A DNA stretch of 64,000 nt from Tildeniella torsiva UHER 1998/13D (GCA_019358835.1 JAHHIH010000019.1:1-64000), one strand, 5' to 3'; positions 1 through 64,000 are shown, numbered from the stretch's first letter. Notes: generated by a model not told the origin, from the letters alone. Translations and numbers: made by a program.

Positions 1-64
1 GCGGGTCTTCTAGCGTTTCAAAGTGCGCTAGCAACGTCCCTGACTCAGACCCAGAGGTACTCAT
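1..64 (-). CDS. Possible 5' end of an ISAs1-like transposase (partial)
   Basis: Reading leftward from an ATG at 62-64 gives 21 residues that run off the window edge and end in LLAHFETLEDP. This resembles the N-terminus of ISAs1/H-repeat transposases, which often begin with a short leader and a HF..LEDPR motif. About 60 bases upstream the DNA reads TTTGCCCTG, ending at 127. Read from the element side this is CAGGGCAAA, the kind of terminus expected for this family. Only 21 codons are visible, so it could be another gene or an inactive remnant. Confidence 0.35.
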   Translation of the reverse strand, partial: MSTSGSESGTLLAHFETLEDP

Positions 65-142
65 AGGATGTCCTGCCTCAACATCTATCCTGAAGTATCT
101 CTCATCTACGAGTATGCGTTTGCCCTGCCAGGCCAGCCGATC

Positions 143-1225
143 TTAGGTTGCCGACACCGGCAGTTTGAGATCGAGCAGGTGCAGCAGGCGATCGATATCG
201 AAGTGGGTGGCCACTAGCTCTTGAATGCACTGCACCTTAATCGGTTCGTGCAGGCGTACCTGGCCAAATAGCTCGTCAATGCGCTCCACGGTAGACAGGG
301 TGTCAGAGTCCACCGACACAATGGGCACCTCCAGGTCTGAGGCCCGCTCCAAAATCTCTGGGGACGGCGGAATTTGCCCCGTCAGCACCAGGCATTGGGT
401 AGAGGTTTCTAAAGCTGCAAACTGAATGTCGGTGCGATCGCCCCCGGTCACCACCGCCATATTCGTCGCCTTGCGGAAGTAGCGCAGCGCCGAGTTGACG
501 TTCATCGCCCCAATGGTCAGGGTTTCCACCATCAGGTCAAGGCGATTGGGGCAGCACAGTACCTCAGCGTTGAGGCGGGCCACAATCTCGCGCACGGTAA
601 TGCTGCGCATAATGGGCGATCGCGGCAGCAGCGCCAGAACCGGAATCCCCTGGTTCTCTAAAAAGGGACGCGCTAGCTCGGCACAGGCCGCCGCTGCCTC
701 GGTGGGCACGTCATTGATAATTACCCCGACCAGACGGGAACCCAGCTGGGCCTTGGCGGCCAGCAGCCGATCCACCAGCAGCAGCGAATCGTAGCGCGTC
801 ACCAACAGCACCGCCGCGTCAATCTTCGCCGCAATGTGGGCTACAGACAGGTTCAGCAGCGTGCCCTCAGTCAAATTGCCAGGCCCCTCCAGCAGCAGCA
901 GGTCTTCGCCCCGCTGTTCGGTGTAGTCTTCCAGGCTGTAGCTAGCAGGCGACTGGCCGTTGAGGGCGAGGCGATCGGCCACCGTAGCCTCAGTCAGCGA
1001 AATGGCGGGGGGGTAAAATCGCTCCCCCGGCAACCGCAGCGTCTCGACAATAAAGTCTAAATCCGGGTCTTTTTCATCCCCGTTGATCGAATTGCCCATG
1101 GGTTTACCAAACCCAATGTCCATGCCCAACCCCTGAAGCTGGAGCCCAACACCCAGTAAAATCGCCGATTTGCCGCTATACGACTCGGTTGAACCAATCA
1201 CCAAACGCTTCGCTGAACTGGGCAC
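143..1225 (-). CDS. BioD-like / DRTGG-domain phosphotransacetylase-family protein
   Basis: A 360-residue cytosolic protein with a GTG start. Residues 11-20 form a P-loop (GSTESYSGKS) of the dethiobiotin synthetase/cobyrinate amidotransferase type. The region around residues 255-335 contains a TGGDR motif typical of the DRTGG domain. The arrangement matches the N-terminal two thirds of long phosphotransacetylases, but the catalytic PTA_PTB domain is missing, so acetyl transfer is unlikely. Stand-alone proteins of this length are common in cyanobacteria and are annotated only as phosphotransacetylase family. A nucleotide-dependent regulatory or sensing role is inference. It is a single gene, 177 bases from its upstream neighbour. 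Confidence 0.85.
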   Translation of the reverse strand: MPSSAKRLVIGSTESYSGKSAILLGVGLQLQGLGMDIGFGKPMGNSINGDEKDPDLDFIVETLRLPGERFYPPAISLTEATVADRLALNGQSPASYSLEDYTEQRGEDLLLLEGPGNLTEGTLLNLSVAHIAAKIDAAVLLVTRYDSLLLVDRLLAAKAQLGSRLVGVIINDVPTEAAAACAELARPFLENQGIPVLALLPRSPIMRSITVREIVARLNAEVLCCPNRLDLMVETLTIGAMNVNSALRYFRKATNMAVVTGGDRTDIQFAALETSTQCLVLTGQIPPSPEILERASDLEVPIVSVDSDTLSTVERIDELFGQVRLHEPIKVQCIQELVATHFDIDRLLHLLDLKLPVSAT

Positions 1226-1402
1226 GCCACAAGTCCTCCATGGGGGTAATGCACTGCTCCCTGACCCCTATCGCCGATGCTGCAAAGCAATCCGGCACGT
1301 AGGTCAAAACGTCAGTTGGCACAGCACCACCCCCATTCTGCCACCTTAAGGGGTGTCAGCGTCGGGCATCTTCGTCACCCTGCTCCTAGCCCTATTGTGG
1401 TT

Positions 1403-1783
1403 CTATTCATCTAAACGCAATAGCTTGCGATAAAATCCCTGGGCAAAATCCGCCGGGCGCTTCTGGCGCAGCGCCACAATCACATCAAACAAAAAATCTA
1501 CAAACTCAAAGGTCGCCATCGTAATCTCGTAGCTGAGATCGCTGTCACCCTCAAACTGCATCCGGCAGCGAGTTAAGTCTGCTGGCAGCACAGACACGTT
1601 CCAGGTGGCCACAAAGGCAATGCTATCGCTTCCCTCAATCTGTCGCTCCCCTTCCAGATTGCCCTGCTTATAAAGAGAAATGGCGTAAGGCAGCGCATTA
1701 CGCTTATTGCCCTGGTAGTAGGGCATGTAAACGCTGATATCCTGCTTGCCTGCGGGCTGAATTGCCTCAAACGTCAAACTCAT
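1403..1783 (-). CDS. ebsA: Type IV pilus biogenesis protein EbsA
   Basis: A 126-residue soluble protein matching the cyanobacterial EbsA family as I remember it, with conserved stretches VYMPYYQGNKR, SVLPADLTRCR and QGFYRKLLR. EbsA is required for type IV pilus assembly and for the pilus-dependent secretion that suppresses biofilm formation in Synechococcus elongatus; it interacts with the pilus ATPases. Length fits the family. No membrane segment or signal peptide is visible. It is transcribed alone, divergent from the glycolipid glucosyltransferase gene across a 272-base spacer. The other pilus gene here, pilT, lies about 34 kb away. Confidence 0.85.
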   Translation of the reverse strand: MSLTFEAIQPAGKQDISVYMPYYQGNKRNALPYAISLYKQGNLEGERQIEGSDSIAFVATWNVSVLPADLTRCRMQFEGDSDLSYEITMATFEFVDFLFDVIVALRQKRPADFAQGFYRKLLRLDE

Positions 1784-2055
1784 GGGTCTGGCCTTAGGTC
1801 AAGTTTCAACAAACGATCATGCGGACGATCATCGGGGTTAGATGCTTAGGATACTGGATACCCATCTCGTCGGATCGCCGATGACGACGCGACATAGAGC
1901 TAGCATTCCCCAGGAGGGTCTTAGGGGTATCACCAAAATTTTCCGCAAAATCGAGGATGATAGACCTAGGCCAAGGCTGTGCTGGGCGTTAAGGTATTGA
2001 TTCCATGGCGCGGTCTGATCGCGGTCTTTTTTTGTTGTGCTCCCTCCCTGAGTAA

Positions 2056-3495
2056 ATGCCTGATTTTCCTGGACGCTTTTCCCCTCGGCGCTTCTATACT
2101 CCGATCGAAGAGTTGGAAATCGAAGATTTTCCGGGATTTGCCGGTCGTCGCTCTAAGGCGGCCCTGACACTCATTGTTTTGTGGGGCATCACCGTTGCGC
2201 TGCACCTGCTGTCTTGGGGCAGTTGGGTCGTGTTAGGGTTGACGGCCCTGCTCACTACCCACGCGCTGCGAATTTTGTCGGGTCGGCCTTTGCCGCCGCC
2301 GCTACCGCTACCCTCTACCGCCGCAGAAACGCTGCAACACACCGATGCGATCGCCGAAGGCCAGGCTTTGACCATCGCAGCCTCTCCCGTTGAGGCTTGG
2401 CCCTACGTCTCTCTCCTGGTCGCTGCCAAAAACGAAGAGACCGTTATCGAACCTCTCGTTGCCGCCCTGTGCCAGCTAGACTATCCGGCCTGCCGCTACG
2501 AGGTCTGGATTATTGACGACAACAGCACCGATGGCACTAACCAGCGCCTACAGGCGCTCACCACCCGATACCCTCAGCTGCGAGTGCTGCGCCGTGCCGC
2601 TGGGGCCAGCGGGGGGAAGTCGGGAGCACTTAACCAGGTATGGCCCAGCACCAAAGGCGACATCATTGGCGTGTTTGATGCCGATGCCCGAGTTCCTAAA
2701 GAGCTGCTGCGCCATATGGTACCCCTGTTTGACCAGGCCGAGGTTGGCGCTGTGCAGCTGCAAAAGGCCATTGTCAACCGAGCCAAAAATCTCTGGACCC
2801 GTGGCCAGCAGGCCGAGATGGCCCTCGACAGCTACTTTCAGCAGCAGCGCATCAGCCTCGGCGGCATTGGTGAACTGCGGGGCAACGGCCAGTTTGTTCG
2901 CCGCGCCGCCCTAGCCCAGTGCGGCGGCTGGAACGAAGAAACCATCACCGACGACCTCGACCTCACCCTGCGCTTGCACTTTAGCGGCTGGGAAATTCAG
3001 TTTTTGCTGCAACCCGCCGTGGGCGAAGAGGGAGTGGAGCGGCCCACGGCCCTGTGGCACCAGCGCAACCGTTGGGCTGAGGGGGGCTACCAGCGCTACC
3101 TCGACTACTGGCGACTGATTGCCCAGCACCGTCTGGCTCCAGCCAAAACCTTTGATATGGCTGCTTTCTGGATCATTCAGTACGGCTTGCCAACGGTGGC
3201 CTTGCCGGATTTTGTCCTGTCAGTACTGCGCCATCGTCTACCGCTGTTTTTGCCGCTGTCGAGCCTGGCCCTGACGCTCTCTATGATCGGCATGTTTTGC
3301 GGGCTACGCCGCACCCGGCAACAGTCTGCATGGGTGAGCGGGGTGCAAACCCTGTGGGGTAACCTGTATATGCTGCACTGGCTGGTGGTAATTGCCACCA
3401 TGGCAATGCGGCTATCGGTACGGCCCAAGCGACTGCGCTGGGTCAAAACCATTCACCTGGGGAGCGAGGATGATCTCCGGATCGACCTGCCCTAG
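2056..3495 (+). CDS. mgdA: 1,2-diacylglycerol 3-beta-glucosyltransferase (monoglucosyldiacylglycerol synthase)
   Basis: A 479-residue membrane GT2 enzyme that transfers glucose from UDP-glucose to diacylglycerol, the first step of cyanobacterial galactolipid synthesis. It has the length and overall pattern of Synechocystis Sll1377. The GT2 catalytic series is intact: DD at 154-155, DAD at 208-210, TDD at 298-300 and QRNRW at 336-340. Hydrophobic segments lie at about 34-72, 370-415 and 430-452, placing the active site on the cytosolic face. The GELRGNGQFVRR segment at about 273-283 is typical of this subgroup. The ATG at 2056 gives the expected N-terminus. The product is later epimerised to monogalactosyldiacylglycerol by an enzyme not seen here. 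Confidence 0.9.
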   Translation: MPDFPGRFSPRRFYTPIEELEIEDFPGFAGRRSKAALTLIVLWGITVALHLLSWGSWVVLGLTALLTTHALRILSGRPLPPPLPLPSTAAETLQHTDAIAEGQALTIAASPVEAWPYVSLLVAAKNEETVIEPLVAALCQLDYPACRYEVWIIDDNSTDGTNQRLQALTTRYPQLRVLRRAAGASGGKSGALNQVWPSTKGDIIGVFDADARVPKELLRHMVPLFDQAEVGAVQLQKAIVNRAKNLWTRGQQAEMALDSYFQQQRISLGGIGELRGNGQFVRRAALAQCGGWNEETITDDLDLTLRLHFSGWEIQFLLQPAVGEEGVERPTALWHQRNRWAEGGYQRYLDYWRLIAQHRLAPAKTFDMAAFWIIQYGLPTVALPDFVLSVLRHRLPLFLPLSSLALTLSMIGMFCGLRRTRQQSAWVSGVQTLWGNLYMLHWLVVIATMAMRLSVRPKRLRWVKTIHLGSEDDLRIDLP

Positions 3496-3519
3496 CCTAT
3501 TGTTCTGTGCCGCTCTGCC

Positions 3520-3786
3520 ATGCCCTGGTTCGTTAAGATCGAAAAAGGCGTTGTTGACAAAGCCATCTTCGACCAATATGTAACGGCTCATGTGGCCTAC
3601 GTCAAAGGCTTAATTGCCCGAGGGCACGCTGCTAAAAGCGGCTACTGGGCCGAATATGGGGGTGGTATGCTGTTATTTAGGGCTGATTCTATCGAAGAAG
3701 CCCGCGCCATTGTGGCTGCCGACCCGCTGATTGCCAACCACTGCGTCGAGTATGAGCTGCATGAATGGCGGGTGGTGGTTGAATAG
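3520..3786 (+). CDS. YciI family protein
   Basis: An 88-residue protein of the YCII-related dimeric alpha-beta barrel fold. The family pattern is visible: an N-terminal beta strand ([10 protein letters not shown]), a helix with [13 protein letters not shown], a glycine-rich turn, and a C-terminal strand ending in [11 protein letters not shown]. Biochemical roles in the family are poorly known; some members are dehydrochlorinase-like or regulatory. It sits 24 bases after mgdA and 11 bases before smpB on the same strand, so the three genes may be cotranscribed. Confidence 0.85.
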
Positions 3787-3797
3787 GAGAATGCGCC

Positions 3798-4268
3798 GTG
3801 GCCGATTCAAGCGATGGATATAAAATTGTCAGCGATAACCGCCAGGCCCGCCACGAATACGAAATTCTAGAAACCTACGAAGCTGGCTTAGAGCTAATGG
3901 GTTCAGAGGTCAAGTCAATTCGCCAGGGCAGAGTTAACCTGCGTGATGGCTATGCTCTGATCAAAGATGGTGAGCTGTGGTTGCACAATGTGCACATTTC
4001 TCCTTACACCATGACCAACAAGGCCTACAACCACGAGGCCAAACGTGCCCGTAAGCTGCTGCTGCACCGCGACGAAATTCGCAAGCTGATCGGCAAAGTC
4101 GAGCAGAAAGGGCTGACTCTGGTACCGCTTAAGCTCTATCTTCAACGGGGCTGGGTCAAGGCCACCATTGCCCTGGCCAAGGGCAAGAAGCTCCACGACA
4201 AGCGCGAAAGCCTCAAGCGCAAGCAAGAAGGCCGCGAGACCGCTCGGGCTCTGAGTGGACGAGACTAG
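3798..4268 (+). CDS. smpB: SsrA-binding protein SmpB
   Basis: A 156-residue RNA-binding protein that delivers tmRNA to stalled ribosomes for trans-translation. Hallmarks are visible: the early [39 protein letters not shown] and a basic C-terminal tail with [15 protein letters not shown]. It starts at GTG 3798, nine bases after an AGGAG Shine-Dalgarno at 3785-3789 that overlaps the end of the YciI gene. Length is normal. The tmRNA gene (ssrA) is not in this window. Confidence 0.97.
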
Positions 4269-4348
4269 ATGAGGTTGTGCGGCTCTCTGCCTAAGAGCAA
4301 CTGTGGATAAAACACCTTCAATGGGTAAGTCGCCTCAACCATCAGGCG

Positions 4349-6037
4349 CTATTCAATACTCACACCCCCGAAGGTTTCGGCCTTTTTGCCCGTCCGAGCA
4401 GGAGCCGCTTTTTCGAGCTGGCGAGCCTGTTGGCGGTGACTTTGAAAATGGCTGAGCCAGGCCTCCGGAGCGTTCATGGTTTCGCCGCCGTGCTGGGTTA
4501 ATCGTTTGCGCACCTGGCAGAGCACTGGAGTATTGACGCAGGCCCCCGAAACGATCACCTGGCCTTTGGTGAGCGAGGGTAATTCTTTCAATAAATCGCG
4601 CCCGGCGGCTTCAACGCCGTACTTCAGGCTGTCTTGATCTACTGGGTTGACGATGCGCATGAGGAACTGGCTCATGCACTGGCTCAGCACGTCGGAGTCG
4701 AGCTTGCCGGGGCGCTGGGTAATCAACCCCACCCCCATGCCAAACTTGCGGCCCTCGCTGAGAATCGTCCGCAGCACCTGCTTGCAGCGGGCCGGTTCGT
4801 TGGCGGGGGCGAAGCGGTGGGCCTCTTCGATCAGAATAAACACCGGGTAGGGCAGATAGTTCTCGTCGTCGGCAGAGATTTTGTCTTTGGCGGTGTTGAT
4901 GCGGGCTTGGTAGCTCTGGCGCAGCACGGCGGCGCAGATCACCTGCTGCTCTTCCTGGCTAATCTCGTTCATTTGCAGCACCGTCACCTGGCCGGGGGCG
5001 AACAGATCCTTCGGGGCCAGGTGCTCCATGCGGTGGAAGTAGTCCGATCGCTCCAACTTACCCAGCTTCCACTCCAGCGCCGGGGCCGAGGAGCCGGTCT
5101 TCTCGTTGCCTTCGTCATCGGTAGTGCGGTCTGACTCGTAGCAGGCCGAGATTAGATCCTGTACATCCCAACGGTGTTCGCCAAATTTGTGCTTACCGAG
5201 CAGACTGAAGGCTTTGTTGAGAATGGCCTGCTGGCGATCGCTCATATCCGGCAAGAGCGTCAGAATGTCGTAGTAATCCAGCGACGACATGCGAATGCGA
5301 ATGTCATCGGGGGTGAGTAGCTTCACCTCGGGGCTGTAGCCGTCGTCGCTGGCAAAGCTGGGGTGGCCGCGCATGTCGGCCAGGGTGCCATACTCGCCAT
5401 GGGGGTCAAAGATTAGCACGGCTGCGCGGTTGTAGGGGCTGAGTAGTTCTTCGATCAGTACCCCGGCGGTGTAGCTTTTGCCGGAGCCGGTGCCCGCCAA
5501 GATAGCCATGTGGGTGCTCACCAGCTCTTTTACATCCAGCGTCACGGGCACCCGATCGCCGGGGCGCAGCAGAAGGGAACCGATGTGAGCCGAGCCAATT
5601 TCTTCCCGCTGCTTTTTGTTGATAATCTGGCGCAGGCTGTCGTCGTCGGCCAAGCAGACCTTCGCGCCGGGGTCGGGGGCAATGCGAGGGTTCATAAAGC
5701 CGAGTGCGGGGTGGAAGTGGCCTACCACATCGACGGTGACTTCGTAGATTTCGGGGTTGGGGTGGGCAAAGCCAACCAGAGCCGCGATCGCCTCAGGGTC
5801 AATATCTGGGTCGGCAAAGATGCGATCGGGTAGGTGGTCGATCAGGCGGCGTTCAGAGATCTTGCCCAAAATCTGGGCCCTGGGGATATCCGCCAGGTCG
5901 ACGGTGTAGTAGACAAACTCGCCGATTTTGACCTGGCGGTTGTCGGCAGTGATGAACACATACTGGTTGCCGTTTTCCCCCGGTCCCTTGACGGTACCAA
6001 TCACTGGAGAAGCCGAAGGTTGCTTTGACCGTGCCAT
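4349..6037 (-). CDS. HerA-like DUF87 ATP-binding protein
   Basis: A 562-residue FtsK/HerA-superfamily ATPase. An N-terminal HAS-barrel-like region covers about residues 10-110. Walker A is AGTGSGKS at 181-188, followed by a DPHGEY motif near 211-216. A Walker B-like ILIEEAHRFAP lies near 400-410, and LITQRPGKLD follows as sensor/Q-loop. HerA proteins are hexameric DNA translocases that work with NurA in archaea. No nuclease partner is present here, and the free-standing bacterial copies are uncharacterised. The gene is convergent with smpB and transcribed alone. Confidence 0.85.
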   Translation of the reverse strand: MARSKQPSASPVIGTVKGPGENGNQYVFITADNRQVKIGEFVYYTVDLADIPRAQILGKISERRLIDHLPDRIFADPDIDPEAIAALVGFAHPNPEIYEVTVDVVGHFHPALGFMNPRIAPDPGAKVCLADDDSLRQIINKKQREEIGSAHIGSLLLRPGDRVPVTLDVKELVSTHMAILAGTGSGKSYTAGVLIEELLSPYNRAAVLIFDPHGEYGTLADMRGHPSFASDDGYSPEVKLLTPDDIRIRMSSLDYYDILTLLPDMSDRQQAILNKAFSLLGKHKFGEHRWDVQDLISACYESDRTTDDEGNEKTGSSAPALEWKLGKLERSDYFHRMEHLAPKDLFAPGQVTVLQMNEISQEEQQVICAAVLRQSYQARINTAKDKISADDENYLPYPVFILIEEAHRFAPANEPARCKQVLRTILSEGRKFGMGVGLITQRPGKLDSDVLSQCMSQFLMRIVNPVDQDSLKYGVEAAGRDLLKELPSLTKGQVIVSGACVNTPVLCQVRKRLTQHGGETMNAPEAWLSHFQSHRQQARQLEKAAPARTGKKAETFGGVSIE

Positions 6038-6377
6038 AGGAACCCGCTAGAAAGGAATTGCTGTCAGGGTCGCGAAAATCGAGCCATCCCTGCTACTGAC
6101 TTCATTAATACTAATGTCCTGCTGACGATTAGGGTAGAGGCAACGTCATCGGCTTGTGAAGAAGCTATCGAACTGGGCCGGTCAAAAACTGGCCTTCGGC
6201 CATCGCGGCGGAGATTGCGGATCTTGCGGAGTCAGGGCGTTCAAGAAATTGGCGTATTCACGGATACTGTCTGGCGGGCAAGTCGATAGGCTAGGGGGAG
6301 TCGAGGATGAGGCCAGCGTTAGCCTGCGCCCCACCCCTGGCTCAGGAGGTCAGGAACACTTCGCTAGATGGTTGCCC

Positions 6378-7730
6378 ATGGCTTCGGAAAATCCGACGGT
6401 TTTGTTCCAGGCACGCTCTCCTGAGGGGCTGTCATCTACCTCCCCCAGTTTTTGTGAGGGACGTGAAACTTGGCCTTTAGTCCACGCCCTGGCCGCTACG
6501 CTCAATGAACCGGATGTTTTGGCGTCTCTAGCGGAGGTACTGGGTACTCATTTGGGGGCTAGGGCTTGCCTGCTGCTCTGCCACTATCCCAATACCCACG
6601 AGTTGACCTATACCTGCTGGCACCAGGAGAGTGCCCCGGTTGGCTACCAGCTCGGCCTCGCCGAGGCAGGCTCGTCCTTAGATCGGCAGCGCCGGGTGGT
6701 CCTAGATCTCATTCATCAAACCACTGAGCAGCCGGTGGGCAGGGCGCGGCTGTTTTGGCAAAAGGGATTGGTAGGGCTGCTGCGCACTGACGAGGGGCCG
6801 CCTGATTGGCTGCGCACCATTGCCACCTGCATCGCCATTGCTGTAGACGGGGCCGGGCTTCAGGGAGCGATACTGCTGCTGGGAACTGGGGGGCTATCTG
6901 TGGATCCTACCGTGCAGGCCAATTTGGCTAGCCTGGGCGCGATCGCCTTCCACCAGCATTATCTTCAAGGCCAGTCTCAACGCAACACTGAGCAGCTGCG
7001 CTACCTCAACTACCTAAAAGAAGACTTTCTCAGCACCCTCAACCACGAGCTGCGCACCCCCCTCACCAGCATGATGCTGGCCATTCGCATGCTGCGCCGC
7101 CCCGACCTCACCCCAGAGCGGTCGGCCATGTATTTAGATATTTTGGAGCAGCAGTGCAATCGCGAGATCGGCCTGGTGAACGATCTGCTGATGCTGCAAA
7201 CGCTAGAGTCTAAAGCTCCGGCTGCGGTGCGCCAGCCTCTGGATATGGGCAAGTTGCTGTTGGATTTGGCCGACCAGCACAGGGAATCGTTTCAGCAGTC
7301 TCAGCTCAGATTGGCGCTGCAGCTGCCGTCTAACCCGGTAATGCTATCCACCGACCTAGAGCGGCTAACCAAGGTGCTGCTAGAGCTGGTGGGCAACGCC
7401 CGCAAGTACTCGGCCCCCAAAACCGTTGTCACCCTCGCCTTGGCCGATAATCAAGCCTCAAATGGACGGATGACCCTGCAAATCAGCAATCTGGGCGCAG
7501 CCATTGAGGCCGACGACCTGCCCCATATTTTTGACAAGTTTCGCCGAGGAGCCAATGCAACCAAAGATGGCATTGCGGGCACCGGCACCGGCTTGGCCCT
7601 GGCCCGTGGGCTAGTGGAGCAGCTGGGGGGCACTATAAAGGTGTCGAGCCATCCCAGCGGGGCCCAACTCTGGCAAACCTGCTTTACCCTTGAGTTTGAA
7701 CGCCATGACAAATCTAGCCACAATTTGTAG
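6378..7730 (+). CDS. Sensor histidine kinase with N-terminal GAF-like domain
   Basis: A cytosolic sensor kinase of 450 residues from ATG 6378. The frame stays open upstream to a GTG at 6156, but those 74 codons look non-coding in composition. A GAF-like region covers about residues 30-190. A HisKA domain follows with H-box FLSTLNHELRTPLTS; the phosphoacceptor is about His223 in the 450-residue form. The HATPase domain has an N-box (ELVGNARKYS), IFDKFRRG and a TGTGLAL G-box. No transmembrane segment is seen, so the signal is probably cytosolic. No response regulator is adjacent. The start is uncertain; the best Shine-Dalgarno (AGGAGG, 6344) is poorly placed for any in-frame start. Confidence 0.85.
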   Translation: MASENPTVLFQARSPEGLSSTSPSFCEGRETWPLVHALAATLNEPDVLASLAEVLGTHLGARACLLLCHYPNTHELTYTCWHQESAPVGYQLGLAEAGSSLDRQRRVVLDLIHQTTEQPVGRARLFWQKGLVGLLRTDEGPPDWLRTIATCIAIAVDGAGLQGAILLLGTGGLSVDPTVQANLASLGAIAFHQHYLQGQSQRNTEQLRYLNYLKEDFLSTLNHELRTPLTSMMLAIRMLRRPDLTPERSAMYLDILEQQCNREIGLVNDLLMLQTLESKAPAAVRQPLDMGKLLLDLADQHRESFQQSQLRLALQLPSNPVMLSTDLERLTKVLLELVGNARKYSAPKTVVTLALADNQASNGRMTLQISNLGAAIEADDLPHIFDKFRRGANATKDGIAGTGTGLALARGLVEQLGGTIKVSSHPSGAQLWQTCFTLEFERHDKSSHNL

Positions 7731-7755
7731 GCCCATAATTCACAGGGGCAACACC

Positions 7756-7778
7756 ATACCAGCAAATTTTGCTGGTAT
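7756..7778. terminator. Palindrome, possible terminator or operator
   Basis: A near-perfect palindrome of 23 bases with arms ATACCAGCAAA and TTTGCTGGTAT. It can fold as an 8 bp stem with a 7-base loop. It lies 25 bases after the histidine kinase stop and about 58 bases before the next gene. There is no long T-tract, so it could be a weak terminator or a dimeric protein-binding site. Confidence 0.4.
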
Positions 7779-7836
7779 TCTGGGCACAGGCGTGGTGGCC
7801 TGGCCAAACTGCACCGTTAATGGCTGGTTTTAATCC

Positions 7837-8403
7837 ATGACTGCGACAACCCCCGACACCAATAGCTTTGAATCGGCGCTCCTAGGTGCTGAGGTTTCTG
7901 CTCAGGCAGCAGGCGTCACCATTGATACCGAAAAACTGGAGGGGCAGCAGCGCCGCATTTTGGCCTCCACCCAGATTCCGGCAACCGCCGACCAGGTGTG
8001 GCAGGTGTTGACCGATTACGACAACCTGTCGAGCTTTATTCCCAACCTCTCCTACAGCCAGCGGTTGAGTCATCCTGACGGCGGCATTCGGCTAGAGCAA
8101 ATTGGCTCTCAGTGCTTTCTCAATATTAAGTTTTGCGCCCGCGTGGTGCTGGATATGGTTGAGGCTTTCCCTAAGGAACTGCGATTCTCGATGGTCGAGG
8201 GTGACTTCCGCCAGTTTGAGGGCAAATGGACGCTAGAACCCGTCAAGGATGCCGCTGGCGAGTTGGTTTGCCTGGGCTACGACCTGGTGATTCGGCCTCC
8301 CCGCGCGATGCCGGTAGCGCTGATTGAGCGGCACATTCGCAATGACCTAAGCCGCAATCTGCAAGCCATTAGCGATCGCACCATCACCCTATTTGCGGCA
8401 TAG
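7837..8403 (+). CDS. SRPBCC (START/polyketide cyclase-like) family protein
   Basis: A 188-residue protein with a helix-grip ligand-binding fold. The motif TQIPATADQVWQVLTDYDNLSSFIPNL (about residues 46-72) is the characteristic start of the cyclase/dehydrase Polyketide_cyc family. A C-terminal helix follows with IERHIRNDLSRNLQAI. Cyanobacteria and plastids hold several such proteins that probably bind lipids or other hydrophobic ligands; the ligand cannot be told from sequence. The first 40 residues are variable and polar. It is a single gene on the plus strand downstream of the histidine kinase. Confidence 0.85.
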   Translation: MTATTPDTNSFESALLGAEVSAQAAGVTIDTEKLEGQQRRILASTQIPATADQVWQVLTDYDNLSSFIPNLSYSQRLSHPDGGIRLEQIGSQCFLNIKFCARVVLDMVEAFPKELRFSMVEGDFRQFEGKWTLEPVKDAAGELVCLGYDLVIRPPRAMPVALIERHIRNDLSRNLQAISDRTITLFAA

Positions 8404-8439
8404 AGAGCGTCAGAGATGACTGCACCTCTGGCGCTGAGG

Positions 8440-8700
8440 CTAGAGCGGTTCTTTCCACGCGTGCCACTTCAGTAAACTAGGGTCGCGCCCACCCTCGGCG
8501 TAGTAAATGGCCATGCGGATAACGTAGAGGTAGTTTTTGCTGGTTTTGTGATGTTCACGCGTATTCACTTCAATGAGCTGCGCAAAGAGATCCTCAGCGG
8601 CTTTGCCCACTAGGTCACTCTGAGACCAGACACCTAGACGGGCAAAATCGCGGGTAAAGGTCTTGCCAATCCCCGGAATGTCTGTCAAGTCAGACTTCAC
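8440..8700 (-). CDS. Helix-hairpin-helix protein of the Cdd1 (pathogenicity locus) family
   Basis: An 86-residue protein opening with LTDIPGIGKTFTRDFARLGVWS. This helix-hairpin-helix has the IPGIGK pattern found in small Cdd1-family proteins and in DNA-binding HhH domains. The remainder has the family's conserved region ending in the acid/aromatic segment AIYYAEGGRDPSLLKWHAWK. Function is unknown; nucleic-acid or protein binding is inference. It lies eight bases downstream of the methyltransferase gene and is probably in the same transcript. Confidence 0.8.
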   Translation of the reverse strand: MKSDLTDIPGIGKTFTRDFARLGVWSQSDLVGKAAEDLFAQLIEVNTREHHKTSKNYLYVIRMAIYYAEGGRDPSLLKWHAWKEPL

Positions 8701-8708
8701 GACTGCGC

Positions 8709-9359
8709 CTAAGCCTCCAAGCGCTTGGCGATGACAGCATAGAAGGGATCGCCCCCGGCCATGCCCAGCATTTGCAAAATAGACGGAACGCTAGGGGTGT
8801 GGGCGACGACCTCTGGATTGCTGAAGCCTGGCACTGAGCCAAAGTAGCCCTTAACCAGATTGACTCGGCGGGTTTCGCTGCCGTCGCGCCAGGCGGCGAT
8901 CGCTTTCTGATAAAACATGCGATTCGAGAAGCTGACAATGGCAATGCCGCCTGGCCTGAGAATGCGGTACATCTCCCCAAACACCACCTCAGGCTGTTGT
9001 AGATACTGTACCGATACCGTGTTCAGCACGGCATCAAAGGATTGGTCTTCTAGGGGAAGTTTTGGGTTTTCGTTGAGGTTTTGCACGAAATAGTGGTTGA
9101 GGCGGGGGTTTTTGGCCAGCTCTTCGACATTTAGGCCGTGACCTTCGACCCACGCAAAGTCTACATCGGCGGGCAGGTGTGAGACCCAGCTGCTCATCAT
9201 GTCAAAAATGCGGCTGTTGGGGGTCAATCGCTTGCGGTAGAGGTCTGTGAGTTGCTGAATGAAGCCATCGTCTACGTGGGTGACGAAGCGGGGCGCATCG
9301 TAGAAGGCGGTGTCGCTAGACTCGTCGAGCTTGGTGCGTTGGTCAGGCTGAAGAAGCAT
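8709..9359 (-). CDS. Class I SAM-dependent methyltransferase
   Basis: A 216-residue protein with a Methyltransf_11-like Rossmann fold. Segments matching the family are LTPNSRIFDMMSSWVSHLP (motif I region, degenerate), FDAVLNTVSVQYL (motif II), and YRILRPGGIAIVSFSNR (motif III). The usual glycine-rich loop of motif I (GxGxG) is replaced by DMMSSW, which is usual for this particular group. The substrate is unknown. It is the first gene of a probable pair with the Cdd1-like gene. Confidence 0.8.
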   Translation of the reverse strand: MLLQPDQRTKLDESSDTAFYDAPRFVTHVDDGFIQQLTDLYRKRLTPNSRIFDMMSSWVSHLPADVDFAWVEGHGLNVEELAKNPRLNHYFVQNLNENPKLPLEDQSFDAVLNTVSVQYLQQPEVVFGEMYRILRPGGIAIVSFSNRMFYQKAIAAWRDGSETRRVNLVKGYFGSVPGFSNPEVVAHTPSVPSILQMLGMAGGDPFYAVIAKRLEA

Positions 9360-9542
9360 GGCGGCAGAATCTCAGGGCTTTCTTTGAGTGTAAACAAAGA
9401 TTAAGCCCAGGGCTATACCGATTTATTCTGCGGTTGCTGTGCTTAGGGCTGAAGGGTTTTTGTGAGTTTGCAGGCGCGATTCGCCCCGCTACCTTTCTGA
9501 AGAATGTGTTGACCAGCTTAGAGACTCGCGATCGCCAGACAA

Positions 9543-10127
9543 CTAAGGCTCGCCCCGCATTACTGGCGGCTGCCAGTCGCCAAAGACCTCTAGGTGGCCC
9601 CAGTAGCCTAGAAAACCAACGAATGCCCACACCAGTGCTGCCAGCAGCAGCACAATCGCCCCCAGGGTGCGCCAGCTTTTGTTGCCGCGCAGGTAGACCA
9701 ACGTGGGGGCCGCCAATACTCCGCCCAAACCAGTCAAGATAAAGCCGAACCCGGCCACCAGTGGCTGTTGAGTTTGCCCCAAATTGATAATCCGTGCACC
9801 AACCATAACCGCAGTGAGGCCTGCAAAAAAGGCGTAGACCGCCAGCGAGAGTAAGTCCCAGCCCTGGGCGATCGCGATCGCCGCCGCCAGATAAAGCCCC
9901 CCAAATAGCACCGTGGTCTCACCAAAGGAAATGTTGAAGCTGCCGGGTACGGGCCAGGTTAAGGTCATGTGCAGGCCAGTGACTAGGGCGATCGCCCCCA
10001 CCAGCCCAAAGCCCGGTATCCAGCGTTTGAGGTTGGCTCCGTCTAACCCGTGATAGACAAAGTCGGCCAGTAGCACCAGCCCCGCAACCATGTTGATCAG
10101 CATGAGGGTGATGTAGTCGATAAACAT
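9543..10127 (-). CDS. DUF981 family membrane protein
   Basis: A 194-residue integral membrane protein with about six hydrophobic helices and little loop sequence. The pattern (MFIDYITLMLINMVAGLVLLA at the start, TGLHMTLTWPVPGSFNI near residue 55, and GETTVLFGG) matches DUF981. Function is unknown; such proteins occur in bacteria and archaea. No binding motif is visible apart from one conserved His near residue 53. It stands alone between the methyltransferase and hisG. Confidence 0.75.
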   Translation of the reverse strand: MFIDYITLMLINMVAGLVLLADFVYHGLDGANLKRWIPGFGLVGAIALVTGLHMTLTWPVPGSFNISFGETTVLFGGLYLAAAIAIAQGWDLLSLAVYAFFAGLTAVMVGARIINLGQTQQPLVAGFGFILTGLGGVLAAPTLVYLRGNKSWRTLGAIVLLLAALVWAFVGFLGYWGHLEVFGDWQPPVMRGEP

Positions 10128-10290
10128 GAGGCATGTGCAGAATGCGATGCCTTACATCCTATCGGCTGCTCGGCAAGTTGCTGAGCAAAGAATGGTTTGC
10201 CCTAAACCTCAACTGGGCGGCGTTAAAAGACTGCCGGACTCAAAAACTCCGGTATGGCAACCGCGTATCCATAGCCAAAAGCCGAATTTT

Positions 10291-10938
10291 CTAAACGGAG
10301 ACAGCTTCTGTCTCAGCGCGCACCCGATCAATCAAATCCTTGAGGCCGTAGGGGTTGACCCGGTAGCTCAACGGGTGGGCAATCAGCCGGGCGGTGCTGT
10401 GGTAAAGCACCTCCAGCTCCATCAAGTTGTTTTCCTTCAGGGTTTTGCCGGTCGAAACTAGATCCACGATCGCCTCCGACATACCCGTAATCGGCCCCAG
10501 CTCGACTGAGCCGTAGAGCGGCACAATTTCCACCGGTAAATCTAGACTTTGGAAGTAGTCGCGGGCGCAGTTGACGTACTTGGAGGCCACCCGGCTGTGG
10601 GCGGGCAGATCGAGGGCCGAGCGGTAGGGGCTGGTGGTTTTGACCGCCACCGACAGGCGGCAGCCGCCAAAGCCCAGGTCGGCCAAGTGAGCCACGGCGG
10701 GCTTTTTCTCGCGCAGCACATCGTAACCGACCATGCCGAGCTGGGCTTGGCCATACTCCACATAGACGGGCACATCCTGGGCGCGCACCAGTAGCCCCGT
10801 AGCCTGACCTGAGGCATCGGTAATTTGCAGCTGCCGGTTAGCGCTGTCGAGAAACAGGCTGAAGTCAAGGCCCACGGCTTGTAGTAGGCGAATGCTGTCT
10901 TTGAGCATGCCGCCCTTGGGCAGCGCGATGGTGAGCAT
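10291..10938 (-). CDS. hisG: ATP phosphoribosyltransferase, short form
   Basis: Catalyses the first step of histidine synthesis, joining ATP and PRPP. At 215 residues it is the short HisG type, lacking the C-terminal ACT-like regulatory domain. It is expected to need the HisRS-like HisZ partner, which is not in the window. Family features seen are IALPKGGM at the start, the substrate-binding region near [14 protein letters not shown], and [25 protein letters not shown] for PRPP binding. It is a single gene separated by 171 bases from dapL. Confidence 0.95.
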
Positions 10939-11007
10939 GGAAATCCTTACCTAACTGCGAAAATTAGTAGATACTGCGTTGGCGAGATGCCCTGAGGGAT
11001 CCCCCCT

Positions 11008-11030
11008 GCCCCCCTAAAAAAGGGGGTATG
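11008..11030. repeat. C-run/G-run inverted repeat between hisG and dapL
   Basis: A CCCCCCT run followed by TAAAAAA and AGGGGG forms a short hairpin. The same signature (GATCCCCCCTGCC... with A-rich loop and GGGGG) recurs near 61250-61290. It lies in the spacer downstream of dapL and may act as a terminator; it looks like a mobile intergenic repeat common in cyanobacteria. Confidence 0.55.
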
Positions 11031-11109
11031 TGATGGATCTTCTCCAGTAAGAGGCTTGGGGATCGAACTCTTATATAGCGGAACGCTCAGCTGAGTAAGA
11101 TCCTATGCC

Positions 11110-12345
11110 CTACACCCGAAACTTCTCGGTGACGCGGCGCATGGCTTCGTTCACATTCTCGCGGCTGTTGAAGGCCGAGATGCGGAAGTAGCCTTCGCCT
11201 GCGGCCCCGAAGCCCGAGCCGGGGGTGCCGACCACATGGCAGGTATGCAGCAGTTTGTCGAAAAAGTCCCAGCTGGTCAGGTCGTTGGGGGTTTTGACCC
11301 ACACGTAGGGGGCGTTGACGCCGCCGTAGACGGCAATGCCGGCGGCGGTGAGCTGCTCGCGAATGATGCGGGCGTTCTCCATGTAAAAGTCGATCAGGGC
11401 TTTGGTCTGGGCTTGTCCTTCTGGTGAATAGACCGCCTCGGCTCCGCGCTGCACTATGTAGGATACGCCGTTGAACTTGGTGGACTGGCGGCGATTCCAC
11501 AGGCCGTGGAGGGCAACTTCGGTGCCATCGGCGGCTTTGCCCATCAGGGTTTTGGGCACCACCGTCAGGGCACAGCGGGTGCCGGTAAAGCCCGCATTCT
11601 TAGAAAAGGAGCGAAATTCGATCGCACATTCCCGTGCCCCTTCGATCTCATATATCGAGTGGGGAATGTTGGGGTCGGTGATAAACGCTTCGTAGGCGGC
11701 ATCAAAGAGGATGATCGAACCGTGGGCGCGGGCGTAGTTGACCCAGGCTTGCAGGTGCTCTTTGCTAGCCACTGCCCCGGTGGGGTTGTTGGGAAAGCAG
11801 AGATAGATCAGGTCTACTTTTTCGTGGGGAATGCTGGCGGTGAAGGCATTGGCGGCGCTGATCGGCAGGTAGGTGAGGCCGCCGTACTCGCCGGTTTCGT
11901 TGGCGGGGCCGGTGTGGCCTGCCATCACGTTGGTGTCAACGTAGACGGGGTAGACCGGGTCGGTGACGGCAATGGAGTTGTTGCTGCCAAAAATATCGAG
12001 AATGTTGCCGCAGTCACACTTGGAGCCATCGGAGATAAAAATTTCGCTGGCGTCAATGTCGCAGCCCCGGCTTTGAAAGTCGTGCTGGGCAATTTTTTCG
12101 CGCAGCCAGAGGTAGCCCTGCTCGGGGCCGTAGCCGTGGAAGGAGGCGCGATCGCCCATGTCTTCCACCGCTTTGACCATAGCGGTGCGGCAGGCTTCGG
12201 GCAGCGGCTCGGTCACATCGCCAATGCCCAGCTTAATAATCGGCGCGTCGGGGTTGGCCTCGGCAAAGGCGCTGACCCGGCGAGCAATTTCGGGGAACAG
12301 GTAGCCCGCTTTAAGCTTGAGATAGTTGTCGTTGATGGTGGCCAT
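11110..12345 (-). CDS. dapL: LL-diaminopimelate aminotransferase
   Basis: A 411-residue PLP enzyme that converts tetrahydrodipicolinate directly to LL-diaminopimelate in lysine and peptidoglycan synthesis. This is the route used by cyanobacteria, plants and chlamydiae. The start [24 protein letters not shown], the [14 protein letters not shown] region and [11 protein letters not shown] are typical. The PLP lysine lies in [15 protein letters not shown] near residue 270. Length equals the family norm. It is a single gene, divergent from purC. Confidence 0.97.
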
Positions 12346-12429
12346 GGAGCGTTGCGCGAGGGTAACAGTTACTTAACTAAGGGTACAGCGCGACGGGGGG
12401 TGTGGGGAGTAGTGGGGTAGGGGAGTGGA

Positions 12430-12520
12430 TAGGTAGAGAGTAGTTTTGAATGTTGAGTTTTAAGTTTTGAATGCCCTGCCTCAATTCAAAACTCAAAATT
12501 AATAACTCAAAACTTCGATC
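12430..12520. repeat. AT-rich inverted repeat upstream of purC
   Basis: The spacer holds repeated TTGAGTTTT / TTTTGAAT words on the left, and the inverse ATTCAAAACTCAAAATT and AACTCAAAACTT on the right. They can pair across a 20-base centre. Such sequences are typical degenerate intergenic repeats of filamentous cyanobacteria. No gene is visible here. Confidence 0.55.
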
Positions 12521-12574
12521 GCCCCATCACCCCTATCCCCCTCATCCACAACCCTCCTAGGACGCTACTATGGG

Positions 12575-13360
12575 ATGTCCCCGCTACCGCCTAGGATCAT
12601 GGTTGCTGCTGACACTGCTGACGAAAAACCCTTCGGCGAAAAGCTCTACGAAGGCAAGGCCAAAATTATCTACGCCACCGATGACCCGGCGGTGCTGCTC
12701 ACCTACTTTAAAGACGACGCCACCGCCTTTAATGCCCAAAAGAAAGGTCAGATAGTTGGTAAGGGGCAGATCAACTGCGCCATCTCCACCTATTTGTTTC
12801 AGCAGCTTGAGGCGGCGGGCATTGCCACCCATTGGTTAGAGACGACGGGCGATCGCACCATGCGGGTCAAAGCCCTTCAGATCATTCCCCTCGAAGTCGT
12901 CGTTAGAAATTTGGCGGCGGGCAGCCTCTGCAAGCAGACTGGTCTGCCCCTGGGCCAGCGCCTCGATCCGCCCCTGGTGGAGTTTTACTATAAGGACGAC
13001 GCCCTGGGTGATCCGCTGCTGACGAGCGATCGCATTCGCGCCATGGCGATCGCCAGTGAGGAACAGATCGCCACCCTGAGCCGTCTTGCCCTCAGCATCA
13101 ATCAAATCCTGACGGATTTCTTTAGGGGCTGCGCTATCACCCTGGTTGACTTCAAGCTGGAGTTTGGCCTCGATGCCCAACAGCAGATTTTGCTGGGCGA
13201 CGAAATCAGCCCTGACACCTGCCGTCTATGGGATCAATCCACCGACGACGAAGCGCAACGGGTGCTCGACAAAGATCGCTTTCGGCAAGATCTGGGCCAG
13301 GTCGAAGCGGCTTACCAGCGTGTGCTAGAAAAGGTGGCGGCACAATCGGCCAAGAATTAG
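12575..13360 (+). CDS. purC: Phosphoribosylaminoimidazole-succinocarboxamide synthase
   Basis: A 261-residue SAICAR synthase, which adds aspartate to CAIR with ATP in purine synthesis. Recognised by KLYEGKAKIIYATDDP, the FNAQKKGQIVGKGQINCAIS loop, HWLETTGDRTMRVKALQIIPLEVVVRN and LVDFKLEFGLD. The frame opens at ATG 12575; an inner ATG at 12599 is also possible, and both precede the conserved core. It lies 128 bases upstream of the Omp85 gene on the same strand. Confidence 0.95.
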   Translation: MSPLPPRIMVAADTADEKPFGEKLYEGKAKIIYATDDPAVLLTYFKDDATAFNAQKKGQIVGKGQINCAISTYLFQQLEAAGIATHWLETTGDRTMRVKALQIIPLEVVVRNLAAGSLCKQTGLPLGQRLDPPLVEFYYKDDALGDPLLTSDRIRAMAIASEEQIATLSRLALSINQILTDFFRGCAITLVDFKLEFGLDAQQQILLGDEISPDTCRLWDQSTDDEAQRVLDKDRFRQDLGQVEAAYQRVLEKVAAQSAKN

Positions 13361-13488
13361 CACCATCAATGCGGTAGAATTTGTCCGATTGTGGGGGCAG
13401 CGGCCCGCCCAGGGCAGTTTTCCCTGGCTCTCAGCCCGGGAGAGGGTCCTTTGATTGGTGTGTGGACGTGTTTAGCAGGTGTGTTTAG

Positions 13489-15864
13489 ATGCGGGTTTCT
13501 CCTAATTATTTATTGGCCGTATTGGCCACCTCTGGGCTGGTAGGGCTAATTGCAGCCCCGGCCCAAGCCGATCCAGCCGCCCCAGAATCAGTTGTCCAGT
13601 CAGCTTCCTCTGAAGCTGAACCACCAGAGGTTCTCGAACCGGGGTATAGCCAAAGCGCGGCTGCCCTGGCTGAGCCGGTTATCGGCACCACCGATCCCGC
13701 CAGCACCATCGACTTTGGCCAGAGTCAGCCCGACCTCGGCCCTAGCCCCGTAGCCCAAACTCTTCAGAGTGCGATCGATGGCTACCGCTCCGTTGAGGGT
13801 GAGGCCGCCGCCGATGCTGCCACTGCCCTCTCATCCTCTCCTGGCTCAGAGTCTGGGGTTGAACATAGTGTCTCGCTAGAGAGTGCTCAGCTGGCTCAAA
13901 CCCCCAGCACCCAGCGCGAAATCACCCGCGAAGAGGCCCAGCGCATCCTAGATGGAGCTGTGCAGCGCCGTAGCCAGCCCCAGCCTGGGCCCAGCGACAC
14001 TCCCGAGGCCGCGCCCACCGATGAGCCCGCCGACGAAGCAGCCGACGAGCCAACCGAAGAAACCCCTGAAGAACCAGCCGCAGAAGTCGAAGAACCCCGA
14101 GTTCTAGTCGCCGAAGTTCAGGTTCAGCCCAACGAGGGCGAGCTTGATCCGGCCCTTGAGAACCTGATCTACAGCGTCATTGAAACCCAAGCCGGGCGCA
14201 CGACCACCCGCACCCAGCTTCAGCAAGACATCAACAGCATTTTTGCCACCGGCTACTTCGCCGATGTCGATGCCCAGCCCACAGACACCGACTTGGGGGT
14301 GCGAGTCACTTTCCTCGTGCAGCCTAACCCAGTGCTCACCGACGTGCGGCTCCAAGGGAATGAAGTCTTGCCGCAAACCATCGTCGATGACATCTTTGAC
14401 GAACAAAAGGGCGAAATCATCAACCTGATTGACTTTCAGGAAGGCATTTTAGAACTCAACCAATGGTACCAAGACCAGGGCTACGTGCTGGCCCAGGTGG
14501 TCGCCGCTCCCCAGGTTTCACCCGATGGCGTGGTCACCCTTGAGGTGGCAGAAGGGGTGATTGAAAGCATTGAGGTGCGCTACATCAACGACGTGGGTCA
14601 GTCCGTTGACGATGAAGGCAACCCGGTGCGGGGCCGAACTCGGCCTTTCATCATTACCCGCGAGTTTGAGACCGAGCCCGGTGAAGTGTTTAACCAGGCT
14701 CGCATTGAGCAAGACTTTCAGCGGGTGTTTGGCCTGGGAATTTTTGAGGATGTGGTGCCGGGGCTAGAACCCGCCGAAGACGACCCCCGCAAAGTCAAGC
14801 TGATTGTCAACGTATCTGAGCGCAACACGGGCTCAGTTGCTGCTGGTCTGGGCTTCAACTTTACCGGCGATCTCTTTGGCACGGTTAGCTTCCGCCAGGA
14901 CAACTTTGGTGGTAATAACCAAAAGTTCAGCGCTGAGGCCCAGCTCAGCACCCGAGACATTCTGTTTGACCTGTCCTTTACCGATCCCTGGATTGCGGGC
15001 GATCCCTTCCGGACTTCCTACACCGCCACGGCCTTTGCCCGCTCGGCCAACAACCTCAACTTTGAGGATGGCCCCAACCCCATTGACTTGCCCAACGGCG
15101 ATCAGGTTCGCATTCGCCGCTTTGGTACCGGCATCACCTTTAGCCGTCCCTTCGACAATGGCTGGACGGTGGCGGTGGGCACTCTGTTCCAAAACGTATC
15201 GGCTCGTGATCAGGGGGGCAGAGTCAACGCAGTAGATGCTGCTGGCAATCCCCTAACGGCTAGCAGCGGCGGGGTCGATGACCTGTGGACTTTTCCCCTC
15301 AGCGCTACCCTCGATCGCCGCAACGATGCCTTTAACCCCACCAGCGGCAGCATTTTGCGGCTCAACACCGAGCAGTCGGTGCCCCTGGGGCGGGGCAGCA
15401 TCTTTATGAATCGGCTGCGGGGCAGCTACAGCTACTATATTCCCCTCCGTCTGCTGAATTTTGCCGAAGGTCCTCAGGCCCTGGCCCTCAACTTTCAGGC
15501 GGGCACCATTGTTGGCGATCTCCCTCCCTATGAGGCGTTTTCCCTGGGCGGCACTAACTCCATTCGCGGCTACGACGAGGGCGAAGTGGGCAGTGGACGC
15601 AGCTATGCTCAGTTCACCGCCGAATACCGCTTCCCGCTGTTTTCGTTTTTGGGTGGTGCGCTGTTCTTGGATGTTGGCAGTGACCTGGGCAGCGGCAATG
15701 CCGTACCCGGTGCCCCTGGCCCGTCTCGGGGTAAGCCCGGCAGCGGCATTGGTTATGGAGCTGGGGTGCGGGTCTCGACTCCCCTGGGGCCTCTGCGAGT
15801 TGACTATGGCTTTAACAATCAGGGCGAAGGCCGCATTCACTTCGGATTTGGGGAGCGCTTCTAA
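13489..15864 (+). CDS. bamA: Omp85/BamA outer membrane assembly protein (Toc75-like)
   Basis: A 791-residue outer membrane protein with a signal peptide (about residues 1-27, ending in APAQA). A long acidic, proline-rich linker follows (28-203). About three POTRA domains occupy 204-440. A 16-stranded beta barrel begins near 444 ([14 protein letters not shown]) and ends in an outer-membrane-type C-terminal Phe (FGFGERF). The barrel carries the [19 protein letters not shown] lid-lock region. It inserts beta-barrel proteins into the outer membrane and is the homologue of chloroplast Toc75. The stop codon overlaps the start of lpxC by one base (TAATG), so the two are translationally linked. Confidence 0.93.
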
Positions 15865-16775
15865 TGGTGCAGACAGGTCTTGACTGCGATCGATTGACCC
15901 AATCGAACTGGGGTATGGCTACCAGGCAAACCACCCTGGCCACCGTGATAGAACGGCAGGGTGTAGGTCTCCATTCGGGCATTGTGACAACGGTGGCGCT
16001 GAGGCCAGCGGCATCGGGGCAAGGACGTTTTTTCGTGCGCACCGATCTGCCGGGTCAGCCCTCGATTGCCGCTAGCCTTGCCGCCGTCAACCCAACTATG
16101 CTATCGACGGAGCTTCGCCAAGGCGAGGCTTCGGTACGCACGGTCGAGCACCTGCTGGCGGCCCTGGTGGGATTGGGCATTGACAATGTTCGCATTGATA
16201 TTACTGGCCCAGAGGTACCCTTGCTGGATGGGTCATCCCTAGGCTGGGTAGAGGCGATTCGCCAGGCAGGGCGGCAAGAACTGGCAGTCCCTCGCACCGT
16301 AGTCCATCTAGAACAGCCTGTGACAATTCACTATGGCGATGCCTTTGTGGCTGCTTTTCCCTCTCCGGTGGCGCGGTTTACCTACGGTATTGATTTTGAT
16401 GTCGCGGCGATCGGCAACCAGTGGTTTAGCTGGTCGCCCAATGCCGATCCCTTTGGCCCGGAGGGGTTTGCCACCACCGTTGCCCCAGCCCGCACCTTTG
16501 GGCTCGCTCACCAGATCGAGCAGCTGCGGGCGAGTGGTTTGATTCAAGGGGGCAGCCTCGACAATGCCCTGGTGTGCGGCGAAGAGGGCTGGCTGAACCC
16601 ACCTCTGCGGTTTGAAAACGAGCCTGCTCGCCACAAAATGCTGGATCTGATTGGTGACCTCAGCCTGCTAGGTGACCTACCTATGGCCCACATTGTGGCC
16701 TACAAAGCTAGCCACCGGCTCCACGGCGAGTTGGCGGCGGCGCTGGGGCCGGTGCTCGTCTATGGCACCCTCTAG
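15864..16775 (+). CDS. lpxC: UDP-3-O-acyl-N-acetylglucosamine deacetylase
   Basis: A zinc amidase, the committed step of lipid A synthesis. Typical elements are [16 protein letters not shown], the zinc-binding His in [21 protein letters not shown], and the second metal site in [20 protein letters not shown]. It has 303 residues from ATG 15864; ATG 15915 is an alternative start that removes 17 non-conserved residues. It overlaps the Omp85 stop by one base and is followed after 59 bases by fabZ. Confidence 0.96.
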
Positions 16776-16834
16776 TGGCAAAATCAATCTAGGCATATTT
16801 GCCTGCTGCACCCTAATGTACTGATCCACCCATT

Positions 16835-17380
16835 GTGATTGACGTAACTGCTTCGAGCCCCGTGACCACAGCCCTAGACTGCGTCGAAGCTGCCCCAGCG
16901 GCAGCAGAGCCGGTGGCGGTTCTCAAGACCAGCTATAGCTCTGAAGAAATCTACGCCCTGCTGCCTCACCGCTATCCCTTTGCCCTAGTCGATCGCGTCA
17001 TCGACTATGTTCCTGGCAAGCGGGCTGTTGGCATTAAGAACGTCACGTTTAATGAGCCTCACTTTCAGGGGCATTTCCCCGGTCACCCGATTATGCCGGG
17101 GGTGCTGATTGTCGAGGCCATGGCCCAGGTGGGAGGCATTGTACTGATGCAGATTCCTGGGGTCGAGGGGCTGTGTGTGTTTGCGGGTATCGACAAGGTG
17201 CGGTTTCGTCGCCCGGTGGTGCCCGGTGACCAGCTGGTGATGACCGTAGAGCTGTTGGCCATAAAGCGGCTGCGGTTTGGCAAAATGCACGGCCGCGCTG
17301 AGGTCGATGGGCAGCTAGTCTGCGAAGGTGAGCTAATGTTCTCTGTGGTGGAGTCGGCAACAACTCCCCAGGGGAAATAG
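16835..17380 (+). CDS. fabZ: (3R)-hydroxyacyl-ACP dehydratase FabZ
   Basis: A 181-residue hot-dog-fold dehydratase of type II fatty acid synthesis. The catalytic His lies in [14 protein letters not shown] and the catalytic Glu in [13 protein letters not shown]. The middle motif [14 protein letters not shown] is typical. About 35 residues precede the conserved core, more than in E. coli FabZ. It starts at GTG 16835. Its place between lpxC and lpxA is conserved in cyanobacteria and links hydroxyacyl supply to lipid A synthesis. Confidence 0.95.
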
Positions 17381-17389
17381 GAAAGGCAT

Positions 17390-18253
17390 GTGTCTATGTT
17401 GCAATCTCTGGGTTTTGGAGGCGGGCCGTTGACTACCCTGATTCATCCCACAGCAGTGGTTCACGAGGGGGCTCAGGTGCACCCCAGCGTCAAGATCGGC
17501 CCCTATGCGGTGATTGGTGAGCAGGTGACCATTGGCCCTGGCACCGAGATTGGCGCCCATGTGGTAATCGATGGCCAGACGACTATTGGGGCCAAAAATC
17601 GAATTTTTCCGGGTGCCGCCATTGGGCTAGAGTCTCAAGATCTCAAGTATGACGGCTCCATGAGCCGGGTGGTGATTGGCGACAACAACCTGATTCGCGA
17701 GTACGTCACCATCAACCGGGCAACCGATGCCGGGGCGGCGACCCTGGTGGGCAGCCACTGCCTGCTGATGGCCTACTCCCACGTGGCCCACAACTGCGTG
17801 GTGGAAGACCATGTGATTATTGCGAACTCGGTGGCGCTGGCGGGGCATGTCTATGTGGAGTCGGGGGCGCGCATTAGCGGCATGGTTGGGGTGCACCAGT
17901 TTGTGCGGATTGGGCGACTGGTGATGATTGGCGGGCTGAGCCGCATCGATCGCGACGTGCCGCCCTTTACCCTGGTCAACGGCAACCCGGCTGAGGTGCG
18001 GGGGCTCAACCAGGTGGGCTTGCAGCGGGCGGGCTTGACCGCCGACCCCCAGGCCTATCGTGAGCTGAAGCAGGCCTATCGATTGGTCTATCGCTCGGGC
18101 GAGTCGCTCAGCCAGGCGGTGGCCAAGCTCAATCAGGATGAGTCTAACGAGCTGGTGCGTCACTTTAGCGAGTTTTTGCGGGCGGCGCAGCAGAGCGATC
18201 GCCGCGGATTGACCCCTGGACGCCGCCGGAGCAAGCACAGCGATGATGAGTAG
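17390..18253 (+). CDS. lpxA: Acyl-ACP--UDP-N-acetylglucosamine O-acyltransferase
   Basis: A left-handed beta-helix acyltransferase, the first enzyme of lipid A synthesis. Hexapeptide repeats fill residues 15-190, with the catalytic region AYSHVAHNCVVEDHVI and the GMVGVHQFVRIGRL coil typical of LpxA. The alpha-helical C-terminal domain spans about 200-280. The frame begins at GTG 17390; ATG 17396 or TTG 17429 (just before the conserved LIHPTAVV) are alternatives. It lies nine bases after fabZ. Confidence 0.95.
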   Translation: MSMLQSLGFGGGPLTTLIHPTAVVHEGAQVHPSVKIGPYAVIGEQVTIGPGTEIGAHVVIDGQTTIGAKNRIFPGAAIGLESQDLKYDGSMSRVVIGDNNLIREYVTINRATDAGAATLVGSHCLLMAYSHVAHNCVVEDHVIIANSVALAGHVYVESGARISGMVGVHQFVRIGRLVMIGGLSRIDRDVPPFTLVNGNPAEVRGLNQVGLQRAGLTADPQAYRELKQAYRLVYRSGESLSQAVAKLNQDESNELVRHFSEFLRAAQQSDRRGLTPGRRRSKHSDDE

Positions 18254-18272
18254 TTGGGGAGCAGCATAGGAA

Positions 18273-19457
18273 ATGGCTGATCCCACTAGGCGGCGGATTT
18301 TTATCAGCACAGGTGAAGTGTCGGGCGACCTTCAGGGGGCGCTGCTGATTGAGGCGTTGGTGCAGCGATCGCGCGATCGCAACCTCAGCCTAGAGATTAC
18401 TGCCCTGGGTGGCCCTCGCATGGCCAAGGCGGGGGCAGAACTGGTGGGCGAAACCACGGGCATTGGCTCGGTGGGTATTTTTGAGGCCTTGCCCTACCTG
18501 GTGCCGACCCTGCGCCTCCAGCGAGTGGCCAAGGCGGCGCTCGATGCCCAGCCGCCCGACATCGCCGTGCTGATCGACTACATGAACCCCAACCTGGTGA
18601 TGGGGGATTACATCAAAACCCACCACCCCCAGGTGCCGGTGATCTACTACATCGCCCCCCAGCAGTGGGTGTGGGCCTTTTCTGAAAACGACACCCGCAA
18701 GCTGGTGCAGTGCAGCGATCGCATGCTGGCCATCTTCAAAGCTGAGGCCGACTACTTTCAACGATTTGGGGCTGACACCACCTGGGTTGGACACCCCTTA
18801 GTCGATCGCTATCCTGGCCCCGCCGACCAGGCCGCCGCCCGGCGGGAGTTAGGCCTGCCGCTGGATGCCCCGGTGGTGACGCTGCTGCCCGCCTCCCGCA
18901 AGCAGGAGGTGAAGTACCTGATGCCGGTGCTGCTCAAGGCGGCGCAGATCATCCAGGCCCAGTGCCCCCAGGTCACATTCTTGCTGCCGGTGTCGATTCC
19001 GGCGTTGCAGGCCAGTTTTGAGCAGGGACTAGCGGCCCATGGGTTGAATGGACGGGTGATAAGTGAAGGCAGCCAGGGGGCGATCGCCGCCGCCGATGTG
19101 GCCATTACCAAGTCGGGCACCGCCAACCTCGAAATTGCCCTGATGGATGTGCCCCAAGTGGTCGCCTATCGGATTCATCCCCTCAGCGCCCGCATTGCCC
19201 ACTACCTGCTGAAGTTTGATGTGCCCTACGTGTCGCCAGTCAACCTGGTGGTGAACCAGCCGGTGGTGCCCGAATTTTTGCAGTGGGAGGCGACCCCTGA
19301 GGCGATCGCCTCAGCAGCCCTTGAGCTGCTGCACAGCGAAACGGCTCGCCAGACCATGCGGTCTGGTTATGCCAAAGTGCGCGAAGAACTTGGCCCTCCC
19401 GGCGTTTGCCAGCGCACCGCCGATTTGATTTTAGATGCCCTAGCTGAGCCGCAGTAG
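18273..19457 (+). CDS. lpxB: Lipid-A-disaccharide synthase
   Basis: A 394-residue GT19 glycosyltransferase that condenses UDP-diacylglucosamine with lipid X. Diagnostic segments are ISTGEVSGDLQGALLIEAL at the start, LIDYMNPN, YYIAPQQWVWAF, LPASRKQEVKYLMPVLL and KSGTANLEIALMDVPQVVAYR. Length fits. It follows lpxA by 19 bases and completes the block. Later lipid A genes (lpxK, kdtA) are absent here, which fits the reduced lipid A of many cyanobacteria. Confidence 0.96.
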   Translation: MADPTRRRIFISTGEVSGDLQGALLIEALVQRSRDRNLSLEITALGGPRMAKAGAELVGETTGIGSVGIFEALPYLVPTLRLQRVAKAALDAQPPDIAVLIDYMNPNLVMGDYIKTHHPQVPVIYYIAPQQWVWAFSENDTRKLVQCSDRMLAIFKAEADYFQRFGADTTWVGHPLVDRYPGPADQAAARRELGLPLDAPVVTLLPASRKQEVKYLMPVLLKAAQIIQAQCPQVTFLLPVSIPALQASFEQGLAAHGLNGRVISEGSQGAIAAADVAITKSGTANLEIALMDVPQVVAYRIHPLSARIAHYLLKFDVPYVSPVNLVVNQPVVPEFLQWEATPEAIASAALELLHSETARQTMRSGYAKVREELGPPGVCQRTADLILDALAEPQ

Positions 19458-19605
19458 CTAAACTGTTGTGGCTTAGCGCCCCTGTCAGAATTCTCCTGAA
19501 ACTGTTGAAGCGTCCCCAAAGTCACTACAATTGTTATGCTTTGCCCGAGAGAGGTCGCTCTGTCTCGTTTGACAGCCCGGCCCGGTGGTGACAGGAGGAT
19601 CTTTA

Positions 19606-20340
19606 GTGAACATACCTGAGCTATTTGCCCGTGGCGGTCTGGCCATGTGGCCGCTGCTCCTACTTTCAATCTTGGCCGTGGGCACCATTTTGGAGCGCAT
19701 CTGGTTTTGGTCGCGCATTTTGACCCGCGAGCGCGAGGTGTCTGGGCGTGTACTAGAAGCTGCCCGTCGCGATTGGGCCGCCGCCGCCGACATTGCCTAT
19801 CGCTCTGCCGCACTGCCCATGGGGCGATTCCTATCGACTCCCCTCAAGCTGCAATCTCCCGATCCAGAGGTGTTTCGGCTGGCCCTAGAAACCTCGGCCA
19901 ACGAAGAACTCTTAGCCATGAGCCGAGGCGAAAAAATTCTTGAGGCCGTGATTGCCCTGTCTCCTCTGCTGGGGCTGTTGGGTACTGTACTGGGCCTGAT
20001 CAACTCGCTCAGTTCCATTCAAATTAGTGACCTAGGCAGCGGGGATGCCACAGCGGGCACCTCCCTGGGCATTAGCGAGGCGCTAATTAGCACGGCCACC
20101 GGCTTGATTGTTGCCATTACCGCCCTGGCCTTTTATCGCTTGTTTCAGGGGTTTGTATTTGGCCAAGCCAAAATGTTTCGCCAGGCGGGGAGTGAGCTAG
20201 AGCTGCTCTACCGCCAGAGCTGGGCTCAGCTCCACGGGGTGTCGCCAGTGCCCGTACCTGTGCCAGTGCCAGCGGAGGCTCTGTCTGAGCCAAATTCTGC
20301 TGTGCCCGATGCGCCCTCTGTGGAGAAACCCTCGCTATGA
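19606..20340 (+). CDS. ExbB/TolQ/MotA-family proton channel protein
   Basis: A 244-residue inner membrane protein of the ExbB-TolQ family. I place the start at GTG 19606 because a perfect AGGAGG (19593-19598) precedes it by seven bases; a longer frame from 19585 runs through this site. Three membrane segments are visible: about residues 12-35, 110-135 (with [16 protein letters not shown]) and 150-175. With the ExbD-like protein it forms a proton channel that energises outer membrane transport or envelope integrity. A Pro/Val-rich tail ends the protein. Its stop overlaps the next start by four bases. Confidence 0.9.
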
Positions 20341-20972
20341 AAGTAGACCTGCTCGACAACCCTTCCAAGGATGTCCACCTGGAGATTGTGCCGCTGATCG
20401 ACATCATTTTTTGCATTCTGACGTTCTTTATTTTGGCGGCGGTGGGCCTCACCCGGCAGCAGGCCATTGACTTAGATCTGCCTACGGCCCAAACGGGGCA
20501 GCCCCTGCCTGGGCAGGTTGGTCAGGGGGCCGATCGCCTCTACGTCAGCATTGACGGCTTTGGGCAGATTTACCTTGACCAGCAGCCCGTGCCCATCGAG
20601 CTGCTCAGGGATGTGCTGGGTCAGTTTAGCCAGGTCAACCCCGGCGGGCTGATTGTGCTCTACGCCGCCCGCGATGCCCGCTATGAAGATGTCGTCGTTG
20701 TGCTCGACGAGCTGCGGGCGGTAGGGGGCGATCGCGTTGCCCTCGCCACCCTGCCTGCCAATACCACCCTGGGGCCAGAGGGCGATGCACCCGCCGATGA
20801 TCCGGCTCAGGTCCCCGAGGGGTTTCCCCAACAGACCCCTGAAGGCCAAATCCTTCCCCCCGGGTTTGGGCAGCCTGGCAGCGAGCCGGGTGCCCCTACA
20901 TCACCGCTGTTTCCCAGCGAACCCACTTCGCCGTTGCAGCCTACTCCCTCACCTGCTCCGACCAAACCTTAG
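20337..20972 (+). CDS. ExbD/TolR-family biopolymer transport protein
   Basis: A 211-residue protein with one N-terminal membrane helix (about residues 17-37). The conserved Asp of the proton path lies in [16 protein letters not shown] periplasmic ExbD/TolR domain follows to about residue 130. The last 65 residues are a Pro/Gln/Gly-rich tail not found in E. coli ExbD. ATGA overlap with the ExbB gene shows translational coupling. No TonB gene is visible next to it. Confidence 0.9.
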
Positions 20973-21138
20973 TTCAGAAAGACAGCAAAATCTGCCTCCA
21001 GATAGAGGTTGCCGACTCGGCGTTCCGGTTTTATGGGGAGGCCTGGGTTGGCCAGTGCCGAACGCTGAGATTCGGCTTTGCAACGACTGCATATCTGGTT
21101 TAGATAGCCTGGGAATTGTTCGATTTCCAGGCTTAGTT

Positions 21139-22443
21139 TTGCGTGAACATTGGTTTTTCCCAATTCTGAGGCGCAGTCGCCTGCGTGTCAGCCGTTTTGC
21201 GTTGGCTTTGGCTGTTATTGCCGGTACGGTGTTGTTTGGGGCTCACGTTTGGTCCCAGCAGCCGGTGACTATTTCCTTTTTGCTGCGGGCCGTAGAAGCC
21301 GACCAAATGCGGGGCCTGGCTGAGCAGTTTATGGCCGAGAACCCCGATATTCGCATCGAGATGGTGCGCGGCCCCAACGCTGCCGATGCGGTCGAGAACC
21401 TCTACACCACCTCTTTTCTGCTGGGTGACTCGCCCTACGACATTCTGTTTTCCGATGTGGTATGGATTCCCAAATTTGCCGCCGCTGGGTGGCTGCTAGA
21501 GCTGTCCGATCGCGTCGGTGAAGCCGATCTTGCTGACTTTCTGGAGGCCGATGTAGCGGCTGGTTTGTACCAAGACGGCCTGTACCGCATGCCCTTTCGC
21601 TCCGACATGGGTATGCTCTACTACCGCACCGACCTGCTCGATCAGGTGGGGCTAGAACCGCCCGAAACCTTTGATGATCTGATTGCCGCTTCCCAGACGA
21701 TTCAAGCGCAGACCGACGTGGACTGGGGGTTTGCCTGGCAGGGGTTGCAGTACGAAGGCCTGGTCACCAACTTTGTCGAACTGGTGGCGGGCTTCGGTGG
21801 CTTTTGGATTGATCCCGACACCCTCGACGTGGGCCTCGATCAGCCTGCGGGCGTTCAAGCGGCTGAATTCATGAAGACCGTGATCGACCAGGGCATTTCG
21901 CCCCCCGGCGTGACCAACTATGTGGAAGAAGACTCGCTGCGCCAGTTTGAGAATGGCAATGCGGCCTTTCTGCGCAACTGGCCCTACGCCTGGGCCGAGG
22001 CCAACCGGGAGGGCTCTCCCGTGGCCGGAAACATTGCCCTCAAACCGATGGTGCATGCCGAGGGCCAGCAGTCTGCGGCCTGCCTTGGGGGATGGGGCTT
22101 CGGCATTTCTGCAACCACCCCTCACCCGGAGGAATCCTGGCGCGTGGTCGAGTTTTTCACCAGCCCTGGCCCGATGAAAGAATTTATAACGGAATTTGCC
22201 TACGTGCCCAGCCGTCGCGCCCTGTTTACCGACCCTGATGTGCTGGCGGTGTTTCCCCACTACGAGCAGCTGCTAGAGGTGGCCGAAACCGCCATTCCTC
22301 GCCCGCCCGTGGGGCAATACGCCCAGCTTGCAGACATTCTGCAACGCTACCTGAGCGCCGCTATTTCTAGCCAGATGACGCCGGAAGCGGCCATGCAGGC
22401 GGCGGCGGGGGAGAGTCGGCGGGTGTTGGGAGTGGATGGGTAG
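21139..22443 (+). CDS. Sugar ABC transporter substrate-binding protein (CUT1 family)
   Basis: A family 1 extracellular solute-binding protein of about 434 residues from a TTG at 21139. That start gives a basic N-terminus and a hydrophobic segment (SRFALALAVIAGTVLFGAHVW). The frame is open further upstream but would overlap exbD. No lipobox cysteine is seen, so the protein is either cleaved or N-terminally anchored. Features of the maltose/trehalose-binding group are FMAENPDIRIEMV, PYDILFSDVVWIPKFAAAGWL and YRMPFRSDMGMLYYRTDLL. The sugar cannot be read from sequence; maltose, trehalose or glucosylglycerol are candidates. Confidence 0.88.
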   Translation: MREHWFFPILRRSRLRVSRFALALAVIAGTVLFGAHVWSQQPVTISFLLRAVEADQMRGLAEQFMAENPDIRIEMVRGPNAADAVENLYTTSFLLGDSPYDILFSDVVWIPKFAAAGWLLELSDRVGEADLADFLEADVAAGLYQDGLYRMPFRSDMGMLYYRTDLLDQVGLEPPETFDDLIAASQTIQAQTDVDWGFAWQGLQYEGLVTNFVELVAGFGGFWIDPDTLDVGLDQPAGVQAAEFMKTVIDQGISPPGVTNYVEEDSLRQFENGNAAFLRNWPYAWAEANREGSPVAGNIALKPMVHAEGQQSAACLGGWGFGISATTPHPEESWRVVEFFTSPGPMKEFITEFAYVPSRRALFTDPDVLAVFPHYEQLLEVAETAIPRPPVGQYAQLADILQRYLSAAISSQMTPEAAMQAAAGESRRVLGVDG

Positions 22444-22475
22444 GGGTGGATGAGTGGATGAGTAGGGGGAGAGGG

Positions 22476-23378
22476 ATGGTGACTAAGGACTATATTCGGC
22501 GGCGGGATCAGCGGACGGGATGGCTGCTGATGTTGCCAGCGCTGCTGCTGTTGCTGCTGGTCTATGCTTTCCCAATTTTGCGGGCGTTTTGGCTGAGCTT
22601 TTTTATCGAAAACCTCAGCACCAACCTGGAGCCTGTGTTCACTGGTCTAGACAACTACGGGCTGATGATACAGGACGGTCGCTTCTGGCAGAGTATGCGG
22701 AATACGGCTGTCTTTACGGTGTTTACGCTATTTTTTGAGCTGATTTTGGGGCTGATTATTGCTCTGGCCCTCGATCAAGCCTTTCGAGGTCGCGGCCTGG
22801 CGCGGACGATCGCCATTCTCCCCTGGGCACTGCCCACCGCCCTCATTGCCCTGGCCTGGCGCTGGATTTTTAACAGCGAGTTTGGCGTCTGGAATGACCT
22901 ACTGTTGCGGTTTCAGCTAATCAGCAGCCCGGTGAACTGGCTGGGGGAACCGTTTTGGGCCATGGTGGCGGTGATTGCCGCCGACGTGTGGAAGACGACG
23001 TCTTTTGTGGCAATTTTGCTGCTGGCGGGGCTTCAGTCGATTTCCCAAGACCTTTACGAGGCCCATGCCCTCGATGGGGCTAGCCCCTGGCAGAGCTTTC
23101 GCCAGATCACGCTGCCGCTGATTGCGCCGCAGATTGTGATTGCCATGCTGTTTCGCTTTGCCCAGTCCTTTGGCATTTTCGACCTGATTCAGGTGATGAC
23201 CGGCGGCGGCCCCGGTGGGGCCACAGAGATGGTGTCGATCTATATCTACGCCGCTGTCATGCGCTACCTGGACTTTGGCTACGGAGCCGCCCTGGTGACG
23301 GTGACGTTTTTGGTGTTGGTGGCGGTCGTAGGGCTGACCTGGCTTTATCTCTCGCGTCTGCGGGCCAAGACCGAGTGA
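22476..23378 (+). CDS. Sugar ABC transporter permease, MalF/UgpA type
   Basis: About 300 residues and six membrane helices. The EAA loop reads EAHALDGASPWQSFRQITLPLIAPQI, which docks to the ATPase. The start is set at ATG 22476; an upstream GTG at 22446 would add ten odd residues encoded by a GGATGAGT-rich repeat. The gene follows the binding-protein gene by about 30 bases. Two permeases and a UgpC-type ATPase complete a standard CUT1 importer. Confidence 0.9.
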   Translation: MVTKDYIRRRDQRTGWLLMLPALLLLLLVYAFPILRAFWLSFFIENLSTNLEPVFTGLDNYGLMIQDGRFWQSMRNTAVFTVFTLFFELILGLIIALALDQAFRGRGLARTIAILPWALPTALIALAWRWIFNSEFGVWNDLLLRFQLISSPVNWLGEPFWAMVAVIAADVWKTTSFVAILLLAGLQSISQDLYEAHALDGASPWQSFRQITLPLIAPQIVIAMLFRFAQSFGIFDLIQVMTGGGPGGATEMVSIYIYAAVMRYLDFGYGAALVTVTFLVLVAVVGLTWLYLSRLRAKTE

Positions 23379-23397
23379 TTTTGGCCGATTTCTCCTT

Positions 23398-23427
23398 AGA
23401 GGGCAGACACGTGGGTCTGCCCCTACG
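23398..23427. repeat. GGGCAGAC...GTCTGCCCCTA palindromic repeat
   Basis: An imperfect inverted repeat with arms GGGCAGAC and GTCTGCCC, followed by CTACG. It belongs to the dispersed TAGGGGC...GCCCCTA family also found near 39390, 41390 and 50180. It lies between the two permease genes. Confidence 0.6.
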
Positions 23428-23460
23428 ACATCCATCCACCCACCCACTCATCCACTCGCC

Positions 23461-24345
23461 ATGACTACTGCCCCTCCCACCCCTGCCCCTCCCCAAACCG
23501 CCGATCGCGGCATCCCCTGGATGCGGGTGCTGCTGTGGGCGGCGATCGCATTCACCGTCATCTTTAGCCTGGCCCCGGTACTGTGGCAGGTGCTGACCTC
23601 GTTCAAAACCAACGCTGCCATCACCTCCGATGCAGTGGTGTATTTCCCCGGCTTAGATCAGCTCACCTTTGACCACTATTTGGATCTATTTCGGCGCAAC
23701 CAGTTCTACATCTACATGTTCAACAGTGCGCTGGTGGCGATTGTCTCCACGGTGCTGTGCCTGGCGCTGGGTTCTCCAGCGGCCTACGCCCTGGCCCGCC
23801 TGCGAATTCCGGGGGAGCAGGTGATTTTAGCAAGCGTGCTAATCGTTACCCTGTTTCCCTACATTTTGCTGTTCTTGGGCCTGCTCGAAGTAGTGCGTGC
23901 CCTGGGCCTCGCCAACAACTACCTGGCGCTGATTATTCCCTACACCGCCATCAACCTGCCGCTGACCATTTTGGTGATGCGCAGCTTTTTTCAGCAGCTG
24001 CCCCGCGATTTAGAAGATTCAGCCCGCGTGGATGGCTACAACACGGTGCAGATGCTCTGGCGCATTGTGCTGCCCATGACCCTGCCCGCCCTGGTGACCA
24101 CCGGCATTCTGGCGTTTATCTTCGCCTGGAATGAGTACCTGTTTGCCCTCACCTTTATGACCCGTGAGGGGATGAAGACCATCCCCGTCGCCGCCGCTCA
24201 GCTCGGTGTGACCACCCTGTTTGAGGTGCCCTATGGCTCCCTAGCCGCCGCGACTGTGGTGGGTACGCTGCCCCTGGTGCTGCTGGTGCTGTTCTTCCAG
24301 CGCCGCATTGTGCAGGGCCTGACCTCTGGCTCTGTTAAGGGGTGA
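23461..24345 (+). CDS. Sugar ABC transporter permease, MalG/UgpE type
   Basis: A 294-residue inner membrane protein with six helices and the EAA-like loop DLEDSARVDGYNTVQMLWRIVLPMTLPAL, plus the helix FIFAWNEYLFALTF typical of MalG. It starts at ATG 23461 after a C-rich spacer of 80 bases. It pairs with the upstream permease to form the channel of the importer. Confidence 0.9.
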   Translation: MTTAPPTPAPPQTADRGIPWMRVLLWAAIAFTVIFSLAPVLWQVLTSFKTNAAITSDAVVYFPGLDQLTFDHYLDLFRRNQFYIYMFNSALVAIVSTVLCLALGSPAAYALARLRIPGEQVILASVLIVTLFPYILLFLGLLEVVRALGLANNYLALIIPYTAINLPLTILVMRSFFQQLPRDLEDSARVDGYNTVQMLWRIVLPMTLPALVTTGILAFIFAWNEYLFALTFMTREGMKTIPVAAAQLGVTTLFEVPYGSLAAATVVGTLPLVLLVLFFQRRIVQGLTSGSVKG

Positions 24346-24385
24346 TGGGGTGATGGGAAAGACAAGACTGGAGTTGTAGTCACAA

Positions 24386-24502
24386 ACTCTAACCCTCCCA
24401 TCCCACTCCCTACTCCATCCCCTCCCTACCCCCCATTCCCTACTCCATCCCCCCCTACTCCCCACTCCCTACTCCATCCCCCCCTACTCCCCACTCCCCA
24501 AA
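24386..24502. repeat. C-rich tandem repeat
   Basis: A low-complexity stretch made of short words such as CCCTACTCCAT and CCCCACTCCC, arranged as about 28-base units in at least two imperfect copies. It fills the 160-base gap between the permease and ATPase genes. Related C-rich words occur at 22441-22475, 23428-23460 and 38452-38570. No coding sequence is present. Confidence 0.7.
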
Positions 24503-24506
24503 GACC

Positions 24507-25574
24507 ATGGCCAAACTCGAACTCCAAAACCTCACCAAATCCTATAGCCGCGATATTGTGCCGGTAAAGCAGCTCAACCTGGAGGTGGAAGACAACGAGT
24601 TTCTGACCCTAGTGGGGCCATCGGGCTGCGGTAAATCCACCATTCTGCGGCTGATTGCAGGGTTGGATCAGCCCACGGAGGGGCGGGTGATGATTGGCGA
24701 TCGCGATGTCAGTCGGCTGGCACCGGGCGATCGCAACATCGCCATGGTCTTTCAGAGCTACGCCCTCTATCCCCACATGACGGTGCGCGACAATGTGGCC
24801 TCGGGGCTCAAAATGCATCATCTGCCGGCGGGCGATATTCAAAAGCGGGTGCAGGAGGTGTCTGAGGTGCTGGGCCTCGATCCACTGCTGGATCGCAAGC
24901 CCGCTAAGCTCTCGGGCGGACAGCGCCAGCGGGTGGCTCTGGCCCGCGCCCTAGTGCGCAACCCCGACGTGTTTTTGCTCGACGAACCCCTCAGCAACCT
25001 CGATGCCCTGCTGCGCGAGCAGGTGCGGGCCGATCTCAAACAAATTTTTGCTGACCAAAAATCACCTATCGTCTACGTCACCCACGACCAGACCGAAGCC
25101 ATGACCCTATCCACCAAGGTGGCGGTGCTCAACAACGGCTATCTGCAACAGCTGGGTCATCCCCACGACATCTACAAAACCCCGGCCAATCGGTTTGTGG
25201 CCAGCTTCATCGGCAGCCCCCAGATGAACTTGATCCCCCTCAGCCGTGCCGGTAATAACGTGGCTCTGGGCGATTTCAACATTCCGCTGCCCATCGGAGT
25301 CCAGGCTGCCTCCGTGGTGCTGGGCATTCGTCCCGAGCATCTGCGGCTGCCTCGCGACGGCAATGCCCACACCGTCAGCGGCCCGGTGTTTTTGGTGGAA
25401 AACCTGGGCATGCACGACCTGGTGAGCCTTAGAGTACAGGGCGACCCCAACCTCACTCTGCGGGCGCTGCTGCCCGCAGATGCCGCCTGGAGCAAGGAGA
25501 ATCTGAAACTGGCGCTGCCGCCCGAGGCGATCCACTGGTTTGACGGCGAAACTGGGCAGCGGCTTACAGCATAG
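24507..25574 (+). CDS. Sugar ABC transporter ATP-binding protein, UgpC/MalK type
   Basis: A 355-residue ATPase. Walker A GPSGCGKST lies at 37-45, Q-loop VFQSYALYP at 91-99, signature LSGGQ at 135-139, and Walker B FLLDEP at 156-161. A C-terminal TOBE/OB regulatory domain spans about 240-350, with LGIRPEHL. Length is normal for MalK. It completes the binding protein-permease-permease-ATPase set and powers uptake at the inner membrane. Confidence 0.93.
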   Translation: MAKLELQNLTKSYSRDIVPVKQLNLEVEDNEFLTLVGPSGCGKSTILRLIAGLDQPTEGRVMIGDRDVSRLAPGDRNIAMVFQSYALYPHMTVRDNVASGLKMHHLPAGDIQKRVQEVSEVLGLDPLLDRKPAKLSGGQRQRVALARALVRNPDVFLLDEPLSNLDALLREQVRADLKQIFADQKSPIVYVTHDQTEAMTLSTKVAVLNNGYLQQLGHPHDIYKTPANRFVASFIGSPQMNLIPLSRAGNNVALGDFNIPLPIGVQAASVVLGIRPEHLRLPRDGNAHTVSGPVFLVENLGMHDLVSLRVQGDPNLTLRALLPADAAWSKENLKLALPPEAIHWFDGETGQRLTA

Positions 25575-25628
25575 AGTTTGTGGGCTTAGAATCTAAGATA
25601 GGAACTTCACCTAAAAACAAGTCTAGCC

Positions 25629-25892
25629 ATGAGCCCAACGTTGCAGCGGGTAATACGTGAGCTAAAAATGCTTAGTTCTGAAGAGCAATGGACGTTACTG
25701 AGTTATTTAGTCAGTCAACTTCAGATGAAAGCGAGCTTGTTGAAGCATCCATCTCCAGCTGGCCCGAGCTCAGACGATACTTTAGAGATCGATAGACTGT
25801 TGAAAGAAACGAGCGGCAGCTGGGGAAATTTAAGTGTTGAGGAGATTGATGCAGAGATGGACAGGCAGAGAGCATTCAGCTGGGGAGAATAG
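25629..25892 (+). CDS. Antitoxin-like protein of a PIN toxin pair
   Basis: An 87-residue acidic protein. The first 35 residues form a helix (RVIRELKMLSSEEQWTLLSYLVSQLQ) seen in many cyanobacterial antitoxin-like ORFs. The tail with EEIDAEMDRQRAFSWGE is typical of the toxin-contacting end of such proteins. I do not recognise a named DNA-binding domain. It is twelve bases upstream of a PIN-domain toxin gene, which is the main reason for the call. Confidence 0.65.
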   Translation: MSPTLQRVIRELKMLSSEEQWTLLSYLVSQLQMKASLLKHPSPAGPSSDDTLEIDRLLKETSGSWGNLSVEEIDAEMDRQRAFSWGE

Positions 25893-25903
25893 AGATCAAT
25901 CCA

Positions 25904-26257
25904 GTGGATCTACTCTTTGACACCAACATCTTTATCTACCACTTGAACAACCAGCTCCCACCATCTGGGAAGACGATCCTGAAGCTGGGCCTTGCAGGAC
26001 AAGGAGCGTACTCTGTGATCTCCAAGATTGAGCTGCTGGGCTTTCAACAATCTCAGGCCGCTGATCGGCAAGCTCAACAAATCTTGTCTAGACTGGCTGA
26101 GCTGCCTTTGACAGCAGACGTCGCTGAGCGAACCATTCACCTTCGCAAGCAGCTCAGAATCAAAGTTCCTGACGCTATTATTGCTGCAACGGCTTTGGAA
26201 TATTCTCTACAGTTCGTCACCCGAAATACGACAGACTTTGCCAAATTGAGACCTTGA
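25904..26257 (+). CDS. PIN-domain toxin (VapC-like ribonuclease)
   Basis: A 117-residue PIN nuclease with a GTG start. The acidic residues for the Mg2+ site are visible: DTN at residues 6-8, Glu in SKIELLG near 43, Asp in VPDAIIAATA near 95, and the C-terminal TRNTTDFAKL. VapC toxins cleave tRNA or rRNA when freed of antitoxin. It interrupts the series of transport genes and, with its partner upstream, forms a typical accessory module. Confidence 0.85.
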   Translation: MDLLFDTNIFIYHLNNQLPPSGKTILKLGLAGQGAYSVISKIELLGFQQSQAADRQAQQILSRLAELPLTADVAERTIHLRKQLRIKVPDAIIAATALEYSLQFVTRNTTDFAKLRP

Positions 26258-26304
26258 AGGTCATAAATCCTTTCGAGGATTAGCTTGTTCCCCCAGAAAT
26301 ATCG

Positions 26305-26958
26305 ATGCTGACGACTCTACAAAACGCCTATCAGTACGCGCTGGAGAACAGCGATCGCATCCTCACCGCCCTGCAACAACACCTATTGTTAGTAGCGGTG
26401 CCCCTGGCGATTGGGCTGCTGGTGGGGTTGCCCCTGGGGCTGTGGAGTGCGCGATCGCGCCTTGTTTCCACTGTTATGCTCAACAGCTTCAACGCTCTGC
26501 GCGTCATCCCTAGCCTGGCGGTGCTGTTTTTGGCGGTGCCCGTGCTGGGGTTGAGCTTTTGGTCGGCGGTGCTGGCGCTAACGCTGCTGGTGATGCCGCC
26601 CATTCTCATCAGCACCGATGTGGCCTTTCGCACCATTAGCCCCGCCATTCGCGAGGCGGCTACGGGCATGGGCATGCCCCGGGTTGACATTCTCAAAACC
26701 GTCGAAATTCCCCTGGCGCTACCGGTGGTGATCGCGGGCATCAAAACCGCCACGGTGGAGGTGATCGCCAGCGCGACCCTGGCGGCCTTTGTGGGGGCGG
26801 GCGGGCTAGGGGCGTTTATTGTGCTGGGGTTTGCCGCCTACGACCCGGCGATTTTGCTGGTGGGGGCGGTGCCGGTAGCGCTGCTGGCCCTGCTGGCGGA
26901 GGTGGGGTTGAGTGCCGTGCAGCGAGCCGCGCAGCCGCCGGGGGTGCGATCGGCCTAG
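26305..26958 (+). CDS. ABC transporter permease, OpuB/ProW osmoprotectant type
   Basis: A 217-residue permease with about five helices. The pattern LLLVAVPLAIGLLVGLPLGLWSAR, the ALRVIPSLAVLFLAVPVLG segment, and the EAA loop REAATGMGMPRVDILKTVEIPLALPVVIAG match the OpuBB/OpuBD group for glycine betaine or choline uptake. No cognate ATPase or binding protein of this type is adjacent. It begins 47 bases after the PIN gene. Confidence 0.85.
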   Translation: MLTTLQNAYQYALENSDRILTALQQHLLLVAVPLAIGLLVGLPLGLWSARSRLVSTVMLNSFNALRVIPSLAVLFLAVPVLGLSFWSAVLALTLLVMPPILISTDVAFRTISPAIREAATGMGMPRVDILKTVEIPLALPVVIAGIKTATVEVIASATLAAFVGAGGLGAFIVLGFAAYDPAILLVGAVPVALLALLAEVGLSAVQRAAQPPGVRSA

Positions 26959-27010
26959 GGAGGACAGACGCTGCCCTTGGGATTAACATGTTGCGGAAAT
27001 GCGGCAAATA

Positions 27011-27026
27011 AAGTACAAGTGTACTT
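27011..27026. terminator. Short hairpin at the end of the response regulator gene
   Basis: AAGTAC and GTACTT arms flank a four-base loop and overlap the response regulator stop codon. It lies between two convergent genes and may help termination, but the stem is only six base pairs. Confidence 0.3.
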
Positions 27027-27426
27027 ATTCGGCATCTCCCATCGTGGCTTTAATTTGATCCACAAATTCCTGATGGTCAATAACTGGCTTAGAAATATAG
27101 CCATCGGCCCCGCTCTGGCTCAAGAAATTCTCGCGATCGCCCTCCATGGCGTGGGCGGTCACCAAAATCACCGGCAGCTTGGCCGTGGCGGGGTCAGACT
27201 TCAGCAATTGGGTGATCTTGATGCCATCCATCGGCTTGCCCTGGTACATGCTGTGGGCCAGCGACACATCCATCAACACCACGTCAACCTCACCACTGCG
27301 GGCAATGCTCATCACCTCGGCGACGTCTTCTGTGTGCTTAACCGCCAGGCCTCCGCGTTTGGTCAATATTTTAGAAAATACTCGGGCATTTACCAGGTCG
27401 TCTTCAACGAGTAAGACGGTCTTCAT
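27025..27426 (-). CDS. CheY/DivK-like single-domain response regulator
   Basis: A 133-residue receiver domain with no output domain. The acidic pocket is E8-D9-D10 and the phosphoacceptor is about Asp53 in VVLMDVS. The conserved Thr lies in ILVTAHA and Lys in YISKPV. Such proteins relay phosphate to other partners or act by direct binding. No kinase is adjacent; the histidine kinase in the window is 20 kb away. It is convergent with the OpuB-type permease. Confidence 0.9.
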   Translation of the reverse strand: MKTVLLVEDDLVNARVFSKILTKRGGLAVKHTEDVAEVMSIARSGEVDVVLMDVSLAHSMYQGKPMDGIKITQLLKSDPATAKLPVILVTAHAMEGDRENFLSQSGADGYISKPVIDHQEFVDQIKATMGDAE

Positions 27427-27770
27427 CGCGTGTGTCTATCCCTGTCTTTGGAGGAATATGGTCGTTAAACAATAGTTGTCAGGTCGATGCGCCAGCTCCA
27501 TCTAGGCTGCCATAGCCATGACTTTCCTGGGTAAGCTTTTAGGTGAGCGACCCATGCCGGGTAGACTAAAGTGCCCAGATGCTTGCCATACCCACAAGCT
27601 TGCCTATAAGTTACAGCATTGTTAACGCCGATTTATCAAGGCCCATTAAATTTAGACTGCGCATTGGGCCTCGCCGCGTCAATTCAAGCGTAGGCTATGG
27701 CTAAACTCCAGCTACGGCCCGGTCTACCCCGCCTCACTTCCCCATTTAGTCTCATCCAGGACCCCCGCCC
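27427..27770. other. Gene-free spacer upstream of gyrA/parC
   Basis: About 344 bases between two divergent genes. It must contain promoters for the response regulator (leftward) and the topoisomerase gene (rightward). I see no ORF, tRNA or clear hairpin, and no motif strong enough to name. Confidence 0.6.
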
Positions 27771-30311
27771 ATGGCCGACCAACTCGACATTCTCGCCTCT
27801 GGGCAAATTGTGCCTACCTCGCTCCACACCGAGGTGCAGCGGTCGTACCTGGAATACGCCATGAGCGTGATCGTGGGCCGGGCTTTGCCCGACGTGCGCG
27901 ACGGCCTCAAACCGGTGCACCGCCGCATTCTCTACGCCATGCACGAGCTGGGGCTGACCCCCGATCGCCCCTACCGCAAATGTGCCCGCGTGGTGGGCGA
28001 CGTGCTGGGTAAATACCACCCCCACGGTGACCAGGCGGTGTACGAGGCCCTGGTGCGCATGGTGCAGACTTTCTCTAGCCGCTACCCGCTGCTGGATGGC
28101 CACGGCAACTTTGGCTCGGTCGATAATGACCCCCCGGCGGCCATGCGCTACACCGAGACGCGCCTGTCGCCGATCAGCAACGAGGCCATGCTGACCGACA
28201 TCAGCGAAGCCCTGGTTGACTTTAGCGACAACTTTGACAGCTCCCAGCAGGAACCGGTGGTGCTGCCCACCCAGCTGCCCAACCTGCTGCTCAACGGGTC
28301 TTCGGGCATTGCCGTGGGCATGGCCACCAACATTCCGCCCCACAACATGGGCGAGGTGATCGATGGCCTGGTGGCGATGATCGATCGCCCTGCTATTACC
28401 GATGACGAGCTGTTTCGCCTGATCCCCGGCCCTGACTTCCCCACCGGGGGCGAGATTATCGGCACCGAGGGCATTCTCGACGCCTACCGCACCGGGCGGG
28501 GCAGCATCCCGATTCGCGGCATTTGCCAGTTTGAAGAAGTGCATCCCGGACGGGGTCGCCAGCGGCGCAACGCAATTATTGTCACCGAGCTGCCCTACCA
28601 GGTGAATAAGGCGGGGTGGATTGAGAAAATTGCCCAGCTGGTGAATGCCGGTCGGCTGGAGGGCATTGCCGATATTCGCGATGAGAGCGATCGCGACGGC
28701 ATGCGGGTCGTCATCGAACTCAAGCGCGACACTCCAGCCCAGCGGGTGCTGCAAGACCTCTACCGCACTACGCCTCTACAGACCAATTTTGGCGTGATTA
28801 TGCTGGCGCTGGATGACGGCCAGCCTCGCCAGATGCCCCTGCGCGACGTGATGCAGGCATTTCTTGATTTTCGTGAAATCACCCTCACCCGCCACTACCA
28901 GCACCAGCTCGAAAAAACCGAGGCCAAGCTGCACATCACCGAGGGCCTGCTCACCGCGCTGAATAACCTGGATGCGATCATCGACATTCTGCGCAACGCC
29001 CCCGACGGCACCACCGCCAAGCAGACCTTTCAGCAGCAGTTTGACCTCAGCGAGCGTCAGTCAGACGCGATTTTGGCCATGCCCCTGCGCAAACTCACCG
29101 GCATGGAGCGCCAAGGCCTCGCCACCGAAGCCGACGAACTCACCCAGCGGCGCAACGAGCTGAACCGGCTGCTGAGCGATCGCAGCGAACTGCTCAAGGG
29201 AATGAAAAAAGAGCTGCGATCGCTGAAGAAAAAGTTCAACGACCCCCGCCGCACCCGCATTCAAACCGACGCCGAACGGGCCGAAGAATCGCAGCAGGTC
29301 GAAGAAATCATCGCCGAAACCGTCGAAGAAGCCGCCGTGGTGGAATTCACCCAAAAGGGGTACGTGCGCCGGTTTTTGCAAAAATCCTACCAGCGGCGGC
29401 AGGCTCGCCTAGAGGTTGACACCAACCCCAAACTCCATGAAGCCGAAGACGACCCGGTGGTGCAGGTCGAACCCGCCCTCACCACCCAAGAGGCGCTCAC
29501 CCTCACCCGCGATGGCCGCGCCTTCACCGTGGCGGTAGAGGCTATTCCCAACAATCCGCGCCAGGGCAAGGGATCGCCCCTGGTCAATCTGCTGCCGGGT
29601 TCGGTGCCACCCGCCGCCGATGCGATCGTGGCGCAGTTCATCATCCGCGACGACCTGCTGGAGCACGATCTCATCCTCGTCACCCGCAAGGGCAAAATTA
29701 AGCGCGCCCCGCTCCAAGAGTTCACCAACCTCACCGGGCGCGGCCTGACGGCGATCAAGGTCAAAGACGGCGATGAGCTGGCCCACGTCACCCTGGCCGA
29801 ACTGGGCGATGACCTGGTGCTGGGCACGACTGGCGGGCGACTGCTGCGCTTCCCTATCGATGACGACAATCTCCAGGTGATGGGTCGAGCAGCCCAGGGG
29901 CCCCAGGGCATTCGCATGGGCAAAACCGAAACCCTGGCGGGCTGCGTAGCGGTGCAGTCGAGCAAAGATTGCCTGATGCTGGTAACGGCGGCGGGCTACG
30001 CCAAACGCCTGCCGGTAGAGGGACTAAGGGTGGCCAAGCGCGGCGATATTGGCACCCAGTCCTTCCAGTTCAGCCTGAAAACCGATAGCCTGGTGGCCAT
30101 GCTGCCCGCCGTGCCGAAGGAGTCGGTAACGGTATGGACGAGTGCTGACCGCACCGCCGTTATCCCCGTCGATTCGGTGCCGCGCCAGGGGCGAACCGGG
30201 GAGAGCGATCGCATCGTCAAACCCAACAAAGGCGAAACCATCACCCAGGTGCGTCGTGTGACTGGGCCGGAACCAGACACTAGCAATGGGGCAATATCAG
30301 AGGAAAGATAG
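27771..30311 (+). CDS. DNA gyrase / topoisomerase IV subunit A
   Basis: An 846-residue type IIA topoisomerase A subunit. The breakage-reunion domain starts [28 protein letters not shown], with the DNA-linking Tyr at residue 127 in AMRYTE. A coiled-coil tower covers about 370-500. A C-terminal beta-pinwheel starts near 535. I do not find the canonical gyrase box QRRGGKG; the nearest is NPRQGKG near residue 600, so a ParC-like role is possible. Cyanobacteria usually have two such paralogues. Length is normal. It starts at ATG 27771. Confidence 0.9.
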
Positions 30312-30397
30312 GATAGATTTGTAGAGCCAGCCTTGGTTCTGGGTTCAACATCTTTCGACTGCCCAATGTTTGATTTAGGTAGAAGTGGGGTCACGCA

Positions 30398-30637
30398 ATG
30401 GAAGCGGTTGAATTCGAAGTCAATATCAAAAATGGCAGCATCGAAGTTCCGGTTGCCTACCGTTTTGGCTTAGTCGAAGGCGGTAAAGTTAAAGTCATTC
30501 TGCTCATGCCTCGAAACGCTGAGTCGATTCGAGCGGTGAAAGCACTGTTCAAAGAAACCCAGGCTTTACCCCAAGCTCAAACGATTACCGAGGACGAAAT
30601 TGCAGCTGAAATTGCTGCCTACCGGGCGGGGCAGTGA
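30398..30637 (+). CDS. Antitoxin-like protein of a second PIN toxin pair
   Basis: A 79-residue protein. The start EFEVNIKNGSIEVPVAY resembles the small beta-rich antitoxin family found next to PIN genes in cyanobacteria. The C-terminal helix EDEIAAEIAAYRAGQ is typical of the toxin-binding tail. It overlaps the toxin gene by four bases (GTGA), so the pair is translationally coupled. Confidence 0.7.
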   Translation: MEAVEFEVNIKNGSIEVPVAYRFGLVEGGKVKVILLMPRNAESIRAVKALFKETQALPQAQTITEDEIAAEIAAYRAGQ

Positions 30638-31047
30638 AGGTTGTCATTGACACAAATGTCTTGATCTCTGCTGTCTTACGCAATCGCGATCCCGAAGCTG
30701 TCATCGTCTTTGTGCTAGAGCAGGATGACTTTACCCGGATTGTTTCGGAAGACATTCTAATCGAATACAGAAATGTTCTTGCCCGTAAACGGTTAGGGAT
30801 CCCTGATTTAATACAACAGCACTGGCTTCAGCTAATCAGTTCCCTGACGTCTATCGTTTCGGTAGATCAGACCATTCGCTTTCCACGAGACCCGAAAGAC
30901 GCTAAATTTTTGGCTTGTGCCCTGTCTGCTAGAGCTGAATTTTTGATTACTGGCGATCGCGATTTTTCAGAAGCCCAACGCCTAGTGTCAACGACAATCC
31001 TATCTGTATCCCAGTTCAAGCGTCTCGTCTGTGACAGTTACTCATAG
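30634..31047 (+). CDS. PIN-domain toxin (COG1569-type)
   Basis: A 137-residue nuclease of the putative-toxin PIN family. Visible active-site acids are D6 in VIDTNVLISA, Glu in EDILIEYRNVL near 44, Asp in DPKDAKFLACAL near 90, and Asp in ITGDRDF near 108. The GTG start sits inside the antitoxin stop. It is a second TA module in the same 6 kb stretch and unlike the first in family. Confidence 0.87.
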   Translation: MKVVIDTNVLISAVLRNRDPEAVIVFVLEQDDFTRIVSEDILIEYRNVLARKRLGIPDLIQQHWLQLISSLTSIVSVDQTIRFPRDPKDAKFLACALSARAEFLITGDRDFSEAQRLVSTTILSVSQFKRLVCDSYS

Positions 31048-31091
31048 CGTAAATCTATCCACCCTCTACCCACTCATTTTTTACCTCCCCC

Positions 31092-32396
31092 GTGGCCCAA
31101 GTTGCAATTGAAAACGTCTACAAAACCTTTCCCAAGTCTCGCCAAGCCCACGAGGCCGAGACGGCTTTAGAAGCCGACCACGAGGCGGCGGCGGTACTTA
31201 AGCGCATCAACCTCACCATCAACGACGGCGAATTTATGGTGCTAGTCGGCCCCTCAGGCTGCGGCAAAAGCACCCTGCTGCGGCTGATCTCGGGGCTGGA
31301 GGAGATTACTGGGGGAAGCATTTGGGTGGGCGATCGCAAGGTCAACGACCTGCCCCCCAAGCAGCGCGACACCGCCATGGTCTTCCAGAGCTACGCCCTC
31401 TACCCCCACCTGACGGTCTACGACAACCTCGCCTTTGGCCTGCGCCGCATGGGAGCCGATCTCGAAACTTCCCTGCCCGAGCTAGGCGAAAAGCCTCTCC
31501 CCCTCAGCGATTCTCCCGCCAACCAGGAGCTAGATCGCCTGCTCACCCAAAGCCGCTGGTGGGAAAAGCCCTTGGTTTCCATCACTCGCAGGCTGCCCCC
31601 CGGCCTGCGCTACGTGTCTGACGCCGAGCGGCTGATCGACGATCGCGTGCGGGCCGTAGCCAAAATGCTGCAAATCGACCTACTGCTCAACCGCCAGCCC
31701 CGGCAGCTCTCCGGCGGGCAAAAACAGCGGGTGGCCCTGGGCCGCGCTATGGCCCGCAACCCCCAGGTGTTTTTGATGGATGAACCCCTCTCTAACCTGG
31801 ATGCCAAACTGCGGATGGAAACCCGCGCCCAGATTGTCAATCTCCAGCGGCAGCTGGGTATTACCACCATCTATGTCACCCACGACCAGGTGGAAGCCAT
31901 GACCATGGGCCACCGCATCGCCGTGATGAACCAGGGCCAGATTCAGCAGGTGGCCACGCCGCTCGATCTCTACAACCGCCCCGCCAACCGCTTTGTGGCT
32001 GGGTTCATTGGTTCCCCGCCGATGAATTTTATCGCCGTACAGGTGCAGGCTCCGTTTTTGCTGGTGCACCCCGAGTTTCGCCTATCGCTGCCCAGCGACT
32101 GGGACGAGCGCCTGCTGCCCCACGACAACCGCGATGTGCTGCTGGGCATTCGCCCCGAACACCTCAGCTTGGCCCTGCCCGCGCCCAAAAACATTCTCGG
32201 CCACATCACTCATCTAGAGGCCCTGGGCAGCGAAACCTACCTGACGGTGCAGACCGAGCAACTGACGCTGCTGGCCAAAATTCCCCCCGACGAGGTGGTG
32301 CGCATAGGGGATGAGGTCTGGCTGGCGATCGCCCCCGAAAAAGCCCACCTGTTTGACCCTGCCACCGAAGACTCTCTCTGGGCAAACTCTAACTAA
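31092..32396 (+). CDS. MalK/UgpC-like ABC ATPase with a large internal insertion
   Basis: A 434-residue ABC ATPase. Walker A GPSGCGKST is at 53-61, Q-loop near 97-104, signature LSGGQ at 206-210 and Walker B FLMDEP near 227-232. About 65 extra residues lie between the Q-loop and the signature (about 119-183), holding SRWWEKPLVS and PPGLRYVSDAERL. A further insert of about 18 residues precedes Walker A (17-34). The C-terminal TOBE/OB region has LGIRPEHL. No permease is adjacent, so it may serve several importers. The start is GTG 31092. Confidence 0.88.
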   Translation: MAQVAIENVYKTFPKSRQAHEAETALEADHEAAAVLKRINLTINDGEFMVLVGPSGCGKSTLLRLISGLEEITGGSIWVGDRKVNDLPPKQRDTAMVFQSYALYPHLTVYDNLAFGLRRMGADLETSLPELGEKPLPLSDSPANQELDRLLTQSRWWEKPLVSITRRLPPGLRYVSDAERLIDDRVRAVAKMLQIDLLLNRQPRQLSGGQKQRVALGRAMARNPQVFLMDEPLSNLDAKLRMETRAQIVNLQRQLGITTIYVTHDQVEAMTMGHRIAVMNQGQIQQVATPLDLYNRPANRFVAGFIGSPPMNFIAVQVQAPFLLVHPEFRLSLPSDWDERLLPHDNRDVLLGIRPEHLSLALPAPKNILGHITHLEALGSETYLTVQTEQLTLLAKIPPDEVVRIGDEVWLAIAPEKAHLFDPATEDSLWANSN

Positions 32397-32726
32397 CCTT
32401 AATCCGTTCGCTGCTTTGAACAGCCCTCGATTGCAGCGAAGAGTATCTCTGTGAAGGCGAAATGAGCCATTACATGCGCTCCTATGCCTCCGATGCCATC
32501 TCAGAACTCGACCGATTATTCAGTCCCTCTGGCCCGACAATCGCCGCCGAAATTGATTGCTGTGTGGCAGCCCTCTCTGACCCAAAACGCATCCAGCGGG
32601 GTAGCTCTCAAAGAATGCTCCTTCAGCTCAGAGAAAGCAGCCATCCAATCCTCAATTCTCATCCATCTGCCGGTATAATTCACCCGGTTATACCCCACAG
32701 CGATCGCAATCTCCGGAGGCTGCCTG
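32397..32726. other. Spacer with no firm gene upstream of the amino-acid-binding protein gene
   Basis: About 330 bases. A forward frame (32462-32788) and a reverse frame (32516-32866) are open, but both overlap the signal-peptide region of the next gene. The reverse frame reads with protein-like composition between about 32516 and 32720 (IAIAVGYNRVNYTGRWMRIE), so a decayed or small gene is possible. A good Shine-Dalgarno, GGAGG at 32715-32719, serves the downstream gene. Confidence 0.4.
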
Positions 32727-33530
32727 ATGACGGTGTTTTCTATATTTTTTCGCCGTCGGTGGGTGTGCTCGGCCCTAGTGGCGGGTAGTCTAGCGGTCGC
32801 CATAACCACTCTGCCTGGCCTTAGCCAAACCACCGGGCCAGCCTCTGTCACCCTCACCGCGGGCACCGAAGCCGACTACGTGCCCTTTGCCTACCAGTAC
32901 GCAGGTGACCCACCCAGCGGCATTGTGGGGTTTGATATCGAAGTGGCCAAGGTCATTACCGAGCGTTTAGGGCTTGACTTTACCCTGCAAGAACAACCCT
33001 TCGAGACCCTACTGCCAGCCCTACAGGCAGGAGAGCTAGATTTTGCGATCGCTGCCATTACCCCGACCGCCGAGCGGGCCGCCCTGGTGGATTTTTCAAA
33101 CCCCTATTTTGAATCGCGCTTGGCGCTTGTATCGCGGCGATCGCACCCTCTGCGCACCCTGGCCGACCTCCCAGGGGCCACAGTTGCCGTCCAGAGCGGC
33201 AGCATTCAGCAGCAGGCCGTCCTAGAGCTGCAAGCCAAGGGTGGCGATATGGAGATCCAGGCCTTTGAGCATGTCAACGAGATGGTTGAGGCCGTTCGCA
33301 CCCAGGCTGTGGATGTGGCGTTTTTAGAAGAACTGGTGGCCGAAGCCTATTTAGAAAACAACCCCACCCTCGAATTTGACGTTCTGGGGGAACTGCCCCC
33401 CATGCCCGTTGCGATCGCGTTTCCCCAGGGGTCGCCCTATGTGGAGTCGTTTAACCAGGTCATTGAAGAGCTGAAAGCCAGCGGTGAACTCGACCTACTG
33501 GCGCGCCAGTGGTTTACCGGCAATCCTTGA
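32727..33530 (+). CDS. Amino acid-type ABC transporter substrate-binding protein (SBP_bac_3)
   Basis: A 267-residue periplasmic binding protein of family 3. An N-terminal signal peptide (about 1-35) ends near ALVAGSLAVAITTLPGLSQ. The binding domain has PSGIVGFDIEVAKVITERLGLDFTLQEQPFETLLPALQAGELDFAIAAITPTAERAALVDFSNPYF, the hallmark of polar amino acid binding proteins. A GGAGG site seven bases upstream fixes ATG 32727. No partner permease or ATPase is adjacent. Confidence 0.9.
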   Translation: MTVFSIFFRRRWVCSALVAGSLAVAITTLPGLSQTTGPASVTLTAGTEADYVPFAYQYAGDPPSGIVGFDIEVAKVITERLGLDFTLQEQPFETLLPALQAGELDFAIAAITPTAERAALVDFSNPYFESRLALVSRRSHPLRTLADLPGATVAVQSGSIQQQAVLELQAKGGDMEIQAFEHVNEMVEAVRTQAVDVAFLEELVAEAYLENNPTLEFDVLGELPPMPVAIAFPQGSPYVESFNQVIEELKASGELDLLARQWFTGNP

Positions 33531-33588
33531 AAAGCTCAATTGGGTTGCCGATAACCGGTTTCCTAGCCCACCTATATCAAGTCAAAGA

Positions 33589-34794
33589 CTATACCGGATG
33601 GAAGAAAAATGAAGCGCCGAGAATGGCGAAGGTGGAGAGCAGCAGCACCCCCTCCAGCCAGTTCGATTTGCCATCCTGGCTAATCAGGTTGACCACGGCG
33701 ACGGCGATCACCACCGCGATCGCCTCAAAGGGGCCAAAGTTCAAATCCATTGGCTGGCCAATAAAGTAGCCGATGATCACCAGAATGGGGGCCACCAGCA
33801 GGGCCACTAACAGGCTCGACCCCATGGCGATCGACACTGACAAATCCATGTTGTTCTTTACGGCCATGCGCACGGCGGTGACATACTCCGCTGCGCCGCC
33901 CACTAGGGGCAGCAAAATCACCCCGGTAAACAGGTCGGTCAGCCCCAGCATGGTGGCTGTTTCTTCCACCGCGCCGACAAAAATTTCTGACTCAACCGCC
34001 ACCCCAATGGTGGCCGCCAGAAGCACCCCTAGCCAAAGCGCCACGTTGGGCTTTTCCCCTTCACCATGCTCGCCTGCGCCGTGAGCGCTCTCAGCATCGC
34101 TCACCCCCACGTCGTAGAGGTAGCTGTGGGTCTTGAGAGAAAACAGCAGCGTTAGCCCGTAGACCACAATCATCACCACCGCCACGGTCAGCGACAGGCG
34201 GCTAATGGCGGTCGGCTCCACGATGTTTGAGGTGTTGATCACCATGGCGGGCAGCACGATCGCCGTCACCGCCAGGGCCATGGTGCTGCCGTTGATGCCC
34301 GCGACGTTTTGGTTAAACTCCTGCTCTTTGTAGCGCAGCCCGCCAAAGAACATCGAAAGCCCCAAGACCAGCAGCAGGTTGGCCAAAATCGACCCGGTAA
34401 TGCTGGCCTTGACGATATCGATCAGCCCAGCTTTAAGGGCCACCAGGGCAATAATCAGCTCGGTGGCGTTGCCAAAGACGGCGTTGATTAAGCCGCCAAT
34501 GGTTGGCCCAGTGACTACGGCCAGCTCTTCGGTAGCAGTGCTCAGCCAAATCGCCAGGGGCACAATGGCCAATGCCGACAGCCCAAACACCGTTAGAGCA
34601 CCCCACTCCAGCCGTTCTGCTGCGATCGAGATTGGAATGAAGAGCAGCAGCCCCAGAGAGACAATATTTTTTATCGACATAGATAACCAGCCAAAGGGAG
34701 AGATGGAGAATCCAGACGTAATAGTACCCTCATACAGCTCTGGAGTCAGGGTGGATTCACTCTTGGGAGTGGACTGTTGACTGTGTTTCAGCAC
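33589..34794 (-). CDS. cax: Calcium/proton exchanger (CaxA type)
   Basis: A 401-residue inner membrane antiporter with about eleven helices and an acidic loop (DAESAHGAGEHGEGEKP) near the middle. The two alpha repeats are visible: GNATELIIALVALK and GGAAEYVTAVRMAVKNNMDLSVSIAMGSS. It exports Ca2+ in exchange for protons and helps with alkaline or salt stress. The protein has an extra 45 N-terminal residues. The gene lies nine bases after the KaiB-like gene on the same strand and could belong to the pilT transcript. Confidence 0.93.
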   Translation of the reverse strand: MLKHSQQSTPKSESTLTPELYEGTITSGFSISPFGWLSMSIKNIVSLGLLLFIPISIAAERLEWGALTVFGLSALAIVPLAIWLSTATEELAVVTGPTIGGLINAVFGNATELIIALVALKAGLIDIVKASITGSILANLLLVLGLSMFFGGLRYKEQEFNQNVAGINGSTMALAVTAIVLPAMVINTSNIVEPTAISRLSLTVAVVMIVVYGLTLLFSLKTHSYLYDVGVSDAESAHGAGEHGEGEKPNVALWLGVLLAATIGVAVESEIFVGAVEETATMLGLTDLFTGVILLPLVGGAAEYVTAVRMAVKNNMDLSVSIAMGSSLLVALLVAPILVIIGYFIGQPMDLNFGPFEAIAVVIAVAVVNLISQDGKSNWLEGVLLLSTFAILGASFFFHPV

Positions 34795-34803
34795 TCAGTT
34801 TAG

Positions 34804-35586
34804 CTACCCCGCCAGCAGTAGCCTCATCTGTTCCTGACTGAGAACGCTGCCCACCACCCGGCGCACGGGTTCTGGAGAAACCTGAATCAGCGTTGGGGTA
34901 GCGGTAATGTGGGCGGCTTCGGCCTCGGCGGGGTGGGTGGTCACGTCGATCACCTGGAGCGTGTAGGCACCGGGCAGGGTGGACTCTAGGGTACTGTACA
35001 AAAACCGCAGCATCTTTTCGGTAATGGCGGTGTCGGTGCTGCTGACGAAAAGCTTAAAGGCGTGGTTTTGGGGGAGGGGATCGAGCAGCGCCAGGGGTGT
35101 TTCAATCCCACTGGCGGGGGGACGGGGCGCGGCGATCGCCTGCTCCACGCGCATCACCAACTCATGACATTCCCACAGCTGGGGAAAGGTGGACTGGTAT
35201 GACTCGATCAGCGCCACCGAGCATTCTTCAGCGTTGGTGTAGTTGGGCTGCCACTGCAAGCTGTCGAGGCCAAACAGGGCATTGAGCAGCGGCTGAAACC
35301 TCAGGGCGCGGGGGTAGGCCTCGGCGACGGTCACCGGGGTTTGGGTGGTGGGGTTAACCCAGCGGTCTACGGTGGCCGTAAAGCAGGGCAGCAAAAAATA
35401 GGGCGGCTCCGACAGCCCTAGGTGGGTCTGTAGCGCCGTACAGAGATCGATGTGCCAGTGGGCTCGCTTTTGCTCGTCGATGCAGTAGACGCAGTCGCCC
35501 CTAGGGGTAAACAGGGCAATACCCTTGAAGCTAGAAGCGACTGCACCAACTGCTGGCTCAGCCAGGGTGCCGTTAGACACGGCCAC
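34804..35586 (-). CDS. Two-domain protein with a C-terminal KaiB-like domain
   Basis: A 260-residue soluble protein. Residues about 175-258 match the KaiB/SasA thioredoxin-like sensory domain: HAFKLFVSSTDTAITEKMLRFLY, YTLQVIDVTTHPAEAEA, then the cis-proline loop ITATPTLIQVSPEPVRRVVG. Residues 20-150 form a separate, probably alpha-beta domain with CVYC at 32-35; I do not recognise it. KaiB proteins change fold to bind KaiC, and the SasA domain binds KaiC without changing fold. The start overlaps the pilT stop by 14 bases, so it is made from the same message as PilT. A clock-related or pilus-related role is inference. Confidence 0.75.
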   Translation of the reverse strand: MAVSNGTLAEPAVGAVASSFKGIALFTPRGDCVYCIDEQKRAHWHIDLCTALQTHLGLSEPPYFLLPCFTATVDRWVNPTTQTPVTVAEAYPRALRFQPLLNALFGLDSLQWQPNYTNAEECSVALIESYQSTFPQLWECHELVMRVEQAIAAPRPPASGIETPLALLDPLPQNHAFKLFVSSTDTAITEKMLRFLYSTLESTLPGAYTLQVIDVTTHPAEAEAAHITATPTLIQVSPEPVRRVVGSVLSQEQMRLLLAG

Positions 35587-36949
35587 GCAGCATTTGGGCC
35601 ATCTCGTTTTGCTTGGGCGACATTTCCAGCGCGGTCTCTTCGGTGATGCGCCCCGACTCGTAGAGGGCGTAGAGCGACTGGTTCATGGTGCACATGCCGT
35701 CGAAGGTACATTTGGGAATCAGCGCTTCGACTTCGTCGAGCTGGCCCCGCAGAATGTAGTCTTTGATGGCGTCGGTGTTGATCAAAATGTCGTGGAAGGC
35801 GGCCCGCTTGCCGTCGGTGGTGCGGCAGAGACCCTGGGCAATTACCGCCACCAGCGACTCAGCCAACGAGACCCGCACCGGGGCCTGCTGCTCGGGTTCG
35901 TAGAGGTTGAGAATCCGCTCTACGGTTTTGACGGCGCTGTTGGTGTGCAGGGTGCCCATCACCAGGTGACCCGTCTGAGCCGCTTTGAGGGCGGTGTTGA
36001 CGGTCTCTTTGTCCCGCATTTCCCCCACCAGAATGATGTCCGGGTCTTCCCGCAGCGAGGCCTTGAGGGCGTTGTCGAACTTCTGGGTGTGCATGCCCAC
36101 TTCCCGCTGTTTGACCAGCGATCGCTTACTGGTGTGCACAAATTCCACCGGGTCTTCGATGGTGATAATGTTTTTGGGCATTTCGGTGTTGACGTAGTCA
36201 ATCATCGCCGCCATGGTGGTCGACTTACCCGAGCCCGTCGGCCCCGTCACCAGCACCAGACCCTTGTGGTAGTGGCACACATCCCGAAAGATGGGCGAGA
36301 ACCCCAGCTGGTCGAGGGTGAGAATTTTCACCGGAATCAGACGCAGCACCATGGCCGGGCCGCGCAGGGAATCAAAGATGTTGATCCGGATGCGGGTGAA
36401 GTCGTACTGGGCGGCGCCGTCAAAGTCCATGGTTTGGCGAAATTCTTGGATTTCGTCGGGCTTGAGAATTTCCCCCAGCCAAGAATAGAAGGTAGCTTCG
36501 TCGGTGACCGGGTATTCGGTAGTTGAAATATCGCCGCGATCGCGGAAGCGCGGAATCTCCCCCACCCCCATGTGAATGTCTGAAAAACCCTTGTCGAAGG
36601 CCTCGCGCACAATTTTTTCAAGGGTCAGCCCACCGCTCACCTTTAGGGTCTCTGCCGCCTTAGGCATCGGCGGTGGTGAGGCCGGCCGGTGGCGTGCCTG
36701 ACCCGGTGCCGGTGCCTGGGCCGCAGGGGGAGCCTGTGGGGCCGCTGCCGCAGGGGGCTGGCCTACCGGGGCCTGACGCACTGCCTGAGCTTGACCAGCT
36801 GCCGCCTGGGCTGCCGCTTGCCCTGCGGCCCGAGCAGCCGCCTGAGCCCGAGCCTGGGCTGAGGCCTGGGCCTGGGCTGCCGTCTGGGGCGGTGGGGGCG
36901 GGGGCGGGGGTGCAGGTTGGGCCCCAGGGGCGTTGGGTAACTCAGCCAT
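35573..36949 (-). CDS. pilT: Type IV pilus retraction ATPase PilT with low-complexity N-terminus
   Basis: A hexameric AAA-like ATPase that retracts type IV pili. Walker A GPTGSGKST lies near residue 236-244, Asp-box and Walker B ILVGEMRDKETV follow, and the His box is GHLVMGTLHTNSAV. The C-terminal end has AIRDxxLRG-like and SPKQNEMAQML motifs. Its first 95 residues are rich in Pro, Ala and Gln, with a run of eight prolines, and are absent from E. coli-like PilT. I prefer ATG 36949, which has GGAG nine bases upstream; ATG 36964 is also open. It precedes the KaiB-like gene. Confidence 0.93.
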   Translation of the reverse strand: MAELPNAPGAQPAPPPPPPPPQTAAQAQASAQARAQAAARAAGQAAAQAAAGQAQAVRQAPVGQPPAAAAPQAPPAAQAPAPGQARHRPASPPPMPKAAETLKVSGGLTLEKIVREAFDKGFSDIHMGVGEIPRFRDRGDISTTEYPVTDEATFYSWLGEILKPDEIQEFRQTMDFDGAAQYDFTRIRINIFDSLRGPAMVLRLIPVKILTLDQLGFSPIFRDVCHYHKGLVLVTGPTGSGKSTTMAAMIDYVNTEMPKNIITIEDPVEFVHTSKRSLVKQREVGMHTQKFDNALKASLREDPDIILVGEMRDKETVNTALKAAQTGHLVMGTLHTNSAVKTVERILNLYEPEQQAPVRVSLAESLVAVIAQGLCRTTDGKRAAFHDILINTDAIKDYILRGQLDEVEALIPKCTFDGMCTMNQSLYALYESGRITEETALEMSPKQNEMAQMLRGRV

Positions 36950-37165
36950 AAAAGGGTTCTCCATGATGGACTCGACAGCGACAGGTACAACAGCTGGGCA
37001 GGGTTTACCCGTGGAATACAGTCAGGTTGCCCACATTGGGTGCAGAACTTAGCTAGCCCATCACCTGCGGCGATGCGATGACAGTCTAAGGAGCGATCGC
37101 AGGTTTTGCTGGGCTGGTTATAACCCCTGAGTATACAACCTGTGCCCAATTAGCATCTTAATGGG

Positions 37166-38395
37166 CTAACTCATCAAGGTGCGCCCTAGCAGGTGGCCGT
37201 GGCTAAACACCGATCGCATCAGCCCCCAGCGCACAGAGTTGGGGGCGCGGCCAAACAGCCCCAGCATGGCCTGCACCACCTCCGGCAGGGAGAGATTGTC
37301 GGCCAAAAACCCGGCCCAGTCGTCGGTCGGCAGGTTAAAAAAGGTATCGAAAAACTGATGCAGCTGCGGCGCATCAAAGGCCATGAGGTTTTCGAGGCCG
37401 AAGAGGTAGAGGTAGTGCTTGCGGACGCGATCGGCGGGCCATAGCGCCCGCCATGCCTGACTGGCGACCTCAGCAGGCGTAGTTTGGGATGAGCTGAGAG
37501 CGGCTGCGATCGCCTCCGCTAACCCCGGCCCTCGCCGCAGCAGCGCCCCCACCATGTAGCCCGAGGCCGGATGCACCATGCTCGCCGCCCCGCCAAAGCC
37601 CACCACCCGCTGGGTAAAATCGGGCAGCGGCTGGTTCATCGGAAACAGGCACCGCTCCACATGGTGAATATCCTCAACCTCAATGCCCCGATGGCGCAGC
37701 CGCTGATGCAGGCGCTGGGCCAGCACCTCCATAGAAATCGCCGGGTGATGGGCCAGCGAGGTCTCTTCTACAAAGTGCACCCCGTCGCCCAGATCCATCG
37801 CGTAGAGAAAGGTCGGCGGTTCTTGCCGCTGCTCTGGGCTGAGGTAGTCGTTGCGAAAGTCCATCAGCACCATCTGCTGGGGGGCGATGGGGGGCTGAGA
37901 AAATCGTCCCACAATGCCGTAGGCCGACTGAAACGACAGTTCCGGAGCCTCCGGACGCCGCACCAGCGCCGCCTGATGGCCCGTGGCATCCACCACCAGC
38001 CGCGCGGCAAGCATTTCACCCGATGCTGTGGTGACTTGGGTATGGGTAGGCCCATGCTCAAGGCGAACCACTTTACCCCGATGCCAGGTGACTCGATGCT
38101 GCTCGGCCTGGGTTAGCCAGTGGGCTTGCAGCCGATCTTTACTCAGCAGACCATACTCGCGGTGCAGAGGTACAGGGCCACTGTTGACCTGCACCAGGCA
38201 ATCCTTCCAGCGATGGTCTAGAAACTGCACCAGGCCCACATCTTCCAGCTCATCGACCCAGATGCCGTAGGTATTGGGCCATGGGTGCGTCGGGTCGTCT
38301 AGGGCCAACCCCTGCACCGCCAGCCCCACCTCTGCCAGGGCTGCCACCAGCGATAGCCCCGCTGGCCCCGAGCCAATGACCAACACATCCTGCAT
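37166..38395 (-). CDS. crtL: Lycopene cyclase (CrtL type)
   Basis: A 409-residue FAD-dependent carotenoid cyclase. The dinucleotide-binding motif VIGSGPAGLSLVAALAEVG is at 5-23. Family features include YGIWVDELEDVGLVQFLDHRW, VVDATGHQ, and GFGGAASMVHPASGYMVGALLRR. The enzyme converts the linear ends of lycopene to rings, making beta-carotene for the photosystems. Which ring type it makes (beta or epsilon) cannot be told from this reading. It is a single gene divergent from the PrsW-like gene. Confidence 0.92.
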   Translation of the reverse strand: MQDVLVIGSGPAGLSLVAALAEVGLAVQGLALDDPTHPWPNTYGIWVDELEDVGLVQFLDHRWKDCLVQVNSGPVPLHREYGLLSKDRLQAHWLTQAEQHRVTWHRGKVVRLEHGPTHTQVTTASGEMLAARLVVDATGHQAALVRRPEAPELSFQSAYGIVGRFSQPPIAPQQMVLMDFRNDYLSPEQRQEPPTFLYAMDLGDGVHFVEETSLAHHPAISMEVLAQRLHQRLRHRGIEVEDIHHVERCLFPMNQPLPDFTQRVVGFGGAASMVHPASGYMVGALLRRGPGLAEAIAAALSSSQTTPAEVASQAWRALWPADRVRKHYLYLFGLENLMAFDAPQLHQFFDTFFNLPTDDWAGFLADNLSLPEVVQAMLGLFGRAPNSVRWGLMRSVFSHGHLLGRTLMS

Positions 38396-38449
38396 GAGCT
38401 TGCCCGCCGTCGTTTGCCGTGAATCCTTATCTTACAAAGATTGCGGTCG

Positions 38450-38572
38450 TTATTGGAAATACGGGGAAGGTGAGGGAGGTGGGGAAGGTGAGGGGAGTTG
38501 GTTGAGAACGTGATTCTATCTTCCCTATCCCCTCCATCTCCCCTATCCCCATCCATCCCTCTCCCAGCCGGG
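38450..38572. repeat. GGGGAAGGTGAG-type / C-rich low-complexity repeat
   Basis: The spacer between crtL and the PrsW gene is built from purine-rich words (GGGGAAGGTGAG, GGGAGG) followed by pyrimidine-rich words (CCCTATCCCC, CCATCTCCCC). These are partly complementary and could fold. It resembles the other C-rich spacers in the window. No gene is present. Confidence 0.6.
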
Positions 38573-38574
38573 CG

Positions 38575-39357
38575 TTGTATTATTCAGAAGCGATTAACCC
38601 AACTATTGTGGCCATGGCAAATCTTGCGAGCGATCCCAACGTACTGGCTACGGTGGTGGGCATAGTGGCCCTGGCCTTAGCCCCTTTGGCGTTTTTGCTG
38701 TGGTTTTTCTACACTCGCGACAAGCTCAACCCAGAACCGCACGGTCTGGTGCTGAGAATTTTTGGCTTGGGGATTCTGGCGTTCATCCCGGTATTTTTGG
38801 TGCGGCAGTTTATTCCCCTACCGGCCTGGCTGATGGCGGTGGTAGTGGTACCCGTGCTGGCCGAACTAGCAAAATTTTGGGTGGTGAAGGCGGGTATCTA
38901 CCACCACCCCGAATTTGATGAACCTGTGGATGGGATTATTTTTGCCGCCGCTGCCGGATTGGGCTTTGCCACCCTAGAGGTGATTGGCTCCATGCTCTAC
39001 GCCTACTTCGCCGTGGCGCGACTGGGGGTGCCGGGGGATGCCTTGGCCTCAGCCTGGCCTGCCGTGCTCAGCATGTTTGCCCTGCGGGGACTGCTGACGG
39101 GGCCGGGCCATGCCCTTTGGTCATCGCTCTGGGGCTATGCTCTGGGGGTGGCGAAATTTTCTCCCGCTGGCCAGGGCAATGGGCTGGTGCGCAACGGGCT
39201 GGTAGCAGCGATGCTGGCCCACGCCGCCTTTAACGCCTTGGCGCTGGAGTCGAGCTGGTGGCTTAACCGGGTGGGGCTGGTGCTGGTGATTGCGCTGCTG
39301 TGGTTTGTGGTGATGCGCTGTTTGCGCTACGCCCTTGCTCTGACGCCCAAAACCTAG
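38575..39357 (+). CDS. PrsW-family intramembrane metalloprotease
   Basis: A 260-residue polytopic membrane protein with seven or eight helices. PrsW motifs are partly visible: AELAK near residue 100 (the usual EExxK has lost its first Glu), GFATLE (FxxxE) near 142, HALWSSLWG near 180 and HAAFNAL near 217. PrsW cleaves membrane anti-sigma factors in Bacillus; the cyanobacterial substrate is unknown. Because one acidic residue of motif 1 is changed, activity is uncertain. Confidence 0.8.
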   Translation: MYYSEAINPTIVAMANLASDPNVLATVVGIVALALAPLAFLLWFFYTRDKLNPEPHGLVLRIFGLGILAFIPVFLVRQFIPLPAWLMAVVVVPVLAELAKFWVVKAGIYHHPEFDEPVDGIIFAAAAGLGFATLEVIGSMLYAYFAVARLGVPGDALASAWPAVLSMFALRGLLTGPGHALWSSLWGYALGVAKFSPAGQGNGLVRNGLVAAMLAHAAFNALALESSWWLNRVGLVLVIALLWFVVMRCLRYALALTPKT

Positions 39358-39387
39358 GCCGGTTCTGGGGCATGATGGGGTGAACTA

Positions 39388-39420
39388 AGGGGGAGGGCAA
39401 ACACCGTTTGCCCCTACGGC
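39388..39420. repeat. GGGCAAAC...GTTTGCCCCTAC palindromic repeat
   Basis: Inverted arms GGGCAAAC and GTTTGCCC with the CCCTACGGC tail of the TAGGGGC...GCCCCTA family. It lies between the PrsW gene and apt, which converge, and may act as a bidirectional terminator. Confidence 0.6.
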
Positions 39421-39477
39421 AGGGCCACTCTACTACTGCACTGAGACAGTCCTCTACAATTGGCCTTTTACACAGAA

Positions 39478-39990
39478 TCAATACTGCAATAGGACGGTGA
39501 CTGGCACATCGGGGAGCTTTGTGCGGCCCTCTAGACCTACTAGCTCAATTACAAAGCCGTACCCGGCAATGGTGCAGCCGGTTTGCTCGACCAGCTTGGC
39601 GGTGGCCGCAGCCGTGCCCCCGGTGGCAATCAGATCGTCAATAATCAGCACTCGGCTGCCCTGGGGAAAGGCATCTTGGTGGAGTTCGAGGGTGTCGGTG
39701 CCGTATTCCAGCGCGTAGCTGGCGGTATGCACCGCAGAGGGCAGCTTGCCGGGTTTGCGCACTGGGGCAAACCCTACCCCCAGCTTGTAGGCCAGGGGCA
39801 TGCCAAAGATAAACCCCCGCGACTCAATGCCCACGATGTAGTCGGGGCGATACTCAACCACCTGTTCGGCAAAGAGGTCAATGCTGTACTGCAACGCGGT
39901 GGGATCACCCAACAGCGGCGTGATGTCGCGGAACAAAATGCCGGGCTGGGGAAAATCAGGAATGTCGCGAATGTGGGATTTGAGATCCAT
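39478..39990 (-). CDS. apt: Adenine phosphoribosyltransferase
   Basis: A 170-residue purine salvage enzyme that converts adenine and PRPP to AMP. The start [27 protein letters not shown] is diagnostic, and the PRPP loop is [21 protein letters not shown]. Length is standard. Single gene, convergent with the PrsW-like gene. Confidence 0.97.
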
Positions 39991-40108
39991 CGGGGATGCG
40001 GGGTCAAGGGCGTTGATATGGTATCACCGCGGGGGATTGTAGGGTGAGAAAGATGGGGGAGGGAGATAGGGAGGGGCGAGGGTGTCATCCCCTGATCTTG
40101 CTGTTCTT

Positions 40109-41353
40109 CTATCGCCTTGTGGTCGAAAAATTGTCAAACCAGCCGCGTTTCCAGAAGAGGTAGATTTGCAGCGCGGCGATCGCCGCCATCACCCCCAGGC
40201 AAATGACGTAGCCCCAGTACCACCCCAGCTCGGGCATGTTGAAGGGTGAGGCTTCGGTGTCGAAGTTCATACCGTAGACCCCGGCGATAAAGGTGAGGGG
40301 AATGAAGATGGAGGAGATTACCGTCAGCAGCTTCATGACTTCGTTCATGCGGTTGTTGATGGAAGACAGGTAGACATCCATCAGGCTGGAGGCGATTTCG
40401 CGGTAGTTTTCGATGATGTCTACGACTTGCACGATGTGGTCGTAGACGTCTTGTAGATAGACGCGCACTTCCTGGCAGATCAGATCGTCGCTGTCGCGGA
40501 TCAGCCCGTTGATGACGCTGCGCTGGGGCCAGATGTAGCGCCGCAGCTTCATTAGCGCCCGGCGCATGCGGTGGATTTTTTTGATGGTGGCATTGGTGGG
40601 GTTGGCCACCACTTCTTCTTCGAGATCTTCAAGGGTTTCGCCAATTACCTCTAGCACCGGGAAGAAGCTATCGACGATGGTATCCATTAGGGCGTAGGCC
40701 AGGTAGTCGGCCCCCTGGGTGCGAATGGTGCCGGTGCCGCGACGGATGCGATCGCGCACTGGGTTAAATGAGTCCCACTCGGGCTCTTCCTGGAACGTAA
40801 TTAGAAAGCCATTGCCCATCACAAAACTCACCTGCTCACTACCCACCCCAGAGCCGGTTTTTTTGGGCTGCACCATCTGCATGATGATTAGCACTTTGTC
40901 GTCGTAAAAGTCGATTTTGGGACGGTGGGGCACGTTGACAATGTCTTCGAGCATCAGGGGGTGAAGGCCAAAGGTCTGACCGATCTGTAGCAGCGTGTCT
41001 TCGCTGCCTAACCCTCGGGCATCCAGCCAGGTCACGCTTTCAGGCTTGCCTAGGGCCTCGCACTCGATCGGGTGATCGATGGTGGCGGTATGTACGGCCT
41101 CTGGGCCATAGTCCATTAAATGCAGCTCGGTGGGCAGGGCATCATCGGGAATGCTGAGCGTGCCGGGAAGGGTGCCAGGGGTCGAATAGTTGAAGTCAAT
41201 TAGTTTCTTTCTGCCCTCGTGGGGTGAGGCTTTGAGGGTGTTAGCCGCCGCCGCCCTCAAAGCCTCGGCGTCAACTGGTGCGGCCCATGACTGATCGTCT
41301 CGGTCTGGCGAGGAGGATGGATTGGCCCCTGGGTTGGGTGTGCGGCGCGACAT
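40109..41353 (-). CDS. corA: CorA-type magnesium/cobalt transporter
   Basis: A pentameric divalent cation channel with a large cytosolic N-terminal domain and two C-terminal helices. The selectivity motif is GVYGMNF near the end of the first helix. About 414 residues from ATG 41353, which has GGGAG seven bases upstream. An upstream ATG at 41389 would start inside a palindromic repeat and is less likely. The first 45 residues are polar and variable. Single gene following groEL. Confidence 0.93.
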   Translation of the reverse strand: MSRRTPNPGANPSSSPDRDDQSWAAPVDAEALRAAAANTLKASPHEGRKKLIDFNYSTPGTLPGTLSIPDDALPTELHLMDYGPEAVHTATIDHPIECEALGKPESVTWLDARGLGSEDTLLQIGQTFGLHPLMLEDIVNVPHRPKIDFYDDKVLIIMQMVQPKKTGSGVGSEQVSFVMGNGFLITFQEEPEWDSFNPVRDRIRRGTGTIRTQGADYLAYALMDTIVDSFFPVLEVIGETLEDLEEEVVANPTNATIKKIHRMRRALMKLRRYIWPQRSVINGLIRDSDDLICQEVRVYLQDVYDHIVQVVDIIENYREIASSLMDVYLSSINNRMNEVMKLLTVISSIFIPLTFIAGVYGMNFDTEASPFNMPELGWYWGYVICLGVMAAIAALQIYLFWKRGWFDNFSTTRR

Positions 41354-41387
41354 GGTTCTAGCTCCCAAAAATTCCACCTCATAAAGC

Positions 41388-41417
41388 ATAGGGGCACAGC
41401 CGTGACTGTGCCCCTAT
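41388..41417. repeat. ATAGGGGCACAG/CTGTGCCCCTAT perfect palindromic repeat
   Basis: A 12-base perfect inverted repeat with a six-base loop, between groEL and corA. Strong stem; may end the groEL transcript. Same family as the repeats near 23400, 39390 and 50180. Confidence 0.75.
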
Positions 41418-41464
41418 GGGTTAAGCATTTATTCAGAGATATTCAGAAGATGACTGGGGGCAGG

Positions 41465-43180
<1,716 letters not shown>

Positions 43181-43207
43181 TTAGCACTCGCTATGCCAGA
43201 GTGCTAA
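43181..43207. promoter_or_regulatory. CIRCE operator (HrcA binding site)
   Basis: TTAGCACTC at 43181-43189, a nine-base spacer, and GAGTGCTAA at 43199-43207. Both arms match the CIRCE consensus exactly, and the spacing is standard. It lies 33 bases from the groEL start, in the 5' region of its transcript. HrcA binding here would repress groEL and release it on heat or light stress. Confidence 0.97.
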
Positions 43208-43374
43208 CCTTGCCAGATTACCGCTGCGCGAGACAGCCGGTAAGTCGCAATAACCGATCCTCTACGGCAGAGGGTGCAAGTTCTCTCAGCTATACGGCTG
43301 AACGCTTACCGTTCTCCCAGTAGGCTAATACTGTGGGGAATGATTTAGTCGGGGATTTAAGGGGTTGTACCTCC

Positions 43375-43713
43375 TCAATTCTCGTCAGAGGGCATATCTT
43401 CAAACCCTAGCCAGAAGAGTAAAGCATCTTCGACTTGCGTCAGTTGATCGGAGCTTAACTCATCCAATTTTCGCAATAGCTTAGCGTGGGGGATCGTAAT
43501 GACGTTCTGTACGTCGAAGGCTCCTGGCTTTAAGAATCGAACTTTGACATCTACCTCAAACCGTGAGCCTCTTATGCTAGTGGTGTGAGGTACGAGAGTT
43601 GCTAGGGCTCGGTCTTGGTCAAGAGCTGGAATGCTGATTACTAGACAGGGTCTAACTTTGGCAGTGTAACCCAAGTCAACAAGCCAGACTTCGCCACGAT
43701 CAGGGCTGCTCAT
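43375..43713 (-). CDS. MazF/PemK-type mRNA interferase toxin
   Basis: A 112-residue endoribonuclease of the MazF fold. The start DRGEVWLVDLGYTAKVRPCLVIS has the GEVW and KxRPxLVIS motifs of the family. Residues further on (TTSIRGSRFEV, ITIPHAKLLRKLDELS) fit the conserved loops. It overlaps the antitoxin-like gene upstream by 14 bases, and the set of three genes is probably one transcript. Confidence 0.88.
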   Translation of the reverse strand: MSSPDRGEVWLVDLGYTAKVRPCLVISIPALDQDRALATLVPHTTSIRGSRFEVDVKVRFLKPGAFDVQNVITIPHAKLLRKLDELSSDQLTQVEDALLFWLGFEDMPSDEN

Positions 43714-43951
43714 AGTCTGCTTCTTGTTCGTCTAGCGCGAGGAACAGTGCCTCTGCGTTCAAGGCTAGATCGTCGTCGGTTAAGGGTGGGAAGTCAAGAT
43801 TGACTAGCCGCCTTAAGATTGCCAGAGCAATTTCAAGTTGCTCTGCATTGGGCAATGCATCAAAGGTGTTAAGAAGCTCTTGAGCTAGAGCAGTCATAAG
43901 ATTTTTGCTCAGTACCTGCTTAGACCTTAGCACAGACGCTAGTGCATTCAT
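43700..43951 (-). CDS. Probable antitoxin of the MazF-like toxin
   Basis: An 83-residue acidic protein with an N-terminal helical region (LAQELLNTFDALPNAEQLEIALAILRRL) and an acidic C-terminus (LALDEQEADYEQP). I do not recognise its DNA-binding domain. Overlap of 14 bases with the MazF gene and its size support an antitoxin role. Only four bases separate it from the next gene upstream. Confidence 0.65.
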   Translation of the reverse strand: MNALASVLRSKQVLSKNLMTALAQELLNTFDALPNAEQLEIALAILRRLVNLDFPPLTDDDLALNAEALFLALDEQEADYEQP

Positions 43952-43955
43952 CTTC

Positions 43956-44183
43956 TTACACTACATCTATGAAAGCTTCGCGCTCTTCTTCGGTCATCGC
44001 ATCCCAATTTAGGCCACGCTCTTGAGCAACTATTCTGACTCTCTCAGATCCGTAGTTAGAGAGCGAGTTCCACGTACTCCATTGCTGAAGTATTGGGTAT
44101 TTGAATACTTCAGCTTGCTGCTGAGGAGGGAGTTGCTTGACCAACTCAAGAACTTGCTCGTTGCTCAAGGTTAGAGTTGCCAT
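43956..44183 (-). CDS. Small antitoxin-like protein
   Basis: A 75-residue protein: MATLTLSNEQVLELVKQLPPQQQAEVFK opens a helical segment common in small cyanobacterial proteins next to toxins. The end GLNWDAMTEEEREAFIDVV is conserved in the same group. A strong GGAGG is about ten bases before the ATG. Function unknown. It is the first gene of the transcript with the MazF pair. Confidence 0.65.
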   Translation of the reverse strand: MATLTLSNEQVLELVKQLPPQQQAEVFKYPILQQWSTWNSLSNYGSERVRIVAQERGLNWDAMTEEEREAFIDVV

Positions 44184-44275
44184 TTTGCTTTGCCTCCGCT
44201 GTGAGTATACAAAGATGGTCTAACGCTGTTTTCTCCCGGTGAAAAAACCTTTAAGAATCCCATTGAGGAGAAAGG

Positions 44276-45100
44276 TTAAACAAACTTGCTACCTAGCACA
44301 CCAGTAACAAGTTTGACTTCTCTTAAAAGGGCTTCGTATTTTCCTTCAGCTCTTAATTTGTCCCCGACTTCTAACAAAAGACTTCTGGAAGTTTTTATTT
44401 GATGCCGAATACGTCTCATATCCCTGTAATCAACGTCCTCAAACTCAGGAAAGGATTCAAGCCATAAAGAACTGAAAAGTAAAGCGTACATCAAAGACTC
44501 TAGGTCTTTTTGAGTTCGTCGAGCTGTTATTTTGGCATAGTTTTCTGGCTCAACATAGCCGCCGAAAGCCATGAAATGATTGTGCGTAAATTCACATAAG
44601 TATTCAAACATTAAATCGTGAAACTTCTTAGTTATTCGTTGGCTCCCATGTCTTGCCAGTTCAGACATACTTCTCCCATAAAGCATTTGCACACCAGTAT
44701 TTGGATCAATTATCCTGAGATGCCTAGACGGGCCAGAATTAGGATGCTCAAATCTTCTTGAACTACGGAGGATTTTAGCCTTTACAAATGCATCCAAGGT
44801 ATCTGGATTTTCAAAGACATACCAGAAACTCAGGTAGTTTTCATATATACTTCGGAGTACTACAAAAACATCCTCTCGAAAGTTCTGCTTTGCTAGAAGA
44901 GCAACGGCCTCGAATGATCTCGCAGATCTTGCATAGCAGAAGTGTAAATAGTCATTGATGACAAAGCTATCTTGAGATGAGTTGTATAGGTGCGCCTCAG
45001 CAAAAGAATATTCATCTACTAGGTCAACATGCAAACTTGACTGGCTCTTCAATTTTCGCAAGAGCCGGACATATAACGATAATAGAAACTCTTGAGACAA
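44276..45100 (-). CDS. DUF5677-like protein
   Basis: A 274-residue protein rich in helices, with a TTG start. The segment FEAVALLAKQNFREDVFVVLRSIYENYLSFWYVF resembles the core of DUF5677 proteins. The family's function is unknown; its helical make-up recalls HEPN-like RNase domains, but the RxxxxH motif of HEPN is not clear here. Codon use is AT-richer than the flanking carB and groEL. It lies next to the MazF cluster and may be part of the same acquired region. Confidence 0.65.
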   Translation of the reverse strand: MSQEFLLSLYVRLLRKLKSQSSLHVDLVDEYSFAEAHLYNSSQDSFVINDYLHFCYARSARSFEAVALLAKQNFREDVFVVLRSIYENYLSFWYVFENPDTLDAFVKAKILRSSRRFEHPNSGPSRHLRIIDPNTGVQMLYGRSMSELARHGSQRITKKFHDLMFEYLCEFTHNHFMAFGGYVEPENYAKITARRTQKDLESLMYALLFSSLWLESFPEFEDVDYRDMRRIRHQIKTSRSLLLEVGDKLRAEGKYEALLREVKLVTGVLGSKFV

Positions 45101-45144
45101 GCGTATTCAGGACAGAGAATTCATCTACATAGTGTCAGCATAGA

Positions 45145-48414
<3,270 letters not shown>

Positions 48415-48682
48415 AGGCTGCACGGGTGCGTAGGAAAAATCCAAATCATTCTAAGGGCTAATTGCCAGATTCGTTTGCTTAGGTTGCAGCATTCCGGCGC
48501 GATTCTTGGCGGGATTCCCCAGGGCGATGGGCCAATGTCAGCGTTTAGTGAATTTAAGCAAAACTTCCGCACGATCACTGAGGGATTTTGGGGGCAAAAA
48601 GTACCCGCGCGGGTAATGCGATCGCCCCGCCCCCCTTGCCATGATGGGGCCATCCATCGAGTTGAACTACACGAGGTAGGCC

Positions 48683-50155
48683 ATGACACGCCACGGTCAA
48701 ATGTATCTCAGAGACACTGCTCCTCCGCGCTTTCGGGTTCCGGCTCGGGGCCGCTTCGGCAGAATGTTTCGCTGCACCCGCCCCTTTGCCCAAGACACCC
48801 CCGCTATTCGCCAAGCCCTAATGGAGCTGGGCAAAGCCGAGGGGATTATGGATCCCGGCCCGACCAACAACCCTGACAATCCTGCGATCCCGGCTGGGTT
48901 TACCTTTTTGGGCCAGTTCATCGACCACGACCTCACCTTCGACCCCACCTCCAGCCTGGAGCGCCAGTCTGACCCCGAGGCGATCGAGAACTTCCGCACG
49001 CCGTCCTTTGAGCTAGATAGCGTCTATGGCGCTGGCCCCACCGCCAGCCCCTTTCTCTACGACAGCAGCCCCGAAAATCGCGGCAAGCTGCTGATCGACG
49101 CGGCTCGCCCCCACGACCTGCCCCGCAACAGCCAGGGCACCGCGCTGCTAGGCGACCCCCGCAACGACGAAAACCTGATTGTGTCGCAGCTGCACCTGGC
49201 CTTCGTCAAGTTTCACAACGCGATGATCGACAAGCTCAAGGCCGACGGCGTGAACCCCGGCCAGCTGTTTGACGAGGCCCAAAAGCTGGTGCGCTGGCAC
49301 TACCAGTGGATTGTGCTGCACGAGTTTCTGCCGCTGCTGGTGGGTCAGAAGGTGGTAGACACCGTGCTGCAGCGGGGCCGTCGCTTCTACAGCACTCGCT
49401 GGCGGCGCGAGCCCTACATTCCGGTGGAATTTTCGGTGGCGGCCTACCGCTTTGGCCACAGCCAGGTGCGCGGCGGTTATCGCATCAACAAAAACTTTGC
49501 GGCGGCGATCTTTGCGGCCCCCGGCTCGGGCGGCAACGATCTGTCGAGCGGCAAACCGTTACCTCCTGAGCGGGTGATGGACTGGCAGAACTTCTTCAAA
49601 GTGAATGAAACTGCCACGCCTCAGCTGAGCCAGCGCATTGATGCCACCATCTCGCGCCCCTTGTTTCAGCTGCCGTTTATTCCGCCCAATATGGCGTCGA
49701 ACCCGGCTTCGTTGGCCCAGCGCAACCTGCTGCGCCACCTGACCTTCGGCCTGCCCTCGGGACAAACGGTCGCCCGCCGCATGGGGATTGCGCCCCTGGC
49801 TGACGCTGACCTGGCGGATGTGGCAGCGATCAGTACCGAGCTGGCCAACAACACGCCGCTATGGTTCTACGTGCTGCGGGAGGCCGACAAGCGCGCCGAT
49901 GGCCAATCCCTCGGCCCCGTGGGCGGTCGCATTGTGGCGGAGGTGTTTATCGGTCTGCTGCAGTCTGACGAGCTGTCGTACCTCTGCCAAGAGCCCAACT
50001 GGACGCCCCGATTGGGAACCGGCGGCGACTTCAAAATGGCCGACCTGCTGAAGTTTGCGGGAGTAGCGGAGCCCCCTGTTCTACCTACCCCACCCGCTCC
50101 GGCAGCTGCTCCACCCGTTGAGACACCTCAACCTGCCGAGGTGTCTGCTAGCTAA
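48683..50155 (+). CDS. Animal-type haem peroxidase
   Basis: A 490-residue haem peroxidase of the myeloperoxidase-cyclooxygenase superfamily. The distal His lies in FLGQFIDHDLTFDPT, the catalytic Arg in the TRWRREP-like segment near 240, and the proximal His in AYRFGHSQVRGGY. A Ca2+-binding Asp follows the distal His. No signal peptide is visible. The last 25 residues are proline-rich. The substrate is unknown; bacterial members oxidise halides or phenols. It stands alone between carB and the ArsR-type regulator. Confidence 0.9.
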   Translation: MTRHGQMYLRDTAPPRFRVPARGRFGRMFRCTRPFAQDTPAIRQALMELGKAEGIMDPGPTNNPDNPAIPAGFTFLGQFIDHDLTFDPTSSLERQSDPEAIENFRTPSFELDSVYGAGPTASPFLYDSSPENRGKLLIDAARPHDLPRNSQGTALLGDPRNDENLIVSQLHLAFVKFHNAMIDKLKADGVNPGQLFDEAQKLVRWHYQWIVLHEFLPLLVGQKVVDTVLQRGRRFYSTRWRREPYIPVEFSVAAYRFGHSQVRGGYRINKNFAAAIFAAPGSGGNDLSSGKPLPPERVMDWQNFFKVNETATPQLSQRIDATISRPLFQLPFIPPNMASNPASLAQRNLLRHLTFGLPSGQTVARRMGIAPLADADLADVAAISTELANNTPLWFYVLREADKRADGQSLGPVGGRIVAEVFIGLLQSDELSYLCQEPNWTPRLGTGGDFKMADLLKFAGVAEPPVLPTPPAPAAAPPVETPQPAEVSAS

Positions 50156-50181
50156 AGCTCGTCTCTAATGATTACCTGATT

Positions 50182-50211
50182 TGTAGGGGCGCAGCATGCT
50201 GTGCCCCTACA
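50182..50211. repeat. TGTAGGGGC...GCCCCTACA palindromic repeat
   Basis: A 30-base inverted repeat with one mismatch (a G-U pair in RNA). It overlaps the last codons of the ArsR-type gene and lies after the peroxidase stop, so it may end both converging transcripts. Member of the dispersed repeat family. Confidence 0.75.
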
Positions 50212-50539
50212 GGCGATCGGGGGGGCAAGGGCAGGCCGATCGCTGGGGGCTGAGCTGGCGCAGGGCGCTAAGGTAATCTTCGAGTTCGCCAAATTCGGCG
50301 GGGTTGAGGCGATAGTAAATCCAGCGACCATCCTGGCGGGCGGAGATCAATCCGGCTTCTCGCAGAGTTTTGAGGTGAAAGGAGAGTTTGGATTGGGCAA
50401 TTTCCATGCGATCGCACAGGTCACACACGCACATTTCCTGCGATCGCAGCAGCTCAATCACCTCCAGCCGCAGGGGGTCAGACAGAGCCTTAAAGCGAGC
50501 CAGTAAGGTATCAGACCGTTTCTCTAAAGCCGTAGCCAT
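50207..50539 (-). CDS. ArsR/SmtB-family transcriptional regulator
   Basis: A 110-residue winged-helix repressor. It has ARFKALSDPLRLEVIELLRSQEMCVCDLCDRMEIAQSKLSFHLKTLREAGLISARQDGRWIYYRLN, the classic ArsR fold. The CVCDLC segment supplies cysteines in helix alpha3, as in the ArsR metal site, so arsenite, antimonite or another thiophilic metal could be the inducer. No arsenic resistance gene is adjacent. The C-terminus (SACPCPPDRL) adds two more Cys. Confidence 0.93.
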   Translation of the reverse strand: MATALEKRSDTLLARFKALSDPLRLEVIELLRSQEMCVCDLCDRMEIAQSKLSFHLKTLREAGLISARQDGRWIYYRLNPAEFGELEDYLSALRQLSPQRSACPCPPDRL

Positions 50540-50622
50540 CTGCTGCGCAAGGTAAGGAAATAAGCTAGACCCAGGGTAGCAAAGCGGTGCGATATCTGCT
50601 GCGCCGCCAAATGCTACGATAA

Positions 50623-51807
50623 ATGCCGCTTTGCCATTCTCCCTGCTCCCCGGAGCGCTACATTTTGACCCAGGCCTTTTCCTTTAGCTGCGACGCTCGC
50701 TGTAGCCACACCCAGGCGCGGGCGGGCACCTTCACCACCCCCCATGGCCCCGTCCACACCCCTCGGTTTATGCCCGTGGGCACCCTGGCTAATGTCAAAA
50801 CCGTCACCCCTGCCCAACTCGCCACCACCGGGGCACAGATGGTGCTCTCCAACACCTACCACCTGCACCTGCAACCGGGCGAAGACATCGTGGCCGAGGC
50901 CGGGGGGCTGCACCGCTTCATGGGCTGGGATGGCCCCATGCTGACCGATTCGGGCGGCTTTCAGGTGTTTAGCCTCAGCCAGATGCGCACGATTACCGAA
51001 GACGGGGTGACGTTTAAATCGCCCAAGGATGGCCGCATCATCAATATCCGTCCCGAAACCTCGATTCAGATTCAGAACGATCTGGGGGCCGACGTGATCA
51101 TGGCCTTTGACGAATGCCCGCCTTACCCATGCAGCCGCGAGACGATCAAAGCCTCCACCGATCGCACCTGGCGCTGGCTCCAGCGCTGCGTTGAGGCCCA
51201 CAAACGACCGGATCAGGCGCTGTTTGGCATTGTGCAGGGGGGCGTCTATCCCGACCTACGCACCGAAGCGGCCCAGCAGTTGGCGACGCTCGATCTGCCG
51301 GGCTATGCGATCGGCGGCGTCAGCGTCGGGGAACCACCGGAGCTGATCGAAACCATCGTTAAGGCCACCGCCCCCTGCCTGCCCGAGCACAAGCCCCGCT
51401 ACCTGATGGGGGTGGGCACCTACCGGGAAATGGCCCAGGCGATCGCCGCTGGGGTAGACCTGTTCGACTGCGTGATTCCCACCCGGCTGGCCCGCCACGG
51501 GGCAGCCCTGGTGGCAGGCGATCGCTGGAACCTGAAAAACCAGCGCTTTCGCCGCGACTACACCCCCATCGACGATACCTGCCCCTGCTACACCTGCCAA
51601 AATTTCACCCGAGCCTACCTCTGCCACCTGATCCACGCCAAGGAGATGCTGGCCTTTACGCTGATCTCAATCCACAACATCACCGAGCTGGTGCGGTTTA
51701 CCCAGCGGATCCGAGAGGCGATTTTGGGCGATCGCTTCACCACAGAATTTGCCCATTGGTTAGCGCCAAACGCGATCGCAGCCGACCTAGACGCCCCCCG
51801 GTCGTGA
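50623..51807 (+). CDS. tgt: tRNA-guanine(34) transglycosylase
   Basis: A 394-residue TIM-barrel enzyme that swaps guanine 34 for preQ1 in Asp, Asn, His and Tyr tRNAs. The active site is visible: DSGGFQVFS and AFDECPPYP with the Asp nucleophile. Zinc ligands CPCYTCQNF and a downstream His in ISIHNITEL form the metal site. The start at ATG 50623 adds a short lead. It is followed by psbK, an order common in cyanobacteria. Confidence 0.96.
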
Positions 51808-51919
51808 TAAAATGCGAAGAAAATTTACCAATTCTCAGATTTCGACCAGGGCGCTCAGGATAAGGCTCGGCTCAGGTCTGAGGCTGGTTCTGGCTGTGTA
51901 ACGAGAGGATAATCATTCA

Positions 51920-52057
51920 ATGGAAGTCGCAATGCTGCTGGCCAAACTGCCCGAGGCCTACTCCCTGTTCGACCCCCTGGTAGACGTTCTGCCCATCATC
52001 CCCGTATTTTTCCTGCTACTGGCCTTCGTGTGGCAGGCTTCCGTCGGTTTCAAATAA
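51920..52057 (+). CDS. psbK: Photosystem II reaction centre protein K
   Basis: A 45-residue protein starting [14 protein letters not shown]. The mature part [20 protein letters not shown], a single membrane helix and the ending [10 protein letters not shown] are highly conserved. The first eight residues are removed after insertion. PsbK is a small subunit of photosystem II near CP43 that helps stabilise the core and plastoquinone. GAGAGGA lies about ten bases upstream. It follows tgt by 112 bases and ends in a clear terminator. Confidence 0.97.
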
Positions 52058-52084
52058 CCCTTTTACATTCTTAATATAGAGTTA

Positions 52085-52117
52085 AGCCCCGGCGTTACTA
52101 ACGCTGGGGCTTTGTTT
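52085..52117 (+). terminator. Rho-independent terminator after psbK
   Basis: Arms AGCCCCGGCGTTA and TAACGCTGGGGCT pair with one G-U and a very short loop. TTTGTTT follows. It lies 27 bases after the psbK stop. Confidence 0.9.
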
Positions 52118-52305
52118 GATGGGCAGCGCAAGCCCCGACGTAGATCGTTAGCCACAGCCCGTAGATCGCGCCCACCGGGTGGCTGAGGCACCAAAACCCC
52201 AGCGACTTGCACCTCAATAGGTTGAGATGATGACATAGCAAAGCCGTTACCGCTAGGCGTTGATATACTGAGCCAGCGCTAATCTGCTCATGGCACCTAC
52301 CGGCG

Positions 52306-53397
52306 ATGGTCGAAAATCTTGACTTAGGCAACAGTTTTAGGCTTTCGATCAAGGCCCTAGAGTCTGAGGCAGACCCGAGGGTTACCCACGCTGGGGTGCA
52401 GGCACTCTGTAGCCACATTACCCAGTTGAGCAATCTTGAACAGACCAAGTTTGCTTTTCTTCCCAATCCTCAGTACAGCATCTTGGCTGAGGCCACGGCC
52501 TACCCGAGAGTGGTCGAACCTAGCCTATATGCTGGACTTCAGTGCGAGATCCCGCTTAATAAACTCAGAGTAGTTTTGCGGTGCGTGGGCAACTGGCTAG
52601 AGCGCACCGCCCACAAAACCCTTTTTGTCTTAGAAATTCCGCCCAGCCACACCATTACGCTCCAGACCAACCAGGCTAAGGCGCTGGCTCAACTGCTCAC
52701 CCTAGGCGAAGCCCTGTTGCCGCCCCACGAGTTCTATCGCACCCAGGCTGAGGGCTATATAGGTACATTTGGTGAGTTAACTCCGGCGGCTAAGGCCAAT
52801 TTAAGCCTAGTCCAACAGCGGGTTGGGCTATCAACCGAGGAGGCCAGCGAACTCAACGCCACCGCCATGGGGCCATTCAGAACCCTGGCCGAGAAATATC
52901 AGCACTTTCGCCGAGAACTGCTGGCGTGCAAGCAAGTCAGCGATCTCGATGAGGCTTTTTGGAAGGTGATGCGGGCCAAGGCTGTCACCATGGGTTTGCC
53001 CGAGGCCGATGCTCAGTTTCTCAAAGACGAGCGTCTGAAGACTCTCCGCCAGGAGGCCGAGCAGACGCAGCTGCAGGCCGAAGCCAAGGCCGCCGCCGAG
53101 GCTCAGCGGCAGCGCGAGCAGCAGGAGCGATCGCTGGGCTACCGCCACCAGTTTGAAGCAATGGTCATTGACTCGCTGACGCCCCAGGGCAGTGCCCAAG
53201 AGCATAGTGAGCCAGCAGACGATCAACCAGAGGCGGCACGGTTTCGCCAGAGTGTGATGGCCAACCTGGCTAGATCCGATTTTAATCGGGGCCGCCTGAC
53301 CCAGGCGCGAGAATACTATAACCTCAACCCGCAAGAGGCCGAAGCCCTGGAGAAAACCGTTTTAGATGAGCTGTATTTATTATCTGACTTACTATAG
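52306..53397 (+). CDS. Uncharacterised helical scaffold protein, paralogue of the GUN4 protein downstream
   Basis: A 363-residue soluble protein of unknown function. Residues about 1-140 form an alpha-beta segment ending in the strand pair TLFVLEIPPSHTITLQTNQ. A helical domain follows (GELTPAAKANLSLVQQRVGLSTEEASELNA, about 165-195), then a Glu/Gln/Ala-rich coiled coil (245-280). A last domain has FNRGRLTQAREYYNLNPQEAEALEKTVLDELY. Each part has a match in the same order in the 521-residue protein next door, so the genes look like a tandem duplication; this copy has no GUN4 domain. ATG 52306. Confidence 0.75.
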   Translation: MVENLDLGNSFRLSIKALESEADPRVTHAGVQALCSHITQLSNLEQTKFAFLPNPQYSILAEATAYPRVVEPSLYAGLQCEIPLNKLRVVLRCVGNWLERTAHKTLFVLEIPPSHTITLQTNQAKALAQLLTLGEALLPPHEFYRTQAEGYIGTFGELTPAAKANLSLVQQRVGLSTEEASELNATAMGPFRTLAEKYQHFRRELLACKQVSDLDEAFWKVMRAKAVTMGLPEADAQFLKDERLKTLRQEAEQTQLQAEAKAAAEAQRQREQQERSLGYRHQFEAMVIDSLTPQGSAQEHSEPADDQPEAARFRQSVMANLARSDFNRGRLTQAREYYNLNPQEAEALEKTVLDELYLLSDLL

Positions 53398-53456
53398 GTT
53401 GCAGGGAATGAGCCGTTGGCTAAAGCCTAATCTTGGTGCGTCTGTGAGGTGTTGGC

Positions 53457-55022
53457 TTGGCGCAAAACATTGCATGTTTGATCAAGGTTGTCGAACCTCA
53501 GCTCAAGCAAGATGAGCTAGACACTGAGGTTCGCTACTTAATTGACGACCTGCGCGATCTCGATGGCATGGGCCAAACTCGCTTTGACCCCATTTTAGAA
53601 AACAGAGCTGCGGCCCAGGTCAGAGTAGGCACTAGGTTTATTGCCCATTCAGATCTGCTGGTCTCTATTCTGAGACGGTTGCGCGATCGCCTCTACTACA
53701 AGCCCCTCGAAACCTGGTTTCTCTTCCAAATTTCAGATCTCAATCTGCAAATTCAAACCGATCGGGCCGATGACCTCATAGACCTGATGGCCACCGCCCA
53801 AAGCGGGCTGCTGTTCTCCCCAGAGCGCGACTATCTGGCCGAAGCCGAAACCTACAGCCGCACCCAGGGCGAACTCTCCCCCACCGAACTCGACAATCTC
53901 AATCTGCTGCGCCAGCGCTTGAGCCTCTCGGCAGAACAGGCTGACCTGCTCAATGCCAGAGTCGTTGGCCCCTATAAAACCCAGGCCGAAAAGCACCGCC
54001 ATTTTGACGAGACCGCTGCCGCAGAGTTTAATCGTCTGCGCCAGATGGATGCAGACCAGCCCTTTGCCTCCAAAGACCCTTGGCCCGTGCTGCAAGAACT
54101 AGCTGAAAACTTAGCCCTGCCGATTCCTGAGGCCGAGGCCATCTACCAAAAGCACTGGCAGCGCTACAGTGACGAGGCGAAACTCAAAACCGAGCAGCAG
54201 ACTGTCAAAACCGCCGAAGAGGCTCGCTTAGCCACTGAAACTAAGGCCGAGGGCGATCGCCAAAAGCAGGCCCAGCAAGCCCGAGAGCACCTAGAGCAAT
54301 ACCTAGCGCTCTGTCGCCAGACCATGGCTAGCAGCCTGTACCCCTCCGAGTTTGACCAGGGCCGCCTCGATCAGGCCCGCCGACTGCAGAATATTTCCAT
54401 TAATGAGGCGCTTACCTTGGAGGCGACCGTACGCAACGAGCTGTATGGCAGCATTGAGTCTGCTGCTGGAGTTGACTACAGCCGCCTGCGCGAACTGCTG
54501 CACCAGCAGGCCTGGCAAGAGGCCGACATGGAAACTGAAGCCGTCATCCTCAAAGCCCTCGATCGCGACATGCAGCCCGTCACCGCTACCACCGTACAGC
54601 GGCTGCCCGCCGTTGATTTAGCCACCATTGATGCCCTCTGGAGCCGCTATAGCAACAAGCGCTTTGGGTTTAAAGCTCAGCAGCAGGTGCACCGGGGCCA
54701 GCAGCAAGTGCAGCAGGACGATCGCCAACAGTGGTTGGCCTTTCAGCAGGCGCTGGGCTGGCGCGAGCTCCCCTCGCTGTTTTACAAAGGCTATCGGCCC
54801 TACCATGACCTCAATTTCAGCATCGAAGCGCCCGTGGGCCACCTGCCAACCTGGCGCTGGTGCTGCCCGAGTCTGAGCGATCGCTACCGCCTGAGCCTGG
54901 ATGTCATGGCGGCTGTGATCCACCATCTGAACGAATGTATGCCCATAACCACGGCGGCAACGCCAGCCGTTGACCCCGCTGCCCCAACTGTGATTACCGG
55001 AGGGCCAACCCGTGCTGTCTAA
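53457..55022 (+). CDS. GUN4-domain protein with helical scaffold
   Basis: A 521-residue protein with a TTG start. Residues 1-115 are alpha-beta. A helical domain is at 125-240 (LSPTELDNLNLLRQRLSLSAEQADLLNA), and a coiled coil at 240-280. A repeat-like helix pair is at 297-330 (FDQGRLDQARRLQNISINEALTLEATV). GUN4 spans about 340-480: YSRLRELLHQQAWQEADMETEAVILKAL, then LATIDALWSRYSNKRFGFKAQQQV and the tryptophan-containing GHLPTWRW. GUN4 binds protoporphyrin and Mg-protoporphyrin and stimulates Mg-chelatase. Fused GUN4 proteins in cyanobacteria are mostly of unknown role. The next gene overlaps its end by 11 bases. Confidence 0.85.
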   Translation: MAQNIACLIKVVEPQLKQDELDTEVRYLIDDLRDLDGMGQTRFDPILENRAAAQVRVGTRFIAHSDLLVSILRRLRDRLYYKPLETWFLFQISDLNLQIQTDRADDLIDLMATAQSGLLFSPERDYLAEAETYSRTQGELSPTELDNLNLLRQRLSLSAEQADLLNARVVGPYKTQAEKHRHFDETAAAEFNRLRQMDADQPFASKDPWPVLQELAENLALPIPEAEAIYQKHWQRYSDEAKLKTEQQTVKTAEEARLATETKAEGDRQKQAQQAREHLEQYLALCRQTMASSLYPSEFDQGRLDQARRLQNISINEALTLEATVRNELYGSIESAAGVDYSRLRELLHQQAWQEADMETEAVILKALDRDMQPVTATTVQRLPAVDLATIDALWSRYSNKRFGFKAQQQVHRGQQQVQQDDRQQWLAFQQALGWRELPSLFYKGYRPYHDLNFSIEAPVGHLPTWRWCCPSLSDRYRLSLDVMAAVIHHLNECMPITTAATPAVDPAAPTVITGGPTRAV

Positions 55023-55650
55023 CACCTCTAACAGCCCCGCCTTTCACAGCAGTTTAGAAGAGAGCCTGGGCGAACTCAGCCTGCTGCTCGACGAACAAGA
55101 CTGGGAAGAGGCCGATCGGCTGACGGCAGACTTGCTGCTCGATGCGGTGGTGCAGAACTACAGCGGTGAAACAGGGCTGTCGCCAGAGACTGAGCCACAC
55201 CATCGACCTCATCTGACTACCGAAGCCCTGGCCGCGTTGCCCTGCCAGCTGCTGCACGCTATTGACGATCGCTGGCAGAGAGCTAGCGGCGGGCATTTTG
55301 GCTTTTCGGCCCAGCTTCAGATCTATGCCGCCACTCTGGAAACCATCGACTTTGACCCGGCCCTACGCAACTGGTCTACCCCCCATCCCTTTTTTGAAGA
55401 AGTGGGGTGGCTGATGCTGTTTCCCCTGCGGCCCATAGGGTTTTTGCGGTTTTACACCTGGCTAGACTTTGACCTAGAAGCCCCCAGGGGGCACCTACCC
55501 GCCCTGTGGTACTGGCGGGTGCCGCGCATCGCCTCGCTGCAAATGGGTGGCCTGTTGACCGGCCAGGGAGGAGCCTTTGGCGATCTGGCCCGCCTCGACG
55601 CCATGATGCTGCGGCTGTCGCGCTGCCACCATCTCGGCGGTCGGAGGTAG
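55012..55650 (+). CDS. GUN4-like protein
   Basis: A 212-residue protein with a GTG start overlapping the previous gene by 11 bases. Residues 19-50 (LGELSLLLDEQDWEEADRLTADLLLDAV) are the GUN4 opening helices. Then come LPCQLLHAIDDRWQRASGGHFGFSAQLQIY and EAPRGHLPALWYWRVP near 160-175. It lacks the scaffold domains and carries an insertion of about 20 residues near 50-70 (GLSPETEPHHRPHLTTEA). The aromatic pocket residues are partly kept, so tetrapyrrole binding is possible but not shown. Confidence 0.8.
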   Translation: MLSNTSNSPAFHSSLEESLGELSLLLDEQDWEEADRLTADLLLDAVVQNYSGETGLSPETEPHHRPHLTTEALAALPCQLLHAIDDRWQRASGGHFGFSAQLQIYAATLETIDFDPALRNWSTPHPFFEEVGWLMLFPLRPIGFLRFYTWLDFDLEAPRGHLPALWYWRVPRIASLQMGGLLTGQGGAFGDLARLDAMMLRLSRCHHLGGRR

Positions 55651-55675
55651 CTCTTTAGAAGCTGTCGAAGAGCCG

Positions 55676-56734
55676 TTAATCCTGAGATTGGCCAGTGGGC
55701 TGCACCTGAATAGTGACCTCCGCCAGGTAGGGTAGCTGCGCATAAAGGTGTGCTCTGAGGTGGGAGGCGATCGCATCCCCCGCCGCCACCGACAGCCCCG
55801 GCTCTACCGCCAAACTCACCTCGCCATACAGTCGATGGCCCAGCCACCGCGCTTTAACCTGAGTCACCACAGCGGCAGCCCCCTCAACCCCGTGTTCTAT
55901 TTCGTGGCGCAGGCGATCGCCCATCTCAGGCTCCACCCCATCGAGCAGCCGGGTAAACACCGTCTGAGTCGATTGCCACACCACCCGCAGCAGCACCAGG
56001 GTAATCACCAGGCCCATCACCGGGTCGGCCCAGGGGTAGCCCAGCCCCACCCCCAGGGCGCTCACCAACACCGCCAGGCTTACCAGACCATCGGCCCGAG
56101 CGTGCAGCCCATCGGCCACCAGGGCGGCACTGTTGATCGATCGCCCCACCCGCAGCCGAAACAGGGCCACAACTTCATTGCCGATGAAACCAATCACCGC
56201 CGCCACCGCTAGTGCTCCCAGATGATCCAGCGGTTGGGGATGCTGTAGCCGATCAATCGACTCATAGGCAGTGATTAGGGCACTCAAGAAAATCACCGCT
56301 ACGATCGCCACCCCCGCCAGATCCTCCGCTCGGCCATAGCCGTAGGCAAAGCGGGGCGAGGGTTTAGCCCGCGCCATCAAAAACGCCACCCCCAGCGGCA
56401 CTGAGGTCATGGCGTCGCCCACGTTGTGAATCAGGTCGGCCATCAGGGCGACGCTGCCAGAGAGGGCAAAGACAACCGCCTGGGCGATCGCCGTAATCAC
56501 CAGCCCCACAAACGACCACTTCACCGCCCATAGCCCCCGCTCTGAGGCCAAAATTTCGGGATCCACAGCGCCATGGGTGTGCCCGTGCCCGTGGGAGTGA
56601 TCGTGGCTGTGATGGTCGTGGCTATGGTGGTCGCTGACGACTGACGTGACTAGGGCGATTTCCCCAGGAATCGCTTCGCGAAGCGCGCCCTCGATCGCAT
56701 CCGAGTTAGAACCTTGAGAAGCCGGGTTAGGCAT
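55676..56734 (-). CDS. Cation diffusion facilitator family zinc/cation exporter
   Basis: A 352-residue inner membrane exporter from ATG 56734; an upstream TTG at 56782 is open but less likely. A His/Asp-rich stretch near residues 35-55 (HHSHDHHSHDHSHGHGHTH) binds metal ions. Six helices follow, with HNVGDAMTS in helix II and ALVADGLHARADGLVSLAV in helix V carrying the metal-site His/Asp residues. A C-terminal cytosolic domain ends it. Substrate is probably Zn2+ or a similar divalent metal. Convergent with the GUN4 cluster. Confidence 0.92.
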   Translation of the reverse strand: MPNPASQGSNSDAIEGALREAIPGEIALVTSVVSDHHSHDHHSHDHSHGHGHTHGAVDPEILASERGLWAVKWSFVGLVITAIAQAVVFALSGSVALMADLIHNVGDAMTSVPLGVAFLMARAKPSPRFAYGYGRAEDLAGVAIVAVIFLSALITAYESIDRLQHPQPLDHLGALAVAAVIGFIGNEVVALFRLRVGRSINSAALVADGLHARADGLVSLAVLVSALGVGLGYPWADPVMGLVITLVLLRVVWQSTQTVFTRLLDGVEPEMGDRLRHEIEHGVEGAAAVVTQVKARWLGHRLYGEVSLAVEPGLSVAAGDAIASHLRAHLYAQLPYLAEVTIQVQPTGQSQD

Positions 56735-56849
56735 AGTGAGCAACAGCGCTACTGAAGCGTTATGGTATCTGCTTAAAACCAAGCCTTGCTACCGCAAGGC
56801 CGTAGACTTCAGCCTAATCTGTCGGCAAAAATTCTGCTTTAAACGACAA

Positions 56850-56880
56850 AGTCGGGGAGGCATAGCTTACCTCCCCGACT
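56850..56880 (-). terminator. Terminator after dps
   Basis: AGTCGGGGAGG and CCTCCCCGACT form an 11-base perfect stem with a nine-base loop. On the minus strand it is followed by TTTGTCG. It lies 34 bases past the dps stop and ahead of the cation exporter gene. Confidence 0.85.
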
Positions 56881-56913
56881 GCTAGCTAGCCCTGCATCAG
56901 AGGACTGCGACGA

Positions 56914-57444
56914 TTAGCCGCGATCGGCCTTCTTCACCAGGTGTGCCTCTAGGAACCACAGACGCATGTCAATGGTGCGCGAGATCTCGGTGTAGAGGTC
57001 GGCAGTGTCGGCATCACCCAGCTCATCGGTGGTGTCGATGGCTTCGCGCACGTGCTTGCCGTAGGCCGCAAAGCGCTCAGCCAAAGCGGTGACGTGCTCA
57101 GCACCTTCCACAGCATCGATCGGATACTCGGGCAAAATCGACTCGCTGGCGGCGATGCGGGCGGTGCCCATGGCGGTACCCCCTAGGGTAGTAACGCGCT
57201 CGGCCACCATATCGACATAGCCTTCTAGCTCACCCGCCAGCTCGTCAAACAGCTCGTGCAGCTGATAGAAGTCCATGCCCTTGACGTTCCAGTGGGCCTG
57301 CTTGGTCTGGGTTTTGAGATCGAGGGTAGCGGCCAGAGTTTGGTTGAGCACGTCACAAACCTGCGATCGCACCTCAGCGGCCATGTCAATGCGGGTGGGA
57401 TAAAACCCGCGTTTGGTCTTACTTTTCTCAGCAGTTGCAACCAT
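56914..57444 (-). CDS. dps: Dps-family DNA protection / ferritin-like protein
   Basis: A 176-residue four-helix bundle that forms a 12-mer, oxidises and stores iron and limits hydrogen peroxide damage. Ferroxidase residues are visible: KQAHWNVKGMDFYQLHELFDELAGELEGYVDMVAERV holds the conserved His, His, Asp and Glu. ATG 57444 is chosen because AGAGAGG is five bases upstream; a TTG upstream at 57468 would read through it. A basic N-terminal tail (EKSKTKRG) could contact DNA. Confidence 0.93.
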   Translation of the reverse strand: MVATAEKSKTKRGFYPTRIDMAAEVRSQVCDVLNQTLAATLDLKTQTKQAHWNVKGMDFYQLHELFDELAGELEGYVDMVAERVTTLGGTAMGTARIAASESILPEYPIDAVEGAEHVTALAERFAAYGKHVREAIDTTDELGDADTADLYTEISRTIDMRLWFLEAHLVKKADRG

Positions 57445-57772
57445 AGGGCCTCTCTTTATTTCTGTCAATCGAATGGATAACCAATAAACCGGTGCTTTTG
57501 CCGTCGGGCCTAATCTTGAAATCGTACCACTAGGGCCTAGGCTCTTCTAAATCATACTCGTTATGACTTCGACTTGCAATCTTTTGGCTATGGTTTATGG
57601 TTGGCGAGGGCTTTAGCCGAGCTTAGGCTCTAAACTGCCCATTGCTAAGGCGTATCGGGCTGTGTAGACATGAGAACACACATTAACTGTATCGCCGCGA
57701 TCGCCCCGCAGCCTGTATCCCAGGGCAGAATCCACGATGTATTGGCAAGATCTTAGGAAAGCGTGACCGGGG
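57445..57772. other. Gene-free spacer between dps and the PCP_red-like gene
   Basis: About 328 bases holding the dps promoter region. I see no ORF, hairpin or RNA gene that I could support. Confidence 0.5.
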
Positions 57773-57943
57773 CTACTGGCCAAACTCTAGCCGTACCTGT
57801 TCGACCAAATCTGCCGTCACGGCTTCGGCCTCGGTCTCGCGGGCCACATCTTCAATGCGCTTGCGGGCCTGGGCGCGCACAAAAAACGGAATGTTTTTTA
57901 GCTTGGCCTGGGCATCAGCCGTCCAGGGAAGACCGTTAACCAT
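57773..57943 (-). CDS. Small PCP_red-domain protein
   Basis: A 56-residue protein starting [20 protein letters not shown] and ending [11 protein letters not shown]. It matches the short PCP_red helical domain: W..A...L..IPFFVR.QARKRIE..A, then a second helix after [10 protein letters not shown]. In the light-independent protochlorophyllide reductase this domain forms the C-terminus of ChlB. Here it stands alone. It may bind tetrapyrrole or protein partners, but its role is not known. ATG at 57941-57943, TAG at 57773-57775. The call rests on the motif pattern, since it is too short for more. Confidence 0.75.
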
Positions 57944-58249
57944 TAGCGAAGTCTGCTCCCAATTGCAACGAATGCCCTAATCCTATAGGTCACTTCGGGT
58001 TCAATGTAAGGTTTTTGCCAAGGTGTAACGTTCCGTCAGGAATTACCCCGCCAAACGGCGTAGATTACGGTGTCGGTTAGCGATCGCCTACCTCAGCCCC
58101 ACCCCCGTAGACTCGGGCCGCCCCCAAAGCACCGCCCAGCCCCCGGAACTCCAGCCACTGTTCTAAAGTCCTGGCGGTTTGGGAATACTGAAACCAGGTT
58201 GGCAAATGGTCTGTCGGCAAAAGTTTAATACACGTTACTAGAGAACGTC
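57944..58249. other. Spacer upstream of the sigma factor gene
   Basis: About 306 bases between divergent genes. It must contain the sigma factor promoter and the small PCP_red gene's promoter. I see no confident motif or gene here. Confidence 0.5.
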
Positions 58250-59506
58250 ATGGTAGCAACACCCCACTACAGCAAAAACGAAGCCTCCGCCCGGCCCGAT
58301 CGAGAGTTCAGTCTCCCTAGCCTGGGGGATGAGGATGAGGGGGCATCCCTGTCTCTCAAAGGTTTCTCAGCTGCCGACGAGGGCGAATTTGAAGCCGATG
58401 CCGCCGAGGTGCTGAAGGGCAGTCGCACCACTGACCTAGTGCGCCTCTACCTACAAGAAATTGGCCGAGTGCGCCTGCTAGAGCGCCATGAAGAAGTCTC
58501 TGAAGCCCAGTGCGTGCAGGGCTACATGCAGCTTTTGATCGATCTAAACCAGGCTGCGGAAAAAAACGGCGGCATTTTGGCCACCTACAGCAAGCTGCTG
58601 CAAACCCGCGATCGCCTGTCTTCTCAACTGGGCTATCGCCCCTCCCTAGAGCGCTGGGCCGCCGAGGCCGAAGTGCCCATCGCTGAACTCAAGCCCACCC
58701 TGGCCGAAGGTAAACGCGCCTGGGCCGCCCTCAGCACCCTCACCGTGCCCGAGCTAGAGAAGGCCATCTCCGAAGGCATTCGCGCCAAAGAGCACATGAT
58801 TAAAGCCAACCTGCGCCTGGTGGTGTCGGTGGCCAAAAAGTACCAAAACCGGGGCCTGGAGCTGCTCGACCTGATTCAAGAAGGCACCCTGGGCCTAGAG
58901 CGAGCGGTCGAAAAGTTTGACCCCACCAAGGGCTACCGCTTTAGCACCTATGCCTACTGGTGGATTCGCCAGGGCATTACGCGGGCGATCGCCACCCAGA
59001 GCCGCACCATTCGCCTGCCTGTCCACATCACCGAAAAGCTCAACAAAATCAAAAAGGCCCAGCGCAAGCTCTCCCAGGAGAAAGGCCGCACCCCCTCGAT
59101 CGAAGACATCGCTAAAGAGCTGGATATGACCGGCTCCCAGGTGCGCGAAGTGCTGCTGCGGGTACCCCGCGCCGTTTCGCTCGAAACCAAGGTGGGCAAA
59201 GACCGTGATACCGAGCTGGGCGACCTGCTCGAAACCGACTGCATGTCGCCTGAAGATATGCTGATTCGCGAGTCGCTGCGCCGCGACCTGCAACAGCTGA
59301 TGGCCGACCTCACCACCCGTGAGCAAGACGTGATCAACATGCGCTTTGGTCTGGGCGATGGCACCCCCTACTCGCTGGCTGAGATTGGCCGCGCCCTAGA
59401 GCTATCCCGCGAGCGTGTGCGCCAGATTGAGTCGAAGGCGCTGCAAAAGCTGCGCCAGCCCAAGCGCCGCAACCGCGTCCGCGACTACCTCGAAGCGCTG
59501 AACTAG
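58250..59506 (+). CDS. Group 2 RNA polymerase sigma factor (RpoD family, SigC-like)
   Basis: A 418-residue sigma-70 factor. Region 1.2 is DLVRLYLQEIGRVRLLERHEEV (about 62-83). Region 2 holds ANLRLVVSVAKKYQNRGLELLDLIQEGTLGLERAVEKFDPTKGYRFSTYAYWWIRQGITRAI. Region 3 has LPVHITEKLNKIKKAQRKL. Region 4 has SLAEIGRALELSRERVRQIESKALQKLR. It lacks the long region 1.1 of SigA, which makes it group 2. The long, partly variable segment between regions 1.2 and 2 and the total length recall SigC, but I would not fix the letter. Followed by a clear terminator. Confidence 0.92.
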   Translation: MVATPHYSKNEASARPDREFSLPSLGDEDEGASLSLKGFSAADEGEFEADAAEVLKGSRTTDLVRLYLQEIGRVRLLERHEEVSEAQCVQGYMQLLIDLNQAAEKNGGILATYSKLLQTRDRLSSQLGYRPSLERWAAEAEVPIAELKPTLAEGKRAWAALSTLTVPELEKAISEGIRAKEHMIKANLRLVVSVAKKYQNRGLELLDLIQEGTLGLERAVEKFDPTKGYRFSTYAYWWIRQGITRAIATQSRTIRLPVHITEKLNKIKKAQRKLSQEKGRTPSIEDIAKELDMTGSQVREVLLRVPRAVSLETKVGKDRDTELGDLLETDCMSPEDMLIRESLRRDLQQLMADLTTREQDVINMRFGLGDGTPYSLAEIGRALELSRERVRQIESKALQKLRQPKRRNRVRDYLEALN

Positions 59507-59526
59507 AAACCCTGCATAGCTACCTC

Positions 59527-59563
59527 AAGCCCCCTTGTTTTTTTAGAAAGCAGGGGGCTTTTT
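59527..59563 (+). terminator. Rho-independent terminator after the sigma factor gene
   Basis: AAGCCCCCT and AGGGGGCTT arms separated by a 16-base loop, followed by TTT. It starts 20 bases after the stop. The hairpin lies between the sigma factor gene and the converging antitoxin-like gene. Confidence 0.85.
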
Positions 59564-59580
59564 CTTGGGTATTGCCGTGC

Positions 59581-59790
59581 CTAACTTGCCCGCCTCACAC
59601 TTTCTAGCAGTTTGAGGTTGGCCCGTAACCACTCGTTTACCAAAGCTTGCACCTCTACGCCACTTTCCTCCGCTAGGCGACTGATCGTAGCGTTGATATC
59701 AGGCTCCAGGTAAATAGGGAACTGAAACTCGGCCTCGGGTTGATAAAACTTTCCCCTCTCGCCCTTAGAAAAGTCGTACTCTGCTTTCAT
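59581..59790 (-). CDS. Small antitoxin-like protein
   Basis: A 69-residue protein: MKAEYDFSKGERGKFYQPEA, then an extended strand (FQFPIYLE) and a ribbon-helix-helix-like tail with INATISRLAEESGVEVQALVNEWLRANLKLL. This arrangement is common in cyanobacterial proteins annotated as CopG/BrnA-like antitoxins. No toxin gene is adjacent, so it may be an orphan. Confidence 0.65.
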   Translation of the reverse strand: MKAEYDFSKGERGKFYQPEAEFQFPIYLEPDINATISRLAEESGVEVQALVNEWLRANLKLLESVRRAS

Positions 59791-59850
59791 CCCTCAGCCT
59801 CCTGATATTGCAAGATCTCTGCTCTAGTTGCCTTGCGAGCGTTTACATAC

Positions 59851-60498
59851 TCAAGTCAATGTCTGGAGATATTGCTCAAACTCTCGCAGGGCAACGCTAG
59901 ACCCCGCTGCCCAGGCTCGCTCAACGTACTGAGGCAGCAGAGCTTTTACGTCTACGGTGGGGAATGTGAGGCTGGTGGGGCGATCGCCGTAGCCCGATTC
60001 GGTTAAGACATAGAGATTTAGCTGCCCCTGGCGATAGATCCAGACCTCTGGCACTGCCAGCATTTGATACACCTCTAACTCAGTCGCCGAAGTGAGATCC
60101 ATTTCGATCGCGAGGTCAGGCGGTGGATCAGTGGTTAGATCAATACGCTCTTTGCCCAAAACGGCCTGCCAGTTTTGGATATAGAAGCAGGCATCGGGTT
60201 CGGCTCCGGCTTCTCGTAGGCGCTTTAGAGTCACGGGATGAGAGCTATCCCAGTCGCGCCCTTGGTGACGTAGTAATGCTTTAACCAGATCGACTAGGGT
60301 ATCAATGCGCCTGCCGTGGCCTGCCATGGGAGCCATAAGCGAAATCTGTTGGGTGTGGGCGTTGAAGCGAATTTTGATAGCGGCATCGTCGCGACGGCTG
60401 GCTAGCAGGGTCTCGTAGTCGTCCCAGGTTTGGTAGTGCAGGGTAACGGTGCTGCCGGGGGGCAGCTGAATGCGCTCTGGGCTGACGGTGAGAACCAT
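59851..60498 (-). CDS. Uma2-family (DUF820) restriction-endonuclease-like protein
   Basis: A 215-residue protein with the PD-(D/E)xK nuclease-like fold of Uma2. Visible family features are the EPDACFYIQNW segment, DPPPDLAIEMDLTSAT with the catalytic-type Asp and Glu, and VPEVWIYRQGQLNLYVL. Uma2 genes are very numerous in cyanobacteria and their role is unclear; they often lie near toxins and mobile DNA. A ribosome site is not obvious. It is a single gene. Confidence 0.88.
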   Translation of the reverse strand: MVLTVSPERIQLPPGSTVTLHYQTWDDYETLLASRRDDAAIKIRFNAHTQQISLMAPMAGHGRRIDTLVDLVKALLRHQGRDWDSSHPVTLKRLREAGAEPDACFYIQNWQAVLGKERIDLTTDPPPDLAIEMDLTSATELEVYQMLAVPEVWIYRQGQLNLYVLTESGYGDRPTSLTFPTVDVKALLPQYVERAWAAGSSVALREFEQYLQTLT

Positions 60499-60670
60499 GG
60501 TGCTTTGGGTGGTTGAGCGGGGGGATGGTGCGATCGTAGTGCAAGATTAAAGCGCTTGGGACTTTTGTGAGTAAGCGCCTACTACTTACCAGCTAGCGGT
60601 CACGTTTATCAGACGCAGAAACTTTTGCTACTCAACCAATTTATTAAAACTTTTTGGTACAGTATGGTTT

Positions 60671-61099
60671 TTAGCTTGCGCCGACTAATCCGACAAGAAA
60701 AATGAACCAAGCGATAATAATTGAGACAGGAATTCCATAGCTTGGCACCCTTCCCAGAAGACTTGATCTAGGAGTGCCAAAAGCTGGTGAATATTCCCAA
60801 TGTCCCAACTTCTTCTTCCATGTTTCTTTAATGTCTTTAATTGACAAATAGGCAGCATGAACTCCGACTAAAGCAAGAAAGGCTACAGCAATTCCAATGA
60901 TTGGTACTACGATACCAAACATCGTGCGTATCGCTTGATCTGTATTCTGATTGGCGACTAGAGCAATTGCGGCAAAGAGAAAACCTTGAAATGTAAGCAT
61001 CCAAGAAATTCGATTATTGATTAGATTTAGTTCTCTCTCAAGTTGTCGCACAGCATAATCGTAAAACTCTTTGACGGATAGCACTTCTTTCTGTTGCAT
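60671..61099 (-). CDS. Small membrane protein of unknown function
   Basis: A 142-residue protein. An N-terminal helix (VKEFYDYAVRQLERELNLINNRISWM) is followed by membrane segments at about 32-50, 60-85 and 120-140. It has some resemblance to small hypothetical membrane proteins in AT-rich islands. I do not recognise a family. Composition is AT-richer than the neighbours, so it may be recently acquired. Confidence 0.55.
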   Translation of the reverse strand: MQQKEVLSVKEFYDYAVRQLERELNLINNRISWMLTFQGFLFAAIALVANQNTDQAIRTMFGIVVPIIGIAVAFLALVGVHAAYLSIKDIKETWKKKLGHWEYSPAFGTPRSSLLGRVPSYGIPVSIIIAWFIFLVGLVGAS

Positions 61100-61249
61100 A
61101 GAGCTCCACCAATGAGATACAAACTACTTCACCTGTAACTGTTTACAAACGACACCAAGCTAATTCAATTCTATCGTTGCCATTCTGACGAAAACCTTGC
61201 TGATCGAGTAAGAGGACGTTTAGAGAGTCCTGTTGCTTTTAGCAAAAGT

Positions 61250-61290
61250 GGAAATCCCCCCTGCCTCCCTTGAAAAGGGGGGATCTTAGG
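61250..61290. repeat. C-run/G-run inverted repeat
   Basis: AATCCCCCCTGCCTCCC, a short A-rich loop, then AAAAGGGGGGATCT. It resembles the repeat at 11008-11030 and could form a hairpin. It lies just downstream of the Uma2 remnant's stop. Confidence 0.6.
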
Positions 61291-61294
61291 CTCC

Positions 61295-61432
61295 TTATGC
61301 TTCTGGCTCTATACCTAGCGCTTTTAGCTGCTCGGCCAGGCGATCGCCTCGTTTCTGGGCAGCAGCAGCTTCCTCTGGGGTGGGTACCAGCTCACCCGAG
61401 GGGTGAAAGTACCTCAAAGACGCGCTCTCAGG
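61295..61432 (-). pseudogene. Uma2-family C-terminal fragment
   Basis: Reading leftward, the frame gives 45 residues, including SLRYFHPSGELVPTPEE, then a short helix with RGDRLAEQLKALGI, and a TAA at 61295-61297. This is the typical end of Uma2/DUF820 proteins, but there is no start or nuclease core. It begins immediately after the TAG stop of the large actin-like gene and is in the same frame. Most likely it is a remnant of a Uma2 gene cut by an insertion or deletion. Confidence 0.65.
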
Positions 61433-64000
61433 CTACACATTGAGCACCGTGAGCTGGCTCAGCAGGGGGTCAACCAGGGTTTGGTGCTTGTTGGCTAGCA
61501 GCTGCTCCATATAGGCGGTCAGCCGCTGGCCCTGCTCCAGGTTGGGCACATAGACCTGGCCGTTGGGCCGGGTAAACAGCGGCGTGGTGGCCAGGGTGAC
61601 TAGGTCGTCGCTGGTGGGCACCAGCATTGAGGAGCTATTGGTGGCGCTCGGCAACAGACCGGGCGGCAGGCGACCTTCCAGCAGCGCCATCAGGTGGGCT
61701 TGGCAGGCTTCCACATTCAGCCCCCGCTCCTTCAGCAGGTGCAAAATGCCGTTTAGGGGCATGGGCTGCTCGGGCAGGGCGCGCAGCACCTCCATCATCA
61801 AAAACATGTCGCTGTACTGGTGGCGGGTGAGGTCGAGCACCTGGGGATAGCGCACCAGATTGACCAGCCCGTAGGTGACCCGACTACAGCTGGGGGGGCG
61901 ATCGCTGTGGTACGTATCCTGCACGATGGTGGCGTTGGGGAACTTTTGCCGCAGCCAGCGGGCAATCTTGGGCAGCGAGGCGCTGCCCCCGGTGCAGATC
62001 ACCTGGTTGATGCCCTGGGTGTTGAGCCCCGCTTCGCTCAGCAGCCGGTTGACGTGGCCGTTGATGCGCTGAATGTAGGGCAGAATAATCCGGTCTTCGA
62101 GGTCTTTGCTGCGCACCACCCAGCGCTGGTCGGCCAGCTCTAGCTCAAACTGGGGCTGGTGCTGAAGAATAATCTTCAGGTGGCGCGCCGCTTCTAGGGC
62201 GCTCTGGCCCAGCAAAGAAGCTTCTAGCCGCTGGTAGAGACGCTGGCGACGGGCCGTGTCGGGCTCGGCGGGGCGGGGCATTTCGCAACCGTCGAGGTCG
62301 AGATCGCTCCAGTGGGTGCCGTCTAGCTCGGGCATGGCGGCCTGCCAGCCCCAGCCGGTGTCGGGCGATCGCCCCGCGCCCTCGGCAGGGCGGCTCTGGC
62401 GACGTTCGGCGGGGTGCAGCAGGTGGCAGATAATGTCGAGGTCAATGGCATCGCCCGCGTAGCTCATCGAGTGCAGGGCAAAATCGCCGTAGGCCAGATC
62501 GCCCAGGGCGCGTGGCAAATTGACAATGCCCACCTCAGTGACGCTGGCCCCGGCGGAGAGCACCACCGTGCCCCCAGTCCAGGGGCAGGCGTAGAGGGTC
62601 TGCTGCTGCATGGGTTGGCCGTTGTCTTCGGGCAGCGGCGTCGAGGGGTCGGGCAGGCCAGAGAGCACAGCGGCGATCGCATCTTCCACAAAATAGATGT
62701 CGTCGGGGTTAGCGGTGAGGCCCGCCCCCAGCACTGCCTCTCGCAGGTTAAAGGTGTAGGTGTCGGGCCAATTGGCCGGGTAGCTGACGACGACCCCGTT
62801 GAGGACTTGCAGCGCCTGGGCGATCGCCCCAGCATCGAGGCCGACGGCCCCCACGGTAAAGGCGGCCTCCGGGGTAAGCCCCACGGGCAGGGTGGCCAAC
62901 AGCCGCGCCAAACCCTCTTGGAAGACAGGCAGGGGAATGCGATCGCGATCGGACCACTGCACCTGAGGCTCTGGGCCGTCTGGGCCGGTGGAGGGAATGC
63001 CCAGCTTGAGATAGGGCTTTAGGGCCTTGAGCAACACCGCTCCCTGGTCGGCAGCATCGCCGTCGCCCCAGCTGACGGTCAGGGCCGACGACCCCACCGA
63101 CTGCACCTGGTAGCCCTCGTCGGTAGCCTCGACCGAGGCCAGCGTCGGTAGGCGAAAGAACTTGTCAGCGGTCACTCCGGAGATGGCGTTATCGACCCAG
63201 TAGAGCGGGTAGACCTGCCCACCCCGACGCTCCAGCAGCACCGCCGATAGCCCCGTGGTGCCCACATCTAAACCTAAGAACCACAGAGGAGTCGGCTCAG
63301 CGGGCGCTGGCTCAGCATCCTCTGGTGGCGCTGGAATGACGATATCAACTGGCTCACTGTCTAGAGCGTCAGGGATTTCCGGTTCAAAGGCTTCTGATTC
63401 GAACGCTGGGGAATCCAGGGTGCCAGGGTTTAAAACCTCGGGCGCAAATGTTGCGGGGGGGAAGGTTTCAGGTTCAAACGTTGCAGGCTCTAGCGGGGGT
63501 TCGACTACCGGGGTAACGAAGCTATTGGGGGTATCGGTCAGGGCAGAGTCTGCCCCAAAGCCAGCTTCCGCCAGTAGTTGATCCAGCTCCGGGAAGTCTT
63601 CCTGCACAGCCTCCAGTTCTGGGGTTTCTAGTTCTGGGGTTTCTGGCTCTGGAATCGTCACCTCTGCCACGTCTAGGCTGTCTGGGGACGGGGCGATCGC
63701 CCCCACATCAACTACTTCAGCCTCCGACCCAGCGGTCTCTACTTTCAGGTCATCAAAGCCTATGGAATCCGCTGCTATAGGCTCAATGACGATATCTTCT
63801 ACCTCTTCAATGGGCTCAGCGAAGAAGGTTTCGTCTGTGAATTCCCCCAGGGTGGGTTCTGAAGCTTGAGACCAACGCTCCTCGACTACCGGGGAAGGCT
63901 CAAGGAGATCGCTCAAATCGCCCAGGCCCGCGTCGGCCAAAATCTCCAAAACATCTCCGTCAACATCTTCGTCTTGGGCCGGGCTAGAGTCTCCCAGCCA
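61433..64000 (-). CDS. Actin/Hsp70-fold ATPase with acidic N-terminal region (5' end outside window)
   Basis: At least 855 codons; the frame is still open at 64000, so the start is outside. The visible N-terminal 225 residues are acidic, rich in Pro, Glu and Val, with two copies of a motif like [12 protein letters not shown] and [11 protein letters not shown]. An actin-like domain starts at [17 protein letters not shown] (phosphate-1 loop). A late adenosine motif is [21 protein letters not shown]. The final 120 residues hold helices ([26 protein letters not shown]). The function is unknown; chaperone-like or cytoskeletal roles are possible but unproven. Confidence 0.8.

Follow-up and report, generated by a model that had tools for sequence, protein, structure and literature searches.

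The question raised by the locus described here is what kind of system is encoded by three adjacent genes, A, B and C, that lie on one strand of a 64,000-nucleotide stretch of Tildeniella torsiva DNA (referred to as the window) and that combine two GUN4-type proteins with a multi-domain scaffold that occurs twice. A first-pass annotation, made from the sequence alone, had located the three genes and reported an 11-base overlap between B and C, and ORF analysis confirmed both the coordinates and the overlap. The features needed for what follows are listed below in the order in which they lie, with residue numbers given for protein B.

51920-52057: psbK, identified by translation
52084..52112, + strand: terminator-like hairpin after psbK, with a 13-pair stem and a T-rich tail
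52306..53397, + strand: gene A, 363 aa, ATG start (ORF call)
53457..55022, + strand: gene B, 521 aa, TTG start (ORF call)
53457..53801, + strand: EACC1-like domain, B residues 1-115 (hhalign, negative control, two structure models)
53817..54056, + strand: GEL(S/T)P helical domain, B residues 121-200 (profile search; Pfam of host proteins)
54123..54323, + strand: long helix or coiled coil, B residues 223-289 (DSSP on the predicted model)
54348..54446, + strand: C-terminal helix pair with the motif YPSEFDxGRLxQAR, B residues 298-330 (alignment and model)
54459..54854, + strand: GUN4 domain of B, residues 335-466 (Pfam; fold match)
55012..55650, + strand: gene C, 212 aa, GTG start (ORF call)
55012..55022, + strand: 11-base overlap of B and C (sequence)

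The hairpin sits between the tgt-psbK side and A-B-C, and the genes adjoining A-B-C in the window encode a cation efflux protein and dps. There is an in-frame stop three codons upstream of the TTG start of B, and this start is retained in nearly all A-containing relatives. The B/C overlap is retained in the closest relatives and replaced by a short gap in others; translational coupling of B and C through the overlap is possible.

Protein B consists of the EACC1-like domain, the GEL(S/T)P helical domain, the coiled coil, the helix pair and GUN4, and protein A of the first four of these without GUN4. The structure predicted for protein B (mean pLDDT 83, and a pTM of 0.50 that leaves the relative placement of the domains unsure) shows an alpha/beta segment at residues 1-115, helical hairpins at 122-218, a long helix of 67 residues at 223-289 and a helix pair (298-310 and 315-330) followed by GUN4, which matches the domain order that had been described earlier. 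The N-terminal domain is predicted to adopt a ferredoxin-like fold, b-a-b-b-a-b-b-a. The duplicated scaffold proposed for A and B is borne out by blastp, where A90-357 and B71-330 align with 96/291 identities (33%, E 5e-29), and by profile-profile comparison of the N-terminal parts, segments that blastp aligned partly (98.7%, E 3e-16); by these measures A and B are true paralogues, homologous along the entire part that they have in common. The N-terminal segments, which had been taken to be alike, are indeed homologous, but that of A is longer and more divergent. No catalytic domain was detected in A, B or C, a caspase included, and neither A nor B contains a strongly hydrophobic stretch of 19 residues (best about 1.3, Kyte-Doolittle). 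The idea that the GEL(S/T)P, middle and C-terminal helical hairpins are copies of one repeat was unsupported (hhalign best 16-22%) and was dropped.

The distribution of the genes was surveyed in 65 genomes of the family to which the window's organism belongs. Full-length B was found in 44 of these and full-length C in the same 44, the remaining 21 having neither, and across the 44 genomes, whenever both share a contig, C is the next gene 3' of B and has the same orientation; in three assemblies they are on separate contigs. Complete B proteins are 494-552 aa long and thus too short for a caspase, and none contains one. A is limited to 20 genomes, all from the window's genus (Nodosilinea group), and is always directly 5' of B. 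Among the 28 genomes of this genus 27 have B-C; in six B is present and A is absent from that position, in a seventh (G026) the site is split between contigs, and the one genome with neither A nor B (G016) is 83% complete. Outside the genus, B-C lacking A was found in at least six genera. It had been asked whether the three genes are always neighbours, and this holds for B and C, together in 44/44 genomes, and for A in so far as it adjoins B in every genome that has it, but A is absent from many B-C genomes. The six genus genomes and the other genera without A show that A is dispensable and that the unit in its minimal form is B-C rather than all three genes.

Genomes of the A-bearing clade share one fixed gene order around the operon (tgt, psbK, A-B-C, cation efflux, dps, sigma factor) on every contig of sufficient length, apart from small local differences, and most of them have neither mobile elements nor defence genes beside A-B-C. 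In A-less genomes B-C is located at other sites, among unrelated genes. Values of dN/dS for all three genes fall between 0.10 and 0.30 (A 0.17-0.28, B 0.13-0.19), with GUN4 the most constrained part of B (0.05-0.19). By this measure A, B and C are under purifying selection, and these values, along with conservation in other genomes, argue that A-B-C is not a chance pattern of ORFs.

When 386 cyanobacteria were searched with a profile of the N-terminal halves of A and B, full-length relatives came solely from the same family. Outside it the matches are of two kinds, to the GEL(S/T)P part of large proteins and to a separate ORF of 127-170 aa that corresponds to the first ∼120 residues, and at the loci inspected this standalone ORF and the gene for the GEL(S/T)P protein adjoin one another. 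The partner protein starts with a caspase, usually followed by GEL(S/T)P and then by a variable end that is sometimes an FGE-sulfatase, a periplasmic-binding type or a GUN4 domain; the GEL(S/T)P domain is common to B and to caspase- and kinase-type multidomain proteins. Scanning with a profile of the standalone family itself (∼130 aa) gave matches in 41/386 genomes and 27/143 genera. A caspase gene is directly 3' of 40/41 distinct standalone copies (loci fetched twice having been removed), and the same holds for 28/29 of the copies found by the profile alone. Contig C9 of the window's own genome carries one of these pairs, in which a 143-aa ORF is followed 10 bases on by a 656-aa caspase-GEL(S/T)P-GUN4 protein.

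The N-terminal profile of B matches the standalone family with an hhalign probability of 96.9-97.2% (E 1.8e-10 to 3.1e-11), compared with 0.1% for an unrelated alignment used as a negative control; the N-terminal domain of A alone gives a weak match, 10.8%. Two independent structure predictions have the same order of strands and helices, E4-11 H18-33 E44-50 E53-64 H65-81 E86-92 E95-101 H104-115 in the model of B and E5-12 H19-35 E42-47 E61-71 H72-85 E91-97 E100-106 H109-124 in that of a standalone protein. The glycine-rich hydrophobic stretch LGGFLxGLL of the standalone proteins, absent from A and B, is modelled as a strand of a soluble fold and not as a membrane helix. Fold searches with the N-terminal domain returned generic ferredoxin-like matches (PII-like, designed proteins, Cas6f/Csy4) with Z of at most 9.2 for B and 7.9 for the standalone protein, and we have not drawn a function from these.

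Turning to the GUN4 domains, Pfam places GUN4 at residues 335-466 of B (E 4.6e-28, 98.6 bits) and returns no domain match for A, in keeping with the earlier statement that only B of the two has the domain. C, which had been called a second and shorter GUN4-type protein, is confirmed as such by a match over residues 16-172 (E 1.5e-19, 70.9 bits), and both B and C exceed the curated cut-off of PF05419 (GUN4), 29.2 bits. The GUN4 part of the B model superposes on Thermosynechococcus GUN4 with a Z of 20.2 and an rmsd of 1.7 over 147 residues. The premise that GUN4 normally works alone has to be corrected, as eight GUN4 domains are encoded in the window's genome and GUN4 is commonly part of a multidomain protein in cyanobacteria, fusions to caspases, kinases and conflict-system parts being already known (PMC7159879, PMC2853523). 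Of all GUN4 matches in the genome the highest-scoring lies on contig C30 (216 bits, against 102.5 for B and 68.8 for C), and this canonical protein has the intact motif LPLSNQLR. At the LxNxLR position B has LPTWRWCC and C has LPALWYWR, that is TWRWCC and ALWYWR in place of the motif, and Asn211 is lost from both. LxNxLR is the bilin-binding motif of GUN4 and Asn211, missing from paralogues, is essential for bilin binding (PMC10156173). Since LxNxLR is lost from both domains a bilin is an unlikely ligand for B or C, and with the canonical GUN4 encoded elsewhere in the genome neither of them is the Mg-chelatase cofactor. They share the fold of the cofactor (Synechocystis sll0558; PDB 1y6i, 4xkc, 7e2t) but lack its N-terminal helical domain. 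In the loss of Asn211 and bilin-motif residues B and C are like GUN4 paralogues such as sll1380 (PMC10156173), from which they differ in that B is fused to an EACC1-like scaffold and is obligately paired with C. In a GUN4 tree the B domains form one clade (98/98) and the C domains another (87/95), each sorted by genus, as expected for genes inherited together, and C is, by sequence and position, a second GUN4 protein obligately linked to B. The GUN4 of B joins a caspase-linked GUN4 with weak support (90/66).

It might be argued that B and C are simply ordinary GUN4 paralogues, carriers of porphyrin or modulators of Mg-chelatase or ferrochelatase, and that the scaffold formed by the N-terminal half of B (and of A) serves only for localisation or oligomerisation, with no signalling meaning. 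The well-kept fold (Z 20), the strong constraint on the GUN4 of B, the fixed housekeeping neighbourhood beside psbK and the presence of a canonical cofactor GUN4 in the same genome would all be accounted for in this way. Nevertheless, the LxNxLR of GUN4 orthologues is missing from both proteins, the shared N-terminal half is itself under purifying selection, and the relatives of this half are components of caspase gene pairs; we therefore regard such an explanation as somewhat unlikely.

In an EACC1 system, as described from actinobacteria and sporadically from proteobacteria (PMC7159879), a small constant gene lies 5' of a caspase gene whose product has a variable end, and the cyanobacterial standalone-caspase pairs have the same arrangement. 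Of 37 standalone proteins 14 match Pfam EACC1 (PF19953; best E 1.5e-4) and four match the next family; the EACC1 scores that were inspected lie below the curated cut-off of 23.6 bits (21.1 bits for the protein labelled L115). PF19953 has no match in A or B, none over the 386 cyanobacterial genomes at 1e-3 and none in four actinobacterial plasmids. The single transmembrane helix with a small-residue patch, an EACC1 trait, is absent from A and B; a 3' caspase/cyclase gene with a variable C-terminus, the two-gene trait, is absent beside A-B-C; and no MoxR ATPase or vWA genes were recognised among the neighbours examined on either side of the operon, those of B-C in other genera being read by eye. 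Because they fail the cut-off and lack the transmembrane helix and the caspase neighbour, A and B are best read as EACC1-like by descent and not as formal EACC1 members, with B remotely homologous to EACC1 indirectly, through the standalone family and gene context. The resemblance that had been seen in the N-terminal segment, and offered as weak, thus pointed in the right direction and is stronger than was thought, given the profile match of this segment to the standalone family (97%, E 3e-11) and of that family in turn to PF19953. As in the EACC1 two-gene systems (PMC7159879; PF19953) a small alpha+beta constant domain is tied to a signalling or effector module, and A-B-C resembles them also in the variable C-terminal domain of this module; unlike them B is a single fused chain.

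With such relatives A-B-C could belong to the EACC1/MoxR-vWA conflict network as a branch without a caspase, serving in anti-phage or abortive responses, with B-C as the sensor and an effector shared with other loci. In addition to the EACC1-like domain of A-B-C itself, the same domain forms the C-terminal end of a vWA-type, MoxR-linked protein on a Nostoc plasmid and GUN4 is listed among cyanobacterial conflict-system domains by Kaur et al. (PMC7159879). Against this stand vertical inheritance, the lack of mobile elements or defence genes beside the operon in most A-bearing genomes and the lack of an effector domain, and the one fixed chromosomal site in those genomes and the low dN/dS make a defence role less likely, so that we consider the proposal to be quite improbable. 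A PADLOC match of B and C to PD-T4-6 is confined to the GUN4 portion of a kinase model and is no evidence of defence. That A regulates the EACC1-like/caspase-GUN4 pair of its own genome (C9), as a dominant-negative or decoy, with B-C as the sensing arm, is very doubtful even though the same domain types occur in the same cell and A has no ligand domain, since a standalone EACC1-like copy is detectable in 10/28 genus genomes, versus B-C in 27 and A in 20, which argues that A-B-C is independent of such a pair. For the same reason, that most B-C genomes have no detectable standalone copy, we discarded an obligate dependence of A-B-C on the caspase pair.

In view of the match to the standalone family and the caspase-adjacent context of its genes, A and B are best described as derivatives of an EACC1-like/orthocaspase/GUN4 layout that consist of a single chain and have no caspase. 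Comparison of the sequences establishes that B combines in one chain GUN4, the GEL(S/T)P helical linker, which in other proteins comes after the caspase, and the small domain for which there is otherwise a 5' gene of its own. It likewise establishes A, confined to one clade, as a GUN4-less paralogue of B. Orthocaspase-GUN4 proteins (that on C9; cbMC-beta with GUN4, PMC2853523) have GEL(S/T)P, coiled coil and GUN4 in the same order as B; unlike B they contain a caspase domain, their EACC1-like domain is a separate 5' gene and, in the C9 protein, a hydrophobic segment precedes GUN4. We thus favour, with moderate confidence, a vertically inherited signalling operon that is derived from the cyanobacterial EACC1-like/orthocaspase layout and has lost the protease. 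Evolution may have proceeded from split to fused with loss of the caspase, or in reverse, the grouping of the B and caspase-linked GUN4 domains being weakly supported (90/66).

In a signalling operon of this type assembly would take place via the EACC1-like ferredoxin-fold domain and the coiled coil, and the GUN4 domains of B and C, as a pair, would sense or hold a ligand that we assume to be of porphyrin and not of bilin type. A would join or tune the assembly through the shared domains without sensing, as a ligand-blind modulator. With no catalytic domain in A, B or C, the output would be a protein-protein effect on something encoded elsewhere. A more specific version, which is tentative and on balance unlikely, is that B-C is a protease-free, tetrapyrrole-gated two-subunit switch taken from a caspase cell-death circuit, with A as its ligand-blind regulator, and now domesticated as a housekeeping control on the status of pigment or photosystems; if so, the sensor of a death circuit would have been retained and its executioner discarded.

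The signalling-operon reading joins two literatures, one on GUN4 paralogues of unknown function and the other on EACC1-type caspase systems of actinobacteria and proteobacteria, and our literature search turned up no description of EACC1-like proteins as a family in cyanobacteria, nor of an EACC1-like/GUN4 protein that lacks a caspase and is paired with another GUN4. Cyanobacteria are shown to have a large EACC1-like/orthocaspase/GEL(S/T)P/variable-domain class, with an EACC1-like domain in 41/386 sampled genomes. B-C is a naturally protease-free and obligately paired module that offers the sensing half of such a circuit for study on its own, and if its GUN4 domains bind porphyrin the proposal that GUN4 reports photosynthetic status to orthocaspase circuits becomes directly testable.

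As to the origin of A, the A and B sequences each form one clade in a tree, and A branches inside the part of the tree that belongs to the genus (98/96). An AU test does not reject A as sister to the B sequences of the A-bearing genomes (p 0.19), and this result, with the branching within the genus, suggests that A is probably a tandem duplicate of B that lost GUN4. A duplication at the base of the genus is likewise not rejected as the origin of A.

The tgt-psbK arrangement ahead of gene A is conserved in nearly all of the A-bearing genomes that we examined, and in the window the interval between tgt and gene A contains the following features:

51920-52057, psbK (45 aa), between tgt and gene A
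52084-52112, strong terminator-like hairpin, 3' of psbK

In one relative psbK and gene A are separated by an inserted open reading frame that runs in the opposite direction (locus L057, 7046-7990, minus strand); as judged by eye, its product resembles a TIR-domain protein (FLSYRRRDSQAITRSIHSKL).

The domains of the window genes are also found elsewhere in the same genome, on contig C9 (55834-58239; positions 5835-8240 of locus L110), but there they are split over two genes. The first is a 143-aa EACC1-like open reading frame, followed after a gap of 10 bases by the gene of a caspase-GEL(S/T)P-GUN4 protein that carries a hydrophobic segment ahead of its GUN4 domain.

Cys78 and Cys205 of the gene C protein are invariant in all 22 orthologues aligned (alignment A3) and Cys494 of the gene B protein is nearly so among its own (alignment A2); a ligand or redox role is possible for these three residues.

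On the Nostoc sp. UHCC 0926 plasmid NZ_CP117771.1 (locus L126, 4001-4330) a 1174-aa protein annotated as 'SAV_2336 N-terminal domain-related' carries the EACC1-like domain at its C-terminus. The gene of this protein immediately follows that of a MoxR ATPase, an arrangement that links the domain to MoxR-vWA conflict systems. In the standalone cyanobacterial EACC1-like protein of locus L115 the glycine-rich hydrophobic stretch at residues 57-71 is predicted to form one of the strands in a soluble domain with a ferredoxin-like fold (model m3e592c86647a); the transmembrane helix reported for actinobacterial EACC1 may merit re-examination.
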